Part shown: positions 1 to 45,075 of the stretch, piece by piece | Numbering within the stretch: position 1 is the stretch's first letter | Layout of the letters: each line of letters begins with the position of its first letter | Assembly: GCA_004321915.1 (NCBI GenBank) | Contig: SCQE01000085.1 | Span: 1-45,075 of the forward strand | DNA length: 45,075 nt | Direction: 5' to 3' | From: Nitrospirota bacterium | GTDB lineage: Bacteria; Nitrospirota; Thermodesulfovibrionia; Thermodesulfovibrionales; Dissulfurispiraceae | Translations under genes and position numbers: made by a program | Notes under the pieces: model-generated | The model's input: the letters and a program-made list of their open reading frames with translations, nothing else | What the model was told of the DNA's origin: nothing | Databases searched by the model: none

Positions 1-10
1 CCACATGATT

Positions 11-85
11 TGTCATTCCCGCGAAGGCGGGAATCCAGAAATATCTTGAAAATACTGGATCCCCGGGTCAAGCCCGAGGATGACA
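11..85. repeat. Small palindromic intergenic repeat (MITE/REP-like)
   Basis: Two arms face each other: 11-38 begins TGTCATTCCCGC and ends GGAATCCAG, and 55-85 begins CTGGATCCCCGGG and ends GATGACA. The outer ends TGTCAT and ATGACA, and the inner ends ATCCAG and CTGGAT, are complementary. Each arm also contains its own GC-rich hairpin (CCCGC/GCGGG and CGGG/CCCG). This is the form of the short TGTCAT-ended palindromic elements that are scattered in many bacterial genomes. Only one copy lies in the window, so mobility and family are inferred. Confidence 0.6.
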
Positions 86-149
86 GATATGAGGCTTTGT
101 CATGTTAGTTCTTAGTAATTAGCAGATTGAACATTACGGAGGAATCTCT

Positions 150-434
150 ATGGGGATAAGAATATTTTTTGCTGTCTTTATTTTTTCTGTTGTTTTCATT
201 ACTCACGCCTTTTGCGCAGAACAGGCGAAAGACGGCGATGAGGGAAGATACCAGCTCTTTCAGGGGACATACACCACTTTCGACCTGAAGAGGCAGGAGA
301 CTTACACGCATCAGGCCGTGTTTCTCATTGACACAAGAACAGGGAAGGTCAAACGCTATGTCAACAGGATCGACGTTGACGGCAAATACATAGAGACTTG
401 GGTGCAGACCGACGCGCAGCAAGATAAAAAATAA
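150..434 (+). CDS. Small secreted protein of unknown function
   Basis: This gene encodes 94 residues. The N-terminus is a clear signal peptide: a short basic start, a hydrophobic core over residues 5-20, and a likely signal peptidase I site after Ala-Phe-Cys-Ala. The mature part of about 70 residues is hydrophilic, rich in Thr, Tyr and Gln, and I do not recognise a family. A GGAGG ribosome-binding site lies 7 bases before the ATG, which fixes the start. It is followed after 33 bases by a lipoprotein gene on the same strand, so it probably opens the operon that runs to the Crp-type regulator. A periplasmic location is inferred from the signal peptide. Confidence 0.75.
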   Translation: MGIRIFFAVFIFSVVFITHAFCAEQAKDGDEGRYQLFQGTYTTFDLKRQETYTHQAVFLIDTRTGKVKRYVNRIDVDGKYIETWVQTDAQQDKK

Positions 435-467
435 TCCGATTCTTCATCCGCAATAAAGGAGGCTGTG

Positions 468-2747
468 ATGAAAAAGCCTTTTGTTTTTTTCTTTTTAATG
501 CTTGCGTTTTTGGCTTCATGCGTGCCGGCTGAGGAGATCAAGAAAGACACTTCAGCGGTAAGCATATCGGAGGACGAGCTTCCGCGCACGATAGCGATTC
601 TGCCCTTCCTGAACGAAACCCCGGAGGTTGGGATATCGAACCAGATAAGGCGCTCGTTTGCCAACCACTTCAGCGGCAAGGCTTACCGCGACATAAAACT
701 TCCTATAGTGGATGAGAAGTCGGTACAGCTCGAAAAATCCACAGGCAAGAGCATTGTGGAGATAGCCCCGGCCGAGGTCTGTCAGGCCATCGGCTGCGAC
801 GGTATTGTTTATGGCCGGGTGATAGATTACAAGAAAGTTTACGCGGGCGTCTATTCGCAGCTCGGAGCGGAGGCCGAGGTCTGGATGGTCAACGCCAAGA
901 CAGGCAAGGAGATATTCAGGATACGGGATGCGGTGCGTTACCATGAGGGAGGCGTTCCCATGTCACCGGTTGGCATTATAATGACCGCGGTTTCGACCGC
1001 CATGAACCTGAGGGATATCCAGCAGGTGAGGATGGTGAACGAGCTTTGCTATAAGTTCAACGAGAAGATACCTTCGCCCAAGGGCATAGCCAAAGACGAT
1101 GCGCCTGTAATCAAGGAAGTTCTTACCAATATCAAAGAGGGGCCTTTCGGCAAAGGGAAGGTTGTCAGAGTGGGGCTTGAGGGCGAGCCCGGAGCGGTCG
1201 CTACTTTTGACATCGGCAACTTCAAAAAAGGCGTTCTGATGAGAGAGACCAAGCCCGGCATTTATATGGGTGAATATCTTGTCCTACCGGGCGACAATTC
1301 CGCGGACATGCCGATTATCGCGTCGCTGAAAAGACCGGGCGGCAATGAGAGCCAGTGGGTTGATGTTAGCGGCTTTGTGAGCATCGACACCGCGCCGCCG
1401 CCGCAGATAAAGGGTTTGAGGGCCAAAGGCTATCCTGACAGGATAGAGCTTACATGGGAACCTGTAAAGAACGTGAGCGACCTTGCGGGCTACAGGGTGC
1501 TCAGGAGCGAGCAGCCTTTGAGCGGTTTTACCGAGTTGGCAAAGATCGAGCAGCCGGTATTCGAAGACAAGAACGCAAAGGCCGATTCTGTTTTTTATTA
1601 CAAGATAGTCGCTTTTGACGCCACAGGCAACGATTCCGAGAATATAGATTCCGTCAAGGCTTCTTTGATTTCGGGCCGGCCCGTCCTGCTTTCGGGCGAG
1701 TTTAAAAAAGACACGATACTTTCCGGAAACTTTATTGTAAAGGATTCTATTTCCGTGCCTAAGGGTATTTCTCTTTCGATAGAGCCTGATACGAGGATTG
1801 TTTTTGAAGACAATGCCTCTTTTACCGGATATGGGAAAATAACCGTGAACGCCAAGGATGCTCCGGTCGAATTTATAGGCGCCGAGGGCAAGAAATGGCG
1901 CGGGATTTCTATAAACGGCGGGATACTGTCGATGAACGGGTTTAGGATCAAAGGCGCGGAGACCGGTATCAGTTCTATAAATACCGAAGGTTCCATCGAA
2001 AACGGGGCCGTATCGGAAACGGAGAAAGGCCTTCTTATATCCGGTGTTCCTGCGGTTTCTCTTAAAAATATGACGGTATCGAACAACAAATCCGGGGTCC
2101 TGCTTATCAAGAGCAATTCCATAATAAAGGAGTCGAACATCTTTCAGAATGAACGCGGGATGGTGTTGCAAGGTTTTTCAGGAGAGATCTCTGAGAGCAA
2201 TATTCATGATAATGCCGAGAACATTGCATCCGACGCTCCGGTAAAGATCGGCGCAAACTATTTCGGCTCGACTAACATCGAGGAGATGAAACTGAAGGGC
2301 GTATCTGTGGCGAAGGTGTATAATGACCGTTATCCTTCGGGCAAGATTGTTGACGCTGTGTCCGACCCTTATGCATCGCTGTCTCAGGATGAGCGCCAGA
2401 AAAAAGCGGCCGAATTTTTGATAGAGGCGGGCGGCTTTTTCAGGCAGAGGAATTACGGCAAGGCCTCGAATCTTTTCGAGAATGCGTTGAAGGCCCATCC
2501 TTCGCCCGATACTTATTATTATTTGGCGCTCTGTTATCAGGAGATGAAGGAAGACGACAAGGCCATGAAATACCTCGAGGACGGCGTGAAAAAATTCCCT
2601 AACGACTCGACAATCCAACGGGCCATAGGTTTTATGCATTATCAGCGCGGCAACGAGGCAGAGGCCAAGAAGGCCTTTTTGGAAGTCATACGTTTGAGTC
2701 CCGACGACAGGCAGGTGAAGTTTTTACTGGAGAGGATAGGAAAGTAA
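468..2747 (+). CDS. Multidomain lipoprotein: DUF799/GNA1162-like, fibronectin III, beta-helix and TPR
   Basis: This is a lipoprotein of about 759 residues. The first 18 residues are a signal peptide ending in the lipobox Leu-Ala-Ser-Cys. Residues about 40-205 resemble the DUF799/GNA1162 family of predicted outer-membrane lipoproteins (ILPFLNETPE near the start). Residues about 300-395 are a fibronectin type III module with the usual ELTWEPV and GYRVLRS strands. Residues about 405-600 show repeated short strands typical of a NosD-like right-handed beta-helix. The last 110 residues hold two to three TPR units. AGGAGG sits 5 bases before the ATG at 468; a GTG one codon earlier is too close to it. 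The transglutaminase-like gene starts 4 bases after the stop. A scaffold at the outer membrane is the likely role. The exact function is not known. Confidence 0.8.
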   Translation: MKKPFVFFFLMLAFLASCVPAEEIKKDTSAVSISEDELPRTIAILPFLNETPEVGISNQIRRSFANHFSGKAYRDIKLPIVDEKSVQLEKSTGKSIVEIAPAEVCQAIGCDGIVYGRVIDYKKVYAGVYSQLGAEAEVWMVNAKTGKEIFRIRDAVRYHEGGVPMSPVGIIMTAVSTAMNLRDIQQVRMVNELCYKFNEKIPSPKGIAKDDAPVIKEVLTNIKEGPFGKGKVVRVGLEGEPGAVATFDIGNFKKGVLMRETKPGIYMGEYLVLPGDNSADMPIIASLKRPGGNESQWVDVSGFVSIDTAPPPQIKGLRAKGYPDRIELTWEPVKNVSDLAGYRVLRSEQPLSGFTELAKIEQPVFEDKNAKADSVFYYKIVAFDATGNDSENIDSVKASLISGRPVLLSGEFKKDTILSGNFIVKDSISVPKGISLSIEPDTRIVFEDNASFTGYGKITVNAKDAPVEFIGAEGKKWRGISINGGILSMNGFRIKGAETGISSINTEGSIENGAVSETEKGLLISGVPAVSLKNMTVSNNKSGVLLIKSNSIIKESNIFQNERGMVLQGFSGEISESNIHDNAENIASDAPVKIGANYFGSTNIEEMKLKGVSVAKVYNDRYPSGKIVDAVSDPYASLSQDERQKKAAEFLIEAGGFFRQRNYGKASNLFENALKAHPSPDTYYYLALCYQEMKEDDKAMKYLEDGVKKFPNDSTIQRAIGFMHYQRGNEAEAKKAFLEVIRLSPDDRQVKFLLERIGK

Positions 2748-2751
2748 GGGT

Positions 2752-4443
2752 ATGAGTAGTAAATGTGCTTTGCTTCTGTTTTTATTGTTTCTGGTCTGTA
2801 CCGGATCGGCGCAGGCCAAGACCATAGTCCTCGAAGGAAAACTCGACAGTACGATCATCATGACCCAGCAGATGGGGTTTTCGGTGCCCAATCAGGTCTC
2901 GAAAATGGTGTTCAGGTTTGCCCTCCCCGCGGAATTCAACAACAAGGCCGTGAGCCAGAGCGTAAGAAACCTGAATATCAGGTTCAGTCCTGAACCCGCC
3001 AAGGTGGAGGACGAAACGGACGTATACGGAAATCGTTTTAAAAAAGTCACATGGGGCGCTCTGTCGTCCGATGTTCAGGTCAATATAACCTTTGATGCCA
3101 AGGTAAGGTCGGAGTTGTCGGCAATGGAGAGCAGGGTTGATTTCCCGGTGAAGAGCATTCCGGATCCGGAGAAGGTCTTTTTGAAGAGGTCTGAGATGGT
3201 GCAGAGCGCGGCCCCCGAGATAACGGCCTTATCAAAAAGGCTTACGGAAGGCTCAAAGACGGAATACGAGGCGGTCACCGCAATTTTAAACTATGTTTCC
3301 GACACTATAAAGTACACTTACAATCCTCCTCAGTTTGACGCCTCATATACTCTTAAAAACCGGACCGGCAATTGCCAGAACTTTGCCCATCTTTCTATGG
3401 CGCTCTTGAGGGCGGCAGGCATACCGGCGCGCATAGTCGGCGGGATCAGTCTTAAGCAGCCATGGAAGATACCTGTGGACGACAGGAACTATCTTGTGCA
3501 AAGCATGGGGCAGGGCGGGCATGCATGGATGGAGATTTTCTTTCCGGATCTGGGCTGGCTTTCCTACGATCCGCAGCAGTCGAAACAGTTCACCTCGTCC
3601 CGGCATATCAAGCAAACACACGGCCTCGATTCCAACGACATAAACGATTCGTGGCGGGCAGCGCCTTATGTGCCTGAGTACAGCGAAATGATAGACGCCA
3701 AGTTTACGGACGATTCGATAGCGCTTAAGACCAAAGGCTCGGATAAATCCCCGAGGTCTTATATGTTCAGCAATAACTTAATTGCGAAACTCGAGGCCGG
3801 GCCTGTAAAGCCTGTTGAACCTGTAAAACCCCCGAAAGCGCCTGAAAAACCTGTTGCTAAACCTGAGCCCCCTGCGGAACCGGTAAAGCCTAAGCCCAAG
3901 AAGGGCAAGGAGATCGAGTTCGGAAATATGGATTTCCCGAACCTTGTCGACCTGTATCAGGTCAGCGGCGACAGGGGCGTGAAGATACTCGACAAGGAGA
4001 CCGCGGAGTATGTGACTGCGCAATATGTTTATGCTCAGGCCTTTGAGGTTGACGATAAATTCCTAATGAAATCGCTCTCGTTGGCCATGAGAAAATTCGG
4101 GGGCGACGGTTCCATTTATGTAGACCTTGTAGAGGACGACAACGGCAAGCCCAATATTATGGCCGGCATCAGGTCTCTGCCGATCTTTCTGGATTCCATA
4201 AAGAGGCGGCCCGGCTACTATTGGGTTGATTTTTCGTTCCCTGAAGGCGTATCAACTGATCTCAAGAAAGGCAGATACTGGATAGTTTTGAGAAAATCCG
4301 GAGAGGCCATAATGAACTGGTTCTATATTCCCGGCAATCCCTACGGAGACGGCGACGATACCCGTTCCACGCTTAAAGGTTACCGGTGGGAGGACATACA
4401 GAACTTCGATTTTGTATTTAAGGTGAAGGGCAAGTTTTGGTAG
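2752..4443 (+). CDS. Exported transglutaminase-like (papain-fold) protein
   Basis: This gene encodes 563 residues with an N-terminal signal peptide (hydrophobic residues 5-20, cut near Ala-Gln-Ala). A transglutaminase-like core lies at about 160-285. The putative catalytic triad is Cys208 in GNCQNFAHL, His257 in GGHAWMEI and Asp273 in LSYDPQ, so the active site looks intact. Residues about 355-385 are a Pro/Lys/Glu-rich linker, followed by a C-terminal beta-rich domain of about 170 residues that I cannot name. Bacterial members of this fold act as peptidases, amidases or crosslinkers; the substrate here is unknown. It is translationally close to the upstream lipoprotein (4-base gap) and the downstream Crp-type gene (7-base gap), which suggests a shared cell-envelope task. 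Confidence 0.85.
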   Translation: MSSKCALLLFLLFLVCTGSAQAKTIVLEGKLDSTIIMTQQMGFSVPNQVSKMVFRFALPAEFNNKAVSQSVRNLNIRFSPEPAKVEDETDVYGNRFKKVTWGALSSDVQVNITFDAKVRSELSAMESRVDFPVKSIPDPEKVFLKRSEMVQSAAPEITALSKRLTEGSKTEYEAVTAILNYVSDTIKYTYNPPQFDASYTLKNRTGNCQNFAHLSMALLRAAGIPARIVGGISLKQPWKIPVDDRNYLVQSMGQGGHAWMEIFFPDLGWLSYDPQQSKQFTSSRHIKQTHGLDSNDINDSWRAAPYVPEYSEMIDAKFTDDSIALKTKGSDKSPRSYMFSNNLIAKLEAGPVKPVEPVKPPKAPEKPVAKPEPPAEPVKPKPKKGKEIEFGNMDFPNLVDLYQVSGDRGVKILDKETAEYVTAQYVYAQAFEVDDKFLMKSLSLAMRKFGGDGSIYVDLVEDDNGKPNIMAGIRSLPIFLDSIKRRPGYYWVDFSFPEGVSTDLKKGRYWIVLRKSGEAIMNWFYIPGNPYGDGDDTRSTLKGYRWEDIQNFDFVFKVKGKFW

Positions 4444-4450
4444 GAGGACC

Positions 4451-5143
4451 ATGGACAAAAACTCCAATATAAAATTCATAGAGCAGTTGATTAAAAACAT
4501 TTCGATCTTCAAGAACCTTTCGACCGCGCATATCGCGCGTGTCATAGAAAGTTTTTCTTTTGAGAAGGTCCGGAAGGGGGATGTCATCTTCAACCAGTCG
4601 GACAAGAGCACCGATTTTTATATCGTGGTCGCAGGCAATGTCAGGGCTGTTTTGCATAACGAAGAGGGGCATGAACTTGTTCTGGCAATCTTCGGCGCAG
4701 GGGAATTTTTCGGGGAAATGAGCCTGCTGGACGGCAACCTGAGGTCCGCAGCAATTGTCGCATCCGAAGATTCCGTGGTGGCCGTATTGAAGCGTTCGGA
4801 CTTTCTCGAACTGATCCATAAATATCCTATGATTGCCGTTGATATGCTGTCGGCGCTCGTACAGAGGCTTAGAATGACCGACGACATGCTCGGTTCTATA
4901 GCTTTTTTGGATGTCAGCCACAGGACATTAAGGCTGTTTCAGCAGATCGCCAAGTCCGGCTGCGAGGTGGATAAAAAGACCGGTTTCTACAAGATAGGCA
5001 AGATCACACAAAAGGAGATTGCCGCTAGGACAGGGGCCTCCAGAGAGGGCGTGGCAAAGGCGATGAGGATACTCGCGTTCAAGGGCGTCCTGCGCGAGGA
5101 CGACGGTTTTTTCTTTATATCCCCGGAAGCAGAGAATTTGTAG
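4451..5143 (+). CDS. Crp/Fnr-family transcriptional regulator
   Basis: This is a 230-residue regulator. The N-terminal half (about 15-135) is a cyclic-nucleotide-binding beta-barrel with the phosphate-binding cassette FFGEMSLLDGNLRSA at about 86-100, including the Arg-Ser pair that contacts cyclic nucleotide in Crp. A long dimer helix follows at about 125-148. The C-terminal winged helix-turn-helix has its recognition region around TQKEIAARTGASREGVAKAM (186-205). No Fnr-type cluster of cysteines is present, so oxygen sensing by a 4Fe-4S cluster is unlikely; the ligand could be cAMP, c-di-GMP or none. AGGAGG overlaps the stop of the preceding gene, so translation is coupled. It is the last gene of the operon and may regulate it. 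Confidence 0.92.
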   Translation: MDKNSNIKFIEQLIKNISIFKNLSTAHIARVIESFSFEKVRKGDVIFNQSDKSTDFYIVVAGNVRAVLHNEEGHELVLAIFGAGEFFGEMSLLDGNLRSAAIVASEDSVVAVLKRSDFLELIHKYPMIAVDMLSALVQRLRMTDDMLGSIAFLDVSHRTLRLFQQIAKSGCEVDKKTGFYKIGKITQKEIAARTGASREGVAKAMRILAFKGVLREDDGFFFISPEAENL

Positions 5144-5144
5144 G

Positions 5145-6179
5145 CTATTTTCCGGTCATTACGACGGCCGCGTAAAGCAGATAGAACAGCCCGCCCGAGA
5201 GCATGGTAAAAGGTGAGAGTTTTTTCCTGAACTGAAGTTCGGCAAGCACCAAGGAAGAAGATGCCAACGCTAATACTGCCGAAAATAATGCGGTGCCGCT
5301 TATCGACCAGTCTGTAAATAAAAGCCCGACGGATACCGGAAACGTCGACTGAAAAACCATGGCCCCGGTTATATTCCCGAGCGCCAGCGTATCTTTGCCT
5401 TTGAGCGTCCAAGATACGCTGTTGAACTTTTCGGGCAGTTCGGTCGCTACAGGCGCCACCAACAAGGCAAATAAGAGAGGGTCCAGTCCCCATCCCCTTG
5501 AGACTGTTCCGAGGCTCCCTACGAACACATGCGCCCCGCCTACCATTAACGACAGGGCAGAAAGGACCTGAAATAAGATTATAGGCAGCCCCGGATGCGC
5601 GTAGGTGTTTTTTTGAGTGCGCAAGAGCGTTCCTGCCTTGTTTGTTATTCTCGCGAAGTAAAGTTCGTCCGCATGTTCTATTTCGCTGCTCTCGCCTTTA
5701 AAGGTCAGGTAAGCATAAAAAAGATAACCGGCAGTCAGCAGGCAGGCCATAAATATCTTCGGACCGCCCCAAAAGAACGGCGCTATTATCGCAAAGGAGT
5801 AGAGCAAAAGGAAAAATACAAGGTCCCGTTTCATGGAATGCGGTTCAACATTAATGACGAACTCTCTTTTTTTTCTGAGCCGGCTTGCGACTACGGAAAT
5901 CCCGACAAGAAAGAAGGCCAGAGTCGATAACATGAACGGGGCGCCCAGTATTGCTCCGATGCCGATTGCCTTGCCTGCATCGCCTCCGTGCATCAGTATG
6001 GCCACGAAAGGCAGTATGGTTTCCGGCAGTGCCGTGCCTACCGCCGCGAGGATGCTTCCGACCACAGCTTGGGACAGCGACAGCTTCCTGCCGAACGATT
6101 CCACGCCGTTGGTAAAGAATTCGGCGCTCATCAGGATCATGAAGAGACTTGCTGTGAGGAGAATTATCTCTTTCGTCAT
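5145..6179 (-). CDS. Calcium/sodium:cation antiporter (CaCA family)
   Basis: This is a 344-residue integral membrane protein with about ten hydrophobic helices. It shows the two inverted alpha-repeats of the Ca2+:cation antiporter superfamily: GTALPETILPFVA at about 48-60 and VAPVATELPEKFNS in the second half, each with the Pro-Glu pair that binds cation. A hydrophilic loop lies between the halves, around residues 175-190. It probably exchanges Ca2+ or another cation for Na+ or H+ at the inner membrane. Its ATG directly follows the TGA of the upstream Usp gene, so the two are co-translated. It meets the Crp-family gene tail to tail, with one base between the stops and no visible terminator. 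Confidence 0.88.
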   Translation of the reverse strand: MTKEIILLTASLFMILMSAEFFTNGVESFGRKLSLSQAVVGSILAAVGTALPETILPFVAILMHGGDAGKAIGIGAILGAPFMLSTLAFFLVGISVVASRLRKKREFVINVEPHSMKRDLVFFLLLYSFAIIAPFFWGGPKIFMACLLTAGYLFYAYLTFKGESSEIEHADELYFARITNKAGTLLRTQKNTYAHPGLPIILFQVLSALSLMVGGAHVFVGSLGTVSRGWGLDPLLFALLVAPVATELPEKFNSVSWTLKGKDTLALGNITGAMVFQSTFPVSVGLLFTDWSISGTALFSAVLALASSSLVLAELQFRKKLSPFTMLSGGLFYLLYAAVVMTGK

Positions 6180-7028
6180 TCAGCGTATGATCATCACAGG
6201 TTTGGATGCGGACTTTATCAAGGTTTCGGATACGCTCCCTATCATAATGCCTTTTATATATGAGAGACCCCTCGCGCCCGATATTATAATGTCCGCTCCT
6301 GTTTCCGAGGCGGCGTTGTTCAACTCTTCATGGGGGAAACCGCAGCGGACCATTGCTTTGCAGTTCTGCGGGACGAGCGATTTCAGCCGTTCGTCCGCTT
6401 TTTGTACGGACTCGTCCTTAAACCGGCATAGGTCGTCTTTGCAGCTGTCCACCCACCCGATGAACGGTTTTTCGATGGGGACCACATGGACCGCAGTCAA
6501 GGCGGCTTCATGCGCTTCAGCAAGTTCTCGCGCAGTGCGCAGCGCTTTGAGCGAAGTCTCGGAGAAGTCAACGGCGCAGAGTATATTCTTGATCATGATT
6601 CCGTCCGTGACGTTTTTCGGTCCTCTCACTACGAGCATCGGAATATCCAGTGACTTGATAAGTCTTTCCGAACTGCTCGGTCTGATCAAGTGTGATTTGA
6701 CCCCTAACACCATCATATCAGGCCCTGTTTCCCTTATTGCGGTATTTATAGTCTCGACAAGCCTTCCCATCATTGTCCTGTATTCGGCTTTTAAGCCCCT
6801 CGCGTTTATCCCGGCTGCGATCTCCTTGAGTTTGTTTTCTGCGAGGGCCCTTTCTCTCTCTATGTATGGGAGAAGGTAAGCAGGTGGTGTCATGCCGAAG
6901 TCCATTATGTGAAGCAGGACAACGCAAGACCGGTCGCCCGCCTTGTTGCCGGAGGCGAGCCATTCCGCATGTGCGACAATATTGAGTGTGTCGGCCCCGA
7001 GGTCTACGGCTGCGAGAATTTTTCTCAT
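6180..7028 (-). CDS. Tandem universal stress protein (two Usp domains)
   Basis: This gene encodes 282 residues made of two Usp folds, about 1-140 and 146-282, each starting with the typical first strand (KILAAVDL and KNILCAVDF). The second domain ends with the nucleotide-binding pattern GARGLSYIKGIMIGSVSE, the G-2x-G-9x-G-S motif of ATP-binding Usp proteins. In the first domain the same place reads GVKSHLIRPSSSERL, without the glycines, so it probably does not bind ATP. An AAGGA site stands 7 bases before the ATG. The start lies only 21 bases past a strong terminator hairpin, so expression probably depends on read-through from the HU gene. It is co-translated with the antiporter. Confidence 0.9.
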   Translation of the reverse strand: MRKILAAVDLGADTLNIVAHAEWLASGNKAGDRSCVVLLHIMDFGMTPPAYLLPYIERERALAENKLKEIAAGINARGLKAEYRTMMGRLVETINTAIRETGPDMMVLGVKSHLIRPSSSERLIKSLDIPMLVVRGPKNVTDGIMIKNILCAVDFSETSLKALRTARELAEAHEAALTAVHVVPIEKPFIGWVDSCKDDLCRFKDESVQKADERLKSLVPQNCKAMVRCGFPHEELNNAASETGADIIISGARGLSYIKGIMIGSVSETLIKSASKPVMIIR

Positions 7029-7049
7029 ATTCGTTCCTTTTCCGTGGAT

Positions 7050-7083
7050 AAAAAAAAGGCGGCACTAGTGCCGCCTTTTTTTT
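7050..7083. terminator. Bidirectional intrinsic terminator
   Basis: A perfect 18-base palindrome, GGCGGCACTAGTGCCGCC (7058-7075), is flanked by eight A on the left and eight T on the right. RNA from either strand would therefore form a GC-rich hairpin followed by a U run. It lies directly after the HU gene on the minus strand and only 21 bases before the Usp start codon. Confidence 0.92.
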
Positions 7084-7097
7084 GTTTTAAAATGAAA

Positions 7098-7370
7098 TTA
7101 TCTTACTGCGTCCTTCAAGGTTTTTCCTGCGGTGAATTTCGGTACCTTGCAGGCTGCAATCTTGATTTCTGCGCCTGTTCTCGGGTTGCGGCCTTTTCTG
7201 GCTTTTCTCTTGGAAACGGAGAATGTTCCGAAGCCTACGAGAGTTACCTTCTGGCCCTTTTTGAGAGCTGCTTTAACTGCGTCGATGGACGCATCGAGAG
7301 CCCTTGTAGCATCGGCCTTCGTGATCCCTGCGTTAGCTGCTATTTTGTCGATGAGTTCTGCTTTAGTCAT
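7098..7370 (-). CDS. hup: HU-family DNA-binding protein
   Basis: This is a 90-residue histone-like protein of normal HU length. It begins [20 protein letters not shown], has the dimer helices over the first 40 residues, and carries the signature [22 protein letters not shown] region at about 46-68 with the Asn-Pro that intercalates into DNA. HU bends and compacts DNA as a homo- or heterodimer. The gene stands alone, with a consensus promoter upstream, a purine-rich Shine-Dalgarno region (GGGGGGAAG) and a strong terminator after it, as expected for an abundant protein. Confidence 0.97.
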
Positions 7371-7435
7371 TTTCTTTCTTCCCCCCTTTCTTTATTGAAA
7401 TTAAATGAATACAACGTTTCAACGTTTTGGTATAA

Positions 7436-7464
7436 AAGATAACAGTATTCTGAATATTTGTCAA
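7436..7464 (-). promoter_or_regulatory. Sigma-70 promoter of the HU gene
   Basis: Read on the minus strand, TTGACA (7464-7459) is followed after exactly 17 bases by TATCTT (7441-7436). Between this promoter and the HU start lie two copies of the palindrome AACGTT (7413-7418 and 7421-7426), a possible operator. The leader is about 60 bases long. Confidence 0.75.
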
Positions 7465-7502
7465 GATAAAAATTTGCGCCAACCCTTGCTGATACAAGCT
7501 TT

Positions 7503-9629
7503 TCACCTTCTTACACCCAGCACCCCGTCTATCTGTGAAATCTTGTTTATGATCGTGTTGAGCTGGTCTTTGTCTTTCACCTGAAGCACCAGTTCCATAA
7601 AAGCGCGCTTGTCGCTGGTGGAGTTCGCCTTTATGGATGAAATGTTGATATTGGCCGACGAGATGAGGGCGCTTAACGCCGCCATCAAGCCGGGTTTGTC
7701 GGCGCACTCTATGAAGATCTTGCTTAAAGACAGGATCTCGCTGTCTTTGCTCCACTCGACGTCTATGAGCTTATCATTGCCTGAGGCAAGCCTTTCCAGA
7801 TTTTTGCAGTCGCGCCTGTGGATCGTAACGCCTTTGCCCTTTGTAATGAATCCGGCTATTTTATCTCCGGCAACCGGGTAACAGCATTTTCCCAGATAAT
7901 AAAGCACATTGTCTATGCCGGTTATTTTTATGACATTGTCTTTGCCTCCGGCAGGCTTGTTATGTTTGTGAAGATGCGCTTCCTCGATTTTTTCCGCGGT
8001 CGTTTTTTCCGGTATGAGTTTGTGTACCACCTGATGCACCGAAATTTTTGCGTAACCCACGCCCACATAAAGATCGTCGAGAGTCTGAAAGCTGAAGGAC
8101 TTCAAGACCTCGTTCATTTTTTCGGATTTGAGGGTCGAGAGAGGTATCCCGTGGCGCTTGAGTTCGTCTTCTATGAGTTTGTTGCCGAGCTCTATGCTTT
8201 TTGCGCGCTCTTCGGTCTTGATCCACTGCTTGATCCTGTTCTTCGCCCGCTGCGTTGCTACGAATTTAAGCCAGTCTTTGCTCGGGCCGTGGGAGGGCGC
8301 AGTGATTATCTCTACCACATCCCCGTTGTTTAATTTGTATTTCAGCGGCACGATGCGGCCGTTGACCTTGGCCCCCACGCATTTGTGGCCGACCTGTGTG
8401 TGTATGTCGTAGGCGAAATCGACAGGGGTGGAGCCGACCGGCAGTTCTTTGATGTCGCCTTTCGGGGTGAAGACGTAAGCGGTATCGGGCACCACCTGCC
8501 CCTTCACCGCTTCCAAGAATTCTTTGGCGTCCGAACTCTCTTTTACCAGCTCTCTGAGCCATGCCACGAATTTGGCGTTCTTGGCATCGAGGTTGTCCCT
8601 CTCTTTATATCGCCAGTGGGCCGCAATCCCCTCTTCCGCTATTTCGTTCATGTCTTCCGTTCTTATCTGGAACTCTACCCTGTCTCCGCCGGGGCCTATT
8701 ACGGTCGTGTGCAGGGACTGGTAGTAGTTCGATTTAGGCAGACTGATGAAATCCTTGAACCTGCCCGGCACCAGCGGCCACAGGGAATGGATGATGCCTA
8801 AAATGTCGTAACAGTGTCCTACTGTATCGGTCATTATCCGCAGCCCGATGACATCGTGTATTTGTTCGAACGGGATTTTCTGCTTGGTCATCTTCTGGTA
8901 GATGCCGTAATAATGCTTCAGTCTTCCCTTTATTCTGGCCGGGATGCCGGCCGCTGCAAATTTTTCCAAAACTATGCTTTTTACTTCGTCTATGTACTGC
9001 TTTTGGTCCTCTCTGCGCCGGGTGACTTTCTTCTGGAGGTCCGAAAAAAGGTCCGGCATCAAAGTCATGAAGCACAGGTCTTCGAGTTCCGTTCTCAGCC
9101 ATCCTATGCCGAGTCTGTTGGCCAGCGGAGCGTAAATGTCGAGAGTTTCGGATGCTATGCGTCTTTTTTTGTCTTCGGACAGGTATTCGAGCGTTTTCAT
9201 GTTGTGCAGTCTGTCCGCAAATTTGATAAGAATGACTCTGGCGTCTTTGGACATCGCGAGGAGCATCTTCCTGAAATTTTCGGCCTGAGCGTCTTCTTTT
9301 GTCTTGAACTCGACCTTGCTTAATTTTGTCAGCGCTTCGACAAGGAACGATATCTCGTTCCCGAACATCTCCCTTATGTCCTCGGCGTATATGCCGGTGT
9401 CTTCCACAGTGTCGTGCAACAGTCCGGCAGCGACTGTCGGCGTGTCGAGACGCATGTCGGCAAGTATATCGGCCACTGCAAGAGGATGGTGGATGTACGG
9501 CGAGCCTTCGACCCTTCTCTGGCTGCAGTGCGCTTCCCTGGAGAAGATATACGCTTTTTTTATGGTCTCTACGTCGGCCTTTGAATTGTAGGAATAAATT
9601 TTTTCGATCAGACTGTTTATAGTTACCAT
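7503..9629 (-). CDS. relA: Bifunctional (p)ppGpp synthetase/hydrolase (Rel/SpoT)
   Basis: This is a 708-residue stringent-response enzyme of full length. The N-terminal HD hydrolase is intact, with YIHHPLAVA at about 45-53 and the His-Asp pair in GLLHDTVEDT at about 69-78. The synthetase domain follows (IHDVIGLRIM, then RFKDFISLPKSNYYQSLHTT). The RFKD form of this loop is the one found in bifunctional Rel/SpoT proteins rather than in RelA synthetases of the EFDD type. A TGS domain (DTAYVFTPKGDI region, about 390-450) and a C-terminal ACT domain complete it. It transfers pyrophosphate from ATP to GDP/GTP and also degrades (p)ppGpp. No Shine-Dalgarno sequence precedes the ATG. The gene is divergent from murA with only 46 bases between. 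Confidence 0.95.
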   Translation of the reverse strand: MVTINSLIEKIYSYNSKADVETIKKAYIFSREAHCSQRRVEGSPYIHHPLAVADILADMRLDTPTVAAGLLHDTVEDTGIYAEDIREMFGNEISFLVEALTKLSKVEFKTKEDAQAENFRKMLLAMSKDARVILIKFADRLHNMKTLEYLSEDKKRRIASETLDIYAPLANRLGIGWLRTELEDLCFMTLMPDLFSDLQKKVTRRREDQKQYIDEVKSIVLEKFAAAGIPARIKGRLKHYYGIYQKMTKQKIPFEQIHDVIGLRIMTDTVGHCYDILGIIHSLWPLVPGRFKDFISLPKSNYYQSLHTTVIGPGGDRVEFQIRTEDMNEIAEEGIAAHWRYKERDNLDAKNAKFVAWLRELVKESSDAKEFLEAVKGQVVPDTAYVFTPKGDIKELPVGSTPVDFAYDIHTQVGHKCVGAKVNGRIVPLKYKLNNGDVVEIITAPSHGPSKDWLKFVATQRAKNRIKQWIKTEERAKSIELGNKLIEDELKRHGIPLSTLKSEKMNEVLKSFSFQTLDDLYVGVGYAKISVHQVVHKLIPEKTTAEKIEEAHLHKHNKPAGGKDNVIKITGIDNVLYYLGKCCYPVAGDKIAGFITKGKGVTIHRRDCKNLERLASGNDKLIDVEWSKDSEILSLSKIFIECADKPGLMAALSALISSANINISSIKANSTSDKRAFMELVLQVKDKDQLNTIINKISQIDGVLGVRR

Positions 9630-9638
9630 TGTTTATCA

Positions 9639-9667
9639 ATTATAACCCTTTATAAATATGTTAAGAT
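9639..9667. promoter_or_regulatory. Overlapping divergent -10 elements for rel and murA
   Basis: On the minus strand TATAAT (9644-9639) ends 9 bases before the rel ATG. On the plus strand TAAGAT (9662-9667) ends 8 bases before the murA ATG. Neither has a good -35 hexamer at 17 bases and neither gene has a Shine-Dalgarno sequence. Transcripts would begin within about 3 bases of each start codon. Confidence 0.4.
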
Positions 9668-9675
9668 AGTCCGCT

Positions 9676-10938
9676 ATGGATAAGCTGATAATAAGAGGGG
9701 GCGTCAAGCTGAAGGGAGAAGTTGCCATTAGCGGGGCCAAAAACGCTGCTTTGCCGATCATGGCCGCCTCATTGCTGGCCGGCGGTGTGCATACGATCAG
9801 GCACATTCCGAAGCTCAGGGACGTCATAACGATGGGCAAGATCCTTACCAACATGGGCCTTCAGGTTGTTTTTGAGAACGGGAATGTCTCGATCGACAGC
9901 TCGACAGTGAATAATTTCGAGGCGCCTTACGACCTCGTAAAGACGATGAGGGCGTCCGTTTTAGTGCTCTGCCCCCTTGTAGCGCGGTTCGGAAGGGCCC
10001 GCGTTTCTTTGCCGGGCGGCTGCGCCATAGGCGCAAGGCCCATAAACCTCCACCTTATGGGTCTCGAAAAGATGGGGGCGAAGATAGAGCTTGAAGAAGG
10101 TTATGTAGTAGCGTCCGCCGACAGGCTCAAAGGCGCTTCGATATATTTCGATATCCCTACGGTAACCGGCACCGAAAACCTCATGATGGCGGCCGCACTG
10201 GCGCAGGGCACGACGATTCTGGAGAATGCGGCGAGAGAGCCTGAGGTGATAGACTTGGCCGACTGCCTTATCTCGATGGGAGCAAAGATAAAAGGCGCGG
10301 GCGAAAGCTTGATCGAGATAGAAGGCGTTGAGGAACTCAAGCCGATCATGGATTATCCCGTGATCCCCGACAGAATAGAGACCGCCACTTTTATTACTAT
10401 TGCAGGGATTACAGGCGGGGATTTGACGCTCACCGGATGCAGGCCGGACCATATCGATGCGATGATCATGAAGCTCAAGGATGCGGGGCTTGTATTCGAA
10501 ACTACAGCAAACGGTATGAGGGTGAAGGGCCCTGACAGGCCGACGGCGAAGGACGCCAAAACCCAGCCTTATCCCGGGTTCCCTACAGATATGCAGGCGC
10601 AGTTCATGTCGCTGATGTCTATCGCGGACGGAACGAGCGTTATAAAGGAAACAATATTCGAGAACAGGTTTATGCACGTTGCCGAACTGAAAAGAATGGG
10701 CGCGGATATCATGATCGACGGCGGTAACGCGACGGTAAAGGGCGTCAGGAGGCTGAAGGGCGCCCATGTAATGGCCACCGACCTCAGGGCCTCGGCCTCG
10801 CTTGTTGTGGCTGCGCTTAAGGCCGAAGGCGAAAGCACCATACACAGGATTTACCACTTAGACAGGGGCTATGAACATATGGACGAAAAGCTGAGGAAGA
10901 TAGGCGCTCAGATAAAGAGGGAGAGGGACAACGCCTGA
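9676..10938 (+). CDS. murA: UDP-N-acetylglucosamine 1-carboxyvinyltransferase
   Basis: This gene encodes 420 residues, the usual MurA length. It catalyses the first committed step of peptidoglycan synthesis, transfer of enolpyruvate from PEP to UDP-GlcNAc in the cytoplasm. Visible landmarks are SGAKNAALP at about 19-27 with the Lys-Asn pair, and the loop [10 protein letters not shown] with the catalytic cysteine at 116 (Cys115 in E. coli), which predicts fosfomycin sensitivity at this site. The start at DKLIIRGG matches the family. No ribosome-binding site is visible, so translation may be leaderless. argS begins 2 bases after the stop. Confidence 0.97.
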
Positions 10939-10940
10939 CC

Positions 10941-12626
10941 ATGGAACGCAGGTTGAGGGATATGTTGGTCGATGTGCTTTCCGGCTTAGGTATTTCCGCA
11001 GGAAATATCGAAATAGAAGTTCCCAAAGACGCTTCGCACGGCGATTTTTCTACTCCTGTGGCCATGGTCCTTTCCAAGCAACTCAAAAAGTCGCCCAAGA
11101 TGATAGCCGAGGATATAAAGAACAGGATATCCGATAGCAACATCTTTGACAGCATAGAGATAGCAGGCCCCGGTTTTATCAATTTCAGATTTTCAAAAAA
11201 GTTTATCGTGTCGCAGATGAAAGAACTTATGTCCGGCGGCGACCGTTTTCTGACCGAAAATATTGGCAGGGGAAAGCGCATTCAGATAGAGTTTGTGAGC
11301 GCCAACCCCACAGGCCCGATGCATCTGGGCCACGGCAGGGGAGCGGCTGTAGGGGCCGCGCTTGCGAACCTGCTTAGCGCGGCAGGTTATTCGGTCGAAA
11401 AGGAGTTTTACATAAACGATGCAGGCAGACAGGTGAAGATGTTGGGGCATTCTGTTTTTGCGAAATATGTGGATGAATTGGTAAACAAAGGACATTCCCC
11501 TTATGATCCTTCTTGGAAGACCGGCTATCCTTTTCCTGAAGACGGTTATAGGGGCGATTATGTAGAGGAACTTGCGAAAGAATTCAAGGACGAATACGGA
11601 GAACGGTTTGTTGCGCGAGAGTTTGACGAAGTCTCTGAAACCGTAATCGATTTTGCATACAGGAAAATGCTCGACCTGATCAAGAAAGACCTTGCCGATT
11701 TCGGCGTGCATTTCGATACATGGCAGAGCGAGAAGGAAATCCATGAGCAGAACGAGGTACAACAGGCCATAGACGACCTTAGAGGGCGCGGTTTTATCTA
11801 CGATAATGACGGCGCAGTATGGTTTAAATCGACCGAATTCGGCGACGACAAGGACCGCGTTGTTGTAAAGAACGACGGCGACTACACATATTTCGCCCCT
11901 GACATTGCGTACCACAGGAAAAAGATACTGAGGGGATTTGACGAGCTGATAGATATTTGGGGCGCAGACCACCACGGCTATGTGCCGAGGATGCAGGCGG
12001 TGATTCAGGCGCTCGGCCATCCCAAGGACAGCCTGAAGGTGATACTTGTCCAGATGGTTTCGCTTTTAAAGGCGGGCCGGCCTGTGCAGATGTCCAAGCG
12101 CGCAGGTGAGTTTATAACTCTCAGGGAAGTTATGGACGATATCGGACCCGATACGACGAAGTTTCTTTTTCTGACAAGGAGGTCCGACAGCCACCTTGAA
12201 GTGGATATAGAAGTGGCAAAGGCCCAGTCTTCCGAAAATCCGGTTTACTATGTGCAGTACGCCCACGCAAGGATCAACAGCATATTTGCTAAGGCGACAG
12301 AGAACAGTCCGCAGTCGTCAGCCGGCAGCCGGGATTTGACGGATTTTAACGGAGAATTGTTTAACGACGAAGAGGTAAAAATAATAAAAAAAATGCTGCT
12401 GTATCCGATGGTCTTCAAGAATGCCGCCTTGGCCCGCGAACCCCACAGGATAACATTTTATCTGCAGGAAGTCGCAGGAATGTTTCATCCCTATTACCAT
12501 AGACACAAGGTTGTTACGGAGGATACCGAACTCACAAAGGCGCGTCTCGCATTGTGTTATGCGGTGAAGACCGTCTTGAGGCACGGCTTAGGTATTCTGG
12601 GTGTTACGGCCCCGGAGAAGATGTAA
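10941..12626 (+). CDS. argS: Arginyl-tRNA synthetase
   Basis: This class I synthetase has 561 residues and charges tRNA-Arg. It has the N-terminal Add1 domain (about 1-90), then the HIGH-like motif in ANPTGPMHLGHGRGA (HLGH at 128-131). The KMSKS counterpart is MSKRAG near residue 383, the shortened form usual in ArgRS. The C-terminal DALR anticodon-binding domain includes VQYAHARI and AVKTVLRHGLGILGV. Its ATG follows the murA stop after two bases, so the two genes are co-transcribed. No truncation or frameshift is seen. Confidence 0.96.
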   Translation: MERRLRDMLVDVLSGLGISAGNIEIEVPKDASHGDFSTPVAMVLSKQLKKSPKMIAEDIKNRISDSNIFDSIEIAGPGFINFRFSKKFIVSQMKELMSGGDRFLTENIGRGKRIQIEFVSANPTGPMHLGHGRGAAVGAALANLLSAAGYSVEKEFYINDAGRQVKMLGHSVFAKYVDELVNKGHSPYDPSWKTGYPFPEDGYRGDYVEELAKEFKDEYGERFVAREFDEVSETVIDFAYRKMLDLIKKDLADFGVHFDTWQSEKEIHEQNEVQQAIDDLRGRGFIYDNDGAVWFKSTEFGDDKDRVVVKNDGDYTYFAPDIAYHRKKILRGFDELIDIWGADHHGYVPRMQAVIQALGHPKDSLKVILVQMVSLLKAGRPVQMSKRAGEFITLREVMDDIGPDTTKFLFLTRRSDSHLEVDIEVAKAQSSENPVYYVQYAHARINSIFAKATENSPQSSAGSRDLTDFNGELFNDEEVKIIKKMLLYPMVFKNAALAREPHRITFYLQEVAGMFHPYYHRHKVVTEDTELTKARLALCYAVKTVLRHGLGILGVTAPEKM

Positions 12627-12868
12627 GGCTTAGGCCCGAATCTCCGGCGCTACCTGTCGGTGGAGTACGAACAATAATCTGTTTCATTTCCCTCCATGTT
12701 TTTCATGTATGGCAATATCGAAATAGTTTTCTGTGTTTTCGCTGTAGTCGGGGAATTTAGAAGTGTAATAGCAAAAGCGGGTGTTGGCAAAAGAACATTT
12801 ACATTATATGGGCATGTATGATTAAATTTATCGTGGATTGACGTAATAACGTAAATAATAGCCGGAAT
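12627..12868. other. Intergenic stretch between argS and the FapA-like gene
   Basis: This 242-base gap is AT-rich in its second half. I see no reading frame above about 22 codons with a ribosome-binding site, no hairpin with a T run and no convincing promoter pair. A TTGACG near 12838 has no matching -10 at 16-18 bases. Confidence 0.5.
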
Positions 12869-13939
12869 ATGCTAAAGAAAATAAAAGTAAGTGAAGCCAA
12901 AGTGGGCATGGTTGTTGCCGCTGATGTTTTTGAGGCCGCCATCGGTATGAATATGCCCTTCATCAGACACGGTGTTGTCCTTAACGATACCTATATCCAC
13001 AGCTTGAAGAACAGGGGAATTGTGTATATCCTGATAGAGCCGCCTGAGGGGTACAAAGGTGCGCCCGGCGAGGTATATGAAGTTGATAACCCGGACGATA
13101 TTAGAGAGGATATCCTATTTGACGGCAGGGTCCAGATTAAAGGGGATCTTGCCCCTAAGATCAAAATAGATGCAGGCGAGAGGATTATTGTCGAGGGTGA
13201 CGTTGGCGAGGGCTGTATTCTTACAAGTGCAACAGGAGGCATACTGATTAAAGGCTGTATACGCGGAAGCAAGGAAAGTCCGGTTACATTTATGGCTTCT
13301 CAGAATATTTTTGTACAGAACAAATCGGAGGATTCTGTAAGTTTTGCGGATATCAAGACAAGCTGCGATATAACTATTTCCGGAGATGTGTGCGACAGCT
13401 CAATCTCTGCAAGAGGTGAGGTGAAGATTGAAGGCAAAGCTGCTAACTCTCGCATATACAGCCAGTCTATTATAAAAATCAGGGATTGTGGTAATGAACT
13501 CGGGGACCCTTCCGTGCTCATGGTCAAACCTTTTGAGTGCAATGATCTTTCCCAAGAACTTCTCAAGATTGATTCCAGATCAGCCGTTATACTGAAAGAA
13601 AAAGAAAAACTGCAGAATGTTGTAGATCTTATAAAGAAACTGGGTAAAGACGTTGAGCAACTCCCGCAGGATAAAAAAATCGAACTGGCAACCGGAGTTA
13701 AATCATTCAAGGCTTTAGAAGTAGAGCTGTCTTCTTTTCAAGAACAAAAAGCAGACATTAAGAAAAAGGTAGAACAATATCTCGAAATAAAGAGAATTGC
13801 AGTTCAAGGAAATATTTTCCCGCGCTCAAAAATTACCATAGGAAACAGCAGTCTGGAAATAACAAAAAAAGAATCAGGGACCGCCTTTTTTGTGAAGGAA
13901 CGCAAAGTAGTATCTTCGCCGTATTCCGGAGGATTTTAA
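12869..13939 (+). CDS. FapA-like (DUF342) protein with HD-GYP-type N-terminal domain
   Basis: This protein has 356 residues. Residues 1-65 follow the pattern of the small N-terminal domain often found ahead of HD-GYP phosphodiesterases (KVSEAKVGMVVAADVFE, then HGVVLNDTYIHSLKNRGI). Residues about 85-215 are a run of short strands with repeated G-D-V and I-K-G turns, the polymer-forming beta-solenoid of FapA/DUF342. A coiled coil spans about 245-310, and a final strand segment (AVQGNIFPRSKITIGN) closes the fold. A paralogue at 34809-35864 has the same architecture. The function of the family is poorly defined: some members affect flagellar or envelope polarity. It stands 55 bases before a haem sensor protein on the same strand. 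Confidence 0.75.
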   Translation: MLKKIKVSEAKVGMVVAADVFEAAIGMNMPFIRHGVVLNDTYIHSLKNRGIVYILIEPPEGYKGAPGEVYEVDNPDDIREDILFDGRVQIKGDLAPKIKIDAGERIIVEGDVGEGCILTSATGGILIKGCIRGSKESPVTFMASQNIFVQNKSEDSVSFADIKTSCDITISGDVCDSSISARGEVKIEGKAANSRIYSQSIIKIRDCGNELGDPSVLMVKPFECNDLSQELLKIDSRSAVILKEKEKLQNVVDLIKKLGKDVEQLPQDKKIELATGVKSFKALEVELSSFQEQKADIKKKVEQYLEIKRIAVQGNIFPRSKITIGNSSLEITKKESGTAFFVKERKVVSSPYSGGF

Positions 13940-13994
13940 AGTAACTGCATAGGTGCCGGGGCAATGGTTTGTTAAACCGATAAAGGGGGATATC

Positions 13995-15632
13995 GTGGAT
14001 CTGAGAGATATATCGATAAAGTGGAAAATAGCAATACCTGTAATCATAGCCGTTACCGTAGGGATAGTATTGACCATTTTGGTCACCGGTAACAGGACAG
14101 AATCAATTGTTGTTGATGAGGCAAAGCAGGGGACGATGGTGGGTTACCGGGATACTGTTCTGAATTCCCTCACTACAATGATGTATACATCGAGCTACAG
14201 TAGCGCCAAAGATATGTTTCTTGATCAGATGAAAAATGTAGCTGACTTGAAGGTCATAAAAACAGAGGCAATCGACAAGGATTTCGGCAAGGGGGATGCC
14301 CGGGACTATGCGGCGGACGCCTTGGAAAAAGAAGTTATCGAAAAAGGCACGGAAAAGTTCGTTCTGAAAGGCAGCCATCTCAGGGGCGTTTTCCCATACA
14401 CAGCCAAGTCGGATTTTATGGGCAAAAACTGCCTTTCGTGTCACAAAGTCAATGAAGGGACGGTCCTCGGGGCCATAAGCATCAGTGTGCCTTTAACCGA
14501 ATCCTTCCGGAGGATAAGGCTAATACAGTATCTCTATTTGGGGCTAGGCCTCGGAGGTGTATTATCTGTGACTTTTGTTGTGACTATAATCGTCAGCATA
14601 ATACTTAAGCCGATGTCTGTTCTTGTAGAAAGAATGAAAGAATTATCAGGAGAAGACATAGAAAGTGTTTCTGATGTGAAGGTCAAAGACGAGATTAAAA
14701 TTCTCAATGTGCAATTCGATAATATGGTAACCGCCATAGAGACGCGCAATAATAGGATAAAAGAACAGATGGAAGAGCTCACGGCTTTATTTAATGTGGG
14801 CGAGATACTAAACAGAAGCGATTCTGTTGACGAGGCTGTCGGATTGATCCTGCATGCGGTAAATATAGGATTTCATGTGGAAGAATGTGCGGTTATTCTT
14901 TTGGATGAAAGCGGCGGATTAAACCTGAAAAAATCTATCGGTCTTAGTGATGCTAAGGCAGAAGCTGTTAAAGATGTGGTAGACACCTCCGACATCAGGA
15001 ACAGAATTATGCAGGGTGAACTATTCATTGCAAATAACATAGAAAAAGGTGTGGGTGATTTTCTTGTAGTTCCGCTCAAATCGGCAAAAACACCGGTCGG
15101 TGTGATTACCCTCCACAAAGTCAAAGGCACTGAGATTGGAAGCATCAGTGACATGGAAGAGATAAAGAGACTTTTTTCGATAATTGCCATGCAGATGTCG
15201 CCTTACCTGATGGTAGGCATCAGCAAGGACAAGAAAAGAAACATAGTCAACCCTTTCACCTGTTATATGGATATAATCAAGGGGCATATCGATGCGGTAA
15301 GCGAATATTCAGGAGCTGTTTCACTCGCAGTAGTTAAGATCGAAAACTATAACAGCCTGTGCAAGGATCTGGGTATGGATAATGCGTCGTTAAAAGTACA
15401 GAAGGCGGGAGACGCCATATCCTCCTCGATAAATAATGTTCATGACGTCGTGAGGATCACGGAGATAAAGCTGGTTGTACTGTTGCCGATGGTCGAAAAG
15501 ATGGATGCAACGGATATAATTAACAGTGCCGTTGCTGCAGTAGAACCGGATGTCATGGTTAAAACCAAGGTTGTTTCATATCCTGAGGACGGAGAGACAC
15601 CGGCACAGCTTATGTTCCTATCCTATGTTTGA
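13995..15632 (+). CDS. Membrane haem-binding sensor (periplasmic CxxCH, HAMP, GAF, degenerate GGDEF)
   Basis: This is a protein of about 545 residues. A transmembrane helix at 12-31 is followed by a periplasmic domain of the DUF3365/Tll0287-like type, which ends with the c-type haem motif CLSCH at 146-150. A second transmembrane helix lies near 178-202, then a HAMP linker and a GAF domain (about 260-400). The last 130 residues look like a GGDEF fold, but the signature position reads TEIKL instead of GGDEF, so cyclase activity is not expected. I chose the GTG at 13995 because AAGGGGGA lies just before it and the membrane anchor then starts cleanly; a GTG at 13953 is also in frame. A redox or ligand sensor is the likely role. 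Confidence 0.8.
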   Translation: MDLRDISIKWKIAIPVIIAVTVGIVLTILVTGNRTESIVVDEAKQGTMVGYRDTVLNSLTTMMYTSSYSSAKDMFLDQMKNVADLKVIKTEAIDKDFGKGDARDYAADALEKEVIEKGTEKFVLKGSHLRGVFPYTAKSDFMGKNCLSCHKVNEGTVLGAISISVPLTESFRRIRLIQYLYLGLGLGGVLSVTFVVTIIVSIILKPMSVLVERMKELSGEDIESVSDVKVKDEIKILNVQFDNMVTAIETRNNRIKEQMEELTALFNVGEILNRSDSVDEAVGLILHAVNIGFHVEECAVILLDESGGLNLKKSIGLSDAKAEAVKDVVDTSDIRNRIMQGELFIANNIEKGVGDFLVVPLKSAKTPVGVITLHKVKGTEIGSISDMEEIKRLFSIIAMQMSPYLMVGISKDKKRNIVNPFTCYMDIIKGHIDAVSEYSGAVSLAVVKIENYNSLCKDLGMDNASLKVQKAGDAISSSINNVHDVVRITEIKLVVLLPMVEKMDATDIINSAVAAVEPDVMVKTKVVSYPEDGETPAQLMFLSYV

Positions 15633-15635
15633 CCT

Positions 15636-15678
15636 ATTGATACTGTTCGTAAAAACTGAAGTTGCGGGAAGTATCAAT
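15636..15678. terminator. Possible weak terminator between convergent genes
   Basis: The inverted repeat ATTGATACT (15636-15644) and AGTATCAAT (15670-15678) lies between two convergent genes. The stem is AT-rich, the loop is 25 bases, and no T run follows. A terminator role rests mainly on position. Confidence 0.25.
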
Positions 15679-15699
15679 CCATGACCGCTACACATTTCA

Positions 15700-16095
15700 T
15701 CAAGACACCTTGACCGCTGCCAGTTTTTTGTCTGTGATCATTATATGATTGGTTAGCCAGCTTTTCAGAAACAAGAGTAATTCATCGCATATTTCAGTTT
15801 CTCCGTTCTGGAAACGTTCAAAAAAATGGATGGTCTTTTCTGTGAGTTCCAGATGCTCTTTCTTATGTTCTTCGTATCCCTGATAGGCATGGCCCTGCAT
15901 GAACTCTTCCTCAGTATAAAAATGATAGACAGTATAATTTACCATGCTGGACAAGGCGTCTCCGACTGTTTGGGTCTCCGTGTCAGATAGTGCAGCTTCA
16001 TATAAGTTGTTTATATGTTTGAAGAGTATCTTGTGCTGCTCATCAATCTCCTCCACCTTGATGCTCAGCGCATCATTCCATTCCATAAACGGCAT
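15700..16095 (-). CDS. Bacteriohemerythrin
   Basis: This is a 131-residue four-helix protein with a full set of di-iron ligands: His21, His58 and Glu62 (spacing H-x3-E), His77 and His81 (H-x3-H), His117 and Asp122. The opening FMEWNDALSIKVEEIDEQHK is typical. Bacteriohemerythrins bind oxygen reversibly at a non-haem di-iron site and serve in oxygen scavenging, delivery or sensing. An AGGAGG site 6 bases ahead supports the start. It lies after the hybrid kinase on the same strand with 66 bases between, and tail to tail with the haem sensor gene. Confidence 0.95.
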   Translation of the reverse strand: MPFMEWNDALSIKVEEIDEQHKILFKHINNLYEAALSDTETQTVGDALSSMVNYTVYHFYTEEEFMQGHAYQGYEEHKKEHLELTEKTIHFFERFQNGETEICDELLLFLKSWLTNHIMITDKKLAAVKVS

Positions 16096-16161
16096 AACAG
16101 CCTCCTCTTAAAAATGAGTTTGTGATGTTTATTTCAGGAGCGGGTTTCTTTCGTTTATAGC

Positions 16162-17727
16162 TTATCTGTCCAGCACTTCCCTTACTTTGAGGAGGAGTTC
16201 CTGCGGCGGGACCGGTTTAGGCACGAAGGTGATGCCTTCTTCAAGGATGCCTTTTTTGCTTATTATCTCCGACGTATAACCGCTTGTGAATATCGCTTTG
16301 ACCTTTGGGAGCAGCTCTTTCATGTCCAGATAAGCTTCTTTGCCGTTTTTGCGCGGCATTATCACATCCAGTATGACGAGCGCGATATTTTCTATGTTCG
16401 ACCTGAATTTTTCGACCGCATCGATGCCGTCCTCGGCCTCGATAATCGTGTAACCGAATTCCCTAAGTATGTCGCTGTTTATTTTTCTGACCTCGGAATC
16501 GTCTTCGGCTATAAGTATTGTTTCTGTGCCGCCTTTGATCTCATTGGACTTTCTGACCGCAGTCGATTCCCTCCCGTAAGCCGAAACCGGGAGATATATC
16601 TTGAAGGTGGTGCCTATGCCCGACTCGCTGTAAACAGTGATAAATCCGTTGTGCTGTTTTATTATGCCGTAAGCCATTGCCAAGCCGAGGCCCGTGCCCT
16701 TGCCGACCTCTTTTGTCGTAAAGAAAGGTTCGAATATCCTGTCGGAGATGCTTTTGTCCATGCCTGTTCCTGTGTCCGATACCGATATGACCGCGTAGTT
16801 TCCTATCTGCCCGTACTCATGCGCTGCCAAGAACCTTTCATCGAGTTCTATGCCCCATGTCCTGATGCTCAAAACACCGCCGTCGGGCATTGCGTCGCGG
16901 GCATTCGAAGCAAGGTTCATCAGCACCTGTTCTATCTGTCCCGAGTCCGCAACCACGGTCAGTTTTTTGTCCGCAAGAACGGTATCAAGCTCTATATCTT
17001 CGCCTATCAGTCTTGTGAGGAGCTTCTCGACCTTTCTGACGATATCGCTTACATCTATGAGTTGGGGATCGATGATCTGTTTTCTGCTGAAGGCCAGAAG
17101 TCCGCTTGTAAGGTTCGCTCCGCGTTCCGCGGCCGTTATGATGCTGTCGACGTGTCCTTTCAGCGGGTTCTCAGCGCCCATTTTAAGCTGCAGTATATGG
17201 CCGTAACCCATTATTGCCGTCAGTATATTGTTGAAGTCGTGGGCTATGCCTCCTGCGAGCGTCCCGACCGCCTCCATCTTCTGTGCCTGCCTTAGCTGGT
17301 CCTCGAGTTTTTTTCTTCCGGTCACGTTGTTGATCAATTCCACTACGAGCAATACATTGCCTGAGGGGTCTTTCAGCGGAAAGGACTTTATTTCTATATA
17401 TACCGGGTTTCCGTTTTTATCGGTGTGAACATGGAAGGAGGCATGCGGCTTTCCTGTGTCGAAAGAGAATTTTACCGAACATTCTTCATTTATCGAATAG
17501 CAGGGTTTGTTCAGCTTATGAGAGACCCTAAAGCAGTTTTGGCCTACTACCGAGCTTTCGTCCAGCCCTAAATGCTCGCAGTAGGCTTTATTGGAAAGTA
17601 TGATCTTGAAATCGCGGTCGACGACAATGAAGCCCTCCTCAACGAGATCTATTATGCCTTTGAGTATCGATACTGCGTTTTCAGGCTCTTTAAAAACCGC
17701 TAAGATTTTATCTGCATTGTCTATCAT
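16162..17727 (-). CDS. Soluble PAS-containing hybrid histidine kinase with receiver domain
   Basis: This gene encodes 521 residues and has no membrane segment. A PAS domain occupies about 20-130. The dimerisation helix follows with the phospho-acceptor His in LAGGIAHDFNNILTAIMGYG (about 158-177). The ATPase domain then has its N box (LMNLASNARDAMPDGG) and G boxes (VSDTGTGMD, GKGTGLGLAMAYGI). A C-terminal receiver (about 400-521) carries the acidic pair EDDSE, the phospho-Asp in LVILDVIMPRKNG and the Lys in FVPKPV. It lies 59 bases after hgcB on the same strand and may be read with the hgc transcript or from its own AT-rich -10. The signal sensed is unknown. Confidence 0.93.
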   Translation of the reverse strand: MIDNADKILAVFKEPENAVSILKGIIDLVEEGFIVVDRDFKIILSNKAYCEHLGLDESSVVGQNCFRVSHKLNKPCYSINEECSVKFSFDTGKPHASFHVHTDKNGNPVYIEIKSFPLKDPSGNVLLVVELINNVTGRKKLEDQLRQAQKMEAVGTLAGGIAHDFNNILTAIMGYGHILQLKMGAENPLKGHVDSIITAAERGANLTSGLLAFSRKQIIDPQLIDVSDIVRKVEKLLTRLIGEDIELDTVLADKKLTVVADSGQIEQVLMNLASNARDAMPDGGVLSIRTWGIELDERFLAAHEYGQIGNYAVISVSDTGTGMDKSISDRIFEPFFTTKEVGKGTGLGLAMAYGIIKQHNGFITVYSESGIGTTFKIYLPVSAYGRESTAVRKSNEIKGGTETILIAEDDSEVRKINSDILREFGYTIIEAEDGIDAVEKFRSNIENIALVILDVIMPRKNGKEAYLDMKELLPKVKAIFTSGYTSEIISKKGILEEGITFVPKPVPPQELLLKVREVLDR

Positions 17728-17755
17728 GGCCTTGATCGGTGTCGTAACATTTTAA

Positions 17756-17761
17756 ATTATA
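17756..17761 (-). promoter_or_regulatory. Possible -10 box for the hybrid kinase gene
   Basis: On the minus strand TATAAT stands about 28 bases before the ATG at 17727, in an AT-rich gap after hgcB. No good -35 hexamer lies at 16-18 bases, so this is only a candidate. Confidence 0.3.
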
Positions 17762-17786
17762 CACTATTGCGCGTAAAAGAAGGTCT

Positions 17787-18089
17787 TCAGCAGCAGGCCG
17801 TTGTTTTTCCCGACTGGGAAGAGCTGCAGTCGCAGGACGGTTCTCCACCGTAGAGCATGCTGTTTATCAGGGCCGCCGCGCAGCCTACGCCCCTGTCGAC
17901 CGTTATGGCGCCGAACGGGCAGTTGGTCTCGCAGGCCCCGCATTCCATGCATTTGTCGAGGTCTGTTATGGACGCTTTTTTGTCGCGGACGGACAAAACC
18001 GCATGGGGGCAGACCTCTGTGCAGTTTCCGCACCCCGTGCATTTCTCACGGTCCAGCATAAGGGTCGCAACATTCGAAAGATATTTCAT
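17787..18089 (-). CDS. hgcB: Mercury methylation ferredoxin HgcB
   Basis: This is a 100-residue ferredoxin. The first 4Fe-4S motif is CTGCGNCTEVCP (Cys17, 20, 23, 27). The second is CMECGACETNCP (Cys47, 50, 53, 57); the CMECGAC form is characteristic of HgcB. Cys70 in GVGCAAAL corresponds to the additional conserved cysteine of HgcB, and the protein ends in a vicinal Cys99-Cys100 pair, the proposed mercury handling site. HgcB supplies electrons to reduce the HgcA corrinoid to Co(I). The ATG at 18089 overlaps the hgcA stop (ATGA) with GGGGG upstream; an ATG four codons earlier lacks such a site. Together with hgcA this is near-certain. Confidence 0.96.
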   Translation of the reverse strand: MKYLSNVATLMLDREKCTGCGNCTEVCPHAVLSVRDKKASITDLDKCMECGACETNCPFGAITVDRGVGCAAALINSMLYGGEPSCDCSSSQSGKTTACC

Positions 18090-19195
18090 AGAAGCCCCCA
18101 TTCGACAAGCTTGTATACGGACATAATTATAAGGGAGACAGCGATAGAGGTAATGTAAAGGGGTATTCCGTATTTGAGTTCTTTTTTTACTCCGCTCATT
18201 CCGGTAAAAGTGGTCGAGCCTGTGAACTGGAGGGCTATATACGAGCTTGCGGACGGAAAGAAAATATACGATATCAAAGTCAGCGGAAGCGGTGAAACAA
18301 GAGAAGGGGCAACCAGTTTGTGATACGCGAAGACGGTCAAAAGACCTGTTGCCCAGCCTTTTAACGCAAAGGAGCGGAAGGGTATTGCGGGCAGCAGCAG
18401 CGGGGTGACAAAGGCCCCCGATAGAACGGCCGAAAGCCCTAGGATAAGGAAAGGTGCCCCGCCGTAAAAAGCGTCGCCGAACATTATGCCTGAAGGCTGC
18501 AGCCCGAAAGCGAACAATACTATCAGCGCGAAAAGGGGATAGTTTTTCATTGCGGGAATTATCTCCATAGGCGTGAGTATAAGTCTGTCTTTTATAGTGA
18601 ATTTTACCGTTCTCATATCGGGCGACGCCTTACGGCCGGCTGCGAGATATGCCGGAAGGTCTTTAGCGTAAACCGGTCCGTAATGCACTTTGAAACCTGT
18701 ATTTTTCGAGACCTGATGGGCGCTTATGCCCGGCGCCCCCAACTGAGGCAGGACAAGCCTCCGGTGTTCCACTATCGACGCAAGTCTGCAATCCGAAATC
18801 TTCTTTATCAGTTCTACGGTGCCGAAAGCGCCTTTGCCTGCCGCGCACCAGACATTTATGCCTTTTGTATCGAGCGCAAGTATCCAGCCGTCAAGACCGT
18901 GAAGCGCCTGTCTCAGGAGGTCGAAGCTGTATTTGTAGTTAGCGCTTACGAACACTTCGGAATTCCCGTCAGGAGAACCTACCGCGTAAACGCCCGGTTC
19001 TATGGTAAAGTTGTCCCTGTATCCGCTTACGCGGCATCTGAAATGCTCCCGATAATCCCGGTAAGAGAGGACGGTCGATGCTTTATAAACAGGTCCCGCA
19101 GGTGTTGCGACCGTCCCTTCGATCCATTTCGGTGCGGGTTTTTCCGGTTTTAATGGTCCAACCGGGTCTTTGAATTTCAGAGGTATTGCGGTCAT
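18086..19195 (-). CDS. hgcA: Mercury methylation corrinoid protein HgcA
   Basis: This protein has 369 residues. The cytosolic corrinoid-binding domain (about 25-190) contains the diagnostic cap-helix motif NVWCAAGK at 114-121, with Cys117 as the proposed lower cobalt ligand. The C-terminal part (about 218-369) is a five-helix membrane domain that includes the conserved FTGSTTFTGMSGVKKE stretch. This layout separates HgcA from the related CFeSP large subunit of the acetyl-CoA pathway, which has no membrane domain. HgcA transfers a methyl group from its cobalamin to Hg(II). The gene starts 15 bases after the stop of a sigma-54 response regulator and overlaps hgcB by an ATGA. No cobalamin riboswitch is seen. 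Full length with no missing key residue. Confidence 0.98.
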   Translation of the reverse strand: MTAIPLKFKDPVGPLKPEKPAPKWIEGTVATPAGPVYKASTVLSYRDYREHFRCRVSGYRDNFTIEPGVYAVGSPDGNSEVFVSANYKYSFDLLRQALHGLDGWILALDTKGINVWCAAGKGAFGTVELIKKISDCRLASIVEHRRLVLPQLGAPGISAHQVSKNTGFKVHYGPVYAKDLPAYLAAGRKASPDMRTVKFTIKDRLILTPMEIIPAMKNYPLFALIVLFAFGLQPSGIMFGDAFYGGAPFLILGLSAVLSGAFVTPLLLPAIPFRSFALKGWATGLLTVFAYHKLVAPSLVSPLPLTLISYIFFPSASSYIALQFTGSTTFTGMSGVKKELKYGIPLYITSIAVSLIIMSVYKLVEWGLL

Positions 19196-19210
19196 GTCTC
19201 TATGCTTCCG

Positions 19211-20644
19211 TTAAAGGCTATGGGCGCCGTTTTGCGATGATTGTTTCTTGCGGCTCAGCCTTTTGTTCAATGCCTGACGCGTTATTCCTAGCAGCGAGGC
19301 CGCTATTCCCTGATTGCCGTCAGCCAGTTTCAGCGCTTCGTTAATCAGTATTTCCTCTGCTTCGTCAAGGGTGGGAAACGGCTTTGAGATGTCGATGTTC
19401 AGACGCTCCGATACGTTTGATACGGAGGCCACGGGATCATCGCTCCGGACATCATCGCCTATGATACTTTTAAAACTATCCAACGAAAGTATGCCTGAAC
19501 GGTGGCGGGCGACCGCGTCGTAAACCATTCCCTGCAACTCCCGCAGATTACCGGGAAAACTATAGTTGCTCAGCAGCGTGTATAGCTGCGGCGGCGCTGT
19601 AGGTTTTTTTACGCGCAAGGCCTGCGATGCCTCGTTCATGAAGTGGTCCGTAAGAAGCGGGATGTCGTCGCTTCTTTCGCGCAGGGGCGGAATGTGTATG
19701 TGGTGCGTTCTCAGCCTGAAGAAGAGGTCTTTTCTGAACTTTTTTGCCTCCATAAGGTTTTTAATGTCCTGATTGGTTGCGACTATGACGCGTGCGTTGC
19801 TTTGTTTCGGGACATCGGAACCCAGCGGGTAGTAGGTGTGTTCCTGCAGAAGCCTTAACAGTTTGACCTGCGAAGATTCCTGCATGTCGCCTATCTCATC
19901 CAGAAAAAGGCTGCCGTTTTCTGCCTGCGACACGAGCCCTTCGCGTGCTGTTTCGGCGCCGGTGAAGGCGCCTTTTTTATGTCCGAACAGGGTGTCAGAA
20001 AACATGTTGTCGTCCAGCCCTGCGATATTTACCGCAACGAACTCTCCGCTCAGCCCGCACAGCGTGTGTATGGCTTGTGCCAGCAGTTCTTTGCCGACTC
20101 CGGTCTCGCCTGTAATCAAGACCGGCTGCGGGGATATCGCTATCGCCTCCGCATATGAAAATATAGCCAGCATCCTGCTGTTCTTGGTTATTATCGAAGA
20201 GAAGGCGGACGGGTTCTGTATTTTTCCGTCGAGGATATGGCGCTTGAGCAGGGACACTTCTTTTTGGAGAAGGAAGTTTTCGAACGCTTTTTTCACTGTG
20301 GCCGAGAACTTGTTTTTTTCGAGAGGTTTGACGATGTAATCGAACGCCCCGTTTTTCATGCATTCTACGGCGGTCTCTATCTCGTTGTTTGCGGTCATGA
20401 TGATGACCGGTATTTCAGGATATTCGCCTGCAATTTCCTTAAGCAGTTCGCCCCCTGTTATTCCGGGCATCGAAAGGTCGAGGACGACCACGGCGATCTC
20501 TTTTTCGGCAAGTATGGGCATCACTTCAAGCCCGTTTTGCACGGTATGGATGGTCCGTATTTTTTCTGCTTGGAGAACTATCTTCTCGCCGTATAATATT
20601 TCGGGTTCGTCGTCGACGAGAAGCACCGCAAGGTCCTGCGTCAT
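19211..20644 (-). CDS. Sigma-54-dependent response regulator (NtrC family)
   Basis: This is a 477-residue activator in three parts. The receiver domain (about 5-120) has the acidic pair in VDDEPE and the phospho-Asp at 56 in VVLDLSMPG. The AAA+ domain (about 150-385) has Walker A GETGVGKE, the sigma-54 contact loop GAFTGA and Walker B LFLDEIGDM. The Fis-type DNA-binding helices lie at the end (GNQGIAASLLGITRQALNKRL). It should open sigma-54 promoters when phosphorylated. Its start overlaps the stop of the adjacent histidine kinase (ATGA), so that kinase is its likely partner. hgcA follows after 15 bases. Its target promoters are not visible in the short gaps of this operon. Confidence 0.95.
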   Translation of the reverse strand: MTQDLAVLLVDDEPEILYGEKIVLQAEKIRTIHTVQNGLEVMPILAEKEIAVVVLDLSMPGITGGELLKEIAGEYPEIPVIIMTANNEIETAVECMKNGAFDYIVKPLEKNKFSATVKKAFENFLLQKEVSLLKRHILDGKIQNPSAFSSIITKNSRMLAIFSYAEAIAISPQPVLITGETGVGKELLAQAIHTLCGLSGEFVAVNIAGLDDNMFSDTLFGHKKGAFTGAETAREGLVSQAENGSLFLDEIGDMQESSQVKLLRLLQEHTYYPLGSDVPKQSNARVIVATNQDIKNLMEAKKFRKDLFFRLRTHHIHIPPLRERSDDIPLLTDHFMNEASQALRVKKPTAPPQLYTLLSNYSFPGNLRELQGMVYDAVARHRSGILSLDSFKSIIGDDVRSDDPVASVSNVSERLNIDISKPFPTLDEAEEILINEALKLADGNQGIAASLLGITRQALNKRLSRKKQSSQNGAHSL

Positions 20645-23600
20645 TCCTTCACCTCTTTCCGGTCCGGTATTCGAACGGGCAGCGTTACCTTGACCGCGGT
20701 CCCTTTACCGGATTCCGATTTAAATTCTATTTTACCATTATGGGTGGTGAGTATTTTTCCTACAAGTGAAAGGCCGAGTCCTGTGCCTTCATGCTTGGTC
20801 GTGAAAAACGGCTTCATTATCTGGCCTAAATGCGCGGACTCTATCCCATAGCCCTCATCGAAGACCTCCAGCAGGGCGGAATCCGACGAGGCATCATAAC
20901 CTGTGCTTACCTTTACGGCCTTATCGCTGTTTTCAAGCGCCTGCAGCGCATTGAGTATCAGATTTATCACGACCTGTTCTATTTGGGTAGGGTTGCCCTT
21001 TAAAATCGGGATGTCAGGGGCAGCCGAAAAAGAAAAACTTTTCGTGAGTTTATTTATTCTCATATTCAGGAGCGATATCGCGTTTTCCGTTACCGTGTTC
21101 AGATCGTATTCTTCGAAGAAGGTCTGCTTGTCCTGAAGAGAAAGCCTTCTCATGTCGCCCACTATATTTTTTATCCTCACCGAGCTTTTGACTATTCCTG
21201 CGATAAGGTTTTCTACGGTTTCGCTGATTGTGCCGGACGGAAGTCCTCCTGCTGAAAAATCCCCGTGGTCTTTGGAATACTCGTGGAGTATCTTTCCTAC
21301 ATCGCCCCATGAGTCACGCAGGATTGACGAATTGAACATTATTACATTGTTCGGGTTGTTGATCTCGTGCGCCACCGCAGCTGCCATTTCTCCGAGGGAC
21401 GCGAGGTGGGCCGTCTCGTGGAGCCTGTTTTTTTCTGTCACATCTCTGGCGATATGGAGCATCTTGATAAACTTTCCTGACTCGTCTTTTATCGGGACTA
21501 TTCTGATATCGAGCATTCTGCCCTGATAATTTCTTGCTTGGAAATCGACGGGCGCTTCGGTTTCAAAGACTTTAGCGGCGTAACACTCTTCGATAGGGCA
21601 GTCCGTTTTATGTACGAGTTCGTGGCAGCGCTTGCCGACGGGGTCTCCTGCCGACATGTCTATATAATTTTCCGTGCTCTTGTTGGCCCACAGGACTTTT
21701 TTATCGAGGGACATAAGCACTATCGAGTCGGGCGTCGAGTTAAGTATTATGTTGAATTCATTGTATAGGACACTTAGTTTTGCCTCGCTCTCTTTCAGCG
21801 TAGTCTCGATCTCCTTTCTCTCGGCGATCTCGTTTTTCAGGCTTTTGTTGATCTTTAAAAGCTCCGAAGTGCGCTGGGCGATTATCTCTTCAAGCCGCTC
21901 GTGGTATTTCCTCAGCTCGTCCTCGGCCCTTTTCTTCTCAGTTATGTCTTCCACAATGCCGAAAAGAAGGACCGGTTTGTCATAGTTGTCTCGGATAGTC
22001 GTGATGACGATATTGGTCAGAAGCACGGCGCCGTTTTTTCTTATGAATCTTTTTTCCATCGAAAAATGAGGCAGGCGTCCTGCCATCAGTTCTTCGTAAT
22101 AGAGCATGTTAAGGCGGTCGTCGTCCGGGTGGCTTATGTCGGACACCGACAGTTCGGACAGTTCGGCGATATCGTATCCCGTCATTTTTTGAAACGCCGT
22201 GTTCGCCTCGATAAATCTTCTGTCGGTGTTTATGATGGTTATGCCTACCGGGGCGTTGTCGAAGACGGCCCTGAACCGTTGCTGGCTTCTTCTCAGCGCC
22301 TCTTCGACGCTTTTGCGCATGGATATGTCCCTGTCGATGCCCAGTATGTAATTCTTGCCGTCGAGGTTTATTATTTTTGCCGAAACTTCTATCGGGAATA
22401 CGGAGCCGTCTTTACGGACATGAGTTATCTCGAAGGTCACGACCTCTCCGGGATTTTCGAACAGTTGTTTGGAGACCTCACGGGCTTTTTCCAGACTTTC
22501 GGGGGCGTTCAGAAAACTTATCGGTTTGCCGATAAGCTCATCCGGCGTGTAACCGTGCATGGAGGAGGCTGCGACATTCGCATCCACTATTGCCGGCTCT
22601 TTCCCTTCGGTGTCGGCGTCGAGCAGAAGTATTGCGTCGGATGCCAGATTGAAAAGCGAATGGAAGCGTTCTTCGCTCGTCCTGAGCGCCTTTTCGACCT
22701 TTATTCTCTCCAGTATCTCCGACTGGAGCAGTCTGTTGGCTTCTTCGAGTTCGGAGGTCCTCTCTTTGATGAGGTCCTCCAAATGGTAGTGATACTTTTC
22801 GATCTCTTTTTCTGCTTCCTTTTTTGCGGTAACATCCACGAATATGCAGACAATGTTCCGTATCCGGCCGTCGGGATCGTATATGGGGGAGAGGGTAGAA
22901 CTGCACGTGCATCTTCTTTCATTGCATCCGGTAAGGGTTGACTCAAAAGAGCGCCGCTTGCCTTCAAGACATTTTTTTATTATGGAGTTTAGATCGCCGC
23001 CGCCTTTTTCGATGGAGCATATGTCCGGAAGCCCTTTCACCGATATGTCCGGCAGGCCGCACTCGAAAAATGAGAGGTAGGCCTTGTTTGCCGTTATGCA
23101 TCTGCTCTCTTCGTCTATCAGGAATATAAAGTTGGGGGAGCCGTCAACAAGGCTCCTGTATAGGCGCTCGGATGAGACCACTTTTGAGCTCGATTCACGT
23201 ATGAGTTGAAGCAGTATAAAGAAAGCGAAGGTGACGCTGAAAAGCACGAGTGTCGCTACGATGGCGAAAAACCTGTATTCTTTTATCAGCATGGTCGGTT
23301 CGAACAGCACCAGAGACCAGTCGGAATCTCTTAATCCCCGGCGTGTTACGAGAAGGTGTCTGCCTTGATAATCTATCTCGTCCCCCGTATGAGGTTCATA
23401 AGGCAGGAGCGCGGTCTTTAATTTGTCAGTGTCCGGCCAAAGGTTCGAGGAAACCAATTCAGGCCTGTTCGAAAGGAATATTGCGCCTTTCCGGTCCACA
23501 AGAAAAGATTCCGGATGATGGTTTGTTGCTTCGGAAAAAAAATCCGCGATGATTTCATTCGACTTCACCACGTTATCGGGCGACTTCTGCAGATGGCTGA

Positions 23601-24432
23601 CTATCGCATCGGCATAGACCGCTGATTCGCGCAGCTCTTCATGTTTTGCGTGCTTTCCGAGGAGTCCTGCGAGGAGCCATCCGCCGATAATGATGGCCAT
23701 AAGCGCGATTAGCGGCACTGTTTTATGCGTGTGTTTGACATGAAAGACATTATCGTCTGTCCTCGAACAGTTTTCGGAATGCATCCATACCGACATCGCA
23801 ATTACTGCTGCCAAGACTGTTTTTATGGTCTGGACCGGGGTTCCGGATATCGAAAAGAAAAGGTCCGCGTTTATTATAGACGCGGGAGGGAAGGGGGCAT
23901 AATGCACAACGGTCCCTGTTAATAAAGCGTGTAGTCCCAAGGCTATGCTTGCCGTCATAAGGCAACGGTCAGGGGCTGCAGGCCCTTTTCTTGCAGCCGC
24001 CCATAATGTCCGGCACGAAAGAAATCCTCCGGAGACCCCCAGCGTATAGCGACCCATAGCGTCTATACCTTCCAGTCCTGCCAGTCCGCCCAGTCCCGTC
24101 AACAAGATAAGAGGAACATATATCCAAACACCGGTCCGTTTGTTTTCCGTATCTGAAATTCCCCTGCGTCCGAACTCAAACAGGAATATGAATGAGAATA
24201 CCGGTATGATGACGTTCAAGTCGTGCGAATGTTTCCTGTCGTCAAATACGATATTAATAAGGTCTCCCCATGCGTGCAGGCCTGAAACAATACCGAACAT
24301 GGCCAGAAATACCCACGGCAGTTTTAATTGGTCTTTTTTTAGTTGAACAAGGCAGGCTGCTCCGAGCATCAGAAGGGAAAGCCCGTAAACAAAGTAGGTG
24401 TAATCCAATTGCGAGATCAAAATGTTCTTCAT
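20641..24432 (-). CDS. Large multi-PAS membrane sensor histidine kinase
   Basis: This gene encodes 1263 residues. The first 225 or so hold about seven hydrophobic helices. A further helix near 240-260 and one near 378-402 enclose a Cache-like extracytoplasmic segment. Four PAS domains follow; the first has a Cys-rich insertion (CNERRCTCSS) and the last has DCPIEECYAAKVFE. A coiled coil with PAS-linker character separates them. The kinase core has its His in LGEMAAAVAHEINNP, the N box LILNALQAL and the G2 box KHEGTGLGLSL, all intact. It shares an ATGA overlap with the sigma-54 regulator gene. It heads the transcription unit that continues into hgcAB. The ligand is unknown; the PAS set suggests a redox or small-molecule signal. 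Confidence 0.93.
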   Translation of the reverse strand: MKNILISQLDYTYFVYGLSLLMLGAACLVQLKKDQLKLPWVFLAMFGIVSGLHAWGDLINIVFDDRKHSHDLNVIIPVFSFIFLFEFGRRGISDTENKRTGVWIYVPLILLTGLGGLAGLEGIDAMGRYTLGVSGGFLSCRTLWAAARKGPAAPDRCLMTASIALGLHALLTGTVVHYAPFPPASIINADLFFSISGTPVQTIKTVLAAVIAMSVWMHSENCSRTDDNVFHVKHTHKTVPLIALMAIIIGGWLLAGLLGKHAKHEELRESAVYADAIVSHLQKSPDNVVKSNEIIADFFSEATNHHPESFLVDRKGAIFLSNRPELVSSNLWPDTDKLKTALLPYEPHTGDEIDYQGRHLLVTRRGLRDSDWSLVLFEPTMLIKEYRFFAIVATLVLFSVTFAFFILLQLIRESSSKVVSSERLYRSLVDGSPNFIFLIDEESRCITANKAYLSFFECGLPDISVKGLPDICSIEKGGGDLNSIIKKCLEGKRRSFESTLTGCNERRCTCSSTLSPIYDPDGRIRNIVCIFVDVTAKKEAEKEIEKYHYHLEDLIKERTSELEEANRLLQSEILERIKVEKALRTSEERFHSLFNLASDAILLLDADTEGKEPAIVDANVAASSMHGYTPDELIGKPISFLNAPESLEKAREVSKQLFENPGEVVTFEITHVRKDGSVFPIEVSAKIINLDGKNYILGIDRDISMRKSVEEALRRSQQRFRAVFDNAPVGITIINTDRRFIEANTAFQKMTGYDIAELSELSVSDISHPDDDRLNMLYYEELMAGRLPHFSMEKRFIRKNGAVLLTNIVITTIRDNYDKPVLLFGIVEDITEKKRAEDELRKYHERLEEIIAQRTSELLKINKSLKNEIAERKEIETTLKESEAKLSVLYNEFNIILNSTPDSIVLMSLDKKVLWANKSTENYIDMSAGDPVGKRCHELVHKTDCPIEECYAAKVFETEAPVDFQARNYQGRMLDIRIVPIKDESGKFIKMLHIARDVTEKNRLHETAHLASLGEMAAAVAHEINNPNNVIMFNSSILRDSWGDVGKILHEYSKDHGDFSAGGLPSGTISETVENLIAGIVKSSVRIKNIVGDMRRLSLQDKQTFFEEYDLNTVTENAISLLNMRINKLTKSFSFSAAPDIPILKGNPTQIEQVVINLILNALQALENSDKAVKVSTGYDASSDSALLEVFDEGYGIESAHLGQIMKPFFTTKHEGTGLGLSLVGKILTTHNGKIEFKSESGKGTAVKVTLPVRIPDRKEVKE

Positions 24433-24494
24433 GTTTCGCTTAGCGTTATATTCTAACAGAACTTCGGGGATGTTGCGGAGTCCGGCGTATGCCC

Positions 24495-24524
24495 TTGACC
24501 GTATAGGGCCCTGTCGGATAGAGT
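24495..24524 (+). promoter_or_regulatory. Candidate promoter for panC
   Basis: TTGACC (24495-24500) is followed after 17-18 bases by ATAGAG/TAGAGT (24518-24524). The panC ATG is at 24531 with no Shine-Dalgarno sequence, so the transcript would start at or next to the start codon. Confidence 0.4.
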
Positions 24525-24530
24525 ATCGGC

Positions 24531-25373
24531 ATGGAAACTATCAGGATGCTGCGTTTAATGCAGGAAACATCGAGGCGACATACGGCAAAAGGCAAGAGCA
24601 TAGGCTTTGTTCCGACTATGGGAGCGTTGCATGACGGACATTTGAGCCTGATAAGAAGGTCAAAAGACGAAAACGATATTGTGGTGGCGAGCGTTTTTGT
24701 AAACCCGATGCAGTTCGGACCCAATGAAGATTTCGACAGGTATCCTAGAGATATAGAAGGCGACAGGGAGAAGCTCGAAAAGAGCGGGGCCGACGTGTTG
24801 TTCATTCCTGAGGCCAAGATGATCTACCCGCAGGGATTTGCTACCCGCGTGCATGTCGACGCCCTGTCCGAAAGACTTTGCGGCGCGTTCAGGCCCGGAC
24901 ATTTCAGCGGAGTAGCTACGGTGGTATGCAAGCTTTTGAACATCGCGAGGCCGACAAGGGCGTATTTCGGCCAAAAGGATTTTCAGCAGACGGTTGTTAT
25001 AAGGCGTATGGCGGAAGACCTGAACATAGGGGTGGATATTGTGGTCTGCCCTACGGTCAGGGAACCCGGCGGTCTTGCCATGAGTTCCCGGAACGCGTAT
25101 CTTGGCGCTGAAGAGAGAAAGGCCGCAGGAGCGATAAACGGGGCATTGCAGGCTGCGGCTTCGGTTTTGAGATCGGCCTCCGGGACCGTTCCTGAAGCGG
25201 TTTCCGCCATGAAATCGGTCTTGGATAAAGAACAGCTTATTTCCGAAATTCAGTACGCAGGGGTTTATGACCCCTTGACCTTGAGCGAAGCTGCCGATGA
25301 AGGAAAAGAGAAGCTGATCGCGGTTGCGGTGAAAATCGGACGGACGAGGCTGATAGACAATATTCTTATCTGA
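24531..25373 (+). CDS. panC: Pantothenate synthetase
   Basis: This is a 280-residue enzyme of normal length. It joins pantoate and beta-alanine with ATP to make pantothenate, the precursor of coenzyme A. The motifs are complete: GFVPTMGALHDGHLSLIR at about 24-41, VFVNPMQFGPNEDFDRYPR at about 58-76, RPGHFSGVATVV, YFGQKDFQQ and MSSRNAYLG. The gene stands alone and is divergent from the large histidine kinase gene, with 98 bases between. The following gene is convergent. No other pan gene is in the window. Confidence 0.97.
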   Translation: METIRMLRLMQETSRRHTAKGKSIGFVPTMGALHDGHLSLIRRSKDENDIVVASVFVNPMQFGPNEDFDRYPRDIEGDREKLEKSGADVLFIPEAKMIYPQGFATRVHVDALSERLCGAFRPGHFSGVATVVCKLLNIARPTRAYFGQKDFQQTVVIRRMAEDLNIGVDIVVCPTVREPGGLAMSSRNAYLGAEERKAAGAINGALQAAASVLRSASGTVPEAVSAMKSVLDKEQLISEIQYAGVYDPLTLSEAADEGKEKLIAVAVKIGRTRLIDNILI

Positions 25374-25395
25374 CTTATCTCATTGCCGGTATCGG

Positions 25396-26037
25396 TTAAA
25401 ACGCAAAGTTCCCGACTACCGTTACATAAAACCCGAAAGCTATAAGTATTCCTCCCATAACATATCTAAGCGCTCCGCTTCCGGAAAGCAAACTGAGTTT
25501 CTTTTGGACAAAACTGGAGGAGTAGGCGATAACAAGCATCGGTACGGCAAGGCCCAGAGAATAAATTCCGAGAAGCAGAACGCCCGTTACGAGCTGGCCG
25601 CTTGTTCCGACCATCACCAGAATGCCCGACAGCATGGGGCCTACGCAGGGGATCCATACGACCCCCAGAGCCATTCCCAGTATAAGGCCTCCCAGTCTTC
25701 CTTCGGAATTCACCTGAATATTCGAAAGCCGGTAGAGCTTCTTAAAAATACTTATATCGAAAAAGACCACGGCCCCCAAGCACATTATCACAATTCCACC
25801 GGCCTGCTCTATATAACGCGTCTTCCCTATGAGCATCGAACCGAACAAAGACGATATTGCACCCATGGCCATAAAGGTCAGTGAGAGTCCGAAAACCACT
25901 ATAAGGGGCCTCAAACGGTCTTTATACTCCGCGCCGGCTACGATCACCGGAATTACAGGCAGCACGCACGGCGAAAGCACGCTTGCAAGCCCTGCCCCGA
26001 ACGCAAGGGCCATATTTGTAATCCCGAGTTCCATCAT
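25396..26037 (-). CDS. ccdA: CcdA-type thiol-disulfide transmembrane protein
   Basis: This is a 213-residue membrane protein with six hydrophobic helices. It has the two conserved cysteine sites of the CcdA/DsbD-beta family: LSPCVLPVIPV near residue 25 and WIPCVGPMLSGIL near 125. CcdA carries reducing equivalents from cytoplasmic thioredoxin to periplasmic thioredoxin-like partners, for example in cytochrome c maturation. Its first ATG overlaps the stop of an exported thioredoxin-fold gene (ATGATG), so that protein is the likely partner. This fits an organism with periplasmic c-type cytochromes, such as the haem sensor at 13995. Confidence 0.92.
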   Translation of the reverse strand: MMELGITNMALAFGAGLASVLSPCVLPVIPVIVAGAEYKDRLRPLIVVFGLSLTFMAMGAISSLFGSMLIGKTRYIEQAGGIVIMCLGAVVFFDISIFKKLYRLSNIQVNSEGRLGGLILGMALGVVWIPCVGPMLSGILVMVGTSGQLVTGVLLLGIYSLGLAVPMLVIAYSSSFVQKKLSLLSGSGALRYVMGGILIAFGFYVTVVGNFAF

Positions 26038-26438
26038 TTTATGCTGTCAAGCACATGCGCCAGTGTTTCATAACTTTGCACACCCGGTGGAAAGACCCTG
26101 CCTATGTTGCCCCTGCTGTCTACGATGACTATTGAAGGCAGCCCCCTCACCCCGTAGTCGTAGAAAACTTTCTGGTCTGAGGGCCTTGTGGCGTCGATAT
26201 TTACGATATTGAACTTCTTTGCCCTGTCGGCATGCAGTTTTTGCAGAACATCGTTCTGGGCCCTGCAGGGAGCGCCCATAGGATTCAAAAAGAATATTAC
26301 CGTTTTTTTGCCGGAAGCGAAGGCTTGTTTTAGCTCCTGATTGCTTTTAGGGGCTGCCGTATCTCCGGCAACCGACGGTGCCGCTAACGCCAAGACAGCC
26401 GTGAAGATGAATAATGACAACAGCTCTCTGATTTTCAT
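26034..26438 (-). CDS. Exported thioredoxin-fold protein with a single cysteine
   Basis: This gene encodes 134 residues with a signal peptide (hydrophobic 7-24, cut near SVAG). The thioredoxin fold is recognisable from VIFFLNPMGAPCRAQ and from the cis-proline loop GLPSIVIVDSRG (Pro101). At the active site the usual CxxC is GAPC: only the second cysteine, Cys58, remains, and no other cysteine exists in the protein. A simple two-cysteine disulfide exchange is therefore impossible. It could work through a mixed disulfide with CcdA or a cytochrome apoprotein. It overlaps the diguanylate cyclase stop (TAATG) and the ccdA start, so the three genes form one operon. Confidence 0.85.
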   Translation of the reverse strand: MKIRELLSLFIFTAVLALAAPSVAGDTAAPKSNQELKQAFASGKKTVIFFLNPMGAPCRAQNDVLQKLHADRAKKFNIVNIDATRPSDQKVFYDYGVRGLPSIVIVDSRGNIGRVFPPGVQSYETLAHVLDSIK

Positions 26439-27349
26439 TAGGGCAGGTCCTCCTTTTTGCGTTGTTCGTATATTTTTTTCTTGGCTTTTTTGTCCGCATA
26501 CATTTTCTTGTCCGCCTCTTTCATGACTGCGTGGTAATCGGAGCCCTTATCGCATGTGGCGTGCCCTATGCTGAAGGACAACGTATAGCCGGCATTCTTC
26601 GAGTCTTCCCTGTTCCATCTATCGGCCGCTTTTAAAAGCCGCCCGGTCATTTTCAAGGTCTTGTCTTTGCCGGCATTCAGAATAACAAGGAATTCGTCGC
26701 CCCCCAAGCGGAAAACGATGTCTGCTTTGCGGACGGTATTTTTTATGAGGGTTGCGGTCGCAATTATATACTGGTCCCCTACGAAATGCCCTAAGGTGTC
26801 GTTGATCTTTTTCATGTTATCGAGGTCTATGACGATAAAGGAGAGGCTGTCTTCTTTCCGTTCGGCCCTTGCGATCTCCCGCTCTATGATTTCATTGAAA
26901 AAATGTCTGTTGTAAAGATTGGTCAGCTGGTCTCTCATCGCAAGTTCGCGAAGTTTGACCGCCCTGTCCTGCAGATGGTAGATCAGGATATCGATGTTTT
27001 TGAAAAGTTCGGTGGTCGGTTCCTTGTGATATATGGTAAAGACTTCGCATTCTGAACAGGATGTGTATTTTTTAGCGAATTCCCCTTGGACCTCGCCCCG
27101 GCACATGGTCCCGGCCTGAAGCCAGCAACGGTAATCGCTGCTGTGATAGACAGGGCAGTCCTTTTTGGAACATTTTTTGATTTCAAAACACCTGACCGTA
27201 TTCAGTTCGGTGTGCAGGCTGCTCCATTGTTTGACCTCGGATGAAATCTCGAGAGAGTGCTTAATAAAGTCTTTGAGGTCTCTATTCATGCGGTAAAGAA
27301 AATCCGCGTCCCCGCTGCCGTTTTTTTCTTGTTTGCTCCCTTTTTTCAT
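26438..27349 (-). CDS. Diguanylate cyclase (GGDEF) with cysteine-rich N-terminal domain
   Basis: This gene encodes 303 residues. Residues about 50-105 hold a cysteine-rich segment (CFEIKKCSKKDCPVY, then CW, MCRGE, SCSECEVF) that could bind metal or respond to thiol redox state. A short helix links it to a GGDEF domain over about 135-300. The active-site loop reads RLGGDEFLVIL, and the product-inhibition site RKAD stands five residues before it, so it should make c-di-GMP and be feedback-inhibited. It has no membrane segment. GGGGGAG lies just before the ATG. It opens the operon with the thioredoxin-fold gene and ccdA, an unusual link between c-di-GMP and thiol chemistry. Confidence 0.93.
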   Translation of the reverse strand: MKKGSKQEKNGSGDADFLYRMNRDLKDFIKHSLEISSEVKQWSSLHTELNTVRCFEIKKCSKKDCPVYHSSDYRCWLQAGTMCRGEVQGEFAKKYTSCSECEVFTIYHKEPTTELFKNIDILIYHLQDRAVKLRELAMRDQLTNLYNRHFFNEIIEREIARAERKEDSLSFIVIDLDNMKKINDTLGHFVGDQYIIATATLIKNTVRKADIVFRLGGDEFLVILNAGKDKTLKMTGRLLKAADRWNREDSKNAGYTLSFSIGHATCDKGSDYHAVMKEADKKMYADKKAKKKIYEQRKKEDLP

Positions 27350-27375
27350 GCGTCTCCCCCTGTGAAATAAAGGAT

Positions 27376-27404
27376 ATTTTGTCCGTATGTAGCGTTATTG
27401 TCAA
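27376..27404 (-). promoter_or_regulatory. Sigma-70 promoter of the diguanylate cyclase operon
   Basis: On the minus strand TTGACA (27404-27399) is followed after exactly 17 bases by CAAAAT (27381-27376). The ATG is at 27349, giving a leader of about 20 bases that holds the GGGGGAG ribosome-binding site. Confidence 0.65.
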
Positions 27405-27469
27405 TTTTAAATTATTAATTAGGCTATTAGGATTTCTATCAGGCGCTGCAGGGGAAGGAAACCTGAAAC

Positions 27470-27518
27470 TATAAACTTACTTTCTTCTGCTGTTCATACA
27501 TATCGATGATTTGCGACA
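27470..27518. repeat. Duplicated 3' end of the DNA ligase gene (copy 1)
   Basis: These 49 bases match 28531-28579 at 46 positions. On the minus strand the copy still encodes the ligase tail IIDMYEQQKKVSL and then a TAG stop, but no ligase sequence I can recognise precedes it. It bounds the toxin-antitoxin module on the left, about 1.06 kb from copy 2. Confidence 0.9.
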
Positions 27519-27642
27519 TATGCTTTTACCGGCATCAGAAGATCGGAGGCGTTATCCTTGAAAATCTGCGATTATGATCCAATTTCAGCTTTGCTATTTT
27601 TGCCGGTTCTTCTCGTTTTCCTTTTTTTGTGACGCTGGTCGC
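27519..27642. other. Non-coding end of the toxin-antitoxin insert
   Basis: This short AT-rich stretch lies between the ligase-tail remnant and the antitoxin stop. I see no reading frame, hairpin terminator or integrase remnant in it. Confidence 0.4.
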
Positions 27643-27966
27643 TCAAAATTTTGTTATACCCGCCTTGTTTTTGTTATGGCGTCTAGTAATGTCCAGTATA
27701 GCTTCAGGATGTTTCGCGGCAACCTTTAACAGTATACGCGAGGGGCCTTCAGGTTTGCGTCTCCCCTGCTCCCAGTTCCGAAGCGTAGCCACGCTTATTC
27801 CCATAAGCGACGCAAACTTGTCCTGAGATAAGCCGTATTGTTCACGTATTTTCCGCACCGCAGCCTCTGGAAACTTAGTGCTACGAGAGGGTTTCATCTT
27901 GCCTTTAACGATAGCAGCGCCCTGTTTAACACTTTCAAGCAACTCTTCAAACAGTTCCTTTTTCAT
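27643..27966 (-). CDS. Antitoxin, HigA/XRE-type helix-turn-helix protein
   Basis: This gene encodes 107 residues. The central helix-turn-helix is clear: IREQYGLSQDKFASLMGISVATLRNWEQGRRKP at about 40-72, a classic Xre/Cro type. The N-terminal 30 residues are charged and probably bind the toxin. It belongs to the HigA/NadS-like antitoxins whose genes follow their toxin. Its ATG overlaps the toxin stop (ATGA), so the two are translated together. It likely represses the shared promoter and neutralises the toxin. Confidence 0.9.
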   Translation of the reverse strand: MKKELFEELLESVKQGAAIVKGKMKPSRSTKFPEAAVRKIREQYGLSQDKFASLMGISVATLRNWEQGRRKPEGPSRILLKVAAKHPEAILDITRRHNKNKAGITKF

Positions 27967-28280
27967 AGGTACTCCTTTTCTATAATCTTTTTCAACTGCC
28001 TGAGCTGGTCTGTTGTCAAGTCAGCCTGCTCGTTTTTCGGGTAAGCAAAAAGTAACAGTATAGAGTCTTTGGATGCGAACCAATAATAAATAAACCTACT
28101 ACCGCCTCTCTTTCCATGCCCACCGGCAGACCACCGGAGTTTTCTGAGCCCGCCGCTTCCCGGTATTATTTTCCCGGCATCCGGCCTATTGACCAAATGA
28201 GTCTGCAAAAGCCGATAGTCTTCGTCAGATATCAATTCCTTGATTAGTTTTGTAAATATCGGGGTCTCAATAATAACCAT
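27963..28280 (-). CDS. Toxin, HigB/RelE-like ribonuclease family
   Basis: This is a 105-residue basic protein of the RelE superfamily, HigB/RelE branch. Telling stretches are DYRLLQTHLVNRPDAGKIIPGSGGLRKLRWS and GGSRFIYYWFASKDSILLLFAYPKNEQADLT. Such toxins cut mRNA on the ribosome. The order toxin then antitoxin, with a 4-base overlap, is the HigBA order. A strong promoter stands directly ahead, and the ATG is only 5 bases past its -10, so the mRNA would be leaderless. The pair lies between two copies of the ligase 3' end, which suggests horizontal insertion. Confidence 0.9.
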   Translation of the reverse strand: MVIIETPIFTKLIKELISDEDYRLLQTHLVNRPDAGKIIPGSGGLRKLRWSAGGHGKRGGSRFIYYWFASKDSILLLFAYPKNEQADLTTDQLRQLKKIIEKEYL

Positions 28281-28529
28281 GTTTTATTATACGTCAATGG
28301 CGTAGACAAGGCAAGGTGCGATTTTTTATTACCTGTGAGAAACAGTTCTTTAGAGAATGGTCGTTTTTCGGTTCCTGAGATTTTTACGGATTATGAGGAG
28401 CTGTACATGTTTTTCAGTAAAGCCTGCCTGCTGAATTACAAGAATAAAGTCGAGAAATGGGTTGACATAGATTCTAAATGCTCAAGGCTATTGCACTTTA
28501 ACCGATTATTTCTTATTGAACCCTGTCTT
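28281..28529. other. Spacer between toxin promoter and ligase 3' end
   Basis: This 249-base stretch contains the toxin promoter at its left end. A 66-codon frame on the plus strand (28335-28535) has no ribosome-binding site or family signal, and I do not treat it as a gene. No terminator is visible for the ligase operon. Confidence 0.4.
28286..28314 (-). promoter_or_regulatory. Sigma-70 promoter of the toxin-antitoxin module
   Basis: On the minus strand TTGCCT (28314-28309) and TATAAT (28291-28286) are separated by exactly 17 bases. The toxin ATG begins 5 bases after the -10, so transcription would start at the start codon. An antitoxin operator probably overlaps this site, but I could not identify it. 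Confidence 0.75.
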
Positions 28530-30257
28530 TTATAAACTTACTTTCTTCTGCTGTTCGTACATATCGATGATTTCGGACACGGTGTTCGCATCTTCAGCTT
28601 TTTTGTCCGTCCTTATGAAACCTTTTGCCCTCGGAAACCTAAGCGCATAGCCGATGCCTTCTTTGTCCCTGCCTGCGGTGTGCATGGGTGAGCGCGTTAT
28701 CTCGTCTGCGGTAACGCTGATCACATATCGGGGTTCTACCCAGATATCGGCTGACATGTCCGAGTCCACGTTTTTATGTTTGTGCTTCAGTTTGATCCCA
28801 TCGAGCATCGTTTTAAGTTGTGCGAACTCTTCGTCGCTGAATCCGGAGCCTATCTTGCTGAGCGTCTTGAAGGTCTCGCTTTCAGGGTCATAGACCGCCC
28901 CTAAAAGCCCGCCTATGCCGAATTTGGTCCTTGCTCCGCGTCCTGTAAAATAACCTACTATGCATACATCTACGGTATCGGACAATTCGCCTTTATAGCT
29001 GCGCTTAAGTTTTATCCAGTTGAAGTTTCTCGCCCCGGCAGCATAGGGCGCGTCGGGCCTCTTTGCTATTGCGCCCTCGAGACCTCGCTCTATTGTATTT
29101 TCGAAGAGCCTGTGGATGTCTGCGGGGTTTCCGGTGAGCACCATTTCCGACGGTTCGATAATGCTGTTTTTATCGATAATGGCTTCGAGCTTGGCGCGCC
29201 TTTCGGTAAAAGGTTTTTCGGTGTAATCTTCGTCGTCAAGATAGAGGAGGTCGAAAACGAAAAATTTCAACGGCAGTTCTTTGGAAAGTTCCTCGATACC
29301 GTGTTTTCTCTTTCTCTGGATCGTCACCTGAAAGGGCAGGAGTTCTCCACTCTCTTCGTTGTATGCAAGGGCTTCCCCTTCGATAATGGCCCTTTTCGCC
29401 CGGACATATTTCAAGACCGCAGCAGCTATCTCCGGGAACATGCGGGTCGTTTTTTCGAGGTTGCGCGAAAACATCTCTATTTTATCGCCGTCTTTGTGGC
29501 ACTGCACCCTGAAGCCGTCGTATTTTGCTTCTATTGCCGCAGTGCCCATTTTCGCGATAATGTCTTCGGGAGAAGGCAGTCTTTCGCACAAGGCCATCCG
29601 TATGGGATAACCTACGGTAACGCGCATTTTAGAGATGCCTTCCATCCCTTTTTCGAGAAGCGTTTTGGCCACGAGTCCCAAGTCGGAGCAGATATTGTAA
29701 GCCCGCTCTAAAACAGGCCTGAGCTCCCTGTCTCCCTGCGCGAGGGAGAGGGATTCGAGGAAGGTCGGGTCTCCGATGCCGAGCCTCAGCTTTCCGATGA
29801 CCAGCCGCGCTATATATTTCGCTTCTTTCGGGGACATCCCCCTGAACAGGTTTGCAAGCATGCCTATCTTTCTCTCGACGCTCTTTGTCCCCCCTGTCAT
29901 GGCTATGTCGGTAAGTTCTTCATAGACCTGAAGCACGGTAAGTCCGTATCCCTTTCTTCCGCGCAGGAGTCCTTCTGCTGCGAGGCCCATGTCGCCTGTC
30001 TCTTTATAAGCGTGCTCGACTTTTTTGACCGGTTCGTCCGAAGCCTCTGCGATGGCCCTTTCTATAAGCTTTTCCGATATGCCGGTTTCGAGTCCGTGAA
30101 ACGGCGGAAGGAGCTGTCCTTGGCTCATATAGACTATCTTGTCGATATCTTCAGCAGAAGACGATTTGAAAAGTTCCGCAAGTATCTCGAACATCTCAAG
30201 CCGTTTTGAGGTGGATTCGAGACGTTCGAAATATTCAGTGAGGGTCAGGAATTCCAT
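28530..30257 (-). CDS. lig: ATP-dependent DNA ligase (archaeal/eukaryotic type)
   Basis: This protein has 575 residues, the length of archaeal LigI-type enzymes. An N-terminal DNA-binding domain (about 1-215) precedes the nucleotidyltransferase domain, whose active-site motif is EAKYDGFR with Lys245 as the AMP-accepting lysine. Further motifs are RAIIEGEALAYN, FFVFDLLYLD, EGAIAKRPDAPY and NWIKLKRSY. An OB-fold end carries the final residues. It seals nicks with ATP. Most bacteria use the NAD-dependent LigA for replication, so this is probably an additional ligase, perhaps gained from archaea. It follows glgC by 43 bases. The last 49 bases of the gene region are duplicated beyond the toxin-antitoxin module. 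Confidence 0.95.
   Translation of the reverse strand: MEFLTLTEYFERLESTSKRLEMFEILAELFKSSSAEDIDKIVYMSQGQLLPPFHGLETGISEKLIERAIAEASDEPVKKVEHAYKETGDMGLAAEGLLRGRKGYGLTVLQVYEELTDIAMTGGTKSVERKIGMLANLFRGMSPKEAKYIARLVIGKLRLGIGDPTFLESLSLAQGDRELRPVLERAYNICSDLGLVAKTLLEKGMEGISKMRVTVGYPIRMALCERLPSPEDIIAKMGTAAIEAKYDGFRVQCHKDGDKIEMFSRNLEKTTRMFPEIAAAVLKYVRAKRAIIEGEALAYNEESGELLPFQVTIQRKRKHGIEELSKELPLKFFVFDLLYLDDEDYTEKPFTERRAKLEAIIDKNSIIEPSEMVLTGNPADIHRLFENTIERGLEGAIAKRPDAPYAAGARNFNWIKLKRSYKGELSDTVDVCIVGYFTGRGARTKFGIGGLLGAVYDPESETFKTLSKIGSGFSDEEFAQLKTMLDGIKLKHKHKNVDSDMSADIWVEPRYVISVTADEITRSPMHTAGRDKEGIGYALRFPRAKGFIRTDKKAEDANTVSEIIDMYEQQKKVSL
28531..28579. repeat. Ligase 3' end, copy 2 of the 49-bp direct repeat
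   Basis: This is the functional 3' end of the ligase gene. It is 46/49 identical, in the same orientation, to 27470-27518. The differences are one transition and an adjacent GC/CG swap. With copy 1 it brackets the toxin-antitoxin genes. Confidence 0.9.
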
Positions 30258-30300
30258 AACTTTACCGGAACACGCTGATAAGATTTTGCCGCGCGTTTTT

Positions 30301-31542
30301 TCAACCTGCGATAGAGGTCTTGACCAGCTTCGGGATCACTACGATGCCTTTCGGGCTTATATGAAACATTTTCTTGTCGTCTTCGGGATTAAAGCCTATG
30401 ACGGTATCGGGCGGGATATATACATCTTTGTCTATTATCGCCCTACGTATCTTGGCGCGTCTTCCTATTTCGACATTTTCGAGAAGTATCGACTCCTCGA
30501 CCTGCGCCCAGCTGTTCACCCTGACATTGGGGGAAAGGACCGAGTTTTTGACCTTTCCGCCGCTGATCACGCATCCGTCGCATACGATGGAGTCGAGCGC
30601 AGTGCCGACTCTCCCTCCTTCGCCCTCTTGGGCGAATACGAATTTTGCGGGGGGGTGCTGGTAGGCGCGGGTGCGGATTGGCCATTTCTGATCGTAGAGG
30701 TTCAGCTGCGGCTCGACCGATATCAGTTCCATGTTGGCTTCCCAGTAAGCGTCGATGGTGCCGACGTCTCTCCAGTATTTCGCCTCTTTTTTGTTTTTGT
30801 CCATAAAATTGTGCGCGAATACCCTGCCTGTCTTTATCATGTCGGGGATTATGTCTTTGCCGAAGTCGTGGGCGGTCTGTTTTGACGCGTCCATTTTCAG
30901 TTCCTGTATTATACTTTCCGTGTTGAAGAGATATACGCCCATAGAGGCCAAGCAGTAGTCCGGCTTGCCGGGTATCGTCTTGGGGTCTGCCGGTTTTTCT
31001 TCAAAACCTACGATCCTCCAGTCTTCGTCAACCTGCATGACCCCGAAGGCCTTCGCTTCTTCTTTTGACACCTCTATGGCGGCGACCGTGGCAACCGCAT
31101 TTTGGGAACGGTGCGAATGGTACATTTCGGAGTAGTCCATCTTGTATATGTGGTCTCCCGAAAGTATCAGCAGGCAGGGAGGGGCCTCTCTCTCGATAAA
31201 ATATATGTTTTGATATACGGCGTCCGCTGTGCCGGAATACCAGCGTTCGTCGACCCTCTGCTGCGGGGGCACGTTTATGATTATCTCTCCGAGTTCGGGG
31301 GAGAAGAGGTGCTCCCAGCCGAGCGAAAGGTGTCTGTCTAGCGAAAGGGATTTGTATTGCGTGAATACCGCTATTTTTCTGATGTTGGAGTTTATGCAGT
31401 TGCTGAGGGTGAAGTCTATTATCCTGTATTTGCCTCCGAACGGGACCGCGGGCTTTGCCCTATGGAGGGTCAGAGGATGCAGCCGCTCCCCCTTTCCTCC
31501 CGCAAGGACTACAGCAAGAACGTTTTTCATGGGAGACAGCAT
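30301..31542 (-). CDS. glgC: Glucose-1-phosphate adenylyltransferase
   Basis: This is a 413-residue ADP-glucose pyrophosphorylase, the first committed enzyme of bacterial glycogen synthesis. It makes ADP-glucose from ATP and glucose-1-phosphate. The N-terminal nucleotide-binding loop reads VVLAGGKGERLHPLT, followed by RAKPAVPFGGKYRIIDF. The substrate loop contains YCLASMGVYLFN and FGKDIIP, and the C-terminus has the left-handed beta-helix repeats (IRRAIIDKDVYIPPDTVIG). No glycogen synthase or branching gene is nearby. It follows an unknown 123-residue gene with a single base between them, and precedes the DNA ligase gene. Confidence 0.97.
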   Translation of the reverse strand: MLSPMKNVLAVVLAGGKGERLHPLTLHRAKPAVPFGGKYRIIDFTLSNCINSNIRKIAVFTQYKSLSLDRHLSLGWEHLFSPELGEIIINVPPQQRVDERWYSGTADAVYQNIYFIEREAPPCLLILSGDHIYKMDYSEMYHSHRSQNAVATVAAIEVSKEEAKAFGVMQVDEDWRIVGFEEKPADPKTIPGKPDYCLASMGVYLFNTESIIQELKMDASKQTAHDFGKDIIPDMIKTGRVFAHNFMDKNKKEAKYWRDVGTIDAYWEANMELISVEPQLNLYDQKWPIRTRAYQHPPAKFVFAQEGEGGRVGTALDSIVCDGCVISGGKVKNSVLSPNVRVNSWAQVEESILLENVEIGRRAKIRRAIIDKDVYIPPDTVIGFNPEDDKKMFHISPKGIVVIPKLVKTSIAG

Positions 31543-31543
31543 C

Positions 31544-31915
31544 TCATCCCGCGCCCAGCTCTTTTTTGAGCAGGGCCTTTATTTTTTCGTTTATAGGGTA
31601 CATGCCGAAGCATCCTTTTCCCTTGCTCTCGTCTATCGCTTCTTTCAGCAACTCGTCGGGCATATCGTCCAGTTGCGCCAGCGTTTCGGCAAACCCGGCT
31701 TCGGTGTGGCGCATAAGAGAGAGTACGGGTTTGTCGCCCATGGTGTCGATGTAAAAGATGTAGCCTTTCAGAGGTTCTTTTTTTATAAAGCCGTCGCAGG
31801 ACGGGACTATTGAAGGCTCCATCAGCTCTTTGGGCCCTGCGTCCCACTTGATATGTTCTATTATGAAAGGCTCTTTTTTTATGTCTTCGAGGGTGAGTGG
31901 TTTTTCAAAAAGCAT
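31544..31915 (-). CDS. Conserved-looking protein of unknown function
   Basis: This gene encodes 123 residues and I do not recognise the family. The protein is soluble and acidic, with no signal peptide. It has two cysteines (in VPSCDGF and KGCFGMYP) and a helical C-terminal half (GFAETLAQLDDMPDELLKEAIDESKGK). It sits in the operon between the ferredoxin-thioredoxin reductase subunit and glgC, with a single base before glgC, so translational coupling is likely. A role linked to carbon storage or redox control is only guessed from its neighbours. Confidence 0.75.
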   Translation of the reverse strand: MLFEKPLTLEDIKKEPFIIEHIKWDAGPKELMEPSIVPSCDGFIKKEPLKGYIFYIDTMGDKPVLSLMRHTEAGFAETLAQLDDMPDELLKEAIDESKGKGCFGMYPINEKIKALLKKELGAG

Positions 31916-31936
31916 TTTGTGACCTCCGCTTATCGG

Positions 31937-32266
31937 TTAAAACTGCATCGAGTCCGGTCTTCTTTCGGGAATGTCCGTTTTTTTTGTGGCGCTTTTGTTC
32001 CAGTTTTCCGAAACATACAGGCTGCAGTAGCAGGTCCCGTATTCTTTTATGTCGTCGTTACGGTAGGCGCATGGACAGGTTATATCGGCGTCCTTTTCCT
32101 TTGTCCCTGAGGCCAGTCTGCACGGGCAGGAACGGTATCCGTAGCGTTTTTCGTTTTCGAGAAGCCCTGCGATTATTCCCATTACATGGTCTCTGTCGGC
32201 GTTCAGTTCAAGGCCTTGAGAGGTTGCGTATCCGGAAAGCGCCGGATAAAGCCGGTCTGGTGTCAT
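31937..32266 (-). CDS. Ferredoxin-thioredoxin reductase catalytic (beta) subunit-like protein
   Basis: This gene encodes 109 residues with the cysteine pattern of the FTR catalytic chain: CPCR at 47-50, CPCAYR at 64-69 and GTCYCSLYV at 77-85, giving six cysteines (47, 49, 64, 66, 79, 81). In FTR these hold a 4Fe-4S cluster next to a redox-active disulfide, which reduces thioredoxin with electrons from ferredoxin. No gene for the variable (alpha) subunit is seen, as is usual in non-photosynthetic anaerobes. It lies 17 bases after an unknown helix-turn-helix-like gene and 21 bases before the next gene, in one operon with glgC. Confidence 0.92.
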   Translation of the reverse strand: MTPDRLYPALSGYATSQGLELNADRDHVMGIIAGLLENEKRYGYRSCPCRLASGTKEKDADITCPCAYRNDDIKEYGTCYCSLYVSENWNKSATKKTDIPERRPDSMQF

Positions 32267-32283
32267 AAGCCTATAAGGGCGGG

Positions 32284-32637
32284 TTAAGCGTGCCCTATAG
32301 GACCGTCAGGGTCCATTTCACGGTATTCCTGAGCGGCAGACTCCCCCACATCCTCCAGCATTTCGTTTATGGTTATCCCTAAGGTCTTGAGTGATACCTT
32401 TAATTTGTCTGCGACATCAGGCAGAGATATCCCCCTTGAGTAATGGAGGTCGGCTATGAGTATCTTGAGCGCGTCGCTTACAATGAAAGCTTTAAGCGAT
32501 ATGTCCTCGACCTCCAGAGTCTTACAGGCTTCGTTGAAACTGAGGCCGTTGCCGACCGCGTCTCTGACCTTGGCTATAGACTCTGAGTATATGATATCTT
32601 CTTCCGGTGAATAGGTCTTGTATTTAAAATCAGGCAT
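32284..32637 (-). CDS. Unknown helical protein with helix-turn-helix-like segment
   Basis: This is a 117-residue soluble protein. The region ISLPDVADKLKVSLKTLGITINEMLEDVG (about 75-103) resembles a helix-turn-helix, and an earlier segment, GLSFNEACKTLEVEDISLKAFI, has similar spacing. I cannot place it in a named family. AAAGGAG lies 6 bases before the ATG. It is the first gene of the operon with the FTR subunit, the 123-residue protein, glgC and the ligase. It is divergent from the two-component system at 32748. A DNA-binding or post-transcriptional role is possible but unproven. Confidence 0.7.
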   Translation of the reverse strand: MPDFKYKTYSPEEDIIYSESIAKVRDAVGNGLSFNEACKTLEVEDISLKAFIVSDALKILIADLHYSRGISLPDVADKLKVSLKTLGITINEMLEDVGESAAQEYREMDPDGPIGHA

Positions 32638-32688
32638 GGTTGCTCCTTTCGATATAAGCTCTTTAAATTTAACACATAATGCCGTATT

Positions 32689-32717
32689 TTGGCTATTTCA
32701 GGGTGCGTTATTATTAT
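32689..32717 (+). promoter_or_regulatory. Sigma-70 promoter of the OmpR-type two-component operon
   Basis: TTGGCT (32689-32694) is followed after exactly 17 bases by TATTAT (32712-32717). The predicted transcript starts near 32724, leaving a leader of about 24 bases with GGGGA 7 bases before the GTG start. Confidence 0.6.
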
Positions 32718-32747
32718 GTGGTATTATGAAAAGATGGGGAACGCAGG

Positions 32748-33455
32748 GTGAAGGGCGATACCGCCAAACAGTTCAAGGTGCTTGTTGTAGAGGACGAAGA
32801 GAAGATATCCGACATTGTACGGCTTTATCTCGAAAGGGAGGGCTATTCCGCAAAGATTGCTGGAAGCGGGGCCGCGGCCCTGAAGCTTCTTAAGGACAAA
32901 TACGACCTTGTAATCCTCGATCTTATGCTGCCGGACATGGACGGCGAGGCCGTATGTTCGGCGATCAGGGAGTTTTCGGACATCCCGATAATTATGCTTA
33001 CGGCAAAGAGCAGCGAGGATGACCGTGTCGCAGGCCTCGGCCTCGGCGCAGACGATTACGTAATAAAGCCCTTCAGTCCGCGGGAGCTTGTCGCCCGCGT
33101 CAAGGCGCAGCTGCGGCGCAGCAGGCCTTCGGACAAAAAAATAATATCGTCCAACAACGGCTCGCTTATTATTGACACGGACTCTATGGAAGTCCTGAAG
33201 GACGGGCGGGTTGTTCCTCTGACCTCCACCGAGTTCAGAATAGTTCTGCATATGGCCGAGAGGCCGCAGATGGTCTTCAGCCGCGCCCAGCTTGTTAATC
33301 TGGTCCAAGGATACGATTTCGAGGGATATGACAGGGTCATAGACGCCCATATCAAAAATATACGCCAAAAGATAGAGGACGACCCTCACAGGCCGTCGTT
33401 CATAAAGACTGTGCACGGCGCAGGCTATAAATTCATAGGGGGCATTGACGGGTGA
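32748..33455 (+). CDS. OmpR/PhoB-family response regulator
   Basis: This gene encodes 235 residues. The receiver (about 9-120) has the acidic pair EDEE, the phospho-Asp in LVILDLMLPDMDG, the Thr in IIMLTAKS and the Lys in VIKPFSP. The winged helix-turn-helix (about 135-232) contains LTSTEFRIVLHMAE, FSRAQLVNLVQGYDFEG and the recognition helix VIDAHIKNIRQKI. It ends with the conserved HGAGYKF. The start is the GTG at 32748 behind GGGGA. The stop overlaps the GTG of the kinase gene (GTGA), so the two proteins are partners. Confidence 0.95.
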   Translation: MKGDTAKQFKVLVVEDEEKISDIVRLYLEREGYSAKIAGSGAAALKLLKDKYDLVILDLMLPDMDGEAVCSAIREFSDIPIIMLTAKSSEDDRVAGLGLGADDYVIKPFSPRELVARVKAQLRRSRPSDKKIISSNNGSLIIDTDSMEVLKDGRVVPLTSTEFRIVLHMAERPQMVFSRAQLVNLVQGYDFEGYDRVIDAHIKNIRQKIEDDPHRPSFIKTVHGAGYKFIGGIDG

Positions 33456-34849
33456 AGTCCAAAATTTTCATGGCCTTTATAATCGTGATTGCGGCCGCGA
33501 TGTTTTCGAACTTTGTTTTTGAGTGGTTCATAATGAGGGACTTTGAAAACTACGCGGAGAGCCTTAAGGAAGACCAGCTTTATTGGGTCATAACCGCGGT
33601 TGAGGGCAGCTATACGGACAGAGGCTGGAACAGGCAGGCCCTCTCCGAGGCGATACACTGGGCCATGATGTTCGGCCTCGATATCAGGGTCGTCGACGCT
33701 TATGGAAAAGAGGCCATTACGCATGAAGAGGTCATGTCTTCCATCTCTCCGGCCATGCACAAAAGGATGAGCGAGCATTTCGATATGCACAAGACAACAG
33801 GCGCTTTTGCCGGGCATAAGCTTATGCATATGGGACGTCCTGTGGGTGCCCTTTTTTACAGGGCCGCTCAAAAAGCGGTCATTAAAGAGAAAGAGCTGAC
33901 CTTTAAAAAAAGGACAAACTATTTTCTTCTCGTCTCGTTTCTGATAGCAGGGGCGGGCGCATTTTTCATGGCTTTCTATTTGAGCCAGTTCCTGACGGCC
34001 CCGGTCGTTGCACTCAAAAATGCCGCAGAGAGGATTACGCGAAGAGATTTCAATGTGAGGGTGGGGCTCAAATCGGATGACGAGCTCGGAAGTCTATCTC
34101 AGGCCTTCGATTTCATGGCCTTGTCTTTAAGGAAGGAGGAAGACCTTAGAAAACGGCTGATATCGAATGTCGCTCATGAGCTGAGGACCCCTCTTACGGT
34201 GATGAAAGCGAATGTCGAGGCCATGTCTGACGGAGTTCTGAAGGACACGTCCAAAGGGCTCGAAAATATAAGGACGGAGATGGACAGGCTTATAAAACTT
34301 GTGGGCGGCATCGAGGACATGACCAAGGCCGAGGCCGGTTTTTTTTCGCGCTTCAATGAGGAAGAGTTGGAACTCGGGCCTTTTCTGTCCGGTGTAACGG
34401 ACGAGATGCGGCCGCTGTTCGAAAATAAGGGACTGTATCTCAAATTCGAAGACGGCGAGGATATTTCAGTGTCCGTTGACTCCGAAAAACTGGTCTGGAT
34501 AATAAGAAACCTTATGTCCAACGCCCTTAAATTCACGGACAAGGGTGGAGCTGCGGTGCGTTACGGAAAGGCCGGCGATTTTTTTTATGTGGAGGTCCGG
34601 GACTCGGGCTGCGGCATACCTGAAAAAGATGCGGACCGCATATTCGACCGTTTCTACAGGGGCGCTTATCCGGTCAAGGAAGGCTTTGGTCTGGGACTGG
34701 CGATAGTGAAGGAACTTGTTGAGGCGATGGAAGGCAGGGTTGAAGTCCGGAGCAAAGCAGGGGAAGGGAGCAGCTTCAGCGTGATCCTTCCTGTTGGCGG
34801 GGCCAAGTTCAGCTCCCGTACGGCACAGAAATTATCTGGGAGTTCTTGA
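33452..34849 (+). CDS. Membrane sensor histidine kinase with His/Met-rich periplasmic loop
   Basis: This is a 465-residue kinase with transmembrane helices near 5-27 and 156-178. The periplasmic loop between them contains a dense His/Met stretch at 102-127 (Met102, His103, Met106, His109, Met112, His113, His122, Met125, His126, Met127), which looks like a soft-metal site. A HAMP domain follows, then the phospho-acceptor His in LISNVAHELRTPLTV, the N box LMSNALKF, the G1 box VRDSGCGIP and the G2 box GFGLGLAIV. It is translationally coupled to the response regulator. Copper or silver sensing is inferred only from residue composition. Its end overlaps the convergent FapA-like gene by 41 bases. 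Confidence 0.93.
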   Translation: MKSKIFMAFIIVIAAAMFSNFVFEWFIMRDFENYAESLKEDQLYWVITAVEGSYTDRGWNRQALSEAIHWAMMFGLDIRVVDAYGKEAITHEEVMSSISPAMHKRMSEHFDMHKTTGAFAGHKLMHMGRPVGALFYRAAQKAVIKEKELTFKKRTNYFLLVSFLIAGAGAFFMAFYLSQFLTAPVVALKNAAERITRRDFNVRVGLKSDDELGSLSQAFDFMALSLRKEEDLRKRLISNVAHELRTPLTVMKANVEAMSDGVLKDTSKGLENIRTEMDRLIKLVGGIEDMTKAEAGFFSRFNEEELELGPFLSGVTDEMRPLFENKGLYLKFEDGEDISVSVDSEKLVWIIRNLMSNALKFTDKGGAAVRYGKAGDFFYVEVRDSGCGIPEKDADRIFDRFYRGAYPVKEGFGLGLAIVKELVEAMEGRVEVRSKAGEGSSFSVILPVGGAKFSSRTAQKLSGSS

Positions 34850-35864
34850 TAAGGAACGAGAGAGACCGTTCCTTTTTTTCGATAGACATACATTTGTTTT
34901 CTATGCAGACCCTAGTGCCGGGGAAAATATCTCCGGTTATCGAAATTCTCTTTACCGCGAGGCTGAGGTCGATTTCTCTCTTCAGTTCTTCCTTGTCGCG
35001 TAGCAGATATTCGAGTTCTTCTTCGAGTTCCTTAAGCTTTCTCTGTCCTGCGAGGAGGTCCCTTTTTTTGTCGGCAGGCACATTGTAAATCGCAGGCCCT
35101 AACTTTTTTATGGTAGCAGCGATGTTCTGGAGTCCGTCTTTCGCCTTTTCGAATTTGGCAATTCTGACATCGAGCGCCTCCAGCTTTTTTATAAGGGCCA
35201 AGTGGTCTATGGGGTTCACCGTAACGGAGCAGCAACAATCGGTATTCTCTCCGGCCACGCAGTTGCGGATATTTATCCTCGATTCGCTTACGATATCGAC
35301 GGAAGTCACAGAGCCTTTAAGTGTGACATCTCCGGCTGAGGTTATCGAGGAATTCGAAACATCGAGGGCCGTTGTAACCTCGCCGCTTGCCTTGATCTCG
35401 GCAAAATATATCTTGTTTGCCGAAGTGCCCTGAATAGTAACGTCCCCCATGGTGTGGATCCTGACAGGGTTTTCCGCGGTGCCTAATATGGAGCCTTTAA
35501 TCGATATGTTGCCTGTAAGGTTTTCGAGCGAGCACCCCTCGACAACGTCGCACGAAACTACTATTGTCTCTCCTGCCTTGATCTTTATTCCGGGCTGCAC
35601 TCCTGAATGCACTTCGACCCTGCCTTCGAAATCTATGTCCTCTTTGAGCTGGTAAAGTTCGAAGACCTCTCCCGGCACACCCCTGTATCCTCTGGGCACC
35701 TGTATCAAAACATAGCTCAGGTCTTTGCTTCTGAGCCTGAAAATAGTCTCTTTGTCCAGCACAAACCCCTCGGTTACGAGAGGGAACATGCCTTTGCCCG
35801 GCTCGTAAATGTCGGTGCCTACAATCATGCCCGGCTTGAGGTCTTTTAGTAGGACTCTTTTCAT
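34809..35864 (-). CDS. FapA-like (DUF342) protein, paralogue of the one at 12869
   Basis: This protein has 351 residues and the same architecture as its paralogue: an N-terminal HD-GYP-type small domain (LKDLKPGMIVGTDIYEPGKGMFPLV), a beta-solenoid over about 80-215, a coiled coil over about 235-305 (KKLEALDVRIAKFEKAK and following), and the closing strands RISITGDIFPGTRVCIEN. Both end with a Pro-Tyr motif (SVPYGS here, SSPYSGGF there). Cysteines are frequent in the solenoid (NCVAGENTDCCCSV). It follows the PpiC-type lipoprotein gene by 10 bases. The end overlaps the convergent kinase gene by 41 bases. The function is not established. Confidence 0.75.
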   Translation of the reverse strand: MKRVLLKDLKPGMIVGTDIYEPGKGMFPLVTEGFVLDKETIFRLRSKDLSYVLIQVPRGYRGVPGEVFELYQLKEDIDFEGRVEVHSGVQPGIKIKAGETIVVSCDVVEGCSLENLTGNISIKGSILGTAENPVRIHTMGDVTIQGTSANKIYFAEIKASGEVTTALDVSNSSITSAGDVTLKGSVTSVDIVSESRINIRNCVAGENTDCCCSVTVNPIDHLALIKKLEALDVRIAKFEKAKDGLQNIAATIKKLGPAIYNVPADKKRDLLAGQRKLKELEEELEYLLRDKEELKREIDLSLAVKRISITGDIFPGTRVCIENKCMSIEKKERSLSFLIKNSQIISVPYGS

Positions 35865-35874
35865 TTAAGGGTTT

Positions 35875-36768
35875 CTACTTCGCCTTTTCCTCTTTTTGTT
35901 CTTTGCTTCCCGGCTTGCCCTGATTCCCGGATGTTATCTTCGCGATGGCTTCCTTGTTTATTTCGATTTTATAAGATTTTTTCAGACCGTCCCTGAATTT
36001 CTCGAAATGGTCCTGCTCTTTCTCGCGCGAAAGGCCCTGAATGATTATCTCTTTTACCTTTTCGAAATCTTCAGGCGTGCCTTTGACGTCGGTAAGCTTG
36101 AATATATGTATGCCGCCGTTTAGCTTGATCGGAGCGCCCACCTGTCCTTTTTTGAGTCTGAAGGCGACAGCTTCTATCTCTTTGCGGAGTTCGCCCTTTT
36201 TGACTATGCCTATGTCACCGCCCGACTTGGCCGAGGCCTTTTCTATAGACATCGAAGAGGCCACCTTCGCAAAATCCTCGCCTTTCTGTATCCGCTCGTA
36301 AACTTTTTGGGCGTCGCCCTCGCTCTTTACCACTATCTGGCTGAGCCTTACCTGGTTCCTTCTTATGAAGTCCTCTTTGTTCTTGTCGTAGTATTCCTTG
36401 GCTTCTTTCTCGGTGACTTTTGCGGCAGACTTCATCTCGTCGTCGAGAAGCTGTTTTATCAGCGTGTTCTTTTTAAGGGTCTCGATTTTCTTCTCGAACT
36501 CCTTTGTCTTATCGAGGCCGCGTTTTTTTGCTTCCCAGTAGAAAACCTCTTTCTGTACAATCTCGTCGACAAGCCTTGCGATCCCGTCGCTGCCCCCGAA
36601 GAACTCACCCGCAAGCTCGGGCGGCAGATAACTCATCTCGTTCTTAATATCTTCTTTCGTAAGTACCGTGTCGTTGATCTTTGCGATGTATTCGCCTTTC
36701 TGCTCCACCCCTTTAGAACAAGAAACCGCAAACACCAGAACGAGGATTGCCGTAAAAAACCTTATCAT
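35875..36768 (-). CDS. PpiC/SurA-type peptidyl-prolyl isomerase lipoprotein
   Basis: This is a 297-residue exported foldase. The signal peptide ends in the lipobox Ala-Val-Ser-Cys (Cys17). A SurA-like N-terminal helical domain (about 25-135) leads into a parvulin domain at about 140-245 (RLSQIVVKSEGDAQKVYERI, then SGGDIGIVKKGEL and GGIHIFKLTDV). A Lys/Glu-rich tail ends the protein. I chose the ATG at 36768 because AAAAGGAG lies ahead and the lipobox then falls at the right distance; an ATG 15 codons upstream is less likely. It probably assists folding of outer-membrane or secreted proteins in the periplasm. It is co-transcribed with the FapA-like gene. Confidence 0.92.
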   Translation of the reverse strand: MIRFFTAILVLVFAVSCSKGVEQKGEYIAKINDTVLTKEDIKNEMSYLPPELAGEFFGGSDGIARLVDEIVQKEVFYWEAKKRGLDKTKEFEKKIETLKKNTLIKQLLDDEMKSAAKVTEKEAKEYYDKNKEDFIRRNQVRLSQIVVKSEGDAQKVYERIQKGEDFAKVASSMSIEKASAKSGGDIGIVKKGELRKEIEAVAFRLKKGQVGAPIKLNGGIHIFKLTDVKGTPEDFEKVKEIIIQGLSREKEQDHFEKFRDGLKKSYKIEINKEAIAKITSGNQGKPGSKEQKEEKAK

Positions 36769-36829
36769 CAAATATTCTCCTTTTAAAATGGAATTGAGCT
36801 TATAAAATAACATATCGGCGTATTAAATT

Positions 36830-38050
36830 TCAGACTTGCATACTTGTATTTCTAAGTCGTTTTGCCATTTCCTTCAGAAAAGAAAGCACAAGTTTCGGGT
36901 CTTCATGCAGCAGGAACTCAAAGTTGTTTTTATTTATAGAGATTATCCGCGTATCGTCTTCGACCGCTATCGCGTCGGCGGTCCTAGGAACATCCAGCAG
37001 CATCGCCATCTCGCCGAAATATTCTCCTTTGTTTGCCGCCTTCAATACCTGACCGCCTTTGATCACCGCCACGGCGCCGGTCAGCACCTGAAACATGTTT
37101 TCGCCTCTGTCGCCTTCCTTGAAGATGAAGTCGTTCGTGTTGTAAGTCGTTACGAATTTGTCGAGAATGATTTTATGAAAGCTTTGGGGCAGTTTGCCGC
37201 CGAGCAGAAACTTCTTTATCAGCAGGGTGTCGCGTTTTCTGTTGGCGGCCATCACCTCAGCCGCAAAAAGCAGGACCGCGATTGTGTAATAGACCCAGAT
37301 TATCAATATGAATATGGCCTTAAGCGAGCCGAACGCGAAGCCGTAAGTAGGGTTATATTTCAGAAACAGGGAAAACAGAGGCCGTATTACAGACCAAAGC
37401 AGGGCTGTCAGGGCCGCGCCTGTAATTATATTCGAGGACCGCAGTTTGACCGGAACGAAGGCGAGAAAGAAAAAATAGACGAAGACGACCGTTATTATAA
37501 AAGGCGCGACCGCATTGCTTATCTTCAGGAAAAAAGGAAGCTCTTTCAAGAAAGTGCCTACCGACATATCGTAAATAATTTCGCTCAGTACAAGGAAAGT
37601 AAAAAGTACCAGTACGATCAGGACGGCGAGCCCGTCCCGAAGTGTCGCTTTATAGAACGAGATTTCCGAATCTGTCCTGAAGATCTTGGAAAATGAATTC
37701 CTGAGGGCGCTCGTTAGCGGCGTTATCGACCAGAACAGCGTTATTATGCTTACGGTGCCCCATATCTTTTTATACTTGGATAGAGAGTGCAGTTCTTTTA
37801 TTATGACCTTGCTGAACTCCGGAAATAAGTCGGCGGCAAGCTCGTCGATAAGCTTCAAGGCCGAGGCCGAAGATACTATGTAGTTGCTGAGTATGTAAAT
37901 TACGAGCAGCAGCAGAGGGATCAACGAGAAAAAACCGTAATACGCCAGAGCTGCCGAAGAGTCGAGGCTGTTGTTTCTCCGGAAGGATATTGCGGATTCT
38001 TTGAGGACGAGCAGCGTAAAGGTCAGTTTTTCCCTGAGCCTGTCGAGCAT
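36830..38050 (-). CDS. YihY/RNase BN-like membrane protein fused to a cyclic-nucleotide-binding domain
   Basis: This gene encodes 406 residues. Residues about 20-280 match the YihY family of six-helix inner-membrane proteins (SSAALAYYGFFSLIPLLLLV, later YNPTYGFAFGSLKAIFILIIWVYYT), once misnamed ribonuclease BN. Residues about 290-400 form a Crp-type cyclic-nucleotide-binding domain with the cassette YFGEMAMLLDVPRTADAI, whose Arg is kept. The fusion suggests ligand-gated control of the membrane part. The ATG lies inside the end of the TPR lipoprotein gene (28-base overlap), and no clear ribosome-binding site is visible. It is the last gene of the Mla-like operon. Confidence 0.9.
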   Translation of the reverse strand: MLDRLREKLTFTLLVLKESAISFRRNNSLDSSAALAYYGFFSLIPLLLLVIYILSNYIVSSASALKLIDELAADLFPEFSKVIIKELHSLSKYKKIWGTVSIITLFWSITPLTSALRNSFSKIFRTDSEISFYKATLRDGLAVLIVLVLFTFLVLSEIIYDMSVGTFLKELPFFLKISNAVAPFIITVVFVYFFFLAFVPVKLRSSNIITGAALTALLWSVIRPLFSLFLKYNPTYGFAFGSLKAIFILIIWVYYTIAVLLFAAEVMAANRKRDTLLIKKFLLGGKLPQSFHKIILDKFVTTYNTNDFIFKEGDRGENMFQVLTGAVAVIKGGQVLKAANKGEYFGEMAMLLDVPRTADAIAVEDDTRIISINKNNFEFLLHEDPKLVLSFLKEMAKRLRNTSMQV

Positions 38051-38901
38051 TGTTTTAAGAGTTGTTTTATTTCGTTGTTTCCTGCGCCGTCTCCGGAAGC
38101 TTCGCTCACGGCAAGCGCCCGCTCAAGAAACCCTAGTCCGGCGTCTCTGCGGCCCTGCGCGCAGTAACTATTCCCGATGCCGGAGAGGTCGGCCTTTATT
38201 TTTGCGCTGGAGCCTGCGGCTTTGTCCAAGGCCAATGCCTCTTCGAACAATTTGCGGGCCTCCGCGTATGCCCCTGCTGCAAGCCTGCTCTCCGCCAAGG
38301 TGCGCAGCGAGTTTGCCGTTTCTTCGGCATTGTTTTTCGACCGGTTCAGGACGAGGGCCTCCGAGGCATAAAATGCCGAAGCCTTATAATCTTTCTTCAT
38401 AAGCGCGATCCGTGCCTTCAGGTTTATTATTTTTCCGGAAGCTTCGCAGGCATTCTCTTTACAACGGGCCGATGCGCTGTCGGCCCATTCGCCCGCTTTT
38501 TCATGATCTTTAACGTCGAGGTAGACAAGGCTTTTCAAAAAGGCCGCCTCGACGCCGTACTGTTTGTCGTGAGGTTTCAGGCCTGCGTCGAGCAGTTCGT
38601 CCAGCGTTCTGTGTGCCTTGTCTGTTTCGGACATTTTACGGTAGGTTTGCGAGAGGTTGATAAGTTCGGCGGCTGCGCCGTCGGCATTATCGAGCGAACG
38701 GTTTATCCTCAACGCTTCGGTGTAAAGCGAAGCCGCCCTTGCGTAATTCCCTTTCTTGAATTCGGCCTGCGCTTTAATGTTCAGGTCCGTTGCCAAAGCC
38801 TGTTTCTCTGAGACATGCACGGGCGCAGACCCGCACCCGGCCTGAAACACGACAATATAGAATACGGCCATAATAAATATCGTTTTTGGTGTATTAATCA
38901 T
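38023..38901 (-). CDS. TPR-repeat lipoprotein
   Basis: This is a 292-residue lipoprotein with a signal peptide ending in Gln-Ala-Gly-Cys (about residue 23). At least five to six TPR units follow, for example KGNYARAASLYTEALRINRS and AGAYAEARKLFEEALALDKA. TPR lipoproteins usually act as assembly or docking factors at the inner face of the outer membrane. It sits directly after mlaD (8-base overlap) and overlaps the YihY-fusion gene by 28 bases. In this operon it takes the place where other Mla/MCE systems carry an auxiliary lipoprotein, so a link to lipid transport is plausible. Confidence 0.88.
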   Translation of the reverse strand: MINTPKTIFIMAVFYIVVFQAGCGSAPVHVSEKQALATDLNIKAQAEFKKGNYARAASLYTEALRINRSLDNADGAAAELINLSQTYRKMSETDKAHRTLDELLDAGLKPHDKQYGVEAAFLKSLVYLDVKDHEKAGEWADSASARCKENACEASGKIINLKARIALMKKDYKASAFYASEALVLNRSKNNAEETANSLRTLAESRLAAGAYAEARKLFEEALALDKAAGSSAKIKADLSGIGNSYCAQGRRDAGLGFLERALAVSEASGDGAGNNEIKQLLKQCSTGSGKN

Positions 38902-39850
38902 AGCTATCTATCGGAAGGAGCTTCCCTTCAGGATTTTTTATGTACGAGCGTATCGGCCATATTTTTTTTACCGACCCGGTTATCTCCGTAGTGTCATCCG
39001 CTATGTCATTGCCCTTGTCTATAAGCGAAGGTATCGAGGGCGCGGATTTTTCTACCGCTTTTTTCAGCTCTTCCGTGGTTTTCTGGATATTGTCGAGACT
39101 CTTGCCCACCTTTTCCGTTATGCCGGGCATGTCTTTGTCCACTTTTTTTATTATGCCGTTTACGTCTTCAACTGTCTTATGCGTGGAGTCCAGAACAGCG
39201 CCGATCTTCTTGGAAGTATCGTTTATATTTTTGTCGGAACTCTGGAGAAGGGCGTTCAACCTCTTGCCTGTTGACGAGAGATCGTCCGAGAGGTGCTTCA
39301 CATTTCTCAGGGTCGCCTTTATGTCTCCTGACGGATCATTCACATACTGGACGATGTTCTTAAGCTCGAGTATGACCGGTTTGATTTCGTTTTTCAGCTC
39401 CTCTATCATCTCGCTGATGCCCCGCTCGCGGCCGAAAGGCATTATGCTGTTTTCCTGCATGGGCTTGGCAGCCGCGGACCCCGGCTGGATATCTATGATG
39501 CTGTCGCCTATCATCCCCTCTTTCGAGAGTTTTGCGTGAGAGTCGGTCTTTATCCATTTCATATATTTTTTGCTTATGGACAGAGTTACTTTCACCTTTG
39601 CCACGTCGTCGAGTTCCATATTCCTGATCTTGCCGATCTTAAAGCCGCTGAGTTTTACGGCCATGCCTTCGTTTATGCCCTGCCCGCTTTCGGCGATGAA
39701 AAAGATCGTGGTTTTGGGCGTAAAAGTGTCGTGCTGTATGCCGATGAAGGTTATAACGGCTACTGTGCCTATGGCCGCTATAATGAAGAACAGTCCTATC
39801 TTTCTTTCGATATTCACAAACCGTTTGTCCCCGTCTCTGAGGATACTCAT
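38894..39850 (-). CDS. mlaD: MlaD/MCE-family lipid transport protein
   Basis: This gene encodes 318 residues. A single membrane anchor lies at about 17-38. The MCE domain follows at about 44-130 (TIFFIAESGQGINEGMAVKLSGFKIGKI, then LSKEGMIGDSIIDIQPGS). The rest is a long helical or coiled-coil tail with repeated Lys/Asp/Ile patterns, longer than in E. coli MlaD and more like other bacterial MCE proteins. MCE proteins form hexameric rings that carry phospholipids between membranes. It overlaps the ATPase-like gene by 4 bases and the TPR lipoprotein gene by 8. Confidence 0.93.
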   Translation of the reverse strand: MSILRDGDKRFVNIERKIGLFFIIAAIGTVAVITFIGIQHDTFTPKTTIFFIAESGQGINEGMAVKLSGFKIGKIRNMELDDVAKVKVTLSISKKYMKWIKTDSHAKLSKEGMIGDSIIDIQPGSAAAKPMQENSIMPFGRERGISEMIEELKNEIKPVILELKNIVQYVNDPSGDIKATLRNVKHLSDDLSSTGKRLNALLQSSDKNINDTSKKIGAVLDSTHKTVEDVNGIIKKVDKDMPGITEKVGKSLDNIQKTTEELKKAVEKSAPSIPSLIDKGNDIADDTTEITGSVKKIWPIRSYIKNPEGKLLPIDSYD

Positions 39851-40524
39851 CGCATCTCCTTCAGTTCCGTACCCGCCTGCCTGAGGATTATATCGGCGGG
39901 CGCTTTGCGCAACGAATATTCGTCCGAGGTCAGGTAGAGAGAAACCCTCCCGGCCTTTTCTTTATGGAACTGCGTAGTCATAGTTGTCAGTTCATCCTGC
40001 ATTTCCGGGTTGAGCCCCTCAAATATCGAATCGTAAATAATAACTTCCGGCTCGGCAATAAAGGCCTTTACGACTCCGACAACTCTTTTTTCGTGCGGAC
40101 TCAGATGCCCCGGAAGCTGCTGCATAAGTTTTTCTATGCGTTCGATGTCCGTGTTTATGCCGAGCAGCCGCCTGACGATCCTGATGATCCTGTCCTCAAG
40201 GTCTTGCGGGTTGATGCCCTGATGATACTCTATCGGCAGGGTTATATTCTCCCACACCCTCAGGTTGCTGATAAGCCCGCCGTTGCCGGGCACCACGGCG
40301 GCTTTCTCGAAAAGTTTAATATATTCGTCTTCCGAAATGGAATATATCTCTTTGCCGAAGAGCAGCACCTCTCCCGCATCAGGTTTCTGTAGTCCGGTGA
40401 CCAGTCTTAGCAGCAGGTTTTTTTCATCGTCCGAATCTACGATTATTTTGACCGATCTGCCTGTCCCCGATTCGAACGATATGTCACTGAATCCGTTCGC
40501 GCTGACGTTTCTCAGGGTCATCAT
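39847..40524 (-). CDS. Degenerate ABC ATPase in the MlaF position
   Basis: This 225-residue protein has an ABC ATPase fold of normal length but lacks the working motifs. The Walker A region reads VDSDDEKNL (29-37): Lys35 is kept but all glycines and the Ser/Thr pair are lost. The Q-loop glutamine is replaced (VVPGNGG). The signature LSGGQ is LSPHE (141-145). Walker B keeps Asp165, but the catalytic Glu is Ser166 (IIYDSIFEGLNP). The switch His is Ser200 (LTSDEYS). Scaffold strands such as LLRLVTGLQKPDAGEVLLFGK and VWENITLP are well preserved, so the gene is under selection. It overlaps mlaE and mlaD by 4 bases each. It probably binds MlaE without hydrolysing ATP, or partners another ATPase. 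Confidence 0.85.
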   Translation of the reverse strand: MMTLRNVSANGFSDISFESGTGRSVKIIVDSDDEKNLLLRLVTGLQKPDAGEVLLFGKEIYSISEDEYIKLFEKAAVVPGNGGLISNLRVWENITLPIEYHQGINPQDLEDRIIRIVRRLLGINTDIERIEKLMQQLPGHLSPHEKRVVGVVKAFIAEPEVIIYDSIFEGLNPEMQDELTTMTTQFHKEKAGRVSLYLTSDEYSLRKAPADIILRQAGTELKEMR

Positions 40525-41303
40525 AGAAGCGAAGCGCCTACCGTGATGATTCCGTCCGCTATGAATACGATGAACAGGCTTTGCATAACGGCGCGCGCAG
40601 CCGCCTGAGGTATTTCGGTCAGAGAATTCCCGACATTAAGACCCTGATAGCAGGATACCGCGGATATCAGGAGCCCGAAGACAAAGCTCTTGAAGAGCGA
40701 GACCGCCACCTCATAAATGCTCAATGCCGCGAATATGGCCTCTATGTGCTGAAGCATCGGGAAGTCGAGGATAAGGGAGGAAAGGGCTATGCCTCCGGCT
40801 ATAGCGATGAACTGAAAATAGAAAGAGAGCACGAATATAGAGAGCGATATGCCGGCCACCCTCGGCACGATAAGATAGTCGTAGGGATCGATGCCCATCA
40901 GCTTCAGGTTGTCCACCTCGCCGTTTATCTTCATGGATGCGAGTTCCGACGATATCGCCGTGCCGCTTCTGGTTATAACTATGATCGCCGAAAAAAGAGG
41001 GCCGAGTTCCTTAACGATTATCCAGAGCAGAATCTTGCCTGTAAGCAGGGCGTTCACGCCCACGATGCTAGTTATCTGCATGATGATGACGATCCCTATA
41101 AGCGCGCCCATTACGGACACCTTTCCGAGCGCCTCCATGCCGGTGAAAAAAATCTGCCTGAACAACACCCTTTTTACCGGCCCGATCGACAGCGCTTTGA
41201 GTCTTCCTGCAAAGGCCGCGATTATCTCGAAATAGCCGCGAAGATAGGCTATTTCATTCATCGTCTTCAGGCCGATTTTTTGCGCGAGATCAATGCCGTT
41301 CAT
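40521..41303 (-). CDS. mlaE: MlaE-family ABC permease
   Basis: This is a 260-residue inner-membrane permease of the MlaE family with about five to six helices. Family landmarks are VLFRQIFFTGMEALG, KELGPLFSAIIVITRSGTAISSELASMKINGEVDNLKLMGIDP and the conserved ending of the second half (CYQGLNVGNSLTEIPQAAARAVMQSL). It forms the membrane channel part of the lipid transporter with MlaD. The stretch IVITRSGTAISSELASM normally contacts the ATPase and is intact. It is the first gene of the operon. The ATG is only 6 bases past an extended -10, with no ribosome-binding site. Confidence 0.95.
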   Translation of the reverse strand: MNGIDLAQKIGLKTMNEIAYLRGYFEIIAAFAGRLKALSIGPVKRVLFRQIFFTGMEALGKVSVMGALIGIVIIMQITSIVGVNALLTGKILLWIIVKELGPLFSAIIVITRSGTAISSELASMKINGEVDNLKLMGIDPYDYLIVPRVAGISLSIFVLSFYFQFIAIAGGIALSSLILDFPMLQHIEAIFAALSIYEVAVSLFKSFVFGLLISAVSCYQGLNVGNSLTEIPQAAARAVMQSLFIVFIADGIITVGASLL

Positions 41304-41309
41304 GGTTTG

Positions 41310-41318
41310 ATTTTATCA
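41310..41318 (-). promoter_or_regulatory. Extended -10 promoter of mlaE
   Basis: On the minus strand the sequence reads TGATAAAAT, a TGn extension joined to TAAAAT (41315-41310). No -35 hexamer fits at 16-18 bases, as is usual for extended -10 promoters. The mlaE ATG starts 6 bases downstream. Confidence 0.45.
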
Positions 41319-41618
41319 TAAGTTGCCGAAACTTTTAGCGCTGTCTTGCAGGTCGTCGCATCAAGGGCTTTCTTTATGGCTTCGGCCTTGCCCGCAATCC
41401 TGAGAAACTTTCATGCGGATATGATGCGCTTCCTGCTACTCTTCATCAGTATCGTTCTGATCAGTCATCAAGGTTTCTACTGAAAATAAATGCTCTAAAA
41501 CATTTCCCAAGTTCCCAAGCAAAGATTTTGAGTTGAATTCTAGGTTATCCGCTGGGGCCTTTTAAAGGGGGGCGCTCATTTTGGATAAAAACTCAGGAAA
41601 TTCCAATAATGCCTATTA

Positions 41619-41647
41619 TTGCCTGTCCGGAATAAATGGCATATAAT
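41619..41647 (+). promoter_or_regulatory. Sigma-70 promoter of the small lipoprotein gene
   Basis: TTGCCT (41619-41624) and TATAAT (41642-41647) are separated by exactly 17 bases. Transcription would begin near 41654, about 40 bases before the ATG at 41695. Both hexamers are identical to those of the toxin-antitoxin promoter at 28286-28314. Confidence 0.75.
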
Positions 41648-41694
41648 AAACTATACGAGGCTGGAACTCTATTAAAAGAGGATAGGGGGATAGT

Positions 41695-41823
41695 ATGACA
41701 AAGATATTTATGTTATTAGCTTTACTGACTGCTCTTGTATTCATTTTTGGGTGCTCCAGTACGGGAGAAAAGGGATCTGTCAATCCAAACCCATACTATG
41801 ATAGTGGACACGGTAAAAAATAG
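41695..41823 (+). CDS. Very small lipoprotein (42 residues)
   Basis: This short gene starts MTKIFMLLALLTALVF and continues to the lipobox Phe-Ile-Phe-Gly-Cys (Cys20). The mature part is only about 23 residues (CSSTGEKGSVNPNPYYDSG and a Lys-rich end). A purine-rich GAGGATAGGGGGA ahead of the ATG gives a good ribosome-binding site, and a consensus promoter lies about 50 bases upstream. Signal peptide, lipobox, promoter and ribosome-binding site together support a real gene despite the size. The residues after the lipobox Cys (Ser-Ser) favour outer-membrane sorting. Function unknown. Confidence 0.7.
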   Translation: MTKIFMLLALLTALVFIFGCSSTGEKGSVNPNPYYDSGHGKK

Positions 41824-41952
41824 GTCAGATGTCAGATGGGAAGGAATATGGCGCTCAGAGCTGGGAGTATTTTAAACTTAATAAAAGGCAAAAATATTTT
41901 ATACCGCTATCAATCGTAGAATAATTATAAAAATAACTGTTAGGTAGTGAAT

Positions 41953-42252
41953 ATGCCCGAATCTGTTAGCTCCGAACCGTTCTATGTCCTAGCAGCATCA
42001 CTTAAAGAAAGCGGATTTGCCGCTCAAGGCAGACATCTCGAAAACATCCTCAATGGCACGTGGACAACTTCATCCGAACTCATTAGTGAGCTTGGCGTTG
42101 CGGTCCTGTCAATCCGCAAAGAATGCAAACCTCTGAGTGCCAATCAGAAGGCTTTGGTAAAGCAATGCTTGCGGGAGGTACGTAAAGCTTGGCCAGGCTT
42201 TGGCTGGTTCAGCTGGTTTCCGTTCCGCCTAAAATTTCCCGGCTTGTCGTAA
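41953..42252 (+). CDS. Unknown small protein
   Basis: This is a frame of about 99 residues starting MPESVSSEPFYVLAASLKES. It is soluble and helical in prediction by eye, with a Trp/Phe-rich end (WPGFGWFSWFPFRLKFPG). I do not recognise a family. An AGG 8 bases before the ATG at 41953 is a weak ribosome-binding site; a GTG two codons earlier is also in frame. It stands between the small lipoprotein gene and the membrane-bound spermidine-synthase-like gene, in an AT-rich accessory-looking region. Confidence 0.55.
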   Translation: MPESVSSEPFYVLAASLKESGFAAQGRHLENILNGTWTTSSELISELGVAVLSIRKECKPLSANQKALVKQCLREVRKAWPGFGWFSWFPFRLKFPGLS

Positions 42253-42507
42253 ACAGTAATGAAAACGAAAAACTCACCAATGTCTTCCTGTTATCCGCAA
42301 AAATCTTAAAGGGTCAAAATATGCTGGGTTATAGTGGTAATTGTTATTGAAGCACCTTTCCTCAAGCTAAGAAAACGCTACGTCATGGTGTCGTAAAAAA
42401 GTGCATATTATTGATAAAGTGATATCCCTCATGCTATTTTTCCTTGTGCTGAAAAAACAATTCCTTACGAGTTTACCCGATTTCAGTCTGGATCAAAAAG
42501 GGGAGCT
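42253..42507. promoter_or_regulatory. Upstream region of the spermidine-synthase-like gene
   Basis: This 255-base AT-rich stretch has no gene that I can support. A candidate promoter is TTGATA (42411-42416) and, 18 bases later, an extended -10 TGCTATTTT (42432-42440). AAAGGGGAG precedes the ATG at 42508. Confidence 0.35.
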
Positions 42508-44787
42508 ATGCAAAGTGCGTTAATTTATTTTATTTTTGCGATATCAGGAGCAACTGCTCTTATATATCAGATAATCTGGGCACGGTGGCTCGCATTTTCT
42601 TTTGGCAATACGACTATATCTGTATCTGTGGTGCTTGCTTGTTTTATGCTCGGGCTCGCATTGGGAAGCCTTTTGGCAGGGAAATTTATGCATGCCGTAA
42701 AAAACACATTGCGATTTTATGCATATATGGAGTTAGGTATTGGTGCATACGCTCTTTGTTTTCCATTTATTTTTCATGCTATTGACAATGGCTACAGCAC
42801 GATCGTAACAACAGATACTCCTCTATTGATAAGCCTGCTTATACGATGCTTTTTTTCTTTTCTCTTGCTTATCTTGCCGACAACCTTGATGGGAACAACA
42901 TTGCCTCTTCTTGCCGAATTTCTGCGCCGCATGTTGGCATCCTCTGTAAACTGGAAAGTAGGCTTCCTTTATGCTGCAAACACTATCGGAGCTGCCATAG
43001 GTATTCTTGCGGCAAGCTTTTTTATGATAGAAGCAATAGGGATAACCTACACGACACTAAGCTCTGGAAGCTTCAATATCCTGATAGCTTTTGTAGCTTT
43101 TTTATATTCAGGAAGATACAAAGGAATGCCGTTTGTTTCATCGCAGCATAAGAATCATGAACCACAGTTACCACAATACACTTTTATAGCACTTTATCTT
43201 ACTGCCGCCAATGGCGCCATCGCTATGGCATCTGAGGTTCTCTGGACCCGCACGATAGAAACCATAATCGGGAATACAACATATGCCTTTTCGATGATAG
43301 TTTTTGTTTACCTTGTTGGAATCTCGGCAGGTAGTTGGCTGATGTCTTTTGTGGTCAAAAAAATAAAATCACTTATTATCTGGCTGTTAGGATTTCAGGT
43401 TCTTATGGGAGCAACTGTATTTATATCTATGGTGCTTTTTCAGAGGATTACTGATAAAATCGCTGAGTTCAAAGGCGGAGCCGTAACAATCTACACTATG
43501 CTTTACAACTATTATAGTGTTGTGAGTGTATTGCTGCCCCTCGCATTGCTTTCTGGAGCGTGTTTCCCTCTTGTCACCCGCCTCATTGCACCCAATGAGG
43601 AAGAAGCTAAAGGAACTCTTATTGCGAAAGCTTATTATTGGAATACACTAGGAGCTGTGATAGGCTCGCTTATAGCCGGGTTGCTCATTGCGCCCAACCT
43701 TGAGTTTTTTAATGGACTCTACTTTCTCGGCAATTTGTACTGTACCGCAGGGCTTCTCGCATGTCTTGCAATGGTTAATAGCAAAACGGATTTCAAACGT
43801 GTTTCTATCGCTTTTATCTCTATCCCGGCAATTTTGTTGGTATCATATGGAAGCATCAAAATGTCAGAAAAAAGTTTTTTTGTGCGTAACATCGAGGCGA
43901 AAAACCCATCAGTGGAGGTCGTATCACACAAGTCAGGCTTGCAGGGAGTTACAACCGTAATAAGGAAACGAAAAGAACCTTTAGCAAAATTGTTGCTTGT
44001 TAACGGCATGGGTATGACAGTTAAAGAGACCGAAACAAAAATGATGGCACATATCCCTATGCTGATCCATCCCACTCCTGATAAAACACTCGTTATTTGT
44101 TTCGGTATGGGCTCAACGTATCGTTCAGCAGTTTCATATGGAAAATATGTCACGGTTGTTGAACTTGTAAAAGAGGTTTTTGAAGCTTTTGATTATTATC
44201 ATAGTGATTCACAATATTTTCGAGATTATCCGAAAGGCAAAATGGTTGTCAATGACGGAAGAAATCATTTGAAGCTTTCTAAGGATACCTACGATGTAAT
44301 TACACTCGACCCGGCTCCACCCATTGATGGAGCCGGTGTAAACAATCTCTATTCAAAAGATTTCATCGCCCTTGCCAAATCACACCTAAATAAAGGCGGT
44401 ATTATGGCGCATTGGATGCCCTTTGGCCCGGGCAGCGGGGTTGACGACATGGAAATTTTCCAAATGCTCGTTAATACCTTTACCTCCGAATTTCCTTATG
44501 TTTACGGGTTTGTTTCTTACAACACTATTGGTCTTCATTTAATCGGTTCAGAATTTCCTATTACCTTGTCGTCAGAAATCATACAGCAGAAGCTAAGAGA
44601 TAATAAAATTGCCGGAGATCTCAGGGAATGGAATAATGTGTCGCTGTCTTTTTTCAATAATATCCAGATGCTTAAATATAATCCCCAAATCTCGGTTATT
44701 ACGGATGATAAGCCGTATCTTGAGTTTTTTTTGATACGAACTTTAAAGAAAAAGGGGAAGAAAACTGTATTCTCTACTATCTGGTAG
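42508..44787 (+). CDS. Membrane-fused spermidine-synthase-like (aminopropyltransferase fold) protein
   Basis: This is a 759-residue protein. Residues about 1-450 contain some 12-14 membrane helices in two related halves: SGATALIYQIIWARWLAF and NGAIAMASEVLWTRTIET start the halves, and each is followed by GNTT and an (A/S)AGS or ALGS turn. The C-terminal domain (about 470-740) is a Rossmann methyltransferase/spermidine synthase fold with the nucleotide loop CFGMGSTYRSA near 530, VVNDGRNHL near 580 and LDPAPPIDGAG near 600. Such MFS-spermidine synthase fusions are common, but their reaction is generally not proven. AAAGGGGAG precedes the ATG. Codon choice looks more AT-rich than in neighbouring operons, which hints at transfer. 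Confidence 0.88.
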   Translation: MQSALIYFIFAISGATALIYQIIWARWLAFSFGNTTISVSVVLACFMLGLALGSLLAGKFMHAVKNTLRFYAYMELGIGAYALCFPFIFHAIDNGYSTIVTTDTPLLISLLIRCFFSFLLLILPTTLMGTTLPLLAEFLRRMLASSVNWKVGFLYAANTIGAAIGILAASFFMIEAIGITYTTLSSGSFNILIAFVAFLYSGRYKGMPFVSSQHKNHEPQLPQYTFIALYLTAANGAIAMASEVLWTRTIETIIGNTTYAFSMIVFVYLVGISAGSWLMSFVVKKIKSLIIWLLGFQVLMGATVFISMVLFQRITDKIAEFKGGAVTIYTMLYNYYSVVSVLLPLALLSGACFPLVTRLIAPNEEEAKGTLIAKAYYWNTLGAVIGSLIAGLLIAPNLEFFNGLYFLGNLYCTAGLLACLAMVNSKTDFKRVSIAFISIPAILLVSYGSIKMSEKSFFVRNIEAKNPSVEVVSHKSGLQGVTTVIRKRKEPLAKLLLVNGMGMTVKETETKMMAHIPMLIHPTPDKTLVICFGMGSTYRSAVSYGKYVTVVELVKEVFEAFDYYHSDSQYFRDYPKGKMVVNDGRNHLKLSKDTYDVITLDPAPPIDGAGVNNLYSKDFIALAKSHLNKGGIMAHWMPFGPGSGVDDMEIFQMLVNTFTSEFPYVYGFVSYNTIGLHLIGSEFPITLSSEIIQQKLRDNKIAGDLREWNNVSLSFFNNIQMLKYNPQISVITDDKPYLEFFLIRTLKKKGKKTVFSTIW

Positions 44788-45075
44788 GTCTTATATTAAT
44801 TCCTGATTGTTTAAAAACCGCTCTTTAGGTGGTAGCAGATTATCCTATTAATCGGTAACAGTTGTTGTATCCGATACCTGAGGACTCGTAGACGTTATCC
44901 AGATCATAATGCAACATGATGATGGATAATGTGCACTATATTTATCTGTTGTTTTAACTGGACTTTCGGCGATAAGCGCAATTTTTCATTCTAACTCATT
45001 GAAAATAGACTGCAAATAGCTTTTCATAATGTAAGACCCACCAGATACTCCGTTGTTGCAACCTAAAGAGCAGGC
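44788..45075. other. Non-coding right end of the window
   Basis: These 288 AT-rich bases follow the last gene. I see no coding frame, no T-run hairpin and no repeat shared with the rest of the window. Confidence 0.45.

Follow-up and report, generated by a model that had tools for sequence, protein, structure and literature searches.

A predicted mercury-methylation gene pair, hgcAB, adjoining a two-component system in an uncultured Nitrospirota bacterium of the family Dissulfurispiraceae

The gene pair hgcA-hgcB is the recognised marker for conversion of inorganic mercury to toxic methylmercury. A close described counterpart of the locus studied here is HgcAB of Pseudodesulfovibrio mercurii ND132. 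In that organism, the cobalamin on HgcA is methylated by SAM and its cobalt is ligated by a cysteine of the cap helix; electrons come from HgcB, whose cysteines also deal with Hg(II) and the product (PMC11588087, PMC7305189). Mutagenesis of the cap-helix residue Cys93, the counterpart of Cys117 in the protein studied here, and the role of HgcB Cys73 have both been described (PMC7305189). The pair has already been published for Nitrospirota (PMC7438021, PMC11588087). As to its regulation, an ArsR-like regulator is reported for Desulfovibrio/Pseudodesulfovibrio loci; ArsR, GntR and MarR types are reported for bacteria, and a PrlF/MazE gene beside hgcA mainly for archaea (PMC10349881).

We analysed a stretch of 45,075 nucleotides (hereafter the window; contig SCQE01000085.1) from an uncultured Nitrospirota bacterium of the family Dissulfurispiraceae, whose genome has a completeness of 99.6% and a contamination of 1.65%. 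Five genes follow one another on its minus strand: a 1263-aa kinase, an NtrC-type regulator, hgcA, hgcB and a 521-aa hybrid kinase (Table 1). The original prediction had called hgcA and hgcB a complete pair, and scores against curated profiles, the diagnostic residues, the predicted fold, the tree, the pairing of the two genes and their conservation in a genus-mate (MYbin3) all agreed with this.

Table 1 Features of the hgcAB locus and its neighbourhood (positions in the window).
Feature	Position	Strand	Description and basis
hgcA	18086..19195	minus	369 aa; membrane corrinoid methyltransferase HgcA; NCBIfam NF040863, Pfam CdhD C-terminal part, fold, tree
HgcA cap-helix motif NVWCAAGK, residues 114-121	18833..18856	minus	Cys117 is the predicted Co ligand
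hgcB	17787..18101	minus	dicluster [4Fe-4S] ferredoxin HgcB; NCBIfam NF040864 and alignment of 13 HgcB
HgcB Cys70	17880..17882	minus	invariant in the 13-HgcB alignment; counterpart of essential Cys73 of P. mercurii ND132
HgcB terminal Cys99-Cys100	17790..17795	minus	tail also carries C86-x-C88
NtrC-type sigma-54 response regulator	19211..20644	minus	receiver, AAA+ with GAFTGA, Fis HTH; Pfam PF00072, PF00158, PF02954
1263-aa multi-PAS membrane histidine kinase	20641..24432	minus	N-terminal membrane segments, several PAS domains
521-aa PAS hybrid histidine kinase with receiver	16162..17727	minus	Pfam

Both proteins scored above the curated NCBIfam cut-offs for their equivalog families. HgcA reached 384.4 bits against NF040863 (cut-off 275, E = 4e-115), and HgcB reached 124.7 bits against NF040864 (cut-off 99, E = 1e-36). 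Comparison of hgcA with the MYbin3 copy gave dN of ~0.14 and dS >1, which indicates purifying selection; these values, together with the E-values, exclude a chance match. Purifying selection was likewise found for all five genes of the block between the window and MYbin3.

The NVWCAAGK motif of HgcA was found exactly where it had been placed and fits the cap-helix consensus N(V/I)WCA(A/G)GK; N114, V115, W116, C117, A119, G120 and K121 are invariant in an alignment of 33 HgcA sequences. The AlphaFold2 model (mean pLDDT 86) comprises an alpha/beta corrinoid domain, in which a short helix (residues 115-121) carries Cys117, followed by a helical membrane domain. The five membrane helices that had been predicted appear in the model at residues 219-231, 239-266, 276-294, 303-327 and 333-365, consistent with hydropathy and with a full-length match to 9a0b, the published HgcAB model. 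This entry was the best fold match in the PDB (328 columns). The domain layout, the cap-helix cysteine and the five-helix membrane domain are shared with P. mercurii ND132; identity to the 9a0b chain is 37% over the full length.

The cysteines of HgcB also proved to lie at the expected positions. They comprise two CxxCxxCxxxCP motifs, CTGCGNCTEVCP and CMECGACETNCP, then Cys70, C86-x-C88 and the terminal Cys99-Cys100; the conserved cysteine ~12-13 residues past the second CxxCxxCxxxC(P) motif and a C-terminal cysteine are therefore both present. Two start codons are available for hgcB. The first ATG gives a protein of 104 aa (17787-18101) and the second one of 100 aa (17787-18089). The second yields both the Cys70 numbering and the predicted ATGA overlap with hgcA (...CTTCTATGAAATAT...), so that hgcB lies directly 3' of hgcA, and 18089 is likely the true start. 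As in P. mercurii ND132, hgcA is followed by a gene for a dicluster ferredoxin with an additional cysteine and a terminal Cys-Cys, but the tail of the window protein has an added C-x-C. All 13 aligned HgcB sequences have both C86 and C88, whereas the terminal Cys-Cys occurs in some only, and C86/C88 may be the main thiol pair that handles Hg. Nitrospirota HgcB proteins nearly always carry the tail motif PSCDC (C86, C88) but vary in the terminal Cys-Cys.

To place HgcA among related corrinoid proteins, we built a tree of 93 sequences, comprising 44 HgcA from Nitrospirota, 31 HgcA from Desulfobacterota and 18 CFeSP. HgcA of the window paired with that of MYbin3 (100/100) within a Nitrospirota HgcA clade that holds 42 of the 44 Nitrospirota sequences (100/100) and includes nDJH15bin8; its relatives by HgcA are Nitrospirota MAGs. 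It is 76% identical to the MYbin3 protein and 53-63% identical to most other Nitrospirota HgcA compared. The idea that the corrinoid protein is instead a CFeSP (AcsC/CdhE-type, Wood-Ljungdahl) or a CFeSP paralog beside an unrelated ferredoxin could draw on the match of residues 64-179 to Pfam CdhD, on a corrinoid-domain fold shared with CFeSP large subunits (~22% identity over ~125 residues) and on a CFeSP-like gene in the same genome, but its probability is negligible, as HgcA scores only 57 bits against the nearest CFeSP model (acetyl-CoA synthase gamma subunit, cut-off 306), CFeSP large subunits match it in the corrinoid domain only and not in the membrane domain that follows, NVWCAAGK is missing from 18/18 CFeSP sequences, and the tree separates HgcA from CFeSP with 100/100 support. 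CFeSP identity, the grouping that would have spoken against the original prediction, is ruled out by the tree and motif tests. The CFeSP-like paralog was the one further weak match to the HgcA profile in the genome and, at 65 bits, is easily distinguished from the HgcA with which it coexists.

Membership of the HgcAB-like fusion family (NF043039) is also very improbable, as is identity with some other HgcA-like methyltransferase incapable of Hg methylation. HgcA does match NF043039 with 188 bits, but this is well under the cut-off of 285 and about half of the score against the true HgcA model; moreover, the window holds two separate genes, and HgcB passes a cut-off of its own. The remaining two Nitrospirota sequences of the tree (L062 of genome G112 and L064 of genome G320) group with those of Desulfobacterota, which fits transfer in other parts of the phylum but not at the window locus. 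Two genomes, G112 and G336, carry two above-cut-off hgcA copies each, for which transfer or duplication is likely.

Collectively, we are highly confident that the pair is a true HgcAB with predicted capacity for Hg methylation, a judgement that leaves regulation aside, and hgcAB very probably forms an intact, functional operon. All residues known to be required for Hg methylation are intact. By analogy with P. mercurii, the soluble domain of HgcA would bind cobalamin, its Cys117 serving as lower ligand of the Co, and the five-helix domain would anchor the protein in the membrane. The two [4Fe-4S] clusters of HgcB would relay low-potential electrons that keep the cobalt reduced, and Cys70 and the tail cysteines would deliver Hg(II). 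HgcA would be methylated by SAM, as in P. mercurii biochemistry, and the methyl group then passed to Hg(II); the cofactor, the methyl donor and the reaction are all carried over here from other species. The claim that the organism is a mercury methylator holds as a prediction from sequence, with which fold, tree and profiles are consistent; carriage of hgcAB predicts methylation without proving it.

A genuine pair might nevertheless have been selected for another function, with methylmercury as a by-product of a reaction that methylates a metal(loid) or a thiol. Such a role would be compatible with the identity and capacity given above. The native role of HgcAB has been described as unresolved (PMC10349881), and hgcAB has been retained in many lineages, next to differing neighbours. 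A search for MerB in Dissulfurispiraceae returned no match, which would fit, but the positive control gave no match either, so absence of MerB is not established. On the other side, Hg methylation is the demonstrated reaction of HgcAB and every residue needed for it is in place. On balance, we regard a different native function as rather unlikely, and Hg methylation as the predicted activity of the pair.

The pair itself is ordinary for Nitrospirota, where it is already known and common. Among the 396 Nitrospirota genomes sampled, 55 have hgcA above the cut-off. The same holds for HgcA in 12 of 31 Dissulfurispiraceae genomes, and in all 12 an above-cut-off HgcB is adjacent. A search for HgcA on plasmids returned no match. 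The genome of the window also has dsrA above the cut-off, so the organism has dissimilatory sulfur metabolism. The locus adds a well-supported predicted methylmercury producer to Dissulfurispiraceae, a sulfur-cycling family that includes magnetotactic bacteria.

What sets the locus apart is its neighbourhood. The response regulator ends 15 bp before hgcA, and the 1263-aa kinase, likely its cognate sensor, overlaps it by 4 bp; a gap of 59 bp separates hgcB from the hybrid kinase downstream. MYbin3 shares this order of five genes, with 73-84% amino-acid identity (kinase 73%, HgcA 76%, hybrid kinase 83%, response regulator 84%). The N-terminal sensor region of the 1263-aa kinase has only weak matches elsewhere in Dissulfurispiraceae. 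Upstream of hgcA, the regulator was absent from all examined loci except the window and MYbin3, in a survey that took in ~1.4 kb at the majority of loci, as much as 6 kb at named ones and ~500 bp or less at six. Of the 44 Nitrospirota loci, 13 instead have an AbrB/MazE-like gene (PF04014) immediately upstream of hgcA. No relevant paper linking a two-component system or sigma-54 with hgcA or hgcAB was found in the open-access literature searched, and within that literature a two-component regulator beside hgcAB has not been described before. If linked to hgcAB, it would be a further candidate type of regulator in addition to the ArsR-like, PrlF/MazE, GntR and MarR types.

Position and conservation suggest that the kinase and the NtrC-type regulator are probably co-transcribed with hgcAB in this genus and that they may control it. 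More specifically, we tentatively propose, with somewhat less than even confidence, that hgcAB in the genus is under direct sigma-54-dependent control by the multi-PAS kinase and the NtrC-type regulator, which took the place of the AbrB/MazE-like regulator of related Nitrospirota, the same operon being present in magnetotactic MYbin3. If so, an external or redox signal, and not a one-component repressor, would turn the potential for methylation on or off. Scans for the corresponding promoter were negative. In the window, two exact consensus -24/-12 sigma-54 sites were found, both far from the block and at chance level, and a stricter sigma-54 pattern gave none; scans for sigma-70 promoters and terminators were also at chance level. 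The absence of a nearby sigma-54 promoter counts against the simplest form of regulation of hgcAB by this regulator, and in favour of a kinase and response regulator that only happen to lie next to hgcAB and have other targets. The latter also agrees with the abundance of two-component genes and with the finding that no examined Nitrospirota locus other than MYbin3 has the pair. However, mere adjacency, which concerns regulation only and which we hold to be a serious contender just short of probable, has to account for the 15-bp spacing on the same strand, for the order kept in MYbin3 and for a regulator that fills the slot occupied by the AbrB/MazE-like regulator in 13 other Nitrospirota loci.

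Several further features were observed around these loci. The PF04014 genes were found at L006/L041, L044, L063, L065, L068, L069, L073 and L079-L084, and also in at least two Desulfobacterota (L090, L091). In another Nitrospirota MAG, a RuBisCO-large-like protein and a cupin are encoded directly upstream of hgcA (L036 344-1896); a similarly sized gene pair lies upstream of hgcA at L037, and CopC/CopD-like genes lie upstream at L032 and L033. Within the window, an HTH/MqsA-like antitoxin and RelE-like toxin pair (27643-28280) has no counterpart in the otherwise syntenic MYbin3 contig.

Two of the relatives compared here have been reported to be magnetotactic. MYbin3 was presented as the genome of a magnetotactic Nitrospirota bacterium (PMC5955933), nDJH15bin8 is listed as magnetotactic, and both are assigned to Dissulfurispiraceae (PMC9376291). 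MYbin3 contig C20 (L058 10210-17740) holds a magnetosome cluster encoding a PDZ-magnetochrome protein, two cation-diffusion facilitators, a TPR protein and a trypsin-like protease with CxxCH motifs; the magnetochrome domain was identified by Pfam and the other gene names were assigned from sequence. MYbin3 carries hgcAB at L055 4305-5713, and nDJH15bin8 (L041) has the pair as well. A magnetotactic bacterium, MYbin3, thus carries hgcAB, for which no report in magnetotactic bacteria was found in the open-access literature searched. In the window genome, no magnetochrome match was obtained and a MamQ query retrieved a LemA-like gene only, as it did in another family member. As both markers tested are missing there, we confine magnetotaxis to the relatives and do not claim it for the window organism. 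A gene of MYbin3 that is flanked by panC and a GGDEF gene, at a distance of 6 kb from hgcAB (L055:11926-12465), encodes a 179-aa protein with a single magnetochrome domain (PF18509). The same slot in the window (25396-26438) is occupied by a CcdA/DsbD-like gene and a thioredoxin-like gene.

Follow-up and report, generated by a model that had tools for sequence, protein, structure and literature searches.

Retention of a dead MlaF motor across a family branch in several phyla suggests lipid movement without ATP

A dead MlaF motor was found to be kept across a whole branch of its family in several phyla, which suggests that lipids move there without ATP. The reading that we favour, at a probability of about 0.5, is that this pseudo-ATPase acts as a clamp which holds its permease open to feed an MCE channel, the lipid bridge not being driven by ATP hydrolysis of its own. 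No description of the dead-MlaF clade was found in the literature searched, which is weak evidence of absence, as bioRxiv and most subscription journals lay outside its coverage.

Organization of the operon

The window (the whole stretch of 45,075 nucleotides that was analysed) contains the following features. The ATPase-like protein is designated F', and its permease and MCE partners MlaE' and MlaD'.

40521..41303, minus strand: mlaE' permease (P0002, 260 aa); PF02405, 179.5 bits against a cut-off of 22.5; falls in the MlaE clade of dead ATPases
40860..40949, minus strand: coupling region of MlaE' (residues 119-148), aligned with the E. coli MlaE coupling-helix residues given in the available text of PMC7784689
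39847..40524, minus strand: mlaF', predicted pseudo-ATPase (P0001, F', 225 aa); open reading frame, Pfam, alignment and AlphaFold model
40417..40440, minus strand: lost Walker A, VDSDDEKN, P0001 residues 29-36; alignment
40222..40275, minus strand: conserved F' motif LISNLRVWENITLPIEYH, P0001 residues 84-101, at the coupling-helix groove; conservation windows
40090..40104, minus strand: lost ABC signature, LSPHE, P0001 residues 141-145; alignment
40027..40044, minus strand: Walker B VIIYDS, Asp kept and catalytic Glu replaced by Ser; alignment
39922..39924, minus strand: position of the switch His, occupied by Asp201; alignment
38894..39850, minus strand: mlaD' MCE protein (P0003, 318 aa; single MCE domain followed by long helices); PF02470, 51.9 bits against a cut-off of 25.1
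38023..38901, minus strand: TPR lipoprotein, fourth conserved gene; lipobox FQAGC read by eye; TPR families
36830..38050, minus strand: BrkB-family membrane protein with a C-terminal cyclic-nucleotide-binding domain; PF03631 and PF00027

Four nucleotides (40521-40524) are shared by the start of mlaF' and the stop of mlaE', and another four (39847-39850) by the stop of mlaF' and the start of mlaD'. Both junctions had been noticed in an earlier reading made from the letters of the DNA (the sequence-only reading) and were confirmed. To the mlaE and mlaD genes named there, a fourth conserved gene encoding the TPR lipoprotein was added, the conserved unit being MlaE'-F'-MlaD'-TPR lipoprotein (MlaE'F'D'T). 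The BrkB gene overlaps the TPR gene by 28 nt and in some relatives probably belongs to the operon. A scan of six proteins at 35875-41303 gave no member of the STAS (MlaB) family. The source operon contains a single F, with no second ATPase and no second intact NBD encoded alongside it, which speaks against the heteromeric complex that the sequence-only reading had offered as one of three mechanisms. The AF2 model of MlaD' was only partly confident (mean pLDDT 62.7) and poor past the MCE domain; beyond residue about 200 its low confidence gives no base for a periplasm-long tube.

Loss of catalytic motifs and preservation of the fold

The protein encoded at 39847-40524 had been described as an ABC scaffold that has lost its catalytic motifs, and this was confirmed by alignment and by the AlphaFold fold match. 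Compared with canonical MlaF, the P-loop GxxxxGK[ST] of P0001 reads VDSDDEKN, both glycines and the Ser/Thr being gone, the Q-loop Gln is replaced by G80, the signature LSGGQ reads LSPHE, the catalytic Glu is replaced by S166 and the switch His by D201. Walker B Asp165 is retained. All the losses named earlier stood, with the addition that the Walker A Lys (Lys35) survives in P0001.

P0001 passed the Pfam ABC_tran cut-off (35.4 against 25 bits) and fell far below that of the NCBIfam MlaF equivalog NF008809 (50.9 against 441 bits). Its AlphaFold model, which used 61 family members, had a mean pLDDT of 93.9 and a pTM of 0.90. The best solved match of this AF2 model was E. coli MlaF (6xbd_I; Z 27.1, rmsd 1.9, 215 residues, 22% identity), as for an MlaF subunit of the ABC-ATPase fold; the residues of an ATP-hydrolyzing MlaF (P-loop glycines, Q, SGG, Glu and His) are missing. 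From the lost motifs and the structural match, the fold therefore appears to be whole and the chemistry gone, and P0001 is best described, on alignment and model, as a pseudo-ATPase, an MlaF-like subunit without nucleotide chemistry. Shifted motifs were ruled out, as the model superposes on E. coli MlaF across the 215 residues and the alignments agree. Annotation of F' genes as MlaF or as ABC ATP-binding proteins is misleading.

Constraint on the F' gene

Alignment with homologues showed the losses to be common to 18 degenerate rows. F' from the other species of the genus (L006/L035) is 75% identical to that of the source and has the same motif losses, as have the remaining members of these rows. 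The dN/dS was determined by NG86 for the source locus against L035. It was 0.145/0.948, or about 0.15, for F', 0.045/0.907 for MlaE', 0.064/1.055 for MlaD' and 0.207/1.491 for the TPR gene, while two canonical MlaF pairs gave 0.059/0.885 and 0.041/0.790. F' is therefore constrained, although 2-3 times less than working, canonical MlaF (0.15 against 0.067 and 0.052), and these values indicate that its gene is under purifying selection.

The loose loss of motifs and the draft state of the genome might suggest that F' is a decaying remnant or an assembly error. This is hardly credible and was rejected on the dN/dS, the overlapping operon junctions and similar losses in independent genomes, including those of Geotalea sp. 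SG265 and Trichlorobacter thiogenes ATCC BAA-34. The dN/dS and the operon overlaps, together with the clade-wide conservation, support the earlier claim of a pseudo-ATPase that would still be expressed as a part of its system.

Distribution and conservation of the operon

Degenerate F' was present among the top-scoring loci in 18 of the first 60 genomes, which comprised the source genome and relatives; G037 was later added as the nineteenth. When the named-genome collection (84,980 species) was scanned with one family pattern, ISNL..EN, 166 stretches and 105 relatives were obtained, and 80 loci (L035-L114) were retained. They came from Nitrospirota, Geobacteraceae (including Geotalea sp. SG265 and Trichlorobacter thiogenes), other 'deltaproteobacteria', Gallionellaceae, Muproteobacteria, Acidiferrobacterales and Verrucomicrobiota. 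Conservation of ISNL in these loci is partly by construction, because they were selected via that pattern; the earlier set A1 and the later set L211-L261 were not. The degenerate clade spans Nitrospirota, Thermodesulfobacteriota and other 'deltaproteobacteria', Pseudomonadota and Verrucomicrobiota.

The F' family was found in 33 of the 295 genomes from the phylum of the source genome, at E at or below 3.4e-46, a gap read from the list that divides the family from ordinary MlaF. With MlaE' as bait, 30 of the 88 genomes in one Nitrospirota family and 21 of the 148 in the phylum of G310 gave matches. When the threshold was relaxed so far that canonical MlaE could pass as well, matches came from 43 of 349 genomes in the phylum that includes a Sideroxydans genome and from 43 of 194 in that of a Prosthecobacter genome. 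F was seen in 18 of the 20 loci fetched from the Prosthecobacter phylum, with a P-loop or signature in none. Many MlaE' systems were noted in this phylum (L302-L320), with a fully degenerate F and a docking motif that mostly reads [IVLM][SA]NLDxDEN. Very diverged MlaE' with unrecognisable F motifs were seen in the phylum of G308 (L279, L286, L293, L297, L298 and L300), in genomes of about 1.2-2.6 Mb.

MlaD' adjoined F' in all 80 loci of the pattern scan, the TPR gene was present in 76, and MlaE' lay within 6 kb in 73. The four TPR-gene losses and three of the seven MlaE' losses were at contig ends, as judged from locus lengths. In Trichlorobacter and some Geobacter (L072, L073, L076 and L104) F'-MlaD'-TPR occurs with no adjoining MlaE', and MlaE' was located elsewhere in both genomes of this group that were searched (L207 and L206). 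A strict rule recognised a lipobox in 51 of the 76 TPR proteins; of the remaining 25, all except L055, L062 and L068 show one on inspection by eye.

A CHASE2 protein was encoded near the operon in 22 of the 80 loci, and the single representative that was scanned is a fusion with an adenylate/guanylate cyclase domain; the usual gene order in Gallionellaceae is F'-D'-T-CHASE2-E'. BrkB with a cNMP-binding domain was present within 6 kb in 6 of the 80 loci, and the deltaproteobacterial group has response regulator-kinase genes (c9). Such neighbours would suit a signalling or gating subunit F', with MlaE'F'D' sensing the state of lipids or of the envelope and reporting to cyclic-nucleotide signalling instead of moving lipid in bulk. 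The neighbours vary by lineage, however, E-F-D-T alone being constant, and the MCE protein and permease are retained as in transporters, so that we consider this role quite unlikely. As an observation in its own right, the BrkB/cNMP gene at 36830-38050 and the CHASE2-cyclase neighbours elsewhere hint at a cyclic-nucleotide link.

Graded loss of the motor

Six features were scored in 198 non-redundant F proteins, 48 of 246 having been removed as duplicates of the core. Fifty-five F were intact and 143 degenerate. All intact F were positive in every scored feature, and 54 of the 55 stood beside canonical MlaE; the other, L029, had no adjoining MlaE. Among the 143 degenerate F, the SGG signature was found in none, the His in 4, the Glu in 12, the Q-loop Gln in 41 and the Walker B Asp in 104. 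Walker A was full in 41, partial in 15 and absent in 87, L220 being scored as having no P-loop merely for changes of Lys to Arg and Ser to Gly. A less biased check was provided by the 51 loci L211-L261, which were fetched by MlaE' similarity alone, whereas L035-L114 were selected through F'; F was present in 48 of them and an intact signature in none.

F from family f29, which we take to be the Nitrospiraceae, typically keeps the P-loop and Gln, reads DDP and lacks the His. In L247-L249, L252 and L256, from the phylum of G310, the P-loop, Gln and Glu are kept, the signature is altered and the His is absent. F' of the source lineage mostly retains the Walker B Asp alone. As some early branches retain the P-loop, the motor appears to have eroded stepwise. 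The clade therefore represents a graded series of natural variants, from a near-intact P-loop (Nitrospiraceae and the L247 type) to none, in which roles of the ATPase other than hydrolysis can be tested.

Because the P-loop, the Gln and even the Glu are kept, nucleotide binding may still matter in L247-L249, L252, L256 and L168. Another reading is that F' still powers or gates transport through a novel mode of binding to a nucleotide or some other ligand, as the Lys35 kept in P0001 and the apparently usable P-loop of early branches might suggest. This is improbable, given that the crown group conserves the P-loop window less than any other tested and that the Lys is retained in only a third of non-redundant F' without a P-loop.

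Phylogeny of the permease

The MlaE rows were thinned from 193 to 73, and in the resulting tree all sampled partners of degenerate F fell in one clade of 58 (support 100/100). Within this clade the P-loop was lost at least three times, one of these losses being that of L220. For a wider tree, the names on a hand list of 12, of which 11 were present, were dropped from the 73 rows; 24 of 50 new loci and E. coli MlaE minus its first 20 residues were added, the states of these new rows being entered by hand. In this tree of 87 rows the partners of degenerate F formed one clade of 68 (support 100/99) on a long stem. The dead clade has as its sister a group in which F is fully intact (L274, L281 and L290; support 98/87). 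By this placement the ancestor was likely ATP-competent, the motor having eroded within the dead clade or on its stem.

The next branch outward consists of MlaE without an adjacent ATPase (L003, the C98 copy of the source genome, and L130). A STAS-like gene was noted upstream of MlaE in L145 (6438-7247, G000:C98), L130 and L137, with no ATPase match in the fetched stretch; L145 has an upstream anti-sigma-like gene as well. Both kinds of gene were named by eye.

Docking region

In F' without a P-loop, the P-loop window was the least conserved of those tested (0.69 times the mean), and residues 84-101 (the ISNL..YH window) were the most conserved (1.70 times the mean). The motif LISNLRVWENITLPIEYH at these residues contains the equivalents of E. 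coli MlaF L96, Y108 and E112. Relative to the rest of the protein, the coupling region is as conserved in MlaE' (1.16 times) as in MlaE with live ATPases, and E120, L121, M124, E129, G137, I138, Y143, L144, P147 and R148 are invariant columns among 47 MlaE'. Conservation of both regions is as a docked, non-catalytic subunit predicts.

The E. coli MlaE-MlaF contacts given in the available text of PMC7784689 include the pairs R142-E112, S131-R157, Q128-L96, E127-R52 and M135-Y108. In 48 non-redundant F' without a P-loop the equivalents of L96 and R157 are mostly Leu and Arg, that of Y108 is Leu in all 48, and that of E112 is Tyr in 90%. On the MlaE' side the equivalent of Q128 is Glu. In a first sample this Glu was present in 58 of 58 MlaE' and Gln in 21 of 21 canonical rows. 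In a wider sample 22 intact systems had 19 Gln and 3 Glu (L274, L281 and L290), and 25 degenerate systems had 23 Glu and 2 Gln (L319 and L320), the F states of the most diverged rows depending on the alignment. A paired interface switch, considered as proof that only F' binds to MlaE', was weakened by this wider sample and by the position of the three intact systems with Glu as sister of the dead clade. The MlaE Glu is not tied to dead motors, and so only the docking motif on the F side is clade-specific.

MlaE' might nevertheless be driven in trans by a canonical MlaF encoded at a different locus, which would act either alone or as a heterodimer with a regulatory F'. The source genome does contain two intact MlaF genes at other mlaE loci (C125 and C108), as would be needed for another mechanism of the sequence-only reading, an ATPase encoded elsewhere. 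ABC exporters with one degenerate site are also well known from the accessible descriptions. A further MlaE locus was found in 83 of the 84 genomes with the system (the source genome plus 17, 12 and 54 from successive sets), so that a live MlaF would usually be to hand and an ATPase acting in trans stays among the explanations. The exception, G480, is of uncertain completeness and gave one MlaE match only; in G398 the second match comprises 49 residues in a 147-base stretch at a contig start. This co-occurrence says little, because these phyla would in any case be expected to have canonical Mla loci. We judge driving in trans to be unlikely, since no intact ATPase gene was found in the operons and the F' docking motif is under strong constraint and differs from canonical MlaF at the Y108 and E112 equivalents. 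The earlier interpretation was thus partly supported. Its third mechanism, transport that is not ATP-driven, appears to fit best, because the clade tolerates all degrees of motif loss, including absence of the P-loop, while keeping the docking region.

Comparison with known systems

By fold, operon and permease, MlaE'F'D'T belongs with the Mla-type MCE ABC transporters, although F' lacks the residues for ATP hydrolysis, and in this respect the system falls outside their definition. It shares with E. coli MlaFEDB the MlaE permease, the MCE protein MlaD, the MlaF fold and an overlapping operon. It differs in its dead ATPase, in having no STAS (MlaB) gene within the six-protein scan, in its longer MlaD and TPR lipoprotein, and in an F' without the C-terminal handshake extension (225 against 269 aa). 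The source genome (G000) gave no match to MlaA (PF04333); it has four MlaE loci and a single MlaC (C68:176120-176605), away from the operon. In the bridge-type systems Mla of Veillonella parvula and Mpc of Brucella abortus, a long MlaD is thought, in the accessible descriptions, to span the periplasm without a shuttle, but MlaF/MpcF is described there as conserved.

LetAB and PqiABC are MCE lipid bridges without an ATPase of their own, and PqiC is an outer-membrane lipoprotein, according to the available texts. For PqiA and LetA, PMC10897342 and PMC12436622 are, in their accessible parts, in accord on the missing ATPase, and the power for PqiA (passive, another ATPase or proton motive force) is said to be open. 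These systems differ from the present one in that their membrane protein is LetA/PqiA instead of MlaE, no MlaF remnant is described for them, and PqiC has an ABC auxiliary lipoprotein domain in place of TPR. MlaE'F'D'T may work like LetAB or PqiABC though it stands outside those families. ABC exporters with one degenerate site resemble F' in the loss of the catalytic Glu, and their signature is often altered. One of their sites stays active in the descriptions available, whereas an F' pair would have no live site.

Proposed mechanism

Both the ATP need and the lipid direction of Mla-type transporters are disputed, and the powering of forward phospholipid transport to the outer membrane is open; an ATP-free MlaE would be a direct lead on the latter. 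MlaE', F', MlaD' and the TPR lipoprotein would form an Mla-type MCE lipid-transfer complex, with F' still docked on the coupling helices of MlaE'. An F' dimer would probably serve as a fixed clamp, with MlaE' held nucleotide-free and open and its cavity toward the MCE channel. Lipids would cross between the membranes down their own gradient or by energy from elsewhere, not from F', and the outer-membrane end of the path would lie at the TPR lipoprotein.

E. coli MlaF with K47A or E170Q did not complement, as given in the available part of PMC7367683, so a complex like MlaE'F'D' would be dead as an ATP-driven Mla. Nucleotide-free E. coli MlaE is described in the accessible text of PMC10212509 as V-shaped and open toward MlaD, and ATP-independent lipid transfer from MlaD to MlaC is reported there, which ATP hydrolysis is said to prevent. 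From these reports, together with the ATPase-less PqiA and LetA, we favour a permanently open, clamp-stabilised permease. More tentatively, and with some doubt, MlaE'F'D'T might be a dedicated ATP-free lipid bridge directed from the inner to the outer membrane, the passive forward partner of an ATP-driven, retrieving Mla in the same cell. If this were true, loss of the motor would be loss of the brake that ATP hydrolysis sets on forward transfer in E. coli Mla, as far as that brake is described in PMC10212509.

Elsewhere in the window, two similar proteins are encoded at 12869-13939 and 34809-35864, which we take by eye to be FapA-like.
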